A DNA stretch of 32,893 nucleotides from a virus: positions 1-32,893 of the IMG/VR virus record IMGVR_UViG_3300044638_003909; one strand, given 5' to 3'. How positions within the stretch are numbered: position 1 is the stretch's first letter; every line of letters begins with the position of its first letter. Below, piece by piece: positions 1-32,893 of this stretch. The notes below the pieces were generated by a model. The model did not search any database, had not been told where the DNA came from, and was given only the letters and a program-made list of their open reading frames with translations. Both the position numbers and the translations under genes were made by a program.

Positions 1-28
1 CGCATTTCCTTTCTCTGCTGAGCCAAGT
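1..28. repeat. Terminal overlap, left copy (identical to 32866-32893)
   Basis: The first 28 bases (beginning CGCATTTCCT, ending GAGCCAAGT) are identical to the last 28. The tape-measure reading frame continues perfectly from one end to the other when one copy is removed. This is the pattern left when a circular or circularly permuted genome is opened by an assembler, rather than a biological repeat. Confidence 0.9.
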
Positions 29-435
29 AATACCTCGAATGATGTTTTAACGCTCTCAATTTCAGCCCCCGATGTAAGTATTTTTTTGCCTAATCCGAAT
101 ACAGCGGCACCAATACCAAGTGAGCCTATTAAAGAGCCTAGTTTACCGTAACTGCTAGACATTGCATCAATATGTGCTGGGTGTTGTGATGCTTCTCTGT
201 TAAGCCGTTCCAATTCTCTACGTGCTGCAGCAATACGCATAGGGTTTTGGCTTGAACGCATAGTATTCTCCACTATCTGTATCTGATTTTGAAGAGTGTT
301 GTATGAATTTGAAAGCCCTCTATTTGAAGCTGAAATTCTAGTGAAAGTATTCGAAGCAGTTACACCAACCCTATTGAGCGTGCCGCTCATTCTGTCGTTC
401 AGCTCAAGGACATATTGATAAATGCTGTTTGCCAT
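1..435 (-). CDS. Tail tape measure protein, N-terminal part (continues at 32865)
   Basis: This is the 5' part of the gene cut by the window ends. The ATG at 435 (MANSIYQYVLELND) lies 3 bases after the stop of the chaperone frameshift product. The reading frame runs to base 1 and continues in phase at 32865 down to the stop at 31462, giving 612 residues in all. This part is mostly predicted alpha-helical, with an Arg/Glu-rich stretch (AAARRELERLNREA), and then enters a hydrophobic segment (LGSLIGAAVFGLGKKI) typical of the start of tape measures. The protein would set tail length inside the tube during assembly. Its place directly after the tail chaperones and the joined length support the call; a tape of about 600 residues implies a short tail. 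Confidence 0.9.
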   Translation of the reverse strand, partial: MANSIYQYVLELNDRMSGTLNRVGVTASNTFTRISASNRGLSNSYNTLQNQIQIVENTMRSSQNPMRIAAARRELERLNREASQHPAHIDAMSSSYGKLGSLIGSLGIGAAVFGLGKKILTSGAEIESVKTSFEVLLGSAEKGNA

Positions 436-438
436 GGT

Positions 439-624
439 CTACATAAATGGGTTGGGGTTATTCTCTTGCTCCTCTCGCCTGATACGTTCGAGCATTTTTA
501 ATTTTATCGCCCAAATTTCGTCGGGCAATTCTTCGGGGTGTTGAATCCCCATGTAATACTGCAAAAGGCAGTTTCCGTACTCTAAATAGGAAAAGGGGGC
601 GGACGAATCCGCACCCTCTATAAC
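439..624 (-). CDS. GpT-like tail chaperone extension, made only by -1 frameshifting
   Basis: This is a 61-residue open frame in the -1 phase relative to the upstream chaperone, and it has no good start codon of its own. It begins VIEGADSSAPFSYLEYGN and ends with an acidic, basic and Pro-rich tail (RREEQENNPNPFM) just before the tape-measure ATG. If ribosomes slip at AAAAAAG (630-624), the product is a 162-residue G-T fusion. Phages of many families make such a minor fusion to load the tape measure during tail assembly. Position, phase and signal all match that model. The alternative, a separate gene from the internal ATG (MGIQHPEELP), would leave only about 37 residues. Confidence 0.75.
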   Translation of the reverse strand, partial: VIEGADSSAPFSYLEYGNCLLQYYMGIQHPEELPDEIWAIKLKMLERIRREEQENNPNPFM

Positions 625-630
625 TTTTTT
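595..630 (-). promoter_or_regulatory. Programmed -1 ribosomal frameshift signal
   Basis: The slippery heptamer A AAA AAG sits in the correct phase (codons ATA AAA AAG, 632-624), two codons before the TAG stop of the chaperone. After a 7-base spacer comes a hairpin (616-595): GGG-T-GCGGA, loop TTCG, TCCGC-C-CCC, that is 8 pairs with one T/C mismatch. Heptamer, spacer and stem together form the textbook arrangement. Confidence 0.8.
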
Positions 631-926
631 ATCTCTGCCTCCGCTGTTTCGATTATCTGGTCAAGCTTTGCAGCTACTCCCATAAATAACCTGTCGTCAG
701 TTTTGATTTCCTCATCTCCTGCAAGCCAACAACTTTTCAAAATAGCATCATTAAATGCCATCGGGTCTTTTCCTGCTGTTGAAGCCGCATAAGATAATTC
801 TTTTCGTCCAGGCGCCTTCAAATACGCTTTTCGTCCGTCAACTTCAATTAAGAAAATACTTTTGTGTTTCGCTTTAAGTTCGTTGATTTCTGACTGTGTC
901 AATTCTGACTTAGTTTCTTTTTTCAT
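618..926 (-). CDS. Tail assembly chaperone (G-like)
   Basis: A 102-residue, Lys/Glu-rich, probably helical cytoplasmic protein (MKKETKSELTQSEINELKAK). It sits between the tube/LRR genes and the tape measure, the standard place for the gpG-type tail assembly chaperone. The segment LIEVDGRKAYLKAPGRKELSYA resembles a small domain common in chaperones of Bacteroidota and Mu-like myophages. The last codons contain an in-phase AAAAAAG slippery site that can divert ribosomes into the downstream -1 frame. Sequence similarity alone would be weak; the call rests mainly on synteny and the frameshift cassette. Confidence 0.75.
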   Translation of the reverse strand: MKKETKSELTQSEINELKAKHKSIFLIEVDGRKAYLKAPGRKELSYAASTAGKDPMAFNDAILKSCWLAGDEEIKTDDRLFMGVAAKLDQIIETAEAEIKKL

Positions 927-953
927 TTTGAGTGTGTTTTTTTTGGTTTATAC

Positions 954-1121
954 TTATACCGCAAATGGCGGTACTGGATTTTCTACTGGTTCAACAATTT
1001 GCCCGAATAGGCTATCGTAAATTTCGGGGCTGTACTGCTGTAAATCTGCCTTTTGCTCGTCCGTCATTTCAGCCACGTTGTAGTGGTGTTCTTGAAAGTC
1101 AATATATATGATTTCGTCCAT
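954..1121 (-). CDS. Small acidic protein of the tail cluster, function unknown
   Basis: A 55-residue frame starting ATG at 1121 (MDEIIYIDFQEHHYNVAEM) and stopping at 954. It lies between the LRR protein and the tail chaperone, 27 bases ahead of the chaperone start. It is rich in Asp/Glu and aromatic residues and ends Pro-rich (VEPVENPVPPFAV), with no membrane segment or cysteine. I do not recognise a family. Its tight fit between two tail genes and clean coding composition suggest a real tail-assembly accessory or small virion component. Confidence 0.65.
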   Translation of the reverse strand: MDEIIYIDFQEHHYNVAEMTDEQKADLQQYSPEIYDSLFGQIVEPVENPVPPFAV

Positions 1122-1125
1122 ATTT

Positions 1126-2046
1126 TTACGCTTTATATGTTATCGTCCAACCTCTTGAAACTAGGGTATTTCTTGCATTTACTGCGTTCGAAGTCCAGGT
1201 ACTGAATCCCGCCATGTTTGAACCAGTTAATTGAACGCTACCGTTTGTTTTCCCTGTTACTGCTAGTGACACCAAAAGACTTTCAATTGCACTAACTCCA
1301 AGTTTGCATGCTGTGGCGTTAATACTTGTTGCCTGTGGTGCTGTAAGTGTTGCTAAATTGGCATTGTAGCTACAATTAACCGATAAGCCTTGAGGTAACG
1401 ATAATTCAGTTAGCGTATTTGTCGAAAAGCTGTTAAACGTCTGACAAAGTGGTGCAATTACTGATGTAAGGCTATTAACTGAACAATCAATATCAGTTGC
1501 GTTTGGTGCTTGCAATGTCTGCATGTTCATCCACGAACAAACTAGCTTAGTACAGTTATTGACTACCAAATTAAGAATAGTTGACGGCGTGCCTGGCAAT
1601 ACTACTTCTCCAAAAAAGTTCAATGTTAAACTAGAAGTATTGAAAACAGATTTCGTACTTCCTGCAACAAATTCAATCTTTGTGGCTGTTGAATCAATAA
1701 ACAGATCATAGTTTCCTGAAACTGCACAAATATAGTTAATTACACTGTAACCACCACTTTGAACGGCTAAAATTTTATTTCCGTCGGGTGCAGTTGCATA
1801 ACCTACTTTGTTAGCTGTGAATCTAACATAGAATCGTTGTGTAGCAGTAACAAACAAACCGCTTGCGCTTTGATATTGCCCGATTATTCCACCATTTGCA
1901 GTGCTTGCTATTTCAGCAAACTTAATGTTCTTAGGGGACGGATATTTGCCCCTTTGACTTTGCATTGGTGCTTCAGGAATAGCTTCAAAGCCCCCAACCT
2001 TTTGGATAGGGGCTTGTGCTACTGGTCTGTATTCTGAATTTGCCAT
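1126..2046 (-). CDS. Leucine-rich-repeat-like tail protein
   Basis: A 306-residue protein. After a Pro/Gln-rich N-terminus (about 1-40) comes a beta-rich domain (about 40-150). Then follow irregular Leu/Asn repeats of about 20 residues (LNLVVNNCTKLV, LQAPNATDIDC, LTSVIAPLCQTF, LTELSLPQGLSV, LATLTAPQAT). The C-terminus, ending LVSRGWTITYKA, is a form I know from LRR proteins of Bacteroidota phages. LRR surfaces usually bind other proteins or glycans, so a role in virion decoration or host contact is an inference. It is odd to find it between the tail tube and the tail chaperones rather than with the fibres; it lies 3 bases after the tube stop, so it is co-expressed with the tail. Low Lys and high Ser/Thr/Asn fit an extracellular virion protein. 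Confidence 0.65.
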   Translation of the reverse strand: MANSEYRPVAQAPIQKVGGFEAIPEAPMQSQRGKYPSPKNIKFAEIASTANGGIIGQYQSASGLFVTATQRFYVRFTANKVGYATAPDGNKILAVQSGGYSVINYICAVSGNYDLFIDSTATKIEFVAGSTKSVFNTSSLTLNFFGEVVLPGTPSTILNLVVNNCTKLVCSWMNMQTLQAPNATDIDCSVNSLTSVIAPLCQTFNSFSTNTLTELSLPQGLSVNCSYNANLATLTAPQATSINATACKLGVSAIESLLVSLAVTGKTNGSVQLTGSNMAGFSTWTSNAVNARNTLVSRGWTITYKA

Positions 2047-2049
2047 AAA

Positions 2050-2466
2050 CTATACGTTATACTCAATATCCAAAGCTACTGCAGGAAGTTCAACTTCCAT
2101 AAATTTGTCGCCTTGTTTCAAAGCCTTTTTCGTTTCTGTTAACTCAACATTTTTGATAATGTCGGTAATTACGGCACCCCCTGCATCTGGAACATAAGAT
2201 ACAACAACGTCGAAGGCTGGAATGTCCAACACGCTTTTTCCTGTTCCTGCTGCAAGTTGCAACGCTTCTAATTCACTTTGAAGTAATGAGATTTTACACT
2301 CGAAAGTTTTGTTACCTTTTTGAATAGCACGTGGTTTTACTCCACGACCATAAATAACTTCTTTTTCTTGTTTCTCTGTGTACTCTATGGCACGTATGCC
2401 TGTTACTGGTCTGCCGAGCATTAATACTTCAACATTTGACCACTGATATTCTTTTGAATTGAACAT
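2050..2466 (-). CDS. Tail tube protein
   Basis: A 138-residue beta-rich protein (MFNSKEYQWSNVEVLM) directly after the tail sheath, which is the usual sheath-tube order in contractile tails. It carries a motif I associate with Bacteroidota and Mu-like tubes: a conserved Arg/Gly turn (YGRGVKPRAIQKGNKTFE) followed by alternating beta strands (VVVSYVPDAGGAVITDII). Its length matches the 120-170 residues usual for myophage tubes. Tubes polymerise as hexameric rings inside the sheath and conduct DNA. I see no secretion signal, as expected. The main support is position and fold-like composition. Confidence 0.75.
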   Translation of the reverse strand: MFNSKEYQWSNVEVLMLGRPVTGIRAIEYTEKQEKEVIYGRGVKPRAIQKGNKTFECKISLLQSELEALQLAAGTGKSVLDIPAFDVVVSYVPDAGGAVITDIIKNVELTETKKALKQGDKFMEVELPAVALDIEYNV

Positions 2467-2496
2467 GATTTTTATGTTTTTTATTGCTATGAGTGT

Positions 2497-2528
2497 GCCC
2501 CCTTAGTGCTATTACCTACTTCGGGGGC
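2497..2528. other. Intergenic GC hairpin between sheath and tube genes
   Basis: GCCCCC at 2497-2502 pairs with GGGGGC at 2523-2528 around a 20-base loop, in the gap between the sheath stop (2535) and the tube start (2466). No U-tract follows on the minus strand. It may be an mRNA-processing or stability element that lets the abundant tube be expressed apart from the sheath, but this is inference. Confidence 0.4.
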
Positions 2529-2534
2529 TTCTGC

Positions 2535-3716
2535 TTACACACTCAAAGCAGGGTTTGAAAATCCTAATGTTACTACAATTTCTTGGCTATATCCTTTCGG
2601 AACTGCTGCACAACGAACCGCAACTTTTCCAGTGCTCAATACATTTTGGTTTTGGTCAACGAATGCGCTGAAGCTTGATAATTCGCTTGCGCTTGTCATT
2701 TGCAAGTTAACAGCGTTCTTGATTAAACCCTCGTAATACTTAGCAGTGGCAGGGCTTAGTTTGCCATCGCTTGTAAGTTCAATATCATCGTTTAACTCAT
2801 TGATGAAAGTAGAGTAAACAATACGAACCATTTTGTTCATAGTCCTACGAAATGACACCGTTTTGTAATCATCTGTCGGCACAGTACAAAGCACGTCATC
2901 CACAAAGTAGAATCCTGACTTATTTGCGTAAGTTCCTATACAGATGTAACCTTTCAAAACAACGCTTGCAAAGTCAGCGTTTTGAATAGCTGAACTTCCA
3001 AGATATGCGCCTGTGATCGCCAAACTACCGTCTTTTACACGAGCGATTTTTCTTTGCACTGGAACGTACGCTGCACGACCCAAAGCCAAACCTACAGATG
3101 TAGCACCATTGTCGATTGCGTACAATTCTGAACTCTTAGACATAACGCCAGCAACGTAGTTTTTGGAATCAGTCGCATAGTTTTTCAAGTTCGCAGGAAC
3201 GCCAGTATATGAGCGACACTCAACAAAGCCTACAAATGGGTTGAATGATGCAAAGTAGGCCTGTGCCAAAACTTGCATTTTGGTAATTGCACCTACTGAA
3301 TCACTGTCTATTCCGTCCGTAACTGTTGGGGTATAACCACTTGCAGGTTTACGACAAACGCCCAAAAGCGAAATTTCGCCTTGTGAGTACTTCAATAGCT
3401 TATCACCGTAACGGTTTGCACTTGCAGCATCACACATATTGGCAAGAGTTTCAGTGTTTGGTGCTATCAAAACGTAAAGTTTTGAGCCTGTGCCAGCCTC
3501 AGCAAAAAATTCTTTAATTTGCTGATAAGCGTACGCAATAGCGTTCAATCCTGCTGTAACAGCATCGTCGGTGCTTTTCAAAACGAAAATATCTCCAGCA
3601 TTAATCGCTGTGCCTGTTGGGTCACATCCGATTACAAGCCCTGCAACTCCGTCTGTTGTTCCGCCTACTGAACCGAGTTGCCCGTTTTGTAGGTTAATGG
3701 TAATTTTTGGAATCAT
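2535..3716 (-). CDS. Contractile tail sheath protein
   Basis: A 393-residue protein starting MIPKITINLQNGQLG and of typical size for short myophage sheaths (DUF2586/sheath-like families). The N-terminus has a viral beta-barrel-like stretch (about 20-110, GGTTDGVAGLVIGCDPTG, KLYVLIAPNTETL). The C-terminal half carries the conserved sheath features: FRRTMNKMVRIVYSTFINELND, then helix and strand segments ending in a handshake-like beta strand (VTLGFSNPALSV). Sheath subunits stack around the tube and contract on adsorption. A tube gene follows, and baseplate J and hub genes lie further along the same strand, all consistent with a myovirus. Start chosen at the first ATG, 6 bases after the preceding stop. 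Confidence 0.85.
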   Translation of the reverse strand: MIPKITINLQNGQLGSVGGTTDGVAGLVIGCDPTGTAINAGDIFVLKSTDDAVTAGLNAIAYAYQQIKEFFAEAGTGSKLYVLIAPNTETLANMCDAASANRYGDKLLKYSQGEISLLGVCRKPASGYTPTVTDGIDSDSVGAITKMQVLAQAYFASFNPFVGFVECRSYTGVPANLKNYATDSKNYVAGVMSKSSELYAIDNGATSVGLALGRAAYVPVQRKIARVKDGSLAITGAYLGSSAIQNADFASVVLKGYICIGTYANKSGFYFVDDVLCTVPTDDYKTVSFRRTMNKMVRIVYSTFINELNDDIELTSDGKLSPATAKYYEGLIKNAVNLQMTSASELSSFSAFVDQNQNVLSTGKVAVRCAAVPKGYSQEIVVTLGFSNPALSV

Positions 3717-3722
3717 TTGTCC

Positions 3723-3902
3723 TTATTCTTTTGAGTTAATAAAATCTTTCCTTTTGAGAATTGTAATTTTCCCACCATTTTTTGCTGATTGAAATTCAGC
3801 AGGTGTGCGCTCTGTCCATACTTGCCCGTTGCTATCCTCGAATAGTTCTTTGACTTCTGGGTACTGCTCAAATATCTCTTTGATTTGTTCTTGTGGTAAC
3901 AT
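3723..3902 (-). CDS. Small hypothetical protein before the sheath
   Basis: A 59-residue frame starting ATG at 3902 (MLPQEQIKEIFEQYPEVKEL) and stopping at 3723, just 6 bases before the sheath start. The sequence looks like a helix-rich N-terminus followed by a small basic C-terminus (KITILKRKDFINSKE). I do not recognise it. In many phages a short protein with EQYPEVKELFEDSNGQVW-type sequence sits next to sheath or lysis genes without known function. The tight spacing on both sides makes it credible as a gene. Confidence 0.65.
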   Translation of the reverse strand: MLPQEQIKEIFEQYPEVKELFEDSNGQVWTERTPAEFQSAKNGGKITILKRKDFINSKE

Positions 3903-3906
3903 GGTT

Positions 3907-4161
3907 TTATTTGTTTAGTTTGTCGATTAGCATGTCCATCTTTGCCTCCATTTTCATGTGGTCTTGACGGTTTTCTTGTCTCACCACTTCGGATGAAGTT
4001 TCTAGTTTATTCATTCGTTGCTCCATGAACTTATTTCGCTCGTCGATTGTGGCCACCTTGATGTTTAAATCAATATAGGTAGTCAACATCGCCCCGAGTA
4101 GTCCAATTAATGCCAATAACTGCCCGAACGTCAAGCCAAATTTGGTTTCTCTGTTCAGCAT
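3907..4161 (-). CDS. One-TM coiled-coil protein, possible holin/spanin partner
   Basis: An 84-residue protein. One hydrophobic segment at about residues 12-32 (LLALIGLLGAMLTTYI) is followed by a long charged coiled coil (about 40-84, with heptad-like MNKLETSSEVVRQEN and MKMEAKMDMLIDKLNK). It begins 2 bases after the endolysin stop, so the pair is translationally close. Membrane-anchored coiled-coil proteins next to endolysins are often spanins, holins or antiholins. The topology here (short cytoplasmic N-terminus, TM, periplasmic coiled coil) resembles an inner-membrane spanin of the Rz type more than a holin. I see no lipoprotein partner, so the assignment stays open. Confidence 0.7.
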   Translation of the reverse strand: MLNRETKFGLTFGQLLALIGLLGAMLTTYIDLNIKVATIDERNKFMEQRMNKLETSSEVVRQENRQDHMKMEAKMDMLIDKLNK

Positions 4162-4163
4162 AA

Positions 4164-4610
4164 TTACATGGGCTTATAGTGAGGTTCACCGTTTACAGAA
4201 TAACACCTTAAAACTTGACGTCTGTTTGGTTTTCCTACTACGAAAGAAACATGAACCCAAGCGGGTTGGTTGTCATCCCCATGCTCCCAAATCAATTGGT
4301 CAAATGGCACATGCGAACGTATGGTGTTGAACAGTTTAGCATTATCCGCTGAATCCAAATCAGCCGCTTCACCTTTGGGGTGCTGAGATGTTTTCGAACT
4401 GCCTTTCGTTGCTTTGCTCAATGCATCTGAACGGAAACCAACATTCACTTTGATTGGTCCTACTAGATCTCTGACCGGTTGCAACACGTTTTCGCAAAGA
4501 GCCTTTAACGCTTCAATTTGCTTTTCGTTGGGCGTGTTGTCTATTTTCTTTGACTTTGCGATATTGCTCGCTGTCATTTCTTCGAGTGTGAAATTCTTTG
4601 TCAAGTTCAT
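4164..4610 (-). CDS. Endolysin, peptidase M15 (D-Ala-D-Ala carboxypeptidase-like)
   Basis: A 148-residue zinc peptidase of the M15_3 type. I chose the ATG at 4610 (MNLTKNFTLEEM), because that start is typical of the family and upstream codons overlap a terminator stem. Zinc and catalytic residues are visible: SQHPKGEAADLD (about 75-86, His77 and Asp84) and WVHVSF (about 118-123, His120). The N-terminal NFTLEEMTAS is also characteristic. It would cut the peptide stems of peptidoglycan for lysis. There is no signal peptide, so export should depend on a holin; a holin-like gene lies far away at 16841-17062. The gene follows the capsid gene after a terminator. Confidence 0.9.
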   Translation of the reverse strand: MNLTKNFTLEEMTASNIAKSKKIDNTPNEKQIEALKALCENVLQPVRDLVGPIKVNVGFRSDALSKATKGSSKTSQHPKGEAADLDSADNAKLFNTIRSHVPFDQLIWEHGDDNQPAWVHVSFVVGKPNRRQVLRCYSVNGEPHYKPM

Positions 4611-4622
4611 GGCTTTATAATC

Positions 4623-4652
4623 AAAAAAGGGTGGGCGAATACCCACCCTTTT
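4623..4652 (-). terminator. Rho-independent terminator after the capsid gene
   Basis: A perfect 11-bp stem (AAAAGGGTGGG 4625-4635 / CCCACCCTTTT 4642-4652) with a 6-base loop, followed on the minus strand by TTTTTT. It lies between the capsid stop (4675) and the endolysin start (4610), so it probably ends the abundant capsid message while allowing read-through to lysis and tail genes. Confidence 0.85.
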
Positions 4653-4674
4653 GGTTAATAACTATGTTCTAGGC

Positions 4675-5595
4675 TTACGCTCCCTCAACTAGAGAAACGC
4701 AACCTTTTCCGTCCTTACGGCTTTGAGTAGCACCGAAACGTACAACCGCTTCAATGATAGTACCGCCCAAATAACCTGGTGCTTTACGGTTGATAATAGT
4801 TTCAGGGAATGCCTCAGCATAACGAACGTGGTCAGGGTGGAAAAACAATGCAGCTGCTAAGTCGTCAGTTGCTACACTTGCACCAAGTGCTTTTTTGTTC
4901 AAGTCCTTGTCATAGGTCAAACCTAATGAACCGATACCGTCATTCCAACGTACCATGATGTCAATACCCAAGATACGCCCAAGAACGCCCTCTTGTAGTT
5001 TGGTCATCAAACCTGTTTTCTCAAAGTCAACAAACTCGGGAACTTGCAAAAGGTCATCGTATTGGTCGGGTGTTACCACGCCAATGATACCGTTAATGCT
5101 TGGCAAATTCATTTTCATGAACGCTTGACGCACTTTCATGATGTCTGCCTTTGTGAAACGCTTGCGATTTCCTGTTGCACCTACCAACGAAGTAGCACGG
5201 TTAGCGCCTGTACTTGTGATAATGTTGGTTGTTGAACCCCATGCTTGTGCTGCATAGTCTGCCGCTTTAGTTGACATTGCACCGCCCATTGAACGTGCTA
5301 CGTCTAACTGCTTGCTGTAGTTCAAAACTATTTCTTCCTCACGTTTAACCAAAACTGGCTCAGAATAAATCTGAACAAGTGGATAGTTGAAAACGTCATC
5401 GGTACGCTCGCCAATTGCAACTGGTAAGCTAGGATTTCCGATTTTTGCGCCACCGATATTTCCTGCTACTGGAATATCAACGCTGTCAACATTTCCTGCT
5501 GCAGCATCTTTGAATGCCTTTGTGTAAAACACGTTATCTGGAAACAACTGCTTTGCGAGGTCTGTCGAAAACAGTTTAGGACTGATTTGTGCCAT
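4675..5595 (-). CDS. Major capsid protein (HK97 fold likely)
   Basis: A 306-residue protein (MAQISPKLFSTDLAKQLFPD) directly downstream of the protease/scaffold gene and followed by a strong terminator, the usual arrangement for a major capsid protein. The sequence has an N-arm, a segment with alternating strands (SVDIPVAGNIGGAKIG), a spine-helix-like stretch (TKADIMKVRQAFMKMNLP), VVTPDQYDDLLQVPEF (a motif common in HK97-type capsids of Bacteroidota phages) and a beta-rich C-terminus. No large N-terminal delta domain is obvious, which agrees with a separate or fused scaffold in the upstream gene. HK97-type subunits form pentamers and hexamers of the shell. Start at ATG 5595. Confidence 0.85.
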   Translation of the reverse strand: MAQISPKLFSTDLAKQLFPDNVFYTKAFKDAAAGNVDSVDIPVAGNIGGAKIGNPSLPVAIGERTDDVFNYPLVQIYSEPVLVKREEEIVLNYSKQLDVARSMGGAMSTKAADYAAQAWGSTTNIITSTGANRATSLVGATGNRKRFTKADIMKVRQAFMKMNLPSINGIIGVVTPDQYDDLLQVPEFVDFEKTGLMTKLQEGVLGRILGIDIMVRWNDGIGSLGLTYDKDLNKKALGASVATDDLAAALFFHPDHVRYAEAFPETIINRKAPGYLGGTIIEAVVRFGATQSRKDGKGCVSLVEGA

Positions 5596-5624
5596 TGTAA
5601 TGTATTTTTATTGGGGGTTAATGA

Positions 5625-6089
5625 TTAGCAATTTTCTTTCTCCCAAGCCTCATACAGCTTGTTGAACTTGTCAGGTTCTGCAAGTTTCATGTCTGCAAGT
5701 GCCTGTGGGTCATTGTGGCGGTACCACTCGAAGTTTTTTGTTTCATCACTTCCTGCTCCTGCGATTACAGCTGTAATGCTTGCAACTGGTTTTTTCAAGG
5801 AAGTAATCATCTGAGAAAACATATCGAAATTAGCTTCTGCCGACTTCAATAGACTTTCTCTTTGTTCTTTACCGAAAAAACCGTTTGCGATTGCTCCGTC
5901 AACAAGTGCAACGGCTTCCGTTTTTTGTTTGTCGGCAATACTTGCTTTCAGATCATCGGACAATTTTTTGAAGTCGGCTACTTGTGAAGTCAATAACTTG
6001 TTATTTTCTTGAAGTGCGACAACGTCTTTCAATAGTTCGGATTCAGAAGCGTTTTCGCTACGTCCGAGTTGTGCGGCTAAAATTTTCAT
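5625..6089 (-). CDS. Possible nested scaffold from internal start
   Basis: An internal ATG at residue 208 of the protease gene would give a 154-residue scaffold alone (MKILAAQLGRSENASESE...). The bases before it are A-rich (CAGAAAATTCA), the kind of context that favours starts in Bacteroidota. The protein begins like free-standing phage scaffolds. Mu gpZ and lambda Nu3 are known examples of scaffold made in frame from the 3' end of the protease gene. No direct evidence beyond sequence layout. Confidence 0.4.
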   Translation of the reverse strand: MKILAAQLGRSENASESELLKDVVALQENNKLLTSQVADFKKLSDDLKASIADKQKTEAVALVDGAIANGFFGKEQRESLLKSAEANFDMFSQMITSLKKPVASITAVIAGAGSDETKNFEWYRHNDPQALADMKLAEPDKFNKLYEAWEKENC

Positions 6090-6710
6090 TGAATTTTCTG
6101 TTTTTGTTATTATGTAATTTTCAAAATGTGTATTTGATAGGGCAACCATTCCTAGAAGCCTTGAATTAACTTCCTGCATTTTTCCAGTTGGTATGATTTC
6201 ATCGATAAGTCCTTTTTGTTTGCACTCGTCAGCTGTCAACCATGTTTCAGCGTTCATCATCTGTTCCATGTCTGCCTTGTCGCAACCCTTACGACACATA
6301 ATGTCAACCATTACCGAGCGCATATTTTCAAGGTACTTTTTGTCATTGTCGCTTAGATTGGTAGCATCTTGAAAATGTGGATTATGCACCATCATTCTAG
6401 CAAAATCATTCATGCAAGTCTTTTTCCCTGCAAGTGCTATCGGCGCAGCCATTGATGCAGCCATGCCATCGATTTGGCAAGTAACTTTTGCTTTGTTCAG
6501 TAAAACAGCATTAAAAATGCTCAATCCTTGGGGAACGCTTCCCCCCTCTGAGTTAATCCGTAGAGTGATTTCATCTACATTGCTACCGAGCCACTCCATT
6601 TCGTTTGCGAACTGGTGTCCGTCAACATCCTTGCCGATTACGCCATACATAAGCATGGTTACACATTTGGTATCGCTATTTACTTGTGCTGTGGCGTATT
6701 TTAGAAGCAT
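5625..6710 (-). CDS. Head maturation protease with C-terminal scaffold domain (Mu I-like, ClpP/S14-S49 fold)
   Basis: A 361-residue protein with two parts. Residues 1-200 form a ClpP-like serine protease domain: LRINSEGGSVPQG (about 50-62), a GMAASMA serine motif (Ser86) and MMVHNPHF (His109). Residues 208-361 are a coiled-coil scaffold-like domain (ESELLKDVVALQENNKL, ALVDGAIANGFFGKEQRESL) of the type in Mu-like I proteins. The protease matures the prohead and the scaffold part shapes the shell before being degraded. The gene directly precedes the capsid gene. An internal ATG at 6089 (MKILAAQLGRSENA) stands exactly at the domain boundary. The promoter is not obvious; the upstream 510 bp is non-coding. 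Confidence 0.85.
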   Translation of the reverse strand: MLLKYATAQVNSDTKCVTMLMYGVIGKDVDGHQFANEMEWLGSNVDEITLRINSEGGSVPQGLSIFNAVLLNKAKVTCQIDGMAASMAAPIALAGKKTCMNDFARMMVHNPHFQDATNLSDNDKKYLENMRSVMVDIMCRKGCDKADMEQMMNAETWLTADECKQKGLIDEIIPTGKMQEVNSRLLGMVALSNTHFENYIITKTENSMKILAAQLGRSENASESELLKDVVALQENNKLLTSQVADFKKLSDDLKASIADKQKTEAVALVDGAIANGFFGKEQRESLLKSAEANFDMFSQMITSLKKPVASITAVIAGAGSDETKNFEWYRHNDPQALADMKLAEPDKFNKLYEAWEKENC

Positions 6711-6844
6711 AATTGTGTTCAGTTGTGGATTAAAAGCACGTCAAAAATAATTGCTTATATCCTTTCGGCTTGCATTAATATACTTTTATTTTCGTCTTTA
6801 CAGTAAAACACAAACTAAAAATATATTTTCGAGTGATTGATTTT

Positions 6845-6891
6845 TTATTCTTATTCTTATTCTTATTCTTATTCTTATTCTTATTCTTATT
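6845..6891. repeat. TTATTC hexamer tandem repeat (7 perfect copies plus TTATT)
   Basis: Seven perfect copies of TTATTC (GAATAA on the minus strand), 6845-6886, then a partial copy. It is next to the 11-bp repeats. A tandem AT-rich tract beside iterons resembles a DNA-unwinding element, but could also be a slippage-prone microsatellite. Confidence 0.9.
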
Positions 6892-6899
6892 GCGGATGT

Positions 6900-6936
6900 G
6901 TATGCATAGTGTATAGATAGAGTATAGATAGTGTAT
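6900..6936. repeat. 11-bp direct repeats, array A (GTATnnATAnn)
   Basis: GTAT recurs at 6900, 6911, 6922 and 6933, exactly every 11 bp. Units: GTATGCATAGT, GTATAGATAGA, GTATAGATAGT, then GTAT of a broken fourth unit. The same consensus recurs in array B. Confidence 0.8.
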
Positions 6937-7071
6937 ATTTTTTAAGTCAGTCAAATGACCATCAAATAGATAATAAGTTGATATTTAATGATTTACACAC
7001 ATTTTTTACTTTATAATTTCTAACCAATCAAATAAAAATCGTCGGAAAAGTGTCTGCGCTCAAATTATACA

Positions 7072-7119
7072 GTATCGATAGTGTATGTATATAGTATGGA
7101 TAGAGTATCTATATGGTAT
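7072..7119. repeat. 11-bp direct repeats, array B (GTATnnATAnn)
   Basis: GTAT recurs at 7072, 7083, 7094, 7105 and 7116, again every 11 bp. Units: GTATCGATAGT, GTATGTATATA, GTATGGATAGA, GTATCTATATG, then GTAT. All four complete units keep GTATnnATA. An 11-bp spacing puts binding sites on nearly the same DNA face. Confidence 0.8.
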
Positions 7120-7125
7120 TTTCAA

Positions 7126-7160
7126 TAAAAAAAGGGTGGGTAAATCACCCCCCACCCTTA
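7126..7160 (-). terminator. Rho-independent terminator ending the accessory block
   Basis: A 9-bp perfect stem AAGGGTGGG (7132-7140) / CCCACCCTT (7151-7159), 10-base loop, followed on the minus strand by TTTTTTT. It lies 63 bases after the stop of the 57-residue HTH gene and just before the 11-bp repeats, so it insulates the repeat region from accessory-block transcription. Confidence 0.85.
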
Positions 7161-7222
7161 TAATAGAACAAGCAAAATACGGTCTTGCACCGCCCGGACT
7201 TCCTTTAGCCCGTAATTGTGGT

Positions 7223-7396
7223 TTAATTGGTTTTACTATTCTTGAATTGCTCCCACCATTCAGGCAGTTGCTTATAAATCAATTCATCTATTTTGTCCCA
7301 GTACATTCTTGGGACTTTGTGTGGAAATACGAGGTTTTGCCTTTTTCCTGTTACGTGTCTGCTTATCTGAGACCAGTTGAGTAGCTTATATATCAT
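7223..7396 (-). CDS. Small HTH-like protein
   Basis: A 57-residue frame starting ATG at 7396 and stopping at 7223. The N-terminal half reads like a helix-turn-helix (LLNWSQISRHVTGKRQNLVF) and the C-terminal half is an aromatic helix (YWDKIDELIYKQLPEWWEQF). Proteins of this form (W-x-x-I-x-x-x-x-T-G, then basic residues) are common in Bacteroidota phages and may bind DNA; the function is unknown. Its start overlaps the stop of the preceding gene by ATGA. It is the last gene before the terminator and lies next to the 11-bp GTATnnATAnn arrays, so it is one candidate to bind them, a pure inference from position. Confidence 0.75.
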   Translation of the reverse strand: MIYKLLNWSQISRHVTGKRQNLVFPHKVPRMYWDKIDELIYKQLPEWWEQFKNSKTN

Positions 7397-7557
7397 TTCT
7401 CAAAGGCTTTAGTTATGCAGTACAAAATAGTGGCCATCGCAAATAAAAAGAAGTGTTTTCCCTCATTGCTTTCGTTGTAGATAGATAGCAGTTCGAATAC
7501 TGGAAGTGCTACGCTAATGATCATTGTGAATAGTGCTATTGCTTTGATTGCTTTCAT
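7393..7557 (-). CDS. Small two-TM membrane protein
   Basis: A 54-residue frame with ATG at 7557 and stop at 7393. It has two hydrophobic segments, about residues 6-24 (AIALFTMIISVALPVFELL) and 38-49 (FFLFAMATILYC), joined by a polar loop (SIYNESNEGKH), and ends with KAFEK. Both ends overlap their neighbours by ATGA, so the gene is embedded in a translationally coupled operon. Small membrane proteins in early phage blocks may act in exclusion or in modifying the host membrane; I cannot assign one. It is also possible that it is an accessory holin. Confidence 0.75.
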   Translation of the reverse strand: MKAIKAIALFTMIISVALPVFELLSIYNESNEGKHFFLFAMATILYCITKAFEK

Positions 7558-7832
7558 GTCAAACTATTTAATTTGCAGACTGGAAGTAGTCGGTCGGTTA
7601 CTAACTCATGAAGCTCTACTGTCTCAAACATCATTGCATTATTGCAGTAGGCATCCACTATTTGTTCACTCTCATTCGTTATGTCGTGGCGTTTGTGAAG
7701 CGTGCCGTTGACATAGACTTCTAGGTAGGTTATATTTTTACCTTTTTTTGGGGTTTTGCAAACACATTCATCTTTGAAGCCATACATTTCAATAGTTCCT
7801 GTATCATTGCAAAAGTTACATTTTATTCCCAT
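7554..7832 (-). CDS. Small zinc-ribbon-like protein
   Basis: A 92-residue protein whose N-terminus holds four closely spaced cysteines (CNFCNDTGTIEMYGFKDECVC), a CxxC-x(14)-CxC arrangement likely to bind zinc. The rest is a mixed alpha/beta stretch (ITYLEVYVNGTLHKRHDI) and an acidic helix. The CxFCxDTG opening resembles DnaJ-type zinc knuckles, which occur in many small phage proteins. It overlaps the next gene by ATGA. Function unknown; a protein- or RNA-binding adaptor is possible. Confidence 0.7.
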   Translation of the reverse strand: MGIKCNFCNDTGTIEMYGFKDECVCKTPKKGKNITYLEVYVNGTLHKRHDITNESEQIVDAYCNNAMMFETVELHELVTDRLLPVCKLNSLT

Positions 7833-7841
7833 AATTTTATA

Positions 7842-8051
7842 TTACTCTTTTATTCGTACCACAAACGCATTAAAACAGAAAGCTATGTATGTCTTTTCAG
7901 TCATTGATAAACAAACCAAATGAAAAGGGTCATTTTTCATTAACTTATTTTCGTGCATTGCTTTCAAGTAGCTTTCTTCTACTGGATGTGTTCCAGAACC
8001 ATCTCTTTTAATTTGGCTTATAAATTCCAATTCGTGGGCGTATTTTATCAT
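7842..8051 (-). CDS. Hypothetical protein, 69 residues
   Basis: A short frame (MIKYAHELEFISQIKRDGSG) with ATG at 8051. It sits 9 bases upstream of the zinc-ribbon gene and 10 bases after the 107-residue gene, consistent with the tight operon. Composition is ordinary soluble-protein like, with a polar N-terminal half and a more hydrophobic C-terminus (VCLSMTEKTYIAFCFNAFVVRI). I do not recognise a family and see no motif. Coding status is supported by spacing and by the absence of overlapping alternatives. Confidence 0.6.
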   Translation of the reverse strand: MIKYAHELEFISQIKRDGSGTHPVEESYLKAMHENKLMKNDPFHLVCLSMTEKTYIAFCFNAFVVRIKE

Positions 8052-8061
8052 TGGTTGTTGG

Positions 8062-8385
8062 TTATTGGTTGTTAATATATTCAGAAAGAACTCCTAATTT
8101 TAATAGAATATCATCGGTTTCTTCTTGTATGTACTTCTGAATAAGTTTTGTTCTTATTTGTTCTATGTTTGTTCTTTTTTCACCTATTTCAGTTGTATTC
8201 ACACCATTAAAGAAGGCGTTATAAATAGTTCCACAGTGTGTATGTATAACATACATATTATCAATTTTCAAATCTCTTCCTATTGGATTACTTTTGATTA
8301 AATTTGATAATTCTTTAAAGTCTTTGAGAAATCTTTCTTTTGCTTTTTCTTCTATTCTTTTTTGAAGAATGGTTAAATTTTCCAT
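8062..8385 (-). CDS. Hypothetical protein, 107 residues
   Basis: A Lys/Glu-rich protein (MENLTILQKRIEEKAKERFL) predicted to begin with a long helix. A short beta region follows (MYVIHTHCGTIYNAFFNG), then a second helical part (RTNIEQIRTKLIQKYIQEE). No catalytic motif stands out. The bases before the ATG at 8385 are AT-rich, so translation could begin there efficiently in a Bacteroidota host. I cannot name it. It belongs to the accessory block of small genes that lies between the two halves of the structural cluster. Confidence 0.6.
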   Translation of the reverse strand: MENLTILQKRIEEKAKERFLKDFKELSNLIKSNPIGRDLKIDNMYVIHTHCGTIYNAFFNGVNTTEIGEKRTNIEQIRTKLIQKYIQEETDDILLKLGVLSEYINNQ

Positions 8386-8408
8386 AATTTTATTTTTATT
8401 GTTATTGT

Positions 8409-8504
8409 TTAGTTAATTACTTGCATCAATCCGCCTGCAATAAGCAGACTGCCGATTATTATGTATTGGAAAGTTTTAAATAAGTTTGAAAAGATTACTA
8501 CCAC
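8409..8504 (-). CDS. Possible tiny membrane peptide (GTG start)
   Basis: A 31-residue frame from GTG at 8504 to TAA at 8409 with a single hydrophobic stretch (YIIIGSLLIAGGLMQVI). It overlaps the 3' end of the zinc-ribbon gene at 8476. Its TM segment resembles the C-terminal TM of the 95-residue protein at 8709 (FIIFGVLIVAGALGEW). It may be a true TM peptide or just an AT-rich open frame. Confidence 0.35.
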   Translation of the reverse strand: MVVIFSNLFKTFQYIIIGSLLIAGGLMQVIN

Positions 8505-8697
8505 ATTTAGGGCAAATATTTTCATTTTCTTTGCCTTCATATCCAGCGCAGTGAGGATTTGAACAACAATTACGAACGTCTTTTCTGTTAAGATATAATA
8601 ACCTTTCGCGTTGCAATTGCGTCATGTGTATTGTTCTGCTTTTCTTGTATTCTCTAAGGCAATCTAATTCGTGTTGTTCTTGAGTTGTTAATTTCAT
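8476..8697 (-). CDS. Small zinc-ribbon protein with helical N-terminus
   Basis: A 73-residue protein. I chose ATG 8697 (MKLTTQEQHELDCLREYKKS) because it falls 11 bases after the upstream stop and has an A-rich lead; an in-frame ATG at 8724 would overlap that gene. The first 45 residues form a charged helix pair. Residues about 45-70 are a zinc ribbon: CCSNPHC, then CPKCGSNLF. Such ribbons often bind nucleic acid or act as adaptors. Function unknown; the block context suggests an accessory role. Confidence 0.65.
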   Translation of the reverse strand: MKLTTQEQHELDCLREYKKSRTIHMTQLQRERLLYLNRKDVRNCCSNPHCAGYEGKENENICPKCGSNLFKLI

Positions 8698-8708
8698 ACT
8701 AAAAAGTG

Positions 8709-8996
8709 CTACTTGCATAACCACTCACCGAGTGCGCCTGCAACGATTAATACTCCAAAAATTATAAATACTGTTATTCTAACGTGTGCCATCTGCATAG
8801 GCTCGTCTGCGAACCACGTCCAAATTGTCTCCCTTACTAGATGTTTAGCTTCTTCGATTAGTTTTTTCATGCTGTTTTGATTTTGATTGTGTTTGATTAA
8901 TAACTTATTTCCGAGTTCGTCCTTAGCTTCCAAGTGAGTGAAGTGCCAGTGGACTAGTTCATAGTGCTTGCCGTTGTATAGAATTTTCCTGCTCAC
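8709..8996 (-). CDS. Small protein with C-terminal TM anchor
   Basis: A 95-residue protein beginning with GTG at 8996 that overlaps the preceding stop as GTGA, so it is probably translationally coupled. The N-terminal ~60 residues are soluble (KILYNGKHYELVHWHFTHLE resembles a small beta domain). The last ~22 residues form one TM helix (VFIIFGVLIVAGALGEWLCK), so the protein looks tail-anchored with the soluble part in the cytoplasm. I do not recognise a family. A host-takeover or membrane-associated regulatory role is possible but unsupported. Confidence 0.65.
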   Translation of the reverse strand: MSRKILYNGKHYELVHWHFTHLEAKDELGNKLLIKHNQNQNSMKKLIEEAKHLVRETIWTWFADEPMQMAHVRITVFIIFGVLIVAGALGEWLCK

Positions 8997-9181
8997 AGTT
9001 CGCCCTCCAATATCTCGATTTCGCCCTCAATGCTCATGAAATGACAATTATTCATGTTGTGGACTGTATGCGCTTCCAACCAACTTTCCATTTCCGTTGG
9101 TTCGTCAAATTCTACATTTCGGTAGATTGTTACTGTACCTGCTGAGTAGTCCAGTACAATGATGTTAAGTATTTGTTCCAT
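8993..9181 (-). CDS. Small acidic protein, paralog of the one at 9668
   Basis: A 62-residue, strongly acidic protein (IIVLDYSAGTVTIYRNVEFD...FMSIEGEIEILEGEL). It is clearly related to the 63-residue protein at 9668-9859: both share the pattern (I)V(I)LDY-x-x-G-x-V-x-I-Y-x-N near the start, a middle helix, and a (Y/F)MS(I/L)-(D/E) tail with many Glu. The two flank the RadC-like gene, so they probably arose by duplication. They look like small alpha/beta proteins; the acidic surface could mimic DNA, but no function is known to me. Confidence 0.75.
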   Translation of the reverse strand: MEQILNIIVLDYSAGTVTIYRNVEFDEPTEMESWLEAHTVHNMNNCHFMSIEGEIEILEGEL

Positions 9182-9221
9182 AATTCAATCGGTTAACCGC
9201 CACCGAAAGGTTTTAAATTAA

Positions 9222-9671
9222 TTATAAAATGCCCTCGTCGGCGAATGAATAATAGTTGTTATCTGGTCCAAGTATGATGTGGTCAAGTACTTTGATGTCA
9301 AATAGGTTCAAGGCTTGCTTTACCTTGTTGGTTATGTTCTCGTCCTCTTTACTTGGTCTCATAGTTCCGCTTGGATGATTATGTGCAAGGACTACTCCTG
9401 CAGATAGACTTTCAACTGCATACTTTGCAATTATTTTCACATCGACTACCGTTCCTGCCGTTCCGCCTTGCGATATTTTCACAAAGCCAGTAGTTGCATT
9501 TGCCCTGTTCAGTAGTACCAGGAAAAAGCTTTCGTATATCTCCAAATCGTCACCGTAGAACTGACGGATAAAATCTGCCGCATCACTACTTTTGGTTATT
9601 TTCACCTTCTGAAAATCGCTTTTTTCTGCTTTTAGTGATATGTTGCTCACTGCGCTTTTGTATGTTTTCAT
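9222..9671 (-). CDS. RadC-like JAB/MPN-domain protein
   Basis: A 149-residue protein with the RadC metal motif HNHPSGTMRPSKED (about 97-110: His97, His99, Asp110). It also has GGTAGTVVDVKIIAKYAVE and the tail VLDHIILGPDNNYYSFADEGIL, which places it in the RadC/JAMM family. It lacks the N-terminal HhH part of full RadC (about 220 residues), as mobile-element versions usually do. Family members are common on phages, plasmids and integrative elements; the reaction is unproven, and metalloprotease or nuclease-like roles have been suggested. The start overlaps the upstream paralog stop by ATGA. Confidence 0.85.
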   Translation of the reverse strand: MKTYKSAVSNISLKAEKSDFQKVKITKSSDAADFIRQFYGDDLEIYESFFLVLLNRANATTGFVKISQGGTAGTVVDVKIIAKYAVESLSAGVVLAHNHPSGTMRPSKEDENITNKVKQALNLFDIKVLDHIILGPDNNYYSFADEGIL

Positions 9672-9859
9672 AGTTCTATATCTCTATTGATTTCCACCTC
9701 GTCTGTATCTAATGACATATACGATATATCTGTCAATCTGTGGTTTGTATTGGTAGAGATAAATTCCCACAATTTATCCTCTTGCAAAACCTCTTTATCA
9801 AGGTTTGAGTATATATTTACTGAACCATTACAGTAGTCTAAAATTACAATGCTTGCCAT
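9668..9859 (-). CDS. Small acidic protein, paralog of the one at 8993
   Basis: A 63-residue protein (MASIVILDYCNGSVNIYSNL...YMSLDTDEVEINRDIEL) with the same layout as the 62-residue protein beyond the RadC-like gene. Its stop overlaps the RadC start by ATGA, so the two proteins are translationally linked. That suggests the small protein works with, or is made in balance with, the JAB protein. Note a single Cys in the DY-C-NG loop where the paralog has Ser. Function unknown. Confidence 0.75.
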   Translation of the reverse strand: MASIVILDYCNGSVNIYSNLDKEVLQEDKLWEFISTNTNHRLTDISYMSLDTDEVEINRDIEL

Positions 9860-9902
9860 ATTATTTTTGATTTATGGGAGCACTTGCGTACTCCCGTGAT
9901 GA

Positions 9903-10181
9903 TTATTTTCTTATTGCTATAAATCCACTTCCACAACTGTTGTATATCTCAAAACCGATATATGTTTCTGTCTCGTATGGTCTAATGTAGTCCCTTGAAT
10001 ATCCTACTACATAAACGCCATCAATTCCCAATGCGTTTTCTGCTGAAATTTCTTTCCAGTCCATTTTTACTGATTCTACACAGTCGGTCATTCCGTTGAA
10101 GTCCGATAATTCTTTTACTAAAAGTCTGTCAGCATTTTTTCTGATAAATGCCTTTACTGTTGTCATTGTTACTTTTGCCAT
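9903..10181 (-). CDS. Hypothetical protein, first gene of the accessory operon
   Basis: A 92-residue protein (MAKVTMTTVKAFIRKNADRL...YIGFEIYNSCGSGFIAIRK). It begins with a basic helix and continues as a beta-rich fold. Proteins with the same opening (VTMTTVKxFIRKN) recur in Bacteroidota mobile elements and phages, but I know no function. It is the first gene downstream of the promoter at 10226-10256 and its operator-like palindrome, so it should be the most strongly expressed member of the block. A hairpin-like GGGAG/CTCCC pair lies in the gap to the next gene (about 9878-9897). Confidence 0.7.
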   Translation of the reverse strand: MAKVTMTTVKAFIRKNADRLLVKELSDFNGMTDCVESVKMDWKEISAENALGIDGVYVVGYSRDYIRPYETETYIGFEIYNSCGSGFIAIRK

Positions 10182-10225
10182 GGTGTTGCTTGTTAGTTGT
10201 TTATGTTACTTTTAGTTTGATGCTG

Positions 10226-10256
10226 TAAAGATACAGTATTCAAATGAATACTGAAA
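10226..10256 (-). promoter_or_regulatory. Bacteroidota-type promoter for the accessory block
   Basis: On the minus strand, TATCTTTA (10233-10226) approximates the -7 box TAnnTTTG. TTTC (10256-10253) lies exactly 19 bases upstream, as a -33 box TTTG would. The nearest gene starts at 10181. A 9-bp-armed palindrome covers the -33 box. Confidence 0.6.
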
Positions 10257-10264
10257 GTATTCAT
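10244..10264. promoter_or_regulatory. Operator-like palindrome overlapping the -33 box
   Basis: ATGAATACT (10244-10252), spacer GAA, AGTATTCAT (10256-10264): perfect 9-bp arms. The core ATACT-N3-AGTAT recurs at the promoter at 17103-17144. A nearby third half-like site GAATACTGTATC overlaps the -7 side. This looks like the target of a dimeric repressor. Confidence 0.6.
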
Positions 10265-10306
10265 CAATAAATTTTCAGTTTTTTTAATTGTTTAACATTT
10301 GGGCAT

Positions 10307-10335
10307 AAAAAAAGGGGCTTGAGCCCCCATTTTTT
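10307..10335. terminator. Bidirectional rho-independent terminator
   Basis: GGGGCT (10314-10319) pairs with AGCCCC (10322-10327). A-runs precede and T-runs follow on both strands (seven T on the minus strand, six on the plus strand). It ends the head-connector operon 5 bases after the HTH gene stop at 10341. Confidence 0.85.
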
Positions 10336-10340
10336 GTACA

Positions 10341-10541
10341 TTACCTCGCTAAGTCTTTGAAAACTGTTGCTTCGGATAGATGAAGTAAGTCTGCCATAAT
10401 TCTTATTCGCTCGGTTGTGCCTTGTGATTTTTCTAGCGTATCGATTTTTTTTCTTAGTAAATCACACGCCTGTTGTGGCTCATTAATAGCCTTGATGATT
10501 AAATCTTTTCGTCTTTGTGTAATGATTTCACTTTTCTTCAT
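10341..10541 (-). CDS. Small HTH-like protein, candidate regulator
   Basis: A 66-residue basic protein (start MKKSEIITQRRKDL, ATG 10541; an ATG two codons earlier is possible). The C-terminal segment reads as a helix-turn-helix: RIRIMADLLHL, turn S, EATVFKDLAR. Its N-terminal half is a Lys/Arg/Glu helix that might dimerise. It is the last gene of the head-connector operon and lies about 80-100 bases from the palindromic operator at 10244-10264, so it is a reasonable candidate to bind that operator and its twin near 17137. Equally, it could be a late structural accessory. Confidence 0.6.
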   Translation of the reverse strand: MKKSEIITQRRKDLIIKAINEPQQACDLLRKKIDTLEKSQGTTERIRIMADLLHLSEATVFKDLAR

Positions 10542-10569
10542 AAACATATAATTTAAGCGTGCGAAAATA

Positions 10570-11019
10570 TCAAAAAGGAGTAAATTCCGCTGTAATGTTT
10601 GGACTTGGTTTTGCTTTTGGCTTGATAATCATTGCATCATCGTCCGTAAATCGTGGCGTTTCAAATGTGATTTGCCAATCAACTAACGTGCCTACTTCGG
10701 GAACCACGTTTTCAAAATTACGGTCGTACTGTCTTTGTTGTAAAGCAACAAAGACCGATTGCGATACTTCAAATATAACGCTGTCATCTGTTAGTAGAAC
10801 ATCCCACACCAAATGCAAAACAAACTGAGGGTGGTTGCATTCCTGCTGATTGTTCAGCATGCTTTGATAGCTTAGATTTTTGAACTCGATAAACGCCAAA
10901 GGGTATTGACCGAGTATGTCCTCTTTTTCGAGAATACCGTTTGCCCACAACCAAACACGCTTTACTGGTGTATTGTCAAGTAGTACGGATTTAATTTCGT
11001 TGTATAAGTCTGGTTTCAT
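10570..11019 (-). CDS. Tail terminator-like / head-tail completion protein
   Basis: A 149-residue soluble protein (MKPDLYNEIKSVLLDN) right after the gpG-like gene, the place of the Mu gp37-type (DUF1834-like) or tail-terminator protein. It has alternating beta strands (YPLAFIEFKNLSYQS, QFVLHLVWDVLLTD) and helix (EVSQSVFVALQQRQ), which fits the alpha/beta fold of tail terminators that cap the tail tube and join it to the head. Its start overlaps the previous stop by ATGA. The name rests on position and length; no diagnostic residues were seen. Confidence 0.55.
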   Translation of the reverse strand: MKPDLYNEIKSVLLDNTPVKRVWLWANGILEKEDILGQYPLAFIEFKNLSYQSMLNNQQECNHPQFVLHLVWDVLLTDDSVIFEVSQSVFVALQQRQYDRNFENVVPEVGTLVDWQITFETPRFTDDDAMIIKPKAKPSPNITAEFTPF

Positions 11020-11591
11020 AGGATTGAATCAATTACTCTTCTTATTAATGGTTTAGCTTCCTCGTTCAATTTGGCACTGTTGCCCATAAATTGACGTTTC
11101 GGCATTGTGAACTCTTTTTTACCAAATACTTTAGCCATACCACCCTCGTTATGAACTTGTGCATGTGGCTTGTTGCTTGCTACAATTACCTGCCTGTTAG
11201 TGGCCTTGTATAGGAAAATACTATTCCGTAAACTTGTAGAACCCGACCCAAGCAATATACTACGTGTTGTGGCCGCAGTAGAAAAATTGGTAATACCGCC
11301 ACGTGTTCCGTACTTTCTAGGCTTACCACTTGGATATGTACCACGATCACCACTTGTGACTGGTCCGTTTGTCCTGTAGTTGAACCCGTACCATGTTTGC
11401 CCCGAAATTCTACGCTTAACCTCTTTCCATGACTGCGAGCCGTTATCGTTGAACTTTTGCAAATCAAACGACTTCTTGAATCCGTCCACCAAGTGTTCAC
11501 CTATCAATCTAGGCAAACGAGAATTAAAGGCGTTACCCATTTGGTTAGCCTTTCGTTTAAAATCTCCTGGTAAATCTCTGAAATTAGCCAT
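11016..11591 (-). CDS. Mu gpG-like virion morphogenesis protein
   Basis: A 191-residue basic protein. The C-terminal half contains AQVHNEGG and TMPKRQFMGNSAKLN, matching the Mu gpG/Phage_tail_S pattern (A-x-I/V-H-x-x-G ... P-x-R-x-F-x-G-x-S). The N-terminus is helical (FRDLPGDFKRKANQMGNAFN), and the middle is Gly/Arg/Thr rich. Family members act in tail completion or head-tail joining. It overlaps the gpF-like gene by 8 bases and the next gene by 4 bases, so the three are translated as a unit. Full-length for the family. Confidence 0.75.
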   Translation of the reverse strand: MANFRDLPGDFKRKANQMGNAFNSRLPRLIGEHLVDGFKKSFDLQKFNDNGSQSWKEVKRRISGQTWYGFNYRTNGPVTSGDRGTYPSGKPRKYGTRGGITNFSTAATTRSILLGSGSTSLRNSIFLYKATNRQVIVASNKPHAQVHNEGGMAKVFGKKEFTMPKRQFMGNSAKLNEEAKPLIRRVIDSIL

Positions 11592-12360
11592 TTTTCTTAC
11601 TGTCGTGTATTTGTTGGTCTGCTTCGTTTATCTTTTGAAAAACCATGCTGTCTACTGCCTTTTTAGCATTCTCCGATAGGTTATGAAAGTATGGATGTTG
11701 TTCGTTCCAAATCTTTTTACTGTCGGTAACTTTCTCTTTGAAAAGGTCGTTAACTTTCGGCTTTTCAATTTCAGATAGATTGGTTTTTTCTCCGTCCATA
11801 AGACGTTCAACTCTGCACCTGCAGTTCCACTCTAGCGGTGGGTAATACTCGTCCCAAAACGAATCGTCAACTGGCCGTACTACTCCGTCCAATGACATGT
11901 GTTCGGGGCGTGTGTTTGCGTCATGTACCGCAACGTATCTTAATAACGGGTAAATGTCTTTACTGTCTTGTATTTTCAACCATTCTTTGCCCGATTGTGC
12001 CAATGTTTCGGTGGTAGTTGCTTCGGTGTTATACCAATGAACATTGTACAACTCGTTTAGCTTCATAGCAGACTTTGTAAACTCGTATCTGTTGGCACTG
12101 TTAAGAAGTAGTTCATTCATGTCTTTGAGTTCGTGAGCGGTCTTATTTGCAGCGAAATAAAACACGTTGTTTCTCAAGGCGATTTCCAGTTCGTAATTTT
12201 CAGCATAACCATATCCAAACTTATTGCCCCAACCTATCTGAGCCGAACGGTCCAGTGCGTCAGCTATCTTAACAAACAACCAATCGGGTAATACTTCGGG
12301 CGTATAGTTTTCATTCCATACGCCCTCAATGAGTTTCTTTATTTCTGCTTTACTTAGCAT
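11584..12360 (-). CDS. Mu gpF-like minor head protein
   Basis: A 258-residue protein. I prefer ATG 12360 (MLSKAEIKKLIEGV), which overlaps the portal stop by 11 bases. The C-terminal part has the family signature: VHDANTRPEHMSLDGVV followed by FWDEYYPPLEWNCRCRVERL (acidic/His cluster, then Pro-Pro...W-x-CRC). Mu gpF and SPP1 gp7-type proteins are incorporated in the prohead at the portal vertex and affect DNA ejection. The gene follows the portal as in Mu-like phages. The C-terminus beyond the motif (KVNDLFKEKVTDSKKIW) is an extra helical tail. Confidence 0.85.
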   Translation of the reverse strand: MLSKAEIKKLIEGVWNENYTPEVLPDWLFVKIADALDRSAQIGWGNKFGYGYAENYELEIALRNNVFYFAANKTAHELKDMNELLLNSANRYEFTKSAMKLNELYNVHWYNTEATTTETLAQSGKEWLKIQDSKDIYPLLRYVAVHDANTRPEHMSLDGVVRPVDDSFWDEYYPPLEWNCRCRVERLMDGEKTNLSEIEKPKVNDLFKEKVTDSKKIWNEQHPYFHNLSENAKKAVDSMVFQKINEADQQIHDSKKNG

Positions 12361-13672
12361 TGTCGTACTTGCTATATAGTTCGTCAATCTGCTTGATCAT
12401 GCTTGTAGGCTCTTGCTTTTTGCCCTCTTTCGTTGGTTCGGGTATTGGGTTAATTGGCTCGGGTGCTGGTTCTTGCTTTACTTGCAAATTAAGCCCTACA
12501 ATCGTACCCAGTTCGTTAGCATCTAACGTAAATCCTGCCTGTGACAGCTTCACAACTCTATCGACTACCTCGTCAACGTCTTTCATCTCTTTGTATCGGA
12601 ATACATAACCGTCGAAACTATCGCCCTGTCTAGTCAAGATTGGAAACAGTTGTTTGTTTACTACACGTTCAATCATTCTTAAACGGTCAAGGTGGAAAAT
12701 CTCTGCAGTACGTTCGTGTACTTCTGCCTGTGAACGGCTCGAGCCATTGGACGAGGTCATTGTTTGCCCCTCGATAATCTTTGCTATCTGTCCGTTTGTG
12801 TATTCAATCAGTTCAAGGTATGTTTGGTAAATATCGCTACTTGAACTTGTTTGTAATATCTCTACTTCGTCGTCATATCCAACAAGTCCGAAAGTATTTG
12901 AGCGCATTTGTTCCAAGAATGATTTTAAACTTTCCGTTTTGACTTTATTGGTCAGATCTGTTTTGACAATTACTGGAGGAATACCAAACTTAGCTTGGTA
13001 GTTTGCCCAAAAAGACAAAGCATTTTTCTTGTAGATGTATAGCGGTGCAATGTTGTTGTAAAGTCCTTTGTCGGTCTTATCGCCCAATAGCAAGATATGG
13101 TCAATAAATTCAGGCAAAGTATAATCAATCATTTCAGTAGTGGCCTGTGGCCTCAATTTGATTCTGTGCCACTCTGGGACTATCAATTGACGTGGTATTA
13201 ATTGAACATCGTCGCAATCCCTACCGTCCCCGTCAGTATCGGGAAACACTTCCACGATTGCAAAGCCTTTCATCTCACTTTCAATGATATGCTTAACAAT
13301 TGAGAAAAACCAATCGCTAGAAAGCAAGTCGGTTTTCTCTTGGTCAATCTCGAATTGTTCACCGTTGATTTTTCCAACTTCAAAAACAGTTCCACCAATA
13401 CGTTTCAATACCGTAGTAAGGTGTGTTTTAACTGCATCGTCCTGTTCTATCTCTGCGTATAGCTGCATCATTTCGTATCTGTCGGGAGTAATCCAGTTTT
13501 CCCAATCTAGTATGGCATTACGCCACTTTTCAATGTCTGCCTTTGCTCGGTCAAGGTTCTTGAAAATAATGTCATCAATGATTGCATTCTTTCTTTTTTC
13601 CTCGTTCTGCTTGTACGCCAATTTAGTGATATTATCAACTTCTGTGCGTGTGTATAATCCAAATAGTCCCAT
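12350..13672 (-). CDS. Portal protein (DUF935, Mu gp29-like)
   Basis: A 440-residue protein. I chose ATG 13672 (MGLFGLYTRTEVDNITK), 14 bases after the previous stop. The body shows portal-type features: WENWITPDRYEMMQLYAEIEQDDAV near residues 55-80, LIPRQLIVPEWHRIKLRP in the middle, FGIPPVIVKTDL (about 225-240), and GQTMTSSNGSSRSQAEVHERT (about 300-320), a motif I associate with DUF935/Mu-like portals. The C-terminus is Pro/Glu rich. The portal ring forms the DNA channel at one capsid vertex and docks the terminase. Gene order TerL, gp36-like, portal, gpF, gpG is a Mu-like arrangement with one shift. Confidence 0.85.
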   Translation of the reverse strand: MGLFGLYTRTEVDNITKLAYKQNEEKRKNAIIDDIIFKNLDRAKADIEKWRNAILDWENWITPDRYEMMQLYAEIEQDDAVKTHLTTVLKRIGGTVFEVGKINGEQFEIDQEKTDLLSSDWFFSIVKHIIESEMKGFAIVEVFPDTDGDGRDCDDVQLIPRQLIVPEWHRIKLRPQATTEMIDYTLPEFIDHILLLGDKTDKGLYNNIAPLYIYKKNALSFWANYQAKFGIPPVIVKTDLTNKVKTESLKSFLEQMRSNTFGLVGYDDEVEILQTSSSSDIYQTYLELIEYTNGQIAKIIEGQTMTSSNGSSRSQAEVHERTAEIFHLDRLRMIERVVNKQLFPILTRQGDSFDGYVFRYKEMKDVDEVVDRVVKLSQAGFTLDANELGTIVGLNLQVKQEPAPEPINPIPEPTKEGKKQEPTSMIKQIDELYSKYDNAK

Positions 13673-13686
13673 TTGTGTATATGTGT

Positions 13687-14106
13687 TTAGTAGATAGTTT
13701 CTGAGCCTTGAACGTACCCCCAAATAACGGCTTTACCGTCATTGTTTTTGATAGGTAATGAAGTAAGCAAATTGCCCTTTTCTGCCAATGTGAGGTTCTT
13801 GAGGGCTTCCTCGTAGAAATAGTGACGCTTTCCGTCAAGTTGAACAGTTGGGAACGTAGATGTAAGTTTCCAAATAGCTATGTGTGCCAGTATTTCTAAT
13901 AGCGTACTGTTTCGTGCTGTTCCAGTCTTTGTGTATTCCAACTCCATGTCGTAACGGTTAGCCAGTCTGTCCTGTACATAGTTTTCAGCGTAGGCAATGC
14001 CAACGGGGATTTTATCTACTCCGTCGGCTTCGTAGTCCCGTTTTATAGTGGCGATTTCTCTTTCATCGAGAAACGTCTTGAGGTCGTTTGCTGTTAAATA
14101 ACTCAT
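13687..14106 (-). CDS. Mu gp36-like head-tail connector (DUF1320)
   Basis: A 139-residue helical protein (MSYLTANDLKTFLDEREIAT). The characteristic elements are an N-terminal FLDEREIATIKRDY helix, AENYVQDRLANRYDM and LEILAHIAIWKLT, the helix pattern of the DUF1320/gp36 family. That fold serves as a head-completion or adaptor protein that joins portal and tail. Here it lies between the terminase and portal genes, earlier than in Mu, which may reflect reordering. Length is typical of the family. Confidence 0.75.
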   Translation of the reverse strand: MSYLTANDLKTFLDEREIATIKRDYEADGVDKIPVGIAYAENYVQDRLANRYDMELEYTKTGTARNSTLLEILAHIAIWKLTSTFPTVQLDGKRHYFYEEALKNLTLAEKGNLLTSLPIKNNDGKAVIWGYVQGSETIY

Positions 14107-14127
14107 ATTTGTATCTTTGTTTGTGGT

Positions 14128-15600
14128 TTAGTATTCTATTCCGTCGCTGGCTCTCATTGCAATACGTTTGTCGGTGCTGTCTCTATTTTTAAACGAGTTA
14201 AATTGGTCACTAAAATAAAAGCATAAAAAGTAATCCATTGTATCGCTTAAGTGTCCGTATTTCTCGTATGTTACGCCCGTCTTTGCGTCTTTTACTTTTT
14301 CTTTCAGCTTAGTTCCGTCGCTTGCTTCTTTCACATAGCGAACATCCTCAATAGTCTTTTTGCAGTTTTCGCCAATCGTTATATTTACATCAAACCGTCC
14401 GCTGAATATTTGGTTGATAAACATCCCACGTACCATTACTGGTGGATTAGATAACGGCACCCTCGTTTGTGGGTTGTACTCCTGTAAATCGTTTGTTATA
14501 AGACTAAAAAAGTTGTACCCTTTTTGCAATTTTGCGTCTGCCTTTCTACTGGTAGCATCACCGTAGATAAACATCCCTGCCCTGTGGCCAACATATCGCT
14601 TTCTAAATTCAGTAATCGTATGTTCAAGCGTATTGCGTGGACTTTCCAAAGCAATTTCATCAATCTGCCAAGCGTTAAGTCCTTCGGCTTGCCATATTGA
14701 ACAAGAAACATAAGGATTTACGTTTTCATCAAATGACAAATGCAAAGGAAGTTCGGGGTTGTAACCTTTTGGCTTCACACTATGAGAAACATTGAACGCT
14801 TTGTAGAACTCTGCCCCTGTATCTAGTTTTCCCCATTCCCCAAGTGCATAAACCCTGTAATATGGATAATCATGTTTACGGTCAAACTCAAAGTCTGCAA
14901 TTGTGTGTTCATCTATAAATCCAACATTTGACAGTTCAGGGTGTCCCACCACCCAAAAATTGTCCATGTACGTAGTTTTGATTAGAATCGTATTGCCCTC
15001 CTCATTAATCCTTACAAAACTCTCGTCTGAAAGTTTGCTGTAATCAATTCCGTAAATTTCTTTTGGCAGATCAATCCACGTTTGCGTGTCAATGATTTCT
15101 TTTTTAATCCAATGTTCCTCTGAAATTGGATTCCACATTGCGATTATCTGTTGCCCAGGGCGACCACGTAACCGCTTCCGAACTTGTTTGAAATCTTCGT
15201 GTGTAAATTGCGATAATTCCTCAAGGATAACACGCTTGAACCTCGATATACCTTTTATCTTTTCGCTATCGTCAAGCCCTCTAAAACGAATGTAAGCCCC
15301 CGAAATGTTATCAATCTTGTTTTTAATGCAAGTAAAAAGCTTGCCTAAATTCCAGTTGTTTATTATTCCTACAAAATCCGAATAAATACTATCTTCAATA
15401 TCTGAACCTACTTTGCGACACACCATGTATCTGTCAGCCTCACAAAGCGTATCGTAGATTGTTGACTGTGTTACACTGTACGTTTTAGCTGCCGAACTTC
15501 CACCGTAGATAAGTAAAAACCGTATCTTTTTGTCTTGTGTATATTTTCGTATGTGCCAATACAGTGGATTGAATAGTTTCTTATTGAATTTAATCTCCAT
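14128..15600 (-). CDS. Terminase large subunit
   Basis: A 490-residue TerL. ATPase part: an atypical Walker A GGSSAAKT (33-40) and Walker B VILEE (124-128, catalytic Glu), with an arginine-rich coupling stretch (KRLRGRPGQQ) about 140-150. Nuclease part: LHLSFDENVNPY (Asp291), FIYGDATSRKADAK (Asp348) and YGHLSDTMDYF (Asp453/Asp456), the RNase H-like metal cluster. It drives ATP-dependent packaging and cuts DNA at start or end of packaging. The atypical Walker A and motif spacing suit the PBSX-like Terminase_3 group, which generally uses headful packaging; I cannot tell from sequence alone. The start overlaps TerS by 11 bases. Confidence 0.92.
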   Translation of the reverse strand: MEIKFNKKLFNPLYWHIRKYTQDKKIRFLLIYGGSSAAKTYSVTQSTIYDTLCEADRYMVCRKVGSDIEDSIYSDFVGIINNWNLGKLFTCIKNKIDNISGAYIRFRGLDDSEKIKGISRFKRVILEELSQFTHEDFKQVRKRLRGRPGQQIIAMWNPISEEHWIKKEIIDTQTWIDLPKEIYGIDYSKLSDESFVRINEEGNTILIKTTYMDNFWVVGHPELSNVGFIDEHTIADFEFDRKHDYPYYRVYALGEWGKLDTGAEFYKAFNVSHSVKPKGYNPELPLHLSFDENVNPYVSCSIWQAEGLNAWQIDEIALESPRNTLEHTITEFRKRYVGHRAGMFIYGDATSRKADAKLQKGYNFFSLITNDLQEYNPQTRVPLSNPPVMVRGMFINQIFSGRFDVNITIGENCKKTIEDVRYVKEASDGTKLKEKVKDAKTGVTYEKYGHLSDTMDYFLCFYFSDQFNSFKNRDSTDKRIAMRASDGIEY

Positions 15601-15943
15601 TTTCGGCTTCGTCGTCGTCGTAACCTACTTTTATTTTTGCGTTACGGTCTATTGTTAGTTCTGTACGTTCAACATAGCCTCTATTTCGTCCCTGTGTCTT
15701 TAACGTGAAAATGATAGCGGTCATATCGCCATCATTAACCTTGCTCATTAGCTTGCTTTCCGCTAAGTCAATGAAGCTATCAAACGAATCATTACGTGCC
15801 TGTCTAAGTATCGGATATTTGTCAAGCCACTTATGAAGCGTTGTTCTGTCAACTTTCAAAATGTTGGCAGACGCCTTTATATTTCCACCCGTTTTGTTAA
15901 GGGCTTCAATTATGATTTTATTCGTTGGTTTTTTAATTGACAT
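15590..15943 (-). CDS. Terminase small subunit (HTH)
   Basis: A 117-residue protein upstream of and overlapping TerL. The N-terminus is a helix-turn-helix of the resolvase/TerS type: EALNKTGGNIKASANILKV, turn, DRTTLHKWLDKYP (about 10-43). An oligomerisation helix follows (FDSFIDLAESKLMSKV), then GDMTAIIFTLKTQGRNRGY, typical of TerS proteins in Bacteroidota and other phages. The tail is acidic (YDDDEAENGD). It should recognise the packaging site and bring TerL to it. Immediately upstream (16566-16676) is a cluster of palindromes that could be its target. Confidence 0.85.
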   Translation of the reverse strand: MSIKKPTNKIIIEALNKTGGNIKASANILKVDRTTLHKWLDKYPILRQARNDSFDSFIDLAESKLMSKVNDGDMTAIIFTLKTQGRNRGYVERTELTIDRNAKIKVGYDDDEAENGD

Positions 15944-15973
15944 AATTCAAATTTTATGCTTGTTAAATTCTAA

Positions 15974-16534
15974 CTAAATTTCTCCATAACCTAATAATTT
16001 AAGCAATGCAGATTCTGCATTTCCTGATATTTTCATGAGTGAATCACGTACAAAAATGTACTCCTCATTATTAAATTCAAATGACATTTTCATTTTATCT
16101 GATAAATCATCAACGTCAATTTCTTTGTTTTTTTCTGCGTAGTCAATTCCGTTTTCTTCATTTATTCCAAACTCCCAGTCCTCGAAACCCCATTCTTTCA
16201 AATCGCCAACCTCGAAAAAGTTCGCCAAAGCGTCAAAGTCAAATTCGCCAGTGTTCTTGTTGAGCCTCACGTTTAGTTCCTGCTCCTTTTTCAAGTCCAA
16301 ACTAACTTCTGTGCATGGTATTGTTTCATTTCCCAAGTCTGCCCAAACCTTAACACGTTGGTGTCCGCCTACTATCACATTCTTTCGGTCGGGGTGCATG
16401 TTCACAATGATAGGGTCAACTATTCCAAACCTTTGCAGGCTCTTTTTGATGTCCTTGTACTGCTTATCCTTTAGAATACGAGGGTTGTACTCCGCAGGTA
16501 TAAGTTCAGAAATTTTGCGGTCTATTACTTTCAT
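15974..16534 (-). CDS. ParB/Srx-domain protein
   Basis: A 186-residue protein with a ParB N-terminal nuclease-like domain (about 1-105). ISELIPAEYNPRI, LQRFGIVDPIIVN and VIVGGHQRVKVWADLG (the GGHQR box) are hallmark motifs. The C-terminal part (about 105-186) has acidic EWGFEDWEFGI and DKMKMSFEFNNEEYIFV segments, seen when this domain precedes a DNA methylase in phages. No methylase follows here: the next gene is TerS. In phages such proteins may bind and nick DNA, regulate packaging or act in modification; which applies here is unclear. It is probably co-transcribed with the terminase genes. Confidence 0.85.
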   Translation of the reverse strand: MKVIDRKISELIPAEYNPRILKDKQYKDIKKSLQRFGIVDPIIVNMHPDRKNVIVGGHQRVKVWADLGNETIPCTEVSLDLKKEQELNVRLNKNTGEFDFDALANFFEVGDLKEWGFEDWEFGINEENGIDYAEKNKEIDVDDLSDKMKMSFEFNNEEYIFVRDSLMKISGNAESALLKLLGYGEI

Positions 16535-16565
16535 TTGCTTTTAAAAGTGTTGTTTCGTGTCGTAT

Positions 16566-16676
16566 CATCTTCCTGACGTCGGGAAGATGGTTTGTTAAAA
16601 GGCTTACCCTAAGCGCACTGTTCTTATGGGAAGTGGGGTAAGCATGTTGTTGACGTCAACGGTATGGTTAACCATA
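16566..16676. other. Cluster of palindromes next to the terminase genes
   Basis: Within the 149-bp gap between the ParB gene and the tRNA-like gene are: CATCTTCC (16566-16573) / GGAAGATG (16582-16589); GCTTACCC (16602-16609) / GGGTAAGC (16636-16643); perfect palindrome GTTGACGTCAAC (16649-16660); perfect palindrome TATGGTTAACCATA (16663-16676). TGACGTC occurs twice. It may be a packaging or recombination site, or a structured RNA leader of the terminase operon. Confidence 0.6.
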
Positions 16677-16682
16677 TTAGTG

Positions 16683-16760
16683 AGCCAAAAACAGGACTCG
16701 AACCTGCGACACTCTGCACATTGGGCTGAACAGACACTCTTCCAACTGAGCTATTTTGGC
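16683..16760 (-). tRNA. tRNA-like gene with an enlarged anticodon loop
   Basis: A 78-nt tRNA-like sequence. The acceptor stem GCCAAAA/TTTTGGC is perfect; the D-arm is GCTC-AGTTGGAA-GAGT; the T-arm is GCAGG-TTCGAGT-CCTGT; the discriminator is T and no CCA is encoded. The anticodon stem TCTGT/GCAGA (one G-T pair) closes a 12-base loop, TCAGCCCAATGT, instead of 7 bases. T73 and overall similarity suggest tRNA-Gly (GCC or CCC lies in the loop), but the isotype is uncertain. It could be inactive, frameshifting, or a tRNA mimic. Confidence 0.65.
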
Positions 16761-16840
16761 AATTTGTCGGTCTATTCCCGACTGTCATCCACTTGTTTAC
16801 CGCCCGTGCCAGCTAAATAAACCAATCCTCTCGTGGCTGA

Positions 16841-17062
16841 TTATTTTTGTTCTCCCTTAATTTGGTTGTCTGAATTGGAAACAAGCTGTTTTCCAATGTA
16901 ACCAAGTCCAGTCGATAGAGCAGATAGTCCAATAATTTGTGGGTCAACAACGCCAGTCTGCAAACCAGTAGATAGGCCAGCAACTACCGAACCAAGAACA
17001 GCTGCAATAATGCCGTGCAAAATGTCTTTGAAATTGATGCTGAATAACTTAGAATTTTTCAT
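16841..17062 (-). CDS. Holin-like membrane protein
   Basis: A 73-residue protein from ATG 17062 (MKNSKLFSINFKDILHGI). It has two hydrophobic segments, about 17-33 (GIIAAVLGSVVAGLSTG) and 42-58 (QIIGLSALSTGLGYIGK), and a short hydrophilic C-terminus (NSDNQIKGEQK). This FSINFKDILxG opening followed by two TM stretches is a form I associate with Bacteroidota phage holins. It would form membrane lesions releasing the endolysin at 4164-4610, which lacks a signal peptide. Unusually it lies between the DnaB and terminase genes, far from the endolysin, downstream of its own promoter and operator-like palindrome. Confidence 0.65.
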   Translation of the reverse strand: MKNSKLFSINFKDILHGIIAAVLGSVVAGLSTGLQTGVVDPQIIGLSALSTGLGYIGKQLVSNSDNQIKGEQK

Positions 17063-17102
17063 TTGAATTGTGTTTAAGTTGTTTATGAGTTTGTTTGAGC
17101 CA

Positions 17103-17144
17103 CAAATATAAACCAAAAATATCGTTTTAGATACTAAAAGTATC
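17103..17144 (-). promoter_or_regulatory. Promoter and operator-like palindrome upstream of the holin/terminase operon
   Basis: On the minus strand, TATATTTG (17110-17103) matches the TAnnTTTG -7 consensus exactly. Upstream, the palindrome GATACT-AAA-AGTATC (17130-17144) begins where a -33 box would lie. Its core ATACT-N3-AGTAT is the same as at 10244-10264, suggesting one regulator controls both promoters. Confidence 0.65.
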
Positions 17145-17164
17145 ATTTTATGATAAAAAAATAG

Positions 17165-18565
17165 TTAAAACGGCTCGTAATGGCTTGAATAACCATCTTC
17201 ACCAAATATCTTTTTGAATGACCTATCATGTTTGAAAAACACTTTCACGTCCCTTTCTCCCTCTCTATGCTTAGCGATTATTAGCCAGCCCCTACAATCC
17301 CAACTAAGCCCATTGTCATCTACTGCCTCAGTATCGTAGTATGTTGGTCTATGTGGAAAAATCACAATATCGGCGTCCTGTTCAATGTTTCCGCTCTCTC
17401 GTAAATCTTCCAACTTTGGAGCTTGAACCTTTACGCCTTTCATTGGTCGATTAAGCTGTGCAAGTAGAATGATTGGTATTTGAAGCTCTTTCGCTAAGTT
17501 CTTTAACTCCCCAGTGATATAACCCACTTCCAAATCACGTGTGCCAAATTTCAAATTCGTTTTTATTAACTGCAAATAGTCGATAATCATTATTTTCAAT
17601 TTTCCTTGCCTGTGCTGTTTTCTTGCCAGTGATTTGATGTTGGATAAATTTCTGATATTAGGATCATCCGCAATATCAATTCTCATTTTCAAAATGTCCG
17701 TAATCTTTTGGTCAATGAATCCCCACTCTTCAAATGTGAGTTGTCCAGTTTTCAATCGGTAAAAATCTATTCCGTCATGTTCTGTCAGCATCCTAATGAT
17801 TAGCTGAATTTTGGTCATTTCAATGGAAATAAACAAACAGTCATTGTTTGTCATACCTGCATACTTTGCGAAATTAACTGCAAATTGTGTTTTACCCATG
17901 GAAGGACGCCCGCCCAAAATTATTAAGTCAGGCGAATGCCACCCACCGTTTAGCTGTTTGTCTAGGTCTTTTAATCCTGTTGGTATTGCTGTTTGTTTTC
18001 CACTCTCACGTTCATATTGCAACTTCTTTAGGTATTCAATCGTTTCACTTACTGACTCCATCATTTCGCTTGCATACGTTTCATTCGAGCCAGTGGTTAT
18101 GTCTGTGAATGTTTTTTCAACAAACTCAAAAATATCAGCAACATCCGTCGATTGGTCAAATGCCATTTCTTGAATTGACGATGAAAGAATGATTAATTTT
18201 CGAGCTATCGCCTTTTGCCGAATGATTAGCGAATGATGGTGAATGTTTGCCGACGATGCAATGTTTGAGCAAAGAAGTGTTATTGCGTATGCACCCCCTA
18301 TTTTGTCAAGTTCATTTGTGCGCCTTAGTTCCTCAGTAACTGTCAGTAGGTCGATTGGGTTGTATTTATTTTTCAATCGCTGTATTGCCGAGAATATGAT
18401 TTGATTAGTTTCTAGGTAGAAGTCGCAAGCGTTTAACTCCACTTTTTCGATAGCGTTCTGCTCAATCATCAACGCTCCGATAACTGCATTTTCGATTTCT
18501 ATTGCGCTAGGCTGAATTTTATCAAGGCATGTAGACATGGTCATTTGCTGTTTCTTTTTTTCCAT
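17165..18565 (-). CDS. dnaB: Replicative DNA helicase, DnaB family
   Basis: A 466-residue protein from ATG 18565 (MEKKKQQMTMSTCLDKI); ATGs at 18544 and 18538 are alternatives. All overlap the initiator gene. Residues ~20-120 form the helical DnaB N-domain (IENAVIGALMIEQNAIEKV). The RecA-like domain has Walker A GRPSMGKT (219-226), Walker B IIDYLQL (327-333) and ESGNIEQDAD (about 390-399). It is full-length for DnaB. It unwinds DNA at the phage fork as a hexamer. The adjacent initiator gene would load it, and the overlap suggests coordinated synthesis. A holin promoter lies just downstream. Confidence 0.95.
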   Translation of the reverse strand: MEKKKQQMTMSTCLDKIQPSAIEIENAVIGALMIEQNAIEKVELNACDFYLETNQIIFSAIQRLKNKYNPIDLLTVTEELRRTNELDKIGGAYAITLLCSNIASSANIHHHSLIIRQKAIARKLIILSSSIQEMAFDQSTDVADIFEFVEKTFTDITTGSNETYASEMMESVSETIEYLKKLQYERESGKQTAIPTGLKDLDKQLNGGWHSPDLIILGGRPSMGKTQFAVNFAKYAGMTNNDCLFISIEMTKIQLIIRMLTEHDGIDFYRLKTGQLTFEEWGFIDQKITDILKMRIDIADDPNIRNLSNIKSLARKQHRQGKLKIMIIDYLQLIKTNLKFGTRDLEVGYITGELKNLAKELQIPIILLAQLNRPMKGVKVQAPKLEDLRESGNIEQDADIVIFPHRPTYYDTEAVDDNGLSWDCRGWLIIAKHREGERDVKVFFKHDRSFKKIFGEDGYSSHYEPF

Positions 18566-19274
18566 TGTTTTTTTCTTTTTCAATTTTGAACCAATTTGCG
18601 AAATGAGGAAAGCAATCACTCTTTGCCTTTTCTTTCACATTTTCAAGTTTTAGTTTAATGACAAATTCATTTATCCAGTTTTCAATTTCAAACATTGAAA
18701 TTTTATTTTGCATGCAGAATATTTCTTTCCAGTGTTGGTCAGCTAGTAGATAATCTTTCAAGTCATATATTGGAATTAAAAAACGATTTTCGGGTGCGGG
18801 AATTTCTCTCTCTCTCTCTCTTTCTTCTCTTTCTTTAATTTCTTCTCTTTCTTCTCTTTCTTTAATTGTTGTTAGCCGTCTGTTATCCGTCTGTTGTTGG
18901 TATGTTATTGGTATGTTATTTGTGTGTTGTTGGTCTGTTGCATTACCTTGATAAGTGTCCCATTTACAGACTGTTAACCGTGTTGTAAATTGCAACCCCT
19001 CAGTTTTAATCATTCCGTCAGCTTCCAACAGCTTAAAGAACGTTCTAACCTGTTGCAATGACCATACAAATTTCTTTGACCAGCTTTCAAGTGATAGCAA
19101 ACTTTGCCCTGCTTTGCAGTCATACAACTGACCTTTTATCAGTGTTTTGTTTGACTCATAATTTACTGTTAATAGAATTGTTTCCCATGCTTCACGCTTG
19201 GTTAGCGGTCTATATTCATTGTATAGCCAGTGGTCTAAGCAACCTCTATGTAGCTTTATCCATCCGTCATTCAT
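18522..19274 (-). CDS. Replication initiator / helicase loader with iterons inside the gene
   Basis: A 250-residue protein from ATG 19274 (MNDGWIKLHRGCLDHWLYNE). The N-terminal ~100 residues look like a winged-helix domain (LTKREAWETILLTVNYE, LSLESWSKKFVWSLQQVRTFFKLLEADGM) shared with Bacteroidota replication initiators. A low-complexity linker follows (about 110-160), first Gln/Asn/Thr then Glu/Arg/Lys. The C-terminal domain (about 165-250) includes MFEIENWINEFVIKLK and SDCFPHFANWFKIEK, resembling a DnaD-like or DUF7833 helicase-loading domain. The linker DNA carries six 11-bp iterons and a purine tract, the arrangement of lambda gene O. It precedes and overlaps dnaB. Confidence 0.85.
   Translation of the reverse strand: MNDGWIKLHRGCLDHWLYNEYRPLTKREAWETILLTVNYESNKTLIKGQLYDCKAGQSLLSLESWSKKFVWSLQQVRTFFKLLEADGMIKTEGLQFTTRLTVCKWDTYQGNATDQQHTNNIPITYQQQTDNRRLTTIKEREEREEIKEREEREREREIPAPENRFLIPIYDLKDYLLADQHWKEIFCMQNKISMFEIENWINEFVIKLKLENVKEKAKSDCFPHFANWFKIEKEKNNGKKETANDHVYMP
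18805..18868. other. Purine/pyrimidine-asymmetric tract beside the iterons
   Basis: Plus strand almost all C and T (TCTCTC and TTCTTCTC runs); minus strand almost all A and G. It encodes the Glu/Arg/Lys linker of the initiator and directly abuts the 11-bp iterons. Such tracts melt or form triplex easily and are typical neighbours of iteron origins, but low-complexity coding alone could also explain it. Confidence 0.6.
18871..18947. repeat. Six tandem 11-bp iterons inside the initiator gene: candidate origin
   Basis: GTT recurs at 18871, 18882, 18893, 18904, 18915, 18926 and 18937, exactly every 11 bp. Units: GTTAGCCGTCT, GTTATCCGTCT, GTTGTTGGTAT, GTTATTGGTAT, GTTATTTGTGT, GTTGTTGGTCT, then a decayed seventh. 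Eleven is not a multiple of three, so the repeat is not caused by a repeated peptide. Consensus roughly GTTRTYNGTNT. Confidence 0.8.
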
Positions 19275-19276
19275 AA

Positions 19277-19429
19277 TCAATTAAGTTTAATGTAATCTAC
19301 TCCGTCAATCCTTTCTACTGCCAATATTCCGTCATTAATCTGTTTGTCGATAGTTGGACGGCTAATCGCATACTTTTTCGAGTAATTGGATTTACTCATT
19401 AAATCTTTTCTGATTGTTAACCTCTTCAT
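19277..19429 (-). CDS. Small HTH protein upstream of the initiator
   Basis: A 50-residue protein (MKRLTIRKDLMSKSNYSKKY) with ATG 19429 and stop at 19277, directly before the initiator ATG (19274). It looks like a MerR/excisionase-type winged helix: SNYSKKYAISRPTIDKQIND (HTH), then ILAVERIDGVDYIKL (wing). Such mini-HTH proteins are common just upstream of replication genes in Bacteroidota phages. It may regulate the operon or help load the initiator; no direct evidence. Its promoter is probably at 19488-19495. Confidence 0.75.
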   Translation of the reverse strand: MKRLTIRKDLMSKSNYSKKYAISRPTIDKQINDGILAVERIDGVDYIKLN

Positions 19430-19458
19430 ATTTTACAATGTGTTAAATTTTATAGCTT

Positions 19459-19486
19459 AAAAAGTCCAAGTATTTCATTGGACTTT
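19459..19486 (-). terminator. Terminator after the DnaA-like gene
   Basis: On the minus strand, AAAGTCCAA (19486-19478), 8-base loop, TTGGACTTT (19469-19461), then a T-run to 19459. It would end transcription of the recombination operon after the DnaA-like gene. Its first arm overlaps the transcription start expected from the promoter at 19488-19495. Confidence 0.75.
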
Positions 19487-19487
19487 G

Positions 19488-19495
19488 CAAATATA
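19488..19495 (-). promoter_or_regulatory. -7 box of the replication-operon promoter
   Basis: TATATTTG on the minus strand (19495-19488), an exact TAnnTTTG box. The 19-base upstream position holds no clear TTTG. It would drive the small HTH, initiator and dnaB genes. The predicted start near 19482 lies within the 5' arm of the adjoining terminator stem, so messages begun here would form only part of it. Confidence 0.55.
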
Positions 19496-19503
19496 CTAAT
19501 AGT

Positions 19504-19926
19504 TTACATACAACTACTATTAGTTTGTAATAAATTACTCAAATGTTTTGATATTTCATTGATTGTGTCCATTTGTAGGGCTTTTTGTATCTCTTCCTTG
19601 AGTTTATATACAGTTCTGTCTTTTTCGCTTAAAATGGTCATAAATTCGGCGTATTTCAAACGATATTTTGTGTTTGTTTCCAGCAGCTCCTCATTCTTTT
19701 TAATCGCATTTAAAACAGTTGCATGGTCCCGATTAAAAACAGCCCCTAGCGTTTTAAGTGAGATATTTTTCCCGTACATGTCACGCATTATTCTGAATAT
19801 GAAAGTACGAGGTATGACGTGCTCATTCTTTCTAGAAGGCGCCATTAAATCCTCTTTCGTTACGTTGAAATAATCACATATAATTTGGGTGATTTCTTGC
19901 AATTTAATTTCTTGTTCAATGTCCAT
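19504..19926 (-). CDS. Stand-alone DnaA domain IV-like DNA-binding protein
   Basis: A 140-residue protein whose first ~80 residues are the DNA-binding domain of DnaA: IICDYFNVTKEDLMAPSRKN (about 15-34), FIFRIMRDMYGKNISLKTLGAVF (about 42-64) and the signature NRDHATVLNAI (65-75). It lacks the AAA+ ATPase domain, and the C-terminal ~60 residues form a helical coil instead. It should bind DnaA-box-like sites. Phages may use such proteins to start their own replication or to block or borrow host DnaA. A near-match DnaA box lies at 6991-6999 in the non-coding region. The start overlaps the VRR-NUC stop by 11 bases. Confidence 0.85.
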   Translation of the reverse strand: MDIEQEIKLQEITQIICDYFNVTKEDLMAPSRKNEHVIPRTFIFRIMRDMYGKNISLKTLGAVFNRDHATVLNAIKKNEELLETNTKYRLKYAEFMTILSEKDRTVYKLKEEIQKALQMDTINEISKHLSNLLQTNSSCM

Positions 19927-20314
19927 GTTTCAAATAATTATCAATTAATACTTTAGCTTCATCATATCCAACGGCAAACTCGCACATATAACCTCTTTTT
20001 CTTAACTCATTGTGCATTGATTGCTGTTCTTCCAAGTGCTCACTTTTTCTTAGTGATCCGTCCTTTTTATAAATGCTTTCTCCCGGCCTTTTAAGTTCCA
20101 AAAACAAGCCGTGATACTTTCCACGGGGCTCATATATCACTAAGTCTGGAAAGCCTTTAGATGAACGCAATTTATTTAGTTTTATAGCCTGCCCCATCGT
20201 TAGCTTTACGCCTGACATATCTGTGTTGAATATCACTTTCGGATATACAGTTCTGAGATACATTGTTATAAATAAATGCGTTTTTTCTTCTGATTCTTTG
20301 AATATATCTTTCAT
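19916..20314 (-). CDS. VRR-NUC domain nuclease
   Basis: A 132-residue protein from ATG 20314 (MKDIFKESEEKTHLFITM), overlapping the upstream stop by ATGA. The core reads SSKGFPDLVIYEPRGKYHGL (PD at about 56-57) followed by FLELKRPGES (E-x-K at 73-75), the PD-(D/E)xK metal centre of VRR-NUC nucleases. HNELRKRGYMCEFAVGYDEAKVLI at the C-terminus is also typical. Phage VRR-NUC proteins are structure-specific nucleases, probably acting on branched DNA in recombination or packaging, like a Holliday-junction resolvase. Its placement in the recombination operon supports this. Confidence 0.9.
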   Translation of the reverse strand: MKDIFKESEEKTHLFITMYLRTVYPKVIFNTDMSGVKLTMGQAIKLNKLRSSKGFPDLVIYEPRGKYHGLFLELKRPGESIYKKDGSLRKSEHLEEQQSMHNELRKRGYMCEFAVGYDEAKVLIDNYLKHGH

Positions 20315-20493
20315 ATTTTTTTTGATTTTTCCCACTCTCTGATTAATTGCCAAGTAGGTTGTTTTCTTCGTTCAAGTTCTAATTCATTTCTCAACCTCTT
20401 ATTTTCATCACGCAAATACTGATTTTCTGTCGCATATCTGCCGTTATGCTTTCGCAATTTTGGCTTTTCGCTTTCGAATAGATTTGTTTTCAT
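20311..20493 (-). CDS. Small charged coiled-coil protein
   Basis: A 60-residue protein with a very basic N-terminus (NLFESEKPKLRKHNGRYATE) and a predicted coiled coil (NQYLRDENKRLRNELELERR). It ends WEKSKKI, overlapping the VRR-NUC start by ATGA. The sequence suggests a small DNA-associated or scaffold protein, perhaps a nuclease partner, but I know no family. A perfect 10-bp hairpin lies in the gap just upstream. Confidence 0.6.
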   Translation of the reverse strand: MKTNLFESEKPKLRKHNGRYATENQYLRDENKRLRNELELERRKQPTWQLIREWEKSKKI

Positions 20494-20509
20494 GGTTGAA
20501 GTGTTTTAA

Positions 20510-20538
20510 GCACTCAGTGGTAGTTAGTCACTGAGTGC
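20510..20538. other. Perfect 10-bp intergenic hairpin
   Basis: GCACTCAGTG (20510-20519), 9-base loop, CACTGAGTGC (20529-20538), between the clamp-like gene stop (20546) and the next start (20493). No strong T-run follows on the minus strand, so it may be an mRNA processing or attenuation element rather than a terminator. Confidence 0.6.
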
Positions 20539-20545
20539 GGAGTGG

Positions 20546-21103
20546 TTAATCAAATACTGAATTACTCAAAGCCATTGGCATTACGATTCCTATTTGGTCA
20601 GGATAGCCAATCACATCGATTCGTATGGCTTTAATTTGTCCACTGAAAGTAAGTCTGAATGCCCCACTGTCTGAGTACATTGCGGAACAGCAATCGGAAA
20701 GATGTTTAGGATTTAATCCTATTTGTCCAACCTCTTTGAAATAGTTTGAATTGGGTATTACTACATCGAAATTTGGTGCTTTGTCGCAAATAAAGTACTC
20801 GTAAAAAGCTACTTGTCCATCTGCATTTTTACATGAAATTCCATCATCGCAACATTCTGCACTTTCGAATTTCAATATCTCTTTGAAATTGTCTTTGTGC
20901 ATTGCTTTTCCATCCAAAAATTCGGGGTTGATTACGCTGTGATATTCAAGTGACGACTTTACCATAATGTAAGCATTGGTAGCGTATGCATAACCGTCCT
21001 TGAAGTGAACTGCGCTCATTACTGGTCTTAATTTTGCATCTTCGCCAGTTGCACAGCAATTGTGTAGCTTAGTGGTGAAATTGAATTTAGTTTGTTCTGC
21101 CAT
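20546..21103 (-). CDS. Sliding-clamp-like protein (DnaN-like)
   Basis: A 185-residue protein, about half the length of DnaN (366). The N-terminal part contains LRPVMSAVHFKDGYAYATNA, resembling the clamp signature (LRPVLSGVL...ATDG). The C-terminus ends IGIVMPMALSNSVFD, like the clamp end (VVMPMRL). Between them are beta-rich stretches (GQVAFYEYFICDKAPNFDVV, YSDSGAFRLTFSGQIKAIRI). A one- or two-domain clamp could oligomerise into a ring. No polymerase is encoded here, so it might load host polymerase or compete with the host clamp. The assignment rests on motif resemblance only. Confidence 0.6.
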   Translation of the reverse strand: MAEQTKFNFTTKLHNCCATGEDAKLRPVMSAVHFKDGYAYATNAYIMVKSSLEYHSVINPEFLDGKAMHKDNFKEILKFESAECCDDGISCKNADGQVAFYEYFICDKAPNFDVVIPNSNYFKEVGQIGLNPKHLSDCCSAMYSDSGAFRLTFSGQIKAIRIDVIGYPDQIGIVMPMALSNSVFD

Positions 21104-21110
21104 AATCGTA

Positions 21111-21845
21111 TTAAAATGGTGTTTTAATAAGTTGTATTTTTAATCCTTTTTTTGCCACGTTGGTGGGTATTCCAGTCAACTGTTGGCACTCTTTAATGAA
21201 TAGACTTTCGTCGCTGTTTCCGTCCGATAAGTGAATGAGTACTATGTTTACACACTTACTTAGGTCATTGCTTGAAAGTATGCTTTTGGTGGTCTCAAAT
21301 TCCATGTGAGAATCATATGTTCGTTTCATTACCGAGGCATTTAAAGAGCCTGTTAATACTCTTTTTTGCGCTATTGCATCTGAATAATTCGCCTCAATAA
21401 TAAAGTGATTGATTCCCGAAAATTGATACTCCAAAAACATTGTGTCCGTAACAAATAGTAGCCGTCCCATTTCTGCATGGTCAATTACATAGCATACGCA
21501 AGGTACATCGTGAACTACGTTGAACGGAATTACCGAAAACCCACCAACCCGATAACCAGTACCATGGTTGATTGGTTTTGCAAAGTGGGAATTGATAGCC
21601 TTAGATTCAAACGTATGACTTGGTGCAAGGGTTTTAATGCCTACTTTTAGGAAGTCGTTAATGTACTTGCTGTGGTCATTGTGAGCGTGTGTAATTACAC
21701 AGCCTGCTATCTTTGATATGTCGAAATTAAGAGCCTGTTTAACTTCGGAAAAACGAACGCCTGCCTCAATTACCAAAGCTTCTTTTTCTACATTCAATAT
21801 GTAGCAGTTTCCTGCACTGCTCGAGCCTAAAACTATCAATTCCAT
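21111..21845 (-). CDS. Metallo-beta-lactamase-fold nuclease (WalJ/YycJ-like)
   Basis: A 244-residue protein with the MBL metal motif THAHNDH (52-58), a GSSSAGNCYIL opening (8-17), the LLFVTDT strand (about 129-135) and HLSDGNSD (about 205-212). The last is the hallmark of WalJ/YycJ-type MBL proteins, whose characterised member is a 5' to 3' exonuclease. No signal peptide. It lies between the RecT and clamp-like genes. In phages that carry RecT, an MBL protein is often next to it and probably supplies the exonuclease that makes the single-stranded ends RecT anneals. Confidence 0.85.
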   Translation of the reverse strand: MELIVLGSSSAGNCYILNVEKEALVIEAGVRFSEVKQALNFDISKIAGCVITHAHNDHSKYINDFLKVGIKTLAPSHTFESKAINSHFAKPINHGTGYRVGGFSVIPFNVVHDVPCVCYVIDHAEMGRLLFVTDTMFLEYQFSGINHFIIEANYSDAIAQKRVLTGSLNASVMKRTYDSHMEFETTKSILSSNDLSKCVNIVLIHLSDGNSDESLFIKECQQLTGIPTNVAKKGLKIQLIKTPF

Positions 21846-21850
21846 ACTTC

Positions 21851-22753
21851 TTAGTAGTTAGGTTCGTCGATAGTGTTATCTGTAGCTGTATCGTCTGGTT
21901 TCACTTCCTCGAACTTCACATCCTGGATGTCAACTTTAACCGTGTTGGCGTGTTGTTGAATGTTTTCATCCCTGCTTTCTGTTGGCTCTTGCTCCTCTGT
22001 AATAGCTTGTTGCATTTCAATTGATAAGTAGCCGTATTTACTTAACAGTCTACGTGTGCAAGTTTTCAAGGCTTGATTGGTGAAATTACCCATCCACCCT
22101 ACGTTCTTTGAAACTTGGTTCGCTTTGGCTGTCTTGATAAGTATTTCCACCGTGGTATCTTTGCCAATACTTGGAGAATACTGTTTAGCATACTTGGCCA
22201 TATCCTCAACTGACATGTATAGCGTTTTTTCAAAGCCATTTGTCAACTTGAAATAGCAGAAGTAGCCTACCACCTCGTCGCTTTCACGTTCGCCAGTAAA
22301 ATCAATTTCACCGCTTAGTTTATCTACTTTTCTTAGTTCGCCTTTGTAAACTACATCGGCATTAATGGTTTTGTACTGCCCTGTTCTCATTGCAAGCTGT
22401 ATTAAACCTTTGTAACCGATGATCATTGTCGGTGTCATTACCTTTGACCAACTTCCGTCAGCGTTCTTAACTGAATTGTTGAAAGGAACGATGTACGCAA
22501 AGCCTAGCGACTTGTTGATAGGAAGTTTCAATACTGCTGCCTTTAGTGCTTCCATAACTACCTTGTTAGGGTCACACGCCTGTAGATTGTTGTCAGAATT
22601 GTACAAGTCGATAATGGAAGCTGTGAATGGTCCAGAGTTGTCTTTCAATGCGTTTCTGAACTGTTCGGTAACACTGTCAGCTTTTAATGTAGCTTTCAGA
22701 ATTTCAATACCTGTTTTCTTTGGTGCCGTTTGCACCCCTGTTTGTGTATTCAT
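21851..22753 (-). CDS. recT: RecT single-strand annealing protein
   Basis: A 300-residue RecT/Redbeta superfamily protein from ATG 22753 (MNTQTGVQTAPKKTGIEIL); an in-frame ATG at 22774 is possible. Characteristic parts are QACDPNKVVMEALKAAVLKL (about 69-88), GFAYIVPF, MTPTMIIGYKGLIQLAMRTG (the core GYKGLIQLAxR) and EVVGYFCYFKLTNGF. The Glu/Asp-rich C-terminus (about 260-300) is typical of RecT. It anneals complementary strands in phage recombination. A GCACCC...GGGTGC hairpin (22771-22793) lies just before it and may tune its expression. Confidence 0.95.
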   Translation of the reverse strand: MNTQTGVQTAPKKTGIEILKATLKADSVTEQFRNALKDNSGPFTASIIDLYNSDNNLQACDPNKVVMEALKAAVLKLPINKSLGFAYIVPFNNSVKNADGSWSKVMTPTMIIGYKGLIQLAMRTGQYKTINADVVYKGELRKVDKLSGEIDFTGERESDEVVGYFCYFKLTNGFEKTLYMSVEDMAKYAKQYSPSIGKDTTVEILIKTAKANQVSKNVGWMGNFTNQALKTCTRRLLSKYGYLSIEMQQAITEEQEPTESRDENIQQHANTVKVDIQDVKFEEVKPDDTATDNTIDEPNY

Positions 22754-22803
22754 AATTGTTGCGGTTTTATGCACCCACCGATTATAGGGGTGCGGTTATT
22801 AAT

Positions 22804-24759
22804 TTAGTTTACTGAAAATTCTGTTTTTGCACCTGTAACTTGCATTGTGATCTGTTGCGAGTTGGTTTTAATAATGTTGTTACAAGCTTCTGAATTGTCA
22901 ATGAAAATAGGTGCAAAAGCATTGTGATGTTTCGATATTGCGTTGATAATGTCAAGCCCTGCGTTAATCTTACCTGCAGTGTTTGCATCTGAGAATGGAA
23001 CGCCTTTAACGAGTGCTTCGCATGTTTCAACTTCTCCACCATTGATTTGTGTTTCAAACATTCTGAAATTCACGTTTGTGAACAGACTATTTATTTCATT
23101 CTCAACTCGTGTGATTTTCTCTTTTGAAAAAGATGCAATTGTGAACTCGATTTTTTCGAGGTCTGCCAATTCTTTATTAAGCGTTTTCAATTGCTTTTCA
23201 AGTTCCGCGATACGTGCTTCTGATTCTGCAATTACGTTTTTGTTGTTAAACTTGATTTGCAAATCAAATCTTTGTTGGGTTGCAATGGCTCGTTTTTCCT
23301 GCAGTTCCTCGTTTTGTGGTATTACGATTTCAGTCGACAATTCCTTTTCAAGTGCCAGGATATCGTTTTCAAGTCCAATTATCATAAGGTCAGAACTAAA
23401 ATCAATTTTCGACTTGTCGGGTTCTGTCGGTTCTGCTGTCGGTTTTATTGATTCAAGGGTGTCGTTTATTGCCTTAACTTCCTGTTCATAGTTTGCAATA
23501 CCGTTTGTCCATTTTTCAATCAGTGATTTTGTTTCCAGTCCTTGTTTTTGATTTTCTGCCAGCCTTTCAGCCTTTGATTGGTTAAACTTTGCTGTCATTT
23601 CAGCTTGTTTTTCCTCAATCTTGTGAGGCTCGAAGTTCGCATCGCATGTAGGGCAAGTAAACTCGTTTTCGTTGAATGTCAACTTTTCAGCATTGATACT
23701 TTTCCACTCGTCAATTAGTTTTGTACGTTTGACTTGCAGGGTGTCAAGTTCCATTTTGGCTCTTGTGGTGTTTAACTCAGCACGCTGTAACTGTTCTTTC
23801 AATTCAAACCTATTTTGCAGTGTTTTTTGGTGCTCAGATTTCTTGTTATAATAATCCTGCATGAACTCGCTTTCAATCTTATTTATAAGACTTGCACGCT
23901 CATTTTTAAGTGAAAAAATCTTGGATTGTATTTTCTCTTTGTCGGCTCTTTGTGCTTCGTAACGCTTGGTAATGTCTGTTAACTGTTCATCAATGTCGTT
24001 AATCTCTGCGGTTTTAACTGATATTTCGCTTTCAATTTCAGCCCAGTTTTCAGCCTGTGGCATGCTACGTTTGCGCTCGTCGATTCTTTCGGGGATTCCT
24101 GCCAAATCATCTTTTACTCGCTTTTTCTTGGCTCCAATTTCACGTTTGAACTCTTCCAGTGTCTTACCGAAAAGCATATCCAAAAGTGCTAGAAAATCTT
24201 TGTTGCCTTTGGCGATTTCCTCATTACTTACATTACCTACCATTGACAGTAGAATAGTTCTTTGTTGGTCTTTTTTCAGACTGGGAAAATAAAGAGGGTT
24301 CGTGATCAACTTGAAAATAGCTTCGGGTATAAGTTCCTCAATCTTTTGTTTGAACTCTTTTTCTGAACAAGGGACACCGTTGTAGTAGCGTTCTACTTCG
24401 TGCCCTGTAAATTCTTCGGTGTCTGAGCCTCGCTTCTTTGTCCATTTTTCAACGTAACACCTTTTGAGTTCTACTTGCATAGGCGTTACCATGTTCACGT
24501 CTTTAGCTTCAAATAGGCAAGTAACTTCGTGAGGTATTCGTTCAATTACATTGCCTTTTGCATCCAGTGTTTTGATGTTGAAGTCAGTTCGGTCCTTGCT
24601 GTCTTTGCCGAACATGCACCAAGTAAATGCGTCCATTACTGTTGATTTTCCACTTTCGTTTGGTCCAGAGATAACCGAATAAATGGTGTTAAAATCAATT
24701 TCTCTTTGTTTGCAGCCCTTAAAGTTTAAAAGGGTCATTTTTTTTAGTCGTAAATCCAT
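22804..24759 (-). CDS. SbcC/Rad50-like SMC-family ATPase
   Basis: A 651-residue protein. The N-terminal ATPase half carries Walker A GPNESGKST (32-40). A long coiled coil runs from about 220 to 550 with a CPTC zinc hook at 369-372. The C-terminal half has GLDIINAISKHHNAFAPIF and IDNSEACN (about 620), where the usual Walker B Glu after Asp is replaced by Asn, as in several phage relatives I know. It resembles SbcC/Rad50 but is shorter (SbcC about 1,050). It should hold or tether DNA ends with a nuclease; no Mre11/SbcD gene is present, so the MBL or VRR-NUC nuclease could be the partner. Confidence 0.88.
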   Translation of the reverse strand: MDLRLKKMTLLNFKGCKQREIDFNTIYSVISGPNESGKSTVMDAFTWCMFGKDSKDRTDFNIKTLDAKGNVIERIPHEVTCLFEAKDVNMVTPMQVELKRCYVEKWTKKRGSDTEEFTGHEVERYYNGVPCSEKEFKQKIEELIPEAIFKLITNPLYFPSLKKDQQRTILLSMVGNVSNEEIAKGNKDFLALLDMLFGKTLEEFKREIGAKKKRVKDDLAGIPERIDERKRSMPQAENWAEIESEISVKTAEINDIDEQLTDITKRYEAQRADKEKIQSKIFSLKNERASLINKIESEFMQDYYNKKSEHQKTLQNRFELKEQLQRAELNTTRAKMELDTLQVKRTKLIDEWKSINAEKLTFNENEFTCPTCDANFEPHKIEEKQAEMTAKFNQSKAERLAENQKQGLETKSLIEKWTNGIANYEQEVKAINDTLESIKPTAEPTEPDKSKIDFSSDLMIIGLENDILALEKELSTEIVIPQNEELQEKRAIATQQRFDLQIKFNNKNVIAESEARIAELEKQLKTLNKELADLEKIEFTIASFSKEKITRVENEINSLFTNVNFRMFETQINGGEVETCEALVKGVPFSDANTAGKINAGLDIINAISKHHNAFAPIFIDNSEACNNIIKTNSQQITMQVTGAKTEFSVN

Positions 24760-24863
24760 GACTTTTTTAATTAAATTGTTAATAAATTGGTTGTATTGTT
24801 GCTTTTTGTCCGAAAACTCGTATATTTGCTACTGTTAGTTTATTGTTATTCATTGGTTGTTGC

Positions 24864-24897
24864 GAATATGTGGGGACTGTGTTGTCCCCACATATTC
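24864..24897. other. Perfect 14-bp hairpin between leader ORF and the SbcC-like gene
   Basis: GAATATGTGGGGAC (24864-24877), loop TGTGTT, GTCCCCACATATTC (24884-24897). This is the strongest perfect stem in the genome and has no U-tract on either side. It begins exactly where the 32-residue frame ends (stop at 24896), as in attenuators or processed leaders. Confidence 0.75.
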
Positions 24898-24994
24898 AAA
24901 TACTTCCCGAAAATAGACAACTCATAAACTCCGACCTCGAAATGCTTACCTTTGAATTTTTTCCTTTCGCTTTTTTTACTTCCGATTCTTTCAT
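24896..24994 (-). CDS. Possible 32-residue leader peptide
   Basis: A basic and Ser-rich frame (MKESEVKKAKGKNSKVSISR...) starting 31 bases after the promoter-like box at 25025 and ending at the start of the 14-bp hairpin. No homology is known to me. It could be a leader peptide whose translation affects the downstream hairpin, or a spurious frame in an AT-rich region. Confidence 0.4.
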   Translation of the reverse strand: MKESEVKKAKGKNSKVSISRSEFMSCLFSGSI

Positions 24995-25024
24995 TGGGTT
25001 ATGTGTTATAAACTAATTGTAGTG

Positions 25025-25032
25025 CAAATATA
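25025..25032 (-). promoter_or_regulatory. -7 box for the recombination operon
   Basis: TATATTTG on the minus strand (25032-25025), an exact TAnnTTTG match, after AT-rich DNA. It would drive the leader ORF and then the SbcC-like, RecT, MBL and clamp-like genes. No clear -33 TTTG at 19 bases. Confidence 0.6.
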
Positions 25033-25155
25033 AACAAATAATTAATATGTTGTATATATTTTGTTCATAAATTATGAATTTTTACAAGTTAAACCTCCAA
25101 AACATCTGATTTTTCGCCCAAAATAAAAGTTAGTTTATATCCAAGCCGAAACAGA

Positions 25156-25186
25156 AAACCCCCGACCATTGAACTGGTGGGGGTTT
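25156..25186. terminator. Strong terminator after the tail-fibre operon
   Basis: AAACCCCC (25156-25163) and ACCA (25165-25168) pair with TGGT (25175-25178) and GGGGGTTT (25179-25186), one bulged base, 6-base loop. A TTTT run follows on the minus strand. It stops the tail operon and the tRNA-like fragment before the replication control region. Confidence 0.85.
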
Positions 25187-25194
25187 CCGATTTG

Positions 25195-25268
25195 TAGCGA
25201 GAGGGGGAATTGAACCCCCTACCTCATGATTATGAATTATGCTGTTTATTCTCCTTAAACCGCCAACT
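25195..25268 (-). tRNA. tRNA-Met(CAT)-like fragment, degenerate 5' half; possible attachment site
   Basis: The 3' half is convincing: anticodon loop TTCATAA (anticodon CAT), stem 3' strand TCATG, variable loop AGGTA, T-arm GGGGG-TTCAATT-CCCCC and acceptor 3' strand TCTCGCT followed by ACA. The 5' half does not fit: no AGCGAGA acceptor strand, one A/C mismatch in the anticodon stem, and a D-like hairpin GTTTA-AGGAGAA-TAAAC without GG. This is what an attP carrying the 3' end of a host tRNA gene looks like, or a decayed tRNA. Confidence 0.5.
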
Positions 25269-25318
25269 GTCCGGCTTTTCCGAACACCTCAAAACATTCA
25301 TGGCGTGTATATGGTGTT

Positions 25319-25855
25319 TTAGGTGTTTATCTGAAACGAAAGAGTTGCAGGATAATAGTACGTGTTTGGTATAGTAACTGTGTACGTTCTATTGTTATAA
25401 ATCGGTATTCTAAGCCCTGATTGCACAACTCCATTAATAACAGTGTCTAGGTACAACTGATCAGGAAATGTTGTCGAACCAAATACAAAATAAACAGATG
25501 CGCCAAAATAGTCTGAGTAGTAATACTCATTTTGTGAACTTGCGGAACCAGTTAGCCATGGACTTGTAACGCTTACAAATGACATTCCATGACTAGGAAG
25601 TAATGAAATGTTATCGAAATATCCATACCCCTTGAAAAAACTCAATTTTCGGTTGTTGAATAATAGATTGCCCTTTTCAGTAGGTGTTGAGCCAGGGCAT
25701 TCTGAACCAAGAAAATTCTGGTTAACTACTTGCAACATGTGTGTTTGGTCCAACACTCCATTGTTATAGAAAATTGCCTTTGGCGTTGAAACACCAAGCA
25801 TCTGTAACAATGCCTTAACGCTCATGTTTGATGTTGGTAGATAGTGATTTGCCAT
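25319..25855 (-). CDS. Tail fibre / receptor-binding protein
   Basis: A 178-residue protein (MANHYLPTSNMSVKALLQML) at the very end of the tail operon, the usual place of a host-specificity protein. It is rich in Tyr, Phe, Ser and Asn with many predicted beta strands (YYYSDYFGASVYFVFGSTTF, RTYTVTIPNTYYYPATLSFQ), as in fibre tips. The N-terminal ~30 residues are helical and may attach to the preceding fibre. No catalytic motif is seen. It begins 2 bases after the stop of the fibre shaft gene. The host-binding role is inferred from position and composition. Confidence 0.65.
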   Translation of the reverse strand: MANHYLPTSNMSVKALLQMLGVSTPKAIFYNNGVLDQTHMLQVVNQNFLGSECPGSTPTEKGNLLFNNRKLSFFKGYGYFDNISLLPSHGMSFVSVTSPWLTGSASSQNEYYYSDYFGASVYFVFGSTTFPDQLYLDTVINGVVQSGLRIPIYNNRTYTVTIPNTYYYPATLSFQINT

Positions 25856-25857
25856 AA

Positions 25858-26616
25858 TTACAAAATGATAATGTCCGTTACATTTAATGCCCCATTACTA
25901 TCTCGCATTGCAATTGTGTTAACCTCAGCACCTATTGCGGGTCTAATCCCACGCAAATAGTCAGCATCCAAATCAGAATTTATTCCGTCAACTGTAAGTA
26001 AAGCAGCTAAAATTGCGCTTGCATCCATCGTGGTTGTAGTCCAAGTTGTGCCGTTTGTAGAGAATTGAAGTTTTCCCGAATTTATACGGAAATGAATGCC
26101 GTCAACTAAGTCAGCATCAAGTTCCGAACCTAGACCGTCAACTGTTTTAAGTTTGTCCAGTATTTGAGTAGCAGTATCTGTTGCAAGTGATTTGAATGTG
26201 CGCTTCGCATTTTCGGTGTTGCTAGCTTCAATAAGAATGTAATTTGAATGTGAGGGCAAAGTGTACACTATATCAGCTATATACTCCTCGATTATGCCCT
26301 TTATACTAGCATCTTTGTACTGGCGACCATACGCTTGAACTTCTGGATATGCGTATTTTCGTTGTACTATGTAAGCAGGAAATGAAGTGACACTTCCTTG
26401 ATTTACTCTGCATATTTTTCCATTTGCTCCTGTTGAATCTAATAGATAGACTATACCACTCGAAATTGTGTTTGAACTTATAGTGCATCCTTTGAGAATG
26501 CAATTACCAAAACCACTGATAATAGAACCTACTGACTCAATTATCTCATTTTGCAGATTGATGTAGTCATCACCAAACCATTGACGTACTCCTGCCGATT
26601 GTACTTGCTCTTTCAT
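25858..26616 (-). CDS. Tail fibre shaft protein
   Basis: A 252-residue protein (MKEQVQSAGVRQWFGDDYIN). It contains fibre-type repeats: TVDGLGSELDADLVDGIHFR and VDGINSDLDADYLRGIRPAI, i.e. (V)DG(L/I)xS-x-LDAD-x-x-x-GI, known from many phage fibres where the LDAD-x-x-x-G element forms trimeric shafts. The N-terminal part (QNEIIESVGSIISGFGNCILKGC) would be the baseplate attachment. It probably forms the distal fibre with the 178-residue protein. It lies 5 bases after the preceding baseplate gene. Confidence 0.75.
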   Translation of the reverse strand: MKEQVQSAGVRQWFGDDYINLQNEIIESVGSIISGFGNCILKGCTISSNTISSGIVYLLDSTGANGKICRVNQGSVTSFPAYIVQRKYAYPEVQAYGRQYKDASIKGIIEEYIADIVYTLPSHSNYILIEASNTENAKRTFKSLATDTATQILDKLKTVDGLGSELDADLVDGIHFRINSGKLQFSTNGTTWTTTTMDASAILAALLTVDGINSDLDADYLRGIRPAIGAEVNTIAMRDSNGALNVTDIIIL

Positions 26617-26621
26617 AATTA

Positions 26622-27104
26622 TTAAATGTTTACGATTTTATATCTCATTCCTGCTATCACATAGCGCATAACGTATTTGTCAACCTCACCATGTTCAACT
26701 CCTGCCGGAACAAAAACTTTGAAATTTGCATTCAAAGCGTCTTGCTCCTCTTCTGTCGAAAGTCCAAAGTATTGGAAACTCATGCCTTCGCTTTCAGTGG
26801 ATAACCAAACATAATCCGAGTTTTCAACTGCAAGTGATAGCCACACTCCATTGCTAATTATCTCGTCAATGTAGATTTGATTATTTGAGTTTGCAACCTC
26901 TCTATTAAGTAGGTTTTCAAGTGCCATTTTTTGCCCTGTAATGTTGCTTTGGTACACCATTTCGAGCAACCACACATTGAAAGCAACAAACATTCTACGC
27001 ACTTCGATTAGTGGCCACATAAATAGTTTCAACCTATTTGGCTGTCTTTTGTGGTACGGAAGTTGATTGCCAACAAAATACTCTATGTCAAAACCAAATC
27101 TCAT
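26622..27104 (-). CDS. Baseplate wedge-like protein (Mu gp48-type position)
   Basis: A 160-residue protein (MRFGFDIEYFVGNQLPYHKR) between the baseplate J-like and fibre genes, where Mu-like phages carry gp48 (DUF2313, gpI-like). The Arg/Trp-rich start followed by helix (FVAFNVWLLEMVYQSNITGQ) and a beta-rich C-terminus is consistent with a baseplate wedge protein, but I see no diagnostic motif. The start overlaps the J stop by ATGA, so it is translationally linked to it. The role is inferred from position. Confidence 0.6.
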   Translation of the reverse strand: MRFGFDIEYFVGNQLPYHKRQPNRLKLFMWPLIEVRRMFVAFNVWLLEMVYQSNITGQKMALENLLNREVANSNNQIYIDEIISNGVWLSLAVENSDYVWLSTESEGMSFQYFGLSTEEEQDALNANFKVFVPAGVEHGEVDKYVMRYVIAGMRYKIVNI

Positions 27105-27919
27105 AATGTATTAGCGTTTACAAGTGTGAACACTGAATCTTCATCCCAATTGAAATAACCTGCATCCAAAGTCAAAACAACGTCCAAAGGTCTATTTCCG
27201 CTTGTTACTCCTGTGATATATATACTATTAACTTTAACAGAAACAACGCCCTCAGCTTCCATAAGTTTCTGTTCAATCCTACCTTTGTACACCCGATCAT
27301 CAAAGCCGAGTGACGAGCGATATTCAGCTAGTTTTGCAGTCAGATTGTTTTGCACTGTTAACTCGTTATAGATTGGGTCATATACTACTTCGATATCGTA
27401 CAAAATAACATCCGCTTGTAGTGATATAACATTTACTAAAGTGCCAGGATACTTGATGTTATCCATGTAAACCGAAAAGGCTTCAATCTCACTATCTGTA
27501 AGTCGGGTATAATTCAAAGCATCCAGTTTCTTTGCAACCTTAACGGCAAGTGAATTTTGCTGTGCCCTTAATGCTGATTGTGCGATAATACGACGTGTTA
27601 CATCTACTGTTTCGTATGTGATTATGCCATTTTCAATTACGAGCGTGTCGCCTTGAAAAGTGTTGTCATTAAGTGTTACGCCTTGAAACTCCATAACCTT
27701 GTCATGGTACCAGTCGTAAGAACCTGGTTGTTTAGTCTGCACTTTCGTTTCAACCTCAGTACGGAATAAATCTAATATGTTTTCGAACGTCCAAATTGCA
27801 CGTGCAAAGGTTGTTTTCCACAACTTCCATTCTGCTGTACTTGAAGCAGACGGGTTGGGTATTGCTGTTGTGATGTCAGCCTGTAACACTGTTTCTATCT
27901 CCGAAATTGTTCGTGCCAT
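27101..27919 (-). CDS. Baseplate J-like protein
   Basis: A 272-residue protein of the baseplate J family (about 300-480 in Mu/P2; short forms are common in Bacteroidota). Motifs: AIWTFENILDLFRTEVETKV near the N-terminus, LKSAL-like ALNYTRLTDSEIEAFSVYM, then VVYDPIYNELTVQNNLTAKL and FDDRVYKGRIEQKLMEAEGV, and VKVNSIYITGVTSGNRPLDV at the C-terminus. It forms part of the hexagonal baseplate ring that triggers sheath contraction. The next and previous genes are also baseplate genes. Start at ATG 27919, 4 bases from the preceding stop. Confidence 0.85.
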   Translation of the reverse strand: MARTISEIETVLQADITTAIPNPSASSTAEWKLWKTTFARAIWTFENILDLFRTEVETKVQTKQPGSYDWYHDKVMEFQGVTLNDNTFQGDTLVIENGIITYETVDVTRRIIAQSALRAQQNSLAVKVAKKLDALNYTRLTDSEIEAFSVYMDNIKYPGTLVNVISLQADVILYDIEVVYDPIYNELTVQNNLTAKLAEYRSSLGFDDRVYKGRIEQKLMEAEGVVSVKVNSIYITGVTSGNRPLDVVLTLDAGYFNWDEDSVFTLVNANTL

Positions 27920-27922
27920 TGT

Positions 27923-28177
27923 CTATGAAATTACTGTGGTTAATTCTCTGCTAATCAAAGGACGTTCAATGTCCAAATTCTCTGATATATTTATAATTGA
28001 ATTTTCTTTTATGTAACCAGCCAAATCAAATTCAACGCCAATTTCAAGCTCTACGGTTGTTTCGTTTTCAATAGTTGGATTGTCCGAGATAATCTGAAAC
28101 ACCGCTTCCACGTTTCCGTATTCCTGCACTGCAATGTCGTACACAGTCTGTTTTTTATTTGCTAAAATCTGCTTCAT
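27923..28177 (-). CDS. LysM-like small baseplate protein
   Basis: An 84-residue protein from ATG 28177 (MKQILANKKQTVYDIAVQEY; an ATG at 28189 is an alternative). The start lies inside the end of the previous frame, a 23-base overlap. QTVYDIAVQEYGNVEAVFQI resembles the LysM fold used in phage baseplates (gp53 and gpX-type hub/tube connectors), followed by a beta-rich tail. It would act as an internal adaptor between hub and wedge rather than bind peptidoglycan. Gene order (gp46-like, LysM-like, J) is common in short myophage baseplates. Confidence 0.65.
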   Translation of the reverse strand: MKQILANKKQTVYDIAVQEYGNVEAVFQIISDNPTIENETTVELEIGVEFDLAGYIKENSIINISENLDIERPLISRELTTVIS

Positions 28178-28966
28178 AATATCCGTCAAGTTTTACGTTC
28201 TGTCCTTCCATTCCAATACTCTTAACTTTCATGCCGTCTTTGATAAGTTGCTGACGTATTTCTCGCAACATATCCTCAGGCTGTTCATCATTAAAATATG
28301 TTTCAACTCCTACACCTCTGTCGGGGGCGTGTTTCATTTCGCCTTTTGCTGTAAGAATCATATCCCTTTGATGTTGCAAAGTAGCTTCGCCCATTACAAT
28401 GTCGCCAGTTGAGAGGTCAATGTCTCCAAATTGTATGTTTTCATCGTCTTGGTCTATGGTTGCAGCCTCATATACATTTGAATGGTCATTGCCGTACGCA
28501 CAACGTGCTCTAGTCGTTGTTGTCGCCCATGCTGAATTGTCTGTTATTTCGGGGATTACCGTACCGTTTCTAAGCATTGTTTCAGCTAGGTTTGATGCTA
28601 ACCAAACCTGTGTACCTACTTTAATTGTTTGGTAAACAGTGCCGTCATTCCCTATGTATGGCGTACAAAATGTACCGTCTGGAAGTGCTTGTTCTTGAGT
28701 AGTTGCTGGTCTAACCAATCTTATTGAACACCCCATAGACTTCTTGCCTGTCGCATCATCATAACCGCCACTCACACTACTATTAGTAAGCTGAAAGTAA
28801 TATGGCTGAGGTGCGTAATACTCCCAAATTCTTAAAGTGTATTGAAGCGAACTGAAAGCACCATCATTATACTGTCTAAATCCTGCACCCCTCGCATTGA
28901 AATTATAAGTATTCAAAGCCCCTACATTTCCAGTCCAATGAGTATTCCCAGTTTCTTTTAACTTAG
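28155..28966 (-). CDS. Fused FISUMP / gp46-gp25-like baseplate protein, 5' end disrupted
   Basis: The frame reads FISUMP-domain sequence (KLKETGNTHW, FNARGAGFRQYNDGAFSSLQ), then SIRLVRPATTQ, then a second FISUMP-type segment (IKVGTQVWLASNLAET...AWATTTTRARCAYG). Its last ~90 residues (FGDIDLSTGDIV...TLQHQRDMILTAKGEMKH...GVGVETYFND) look like a gp46/gp25-type baseplate wedge protein. No ATG start fits; a TTG at 28916 is the first in-frame candidate. The matching N-terminal FISUMP part lies in another frame at 28958-29086. The whole locus looks like the product of recombination and deletion between FISUMP copies. Confidence 0.6.
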
Positions 28967-29086
28967 TGGGATGATAGAGTTTGCACCTGTACCCTCAATG
29001 TTATAGTAGTTGTACAACCATCCTAGATTTGAAATTTTAGGCGGTTCAGTGTTTCCTATGCTCGATATTTGTTTTAGATCTCTCAT
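28958..29086 (-). pseudogene. FISUMP N-terminal remnant, frameshifted against the following frame
   Basis: A 42-residue frame (MRDLKQISSIGNTEPPKISN) that ends PLS-stop within the FISUMP segment GWLYNYYNIEGTGANSIIP. The expected continuation (KLKETGNTHW) lies one base out of frame just downstream, with about 25-30 residues of the usual domain (GWHVPT...GG) missing. It overlaps the upstream stop by ATGA, so its start is real. An out-of-frame internal deletion explains this. Whether the deletion is in all phage copies or is a local assembly event cannot be seen. Confidence 0.55.
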
Positions 29087-29313
29087 GATATTGTCGCTGT
29101 TGCTGGGGCTGTTGTTACTCCTATTTGTTCCGCTGGGCTTTCTTCTGTTGAAACTGGAATACCCGCCGCAACTGTAATGGTTGCACTCTTAATATAAGCG
29201 TCTATTGCATCGCAAAAGATGTCAGTGATTTGGTCGCTGATGTTTGGACTGTTCATGTCTATTGCGCTAATACCAGCCTTGATTTGTTCCTTAAATGCTT
29301 GCTTTACTAACAT
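29083..29313 (-). CDS. Small tail protein of the baseplate cluster
   Basis: A 76-residue protein (MLVKQAFKEQIKAGISAIDM). It has an N-terminal helix and a beta-rich, Thr/Ala-rich C-terminus (ATITVAAGIPVSTEESPAEQ, TTAPATATIS). Proteins with this ATITVAAGIPVST pattern recur beside baseplate genes in Bacteroidota and Mu-like phages, probably as small virion components, but I know of no assigned function. It is tightly packed: it overlaps the next gene by ATGA and lies 4 bases from the preceding stop. Confidence 0.6.
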   Translation of the reverse strand: MLVKQAFKEQIKAGISAIDMNSPNISDQITDIFCDAIDAYIKSATITVAAGIPVSTEESPAEQIGVTTAPATATIS

Positions 29314-29317
29314 AGAA

Positions 29318-29881
29318 TTAATGTTTTACTTTTTCGTCCTTTAGATCATCTACTGTGGTTTTTGGTGTGATTAATTGCCCCGACCATGTGGCACTTGCAA
29401 TTTTAAGGCTCGCTCCACCATCTTGTGGTACTGGTACCCACTGCGAAAATACACTTTTTAGGTCATTAATTTGCTGTTCTAGCGCATTAATTTTGTCCAC
29501 AAGTTTGTTAATATCTGTTAGGTACGAGTTTTTCGCATTGTCATTAAAAATGATTTCATCCTGATTGATTTCAAAACTTATGCTTTGCCCTTTGAAAACT
29601 ACCTTTTTATACTTCTCAGCTCCGATACAATGAAACTCGTCAGAACTTCCATATCTAAGTAAAAGAACCTTTGTATTTGTTTCGGGTACAACATAAGCCC
29701 CCTCGTTTCCGTCAATGATTGAGCGCAAACGTACATCGCTAATAACAAGCCCGTCTGTGATTTCGGCCGATAATGTGGCTTTGTCCTCGTCAACGCTCTT
29801 AACCGTTGCGGTCACGGTTAATATCTGTTGATTAGATGAAAACCGTTTCAATGCTTCTTTTAGTTCATCGTCCTTTGTCAT
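29318..29881 (-). CDS. Baseplate spike / gp45-like OB-fold protein
   Basis: A 187-residue protein (MTKDDELKEALKRFSSNQQI). The middle (ILTVTATVKSVDEDKATLSA, VISDVRLRSIIDGNEGAYVV, KVLLLRYGSSDEFHCIGAEK) is the beta-rich OB-fold found in Mu gp45 and gpV-type spike proteins. A coiled-coil segment follows (DINKLVDKINALEQQINDLK) and the C-terminus is variable. It would form the trimeric spike or its base that pierces the outer membrane. The start overlaps the hub gene stop by ATGA. No lysozyme domain is fused. Confidence 0.7.
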   Translation of the reverse strand: MTKDDELKEALKRFSSNQQILTVTATVKSVDEDKATLSAEITDGLVISDVRLRSIIDGNEGAYVVPETNTKVLLLRYGSSDEFHCIGAEKYKKVVFKGQSISFEINQDEIIFNDNAKNSYLTDINKLVDKINALEQQINDLKSVFSQWVPVPQDGGASLKIASATWSGQLITPKTTVDDLKDEKVKH

Positions 29882-30864
29882 ACCTTTGCCCCTATATCAA
29901 TTTTTCGACGTGCTCCGTTTGTTCCAAATGACAATTCAATGCCATCACAATAGTAGTTTCCTGCCCTCTCTGAATACTTTTCATCTGCGATTGACACAAT
30001 ACAAGCGGGTTCACAAAACGGCTGTAAAAAGGCTGTAAGCTTGCCCGCATATCCATTGAACTTGTACTTTTCCAATTCGTGTTCAGCAAGCTGTTTCAAT
30101 TTGGTTTTGTCCGACACATCAGTTAAGAAAATTGTTCGGCTTGCACCCTCGGGGTCGCCCACTTCTATTTCAGTACGTGTGCCTAATTTGTCAACATAAA
30201 CGGCTTTGATTTTCACTTTCATTTCCTCTGCCTTGTAATACTTCAAATCGTCATCTTTGATTGTGTTCCAGCCTAGTTTTAGGCTTACGGTTTTCAGTCG
30301 TTTTCCTTGCCTTAGTCCAACGAATAGCTTTTGATTAGTGTCGAAATAACCTACCAATCCATAACGCTCAATTACGTTCTGCAGTGCGATTTCTCGTGTT
30401 ACTTCACCGAATGAATCAGTACACAAAAGCAGTTTTTCAATATCAACGTCCATGCCGTTAGTTTCAAAACTCAATCCTGTTCCAGCAAGTAAATCAGTCA
30501 ATACGGTTGTGAGTTTGGTTTTATCGTAGCTTTTTTTTATCGACCTTTCACGCAATTTGAAAACAGCATCAACACACTCAATTTCCAGTGGCATAGTCAA
30601 GTTTACACGTGTAACATAACCGCTAAACTCTTTGATGTTCTTACCATTGTAACCAAGTTCAATCTCTACGGTATCGCCACGCTTAACCTGCTGAGAAGTA
30701 AGTACGTTTAATTTCGAGCCGTCAGTTTGTTTAAGTACTGCTGTTGATGGTACTTTTATTACTGCCGTTCCTACGAGATTGGATATTGACCGCTTAATAA
30801 CAACGTCATTCACTCCAGAAAAGGTTTTGCCCCCAATCACTATGTTATAAGTCAGTGCAAACAT
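29878..30864 (-). CDS. Baseplate hub protein (gpD/gp44-like)
   Basis: A 328-residue protein of the gpD/gp27-like hub family. Features: an N-terminal strand set (TYNIVIGGKTFSGVNDVVIK), GDTVEIELGYNGKNIKEFSG (about 90-110), a basic middle domain with LTTVLTDLLAGTGLSFETNG and a C-terminal domain with LKQLAEHELEKYKFNGYAGK and EYSERAGNYYCDGIELSF-like segments, typical of late control gpD. It forms a trimeric hub that holds the spike. Gene order (tape measure, small protein, hub, spike) is standard for myophages. It begins 2 bases after the previous stop. Confidence 0.8.
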   Translation of the reverse strand: MFALTYNIVIGGKTFSGVNDVVIKRSISNLVGTAVIKVPSTAVLKQTDGSKLNVLTSQQVKRGDTVEIELGYNGKNIKEFSGYVTRVNLTMPLEIECVDAVFKLRERSIKKSYDKTKLTTVLTDLLAGTGLSFETNGMDVDIEKLLLCTDSFGEVTREIALQNVIERYGLVGYFDTNQKLFVGLRQGKRLKTVSLKLGWNTIKDDDLKYYKAEEMKVKIKAVYVDKLGTRTEIEVGDPEGASRTIFLTDVSDKTKLKQLAEHELEKYKFNGYAGKLTAFLQPFCEPACIVSIADEKYSERAGNYYCDGIELSFGTNGARRKIDIGAKV

Positions 30865-30866
30865 TA

Positions 30867-31472
30867 CTATTTGATTTCAAGTTCAAGAATGGTGTCCGAA
30901 ACAATACTAAAAGAGTACGCCTGTGCGCCTGTAACACCTTTCATATCGGGCAAATCGCAACTCTCAATTACTACGCTGTTATCTTGCTTCAAAAAGATTT
31001 CTACAAAGGCGTTTTTGATTTTAACTGGCTCGTTTATGTTAAACAGTTCATCAAGTTCCGTTAATTCATCTTCGGGAAAATCTGAATCCGAAAGATAAAC
31101 CCCATTAATAGTAAACTTGTAGTCCTCAATCTGAATGAGTTCTTTTACTGAACCCCTGCGGTTAATCAAAGGTGTATCAATGATTTTCTTTCTTAACTGA
31201 ATAGCGATTGTCGAGTATGGCAAATCATAGCTTTTACCATTGTATTCAAGAGTAATCGGACAAAACGCTTCACGCCCATTTGCATCACGTTTGAAAAGCG
31301 AAACGCCTATTTTCGACATTGTTTCACTCAAATTCTTTTGCGGTATCTTTTCAGTTGGAAACGGAATCGCCCTATAACCAAACACCATTGAATAAATGTC
31401 AAACACGCTGAAATTATCCGCTTTATATTGTGGCGTTCCTTGCGTTGGAACTGTGTATCTATTAACTGCCAT
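30867..31472 (-). CDS. DUF6046-like tail protein
   Basis: A 201-residue protein (MAVNRYTVPTQGTPQYKADN). The sequence, with ETMSKIGVSLFKRDANGREA, CPITLEYNGKSYDLPYSTIA and LRKKIIDTPLINRRGSVKEL, matches the DUF6046 form I know from Bacteroidota phages. It sits between the tape measure and the hub, where other myophages place a LysM/DNA-circulation or tube-initiator protein, so it may link the tube to the baseplate hub. The start overlaps the tape-measure stop by 11 bases. Function is inferred from position. Confidence 0.75.
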   Translation of the reverse strand: MAVNRYTVPTQGTPQYKADNFSVFDIYSMVFGYRAIPFPTEKIPQKNLSETMSKIGVSLFKRDANGREAFCPITLEYNGKSYDLPYSTIAIQLRKKIIDTPLINRRGSVKELIQIEDYKFTINGVYLSDSDFPEDELTELDELFNINEPVKIKNAFVEIFLKQDNSVVIESCDLPDMKGVTGAQAYSFSIVSDTILELEIK

Positions 31473-32893
31473 AAGCTACTCCATTTGCTGAATTTAGTAC
31501 CCTCAAAAGGGCTTCACGTACTTTAACTTCTAGTTCATCCACTCCCTCTGTAATATTTGAACTATTGATGTACAATTTTTCTACTAGGTTTGTGAGAGTG
31601 ATATTTATATTTGTGGCTCTCGTTCCACCACCTGTAATACCCTTGGTAGTGTCTTTAAGTGCCTTGCTTGCTGAACCTTTGTCGGCAACGTCTGGATTTT
31701 CTCCGATATTTGTTTTGGTAGTTTCAAGTCCAACATCTTTTTTGATGTCCTTTACTACGTCCGACATCTTTTTGTTGTTCCATTTCACCTCCCATACGGT
31801 CATCGCTGAACGTGCTTTTGATAGTTCTGAAACTTTGTTTTGCTGTTTCAAAATTTCCTCAGCCCTCTTGTTTCTGTCATCTTGTATTTTTGCAAGCCCT
31901 GCATTGGAAGCGTTTTTGTCCCAAAGAGATTGAAGTTTGTACCACCCTTTTTGAATTACTTCAAAGCCACTCAGAAAAGTATTTTGAACATTAAGCCATT
32001 GCAGACTAAACCAAGCACCCATTTGGGTGAAACTTAATTTCATATACTCCATGGTATTTGTCCAAGTCTTACCCCAACCGTCAGTTTTATAGATTACATA
32101 ACCGATTACTGCGATTAATGCAACAATTGAAGCAACTATCAAAGGTATTCCAGTCATCTGAAAAGCTATTGCCAAACCGCCTGTTACAGCAGTCCACGCA
32201 GTTGTAACCATTGCTGCAATAGCCACGTAAGCATTGTAAGCGAGTATTACCCCTGCCAAAACTCCAAGTGCTACTGCAAAAGTTTTGGCTACTGGTCCAA
32301 GATTATTAAACCAATGATACACTTTGCTTGCACCGTCAACCATCTTAATGAAAAAGTCAATTATTTTGCTCGTGATCGGGTTTAGTTTTTCTCCCAACTT
32401 CATAAACTTAGTGTTTATGGCATCCATAAGGGTTGACCACTTACCATTTACTGTTTGCGATTGTTTTTCTGCCATTTGGTAGAACTTCCCACCTGCAGAT
32501 GTTGCAGATCTAAAAGCATCCTCAACCATTTGGAATGAGATTTGCCCTTTCTCCATTTCCTTGCGAAGTTCACCCATTGACTTCCCAGTCTTTTTGCTGA
32601 TTTCTTGCAATGGATTGAATCCTGCATTAATCATTTGCAGTAGGTCTTGCCCTTGCATTTTTCCAGCACTTTGAACCTGTGAGAATGCCAAAGTCAAAGA
32701 GTTCATTTTTTCCTGACTTCCCATAGCTACATCACCAAGCATTCCAATAGTAGGCAAAATCTTTTCCATTGATATGCCAAACGATAGCATCATTTTAGCG
32801 TTTTCGTTCAAGTCCTTTGATTCGTATGGTGTTGCATTTCCATAGTTGCGTATTTTTTCAATCAGCGCATTTCCTTTCTCTGCTGAGCCAAGT
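31462..32893 (-). CDS. Tail tape measure protein, C-terminal part
   Basis: Continuation of the gene starting at 435. Bases 32866-32893 repeat 1-28, so the true sequence runs 32865 to 31462. The N-terminal part of this half is helical (NENAKMMLSFGISMEKILPT) with the tape-measure core MQGQDLLQMINAGFNPLQEI and GKSMGELRKEMEKGQISFQM. A membrane-like stretch with three hydrophobic segments follows (VALGVLAGVILAYNAYVAIA, WTAVTGGLAIAFQMTGIPLI, ASIVALIAVIGYVIY), and a charged C-terminus ends VAYGS. The total of 612 residues is short for a tape measure; the length would correspond to a tail of roughly 90 nm by the usual 1.5 angstrom per residue rule. Confidence 0.9.
   Translation of the reverse strand, partial: LGSAEKGNALIEKIRNYGNATPYESKDLNENAKMMLSFGISMEKILPTIGMLGDVAMGSQEKMNSLTLAFSQVQSAGKMQGQDLLQMINAGFNPLQEISKKTGKSMGELRKEMEKGQISFQMVEDAFRSATSAGGKFYQMAEKQSQTVNGKWSTLMDAINTKFMKLGEKLNPITSKIIDFFIKMVDGASKVYHWFNNLGPVAKTFAVALGVLAGVILAYNAYVAIAAMVTTAWTAVTGGLAIAFQMTGIPLIVASIVALIAVIGYVIYKTDGWGKTWTNTMEYMKLSFTQMGAWFSLQWLNVQNTFLSGFEVIQKGWYKLQSLWDKNASNAGLAKIQDDRNKRAEEILKQQNKVSELSKARSAMTVWEVKWNNKKMSDVVKDIKKDVGLETTKTNIGENPDVADKGSASKALKDTTKGITGGGTRATNINITLTNLVEKLYINSSNITEGVDELEVKVREALLRVLNSANGVAYGS
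32866..32893. repeat. Terminal overlap, right copy (identical to 1-28)
   Basis: See the left copy. Removing one copy restores the tape-measure frame and gives a circular length of 32,865 bp. Confidence 0.9.

Follow-up and report, generated by a model that had tools for sequence, protein, structure and literature searches.

The initiator gp38 (G38P) of the Bacillus phage SPP1 binds direct repeats in two replication origins, oriL, which lies inside gene 38, and oriR. Each origin adjoins an AT-rich unwinding element, and about 13 kb of the circular molecule separates them (PMC6316719). ORF20 of the staphylococcal phage 80alpha has been proposed to carry an origin inside its gene in the same way as G38P (PMC5499656). 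In lambda, the origin occupies the middle of gene O, where four iterons are followed by an AT-rich region (PMC7466680). Here, we analysed a viral DNA of 32,893 nucleotides (the window, meaning this whole stretch) and examined an array of 11-bp direct repeats within it. We consider it highly probable that this array is the initiator-binding part of a replication origin, located inside a gene for a replisome organizer of the G38P type. The already known SPP1 oriL/gene 38 arrangement thereby appears to be present in a Bacteroidota phage, and the array, with changing units, appears to occur in phages of several phyla.

The window carries a 28-bp direct terminal repeat (1-28 and 32866-32893), and the genome is therefore probably circular and complete, with a length of 32,865 bp. 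The terminases nearest to that encoded at 14128-15600 belong to Flavobacterium myophages of the Winoviridae (48%). Together with the prophages found in the clade of the window's initiator, these terminases support the assignment to a Bacteroidota myophage, and it is on these two observations that Bacteroidota is taken as the probable host phylum. In the Winoviridae phages recovered as terminase relatives (L285 and L286), the place of the initiator and dnaB is taken by a replication module of the VirE type; relative to the window, this is apparently an exchange of the whole replication module. A tRNA-Ile gene with the anticodon AAT, unusual for bacteria, was also identified on the minus strand (16682-16760). 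GC skew had been suggested as a means of locating the origin. Because all long genes are on one strand, however, the GC and AT skews are monotonic with no switch near the array, and the detrended extremes (845 and 26390) are positioned away from it. The skew did not locate the origin and neither supports nor opposes one at the array, and it is thus uninformative rather than contrary.

The reading frame of the initiator is open from a TTG at 19280, although alignment with relatives indicates that the ATG at 19274 is the likely start (Table 1). The protein matches PHROG 2514 (E 5e-27) and PHROG 186 (E 4e-12), both annotated as "DnaD-like helicase loader", and its residues 6-92 match SPP1 gp38 by tblastn (E 6e-12). 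Searches of solved structures gave no sequence match with the initiator protein alone and no significant structure match to its N-domain; Foldseek against the PDB returned CRP, CodY, and ArsR-type folds for this domain, every E above 0.001, and the profile matches to FadR/AsnC/MarR-type winged helices were weak. The AlphaFold2 model, for which 35 aligned sequences served as input, gives the N-domain a pLDDT of about 84-98 per 10-residue block over residues 11-110 and orders its elements as H-H-E-E-H-H-E-E. The same model predicts a charged helix for residues 139-158, which are encoded by the purine tract, and a helical C-domain. We infer that this C-domain, DUF7833, recruits a partner. A DnaD/DnaB_2 C-domain, which PVL possesses, was not matched in the window initiator (Pfam E up to 0.1, NCBIfam E up to 0.01); with DUF7833 in its place, an identity as DnaD proper was ruled out. 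The likely ATG of dnaB, at 18565, places the first 44 bp of dnaB within the initiator gene, and this overlap and the modelled winged helix agree with the winged-helix initiator overlapping dnaB of the original prediction.

Table 1. Features of the candidate origin and its surrounding genes in the window.
Feature	Position	Strand	Basis or remark
Initiator / replisome organizer gene, 250 aa from likely ATG	18522..19274	-	PHROG 2514; tblastn to SPP1 gene 38 and staphylococcal phage DnaD-like initiators
N-terminal winged-helix DNA-binding domain (predicted), residues 7-110	18951..19262	-	AlphaFold2; weak profile and Foldseek matches
Predicted HTH recognition helix, residues 75-87	19020..19058	-	AlphaFold2 helix H75-87 after H64-71
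Iteron array, 11-bp direct repeats	18870..18947; six strong units 18874-18939	-	Consensus AACAnACnAAT on coding strand
Linker residues 117-138, translated from the array; predicted to be disordered	18867..18932	-	pLDDT below 50
Purine tract, candidate DNA unwinding element	18803..18866	- (purine on coding strand)	70% AT, low stability
C-terminal DUF7833 domain	18585..18755	-	Pfam PF25200 E 8e-10; other domains in its place in relatives
DnaB-like replicative helicase gene	17165..18565	-	Pfam DnaB_C E 5.5e-72; DnaB N-domain E 4.6e-25

On the plus strand, GTT recurs seven times at an exact spacing of 11 bp (18871, 18882, 18893, 18904, 18915, 18926, and 18937). Throughout the window, the only other trinucleotide that forms a run of at least six at this spacing is TGT, which belongs to the same array. 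The 11-bp self-match reaches its window maximum at the array (z 6.6), making this the strongest 11-bp periodicity of the window; the maxima obtained from shuffled windows were 4.7 at period 11 (first-order Markov, n=200) and 5.5 over periods 7-30 (n=60). The array was also reported by Tandem Repeats Finder. On the coding strand it comprises six strong units of 12-15 bits each, AACAGACCAAC, AACACACAAAT, AACATACCAAT, AACATACCAAC, AACAGACGGAT, and AACAGACGGCT, which are non-palindromic 11-mers in direct, head-to-tail orientation. Both the sevenfold recurrence of GTT, which exceeded all 200 window-wide shuffles, and the count of six iterons were as predicted. A unit-score scan found no further cluster of the AACAnACnAAT unit within the window, such as an oriR-like second array would form.

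When the codons of the window gene were shuffled synonymously, preserving both protein and codon usage, none of 1000 shuffles reached the observed 11-bp score (P=0.001). The same test applied to 165 dereplicated family members at period 11 resulted in 122 with P<=0.05, of which 81 were at the test floor. At period 9, 26 members had P<=0.05 and 4 were at the floor, whereas period 12 gave 16 and 3. Because synonymous shuffling abolishes the periodicity while the protein is kept, the repeat reflects a constraint on the DNA and is not a peptide repeat, which had also been claimed at the outset. It is exceedingly improbable that the repeat is instead a by-product of a low-complexity peptide linker. 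The encoded linker is indeed disordered and rich in Q/T/N, and the protein sequence by itself yields part of the 11-bp signal (mean z 3.8 in the shuffled gene), but this null never attained the observed value, 11 is not a multiple of the codon length, and among relatives the unit starts are spread over the three codon phases (41/27/34). The repeats are located where the protein tolerates nearly any sequence, as would be expected if a DNA function dictates the sequence.

The array is followed by the 64-bp strand-asymmetric tract that had been described, which is a purine tract on the coding strand. Its plus-strand pyrimidine runs (18803-18836 and 18839-18863) are the only purine or pyrimidine runs of at least 20 in the window. 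In stability, the segment 18800-18869 is in the 4th percentile among 70-bp windows, which makes it a candidate unwinding element. The AT-rich melting region of the original prediction is therefore retained with regard to low stability and AT content, but the segment is an A/G-rich purine tract and not simply AT-rich. In 94 of 99 relatives, the 70 bp past the array has a lower stability than the remaining gene (mean -1.154 vs -1.271 kcal/mol per step), unlike the array itself, which is more stable. This 70-bp segment is A-rich in many relatives, with AAC AAT GAT repeats, and nearly all purine in the window. Long purine runs past the array were also observed in some relatives (L002, L035, L039, and L040).

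Searches for relatives with single proteins yielded one locus in one case and none in another, and an alignment of 14 sequences was too diverse as a query, whereas an alignment of four sequences worked. Using tblastn of phage records, relatives were identified in staphylococcal, Bacillus (including SPP1 gene 38), Listeria, Enterococcus, Vibrio, Shewanella, and Sulfitobacter phages, and about 240 loci were obtained when viral contigs and bacterial genomes were searched with alignments. Arrays were called just past the N-domain by one fixed procedure (z >= 4) in the 165 dereplicated genes, including the window's own. An 11-bp array at the end of the N-domain was present in 103 of the 165 genes, compared with only 1 of 2435 equal-length flanking segments. 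In the tree of 164 members, 13 carry a 12-bp array and 50 are without a clear array. The window falls into a clade of 35 members (support 100/99), to which prophages of Labilibacter, Marinilabilia, and Massilibacteroides also belong. The units vary among phages and share a loose common core, nnCAnAnnAAn. The iterons were expected to stay at the 11-bp phase in homologous initiators, and they do so in about one hundred divergent relatives, at a constant place within the gene and with units starting in any of the three codon phases. Relatives without this phase had been named as counter-evidence; such relatives exist as a minority of the family (about a third, some with 12-bp arrays), but 29 of the 35 members of the window's clade keep the 11-bp array. 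No published family-wide 11-bp rule was found in the literature searched, which left out most subscription papers.

The 12-bp arrays, which are in frame with the codons, were observed in L012, L019, L021, L085, L145, L161, L164, L170, L173, L183, and L192. The 12-bp label needs about nine or ten changes on the tree; thus, the spacing seems to have switched repeatedly between 11 and 12 bp. We also note that the replication gene of Pseudomonas phage PSV3 (L016, accession No. OP712483.1) is nearly identical to that of the staphylococcal PVL, array included, and this record is possibly a mis-assigned contig.

Other periodic sequences are present in a non-coding stretch of the window (6845-7119), which contains (TTATTC)x8 at 6845-6891 and 11-bp arrays of the GTATAGATA type at 6898-6937 and 7066-7119 that do not match the initiator iteron. 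A regulatory or recombinational role is conceivable for this stretch, as is that of an additional or alternative origin. If replication started there or at another site, the array in the initiator gene might be an operator through which the initiator regulates the initiator-dnaB transcript. Iteron-binding initiators often autoregulate, and the existence of separate intergenic 11-bp arrays would suit such a role, but we judge it unlikely given that the low-stability segment adjoins the array family-wide, as expected of an origin, and that the corresponding gene of SPP1 carries the proven oriL. Moreover, the arrays at 6.9-7.1 kb score at most 1.5 bits, against 12-15 for the iteron. In two related records, one holding the closest N-domain relative (G005, 76% by tblastn) and the other possessing a 127-bp terminal repeat (G009), the initiator array is the strongest 11-bp periodicity of the record, and no second array, whether oriR-like or of the 6.9-7.1 kb type, was found in either.

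With the array read as a binding site for the initiator, the domain responsible can be sought among relatives. Across 102 genes with arrays, array similarity correlates with N-domain identity (Spearman 0.32, Mantel P 0.005), a modest relationship that is partly phylogenetic. The partial correlation with array similarity is 0.31 for the N-domain when the C-domain is fixed, and 0.09 for the C-domain. The C-domains are exchangeable, being DUF7833 in the window, Phg_2220_C in SPP1, DnaD/DnaB_2 in PVL, and none recognised in the closest relative (L034). A natural exchange is provided by locus L031, which is 91% identical to the window through the end of the DnaA-like gene, divergent over the N-domain and array, and again similar (83% identity) past a crossover that lies inside the purine tract, at its GAGAGA stretch. 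This locus (L031 2097-3489) encodes a different, unrelated N-domain with a weak match to Lin1244_N, has no 11-bp array, and carries a DnaC-like ATPase where the window has dnaB. N-domain and array were thus lost together. The staphylococcal pair PVL and SA345 share a C-domain and differ in the N-domain, and most units of one array show the same base changes relative to the other; their alignment resumes before the array, which fits block exchange or concerted change alike. Covariation between residues and iteron positions (effective 64 sequences, phylogeny ignored) peaks in the two HTH helices (H64-71 and H75-87), with the strongest signals at residue 67 (with iteron positions 6-7) and at residues 73, 75, 80, 81, and 85, which is no more than a hint at the recognition residues. 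These comparisons suggest that the repeats are read by the N-domain of the initiator and not by its C-domain.

Another candidate reader is encoded just upstream, at 19504-19926, where a 140-aa protein consists of only the DnaA C-terminal (domain IV) DNA-binding domain (PF08299 E 1.3e-17) without the AAA+ part. It is very improbable that this protein, or host DnaA, binds the repeats in place of the initiator: a partial likeness to a DnaA box is seen in some units (TTATCCGTC), yet none is within one mismatch of TTATCCACA and no DnaA boxes are present at the array. L031 keeps the DnaA-like gene (94%) while lacking the array, the array sequence follows the initiator N-domain, and four of seven related records contained no significant match when searched for the DnaA-like protein.

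Recognition by the initiator is also the expectation from SPP1. As a positive control, the array procedure detected an 11-bp array in SPP1 gene 38, the original gp38 footprints of which are reportedly those of Missich et al. 1997. This SPP1 array segment (35889) recurs only once in the 44,010-bp record, at 4878, with 83% identity and with fewer and less regular units. The two copies are 13.0 kb apart across the ends of the record. Agreement of this spacing with the published oriL-oriR distance is good evidence that the 11-bp arrays serve as the initiator-binding repeats of this family. By analogy with SPP1 and further iteron-based origins, the window's array may likewise be where the initiator binds, the DNA melts, the helicase is loaded, and replication starts. 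Initiator monomers would bind successive 11-bp repeats head to tail via the N-terminal winged helix, and such sites, at about one per helical turn, would be aligned along nearly one face of the helix. The resulting nucleoprotein complex could then strain and open the adjoining low-stability purine tract. The C-domain may bring in the phage DnaB-like helicase, which is encoded immediately downstream, and this helicase would in turn recruit host primase and polymerase. The prediction of an iteron origin with an unwinding segment in a winged-helix initiator gene is supported by homology to SPP1, by the 11-bp phase of about one hundred relatives, and by the joint exchange of N-domain and array.

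The likely origin of a Bacteroidota phage can in this way be placed to base-pair precision from sequence alone, and the SPP1 arrangement, for which there is proof in a single phage and a proposal in staphylococcal ones, is suggested as the mark of a large initiator family. A broader proposal, for which we consider the chances to be evenly balanced, is that an 11-bp (more rarely 12-bp) array after the N-domain is the origin design of the whole family across phyla, with N-domain and array forming one exchangeable cassette against changing C-domains. Under this proposal, origin position and iteron sequence would be predictable from the initiator, the HTH residues would constitute an iteron code, and the all-purine tract would stand here for the usual AT-rich element. 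If the 11-bp rule and the cassette are true, the origins of many uncultured phages could be located and minimal replicons for Bacteroidota hosts could be built. Pairs of initiator and iteron may also provide a natural data set for a DNA recognition code. For specialists, the family-wide rule and the cassette would be of more interest than a single new origin.

The locus was originally described as lambda O-style, and this holds for the layout, in which the origin lies within the initiator gene, but not for the protein, a "DnaD-like helicase loader" by PHROG and a relative of SPP1 G38P, or for the units. Lambda iterons are longer than 11 bp and palindromic, and the helicase-recruiting partner is encoded next to O. 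Unlike the four lambda iterons, the units in the window are 11 bp in length, non-palindromic, and arranged head to tail. No O-like PHROG matched the window initiator at E 0.001, and SPP1 and PVL relatives match O-like families weakly. Membership in the lambda O group was ruled out on the basis of this result and the non-palindromic direct 11-mers. The staphylococcal DnaD-like initiators (PVL type; 80alpha ORF20) are closer, with an N-domain about 37-40% identical to that of the window and an 11-bp array in the same place. They differ in their DnaD/DnaB_2 C-domain, in their iteron sequences, and in the host phylum, and in staphylococcal phages a DnaC-like loader usually adjoins the initiator or a helicase gene is absent.

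The nearest characterised relative is, judging from these comparisons, SPP1 G38P/oriL and not lambda O. SPP1 differs from the window in having a Phg_2220_C C-domain instead of DUF7833, iterons of the GACACrrAAA type instead of AACAnACnAAT, an AT-rich unwinding element where the window has a purine-rich segment, and a gp39-type loader, which the window lacks between initiator and dnaB. SPP1 also has a second origin, oriR, with the same repeats, to which no second array in the window corresponds; as neither G005 nor G009 has one, we take the second origin as a trait of SPP1 and not as defining the family. In both phages, homologous N-domains are followed at the same gene position by 11-bp direct repeats and then by an unwinding segment, a candidate one in the window, and the replicative helicase is encoded nearby. 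The features of the SPP1 G38P type, namely homology of the winged-helix N-domain, repeats inside the initiator gene, a flank of low stability, and an operon with the helicase, are all found at this locus.
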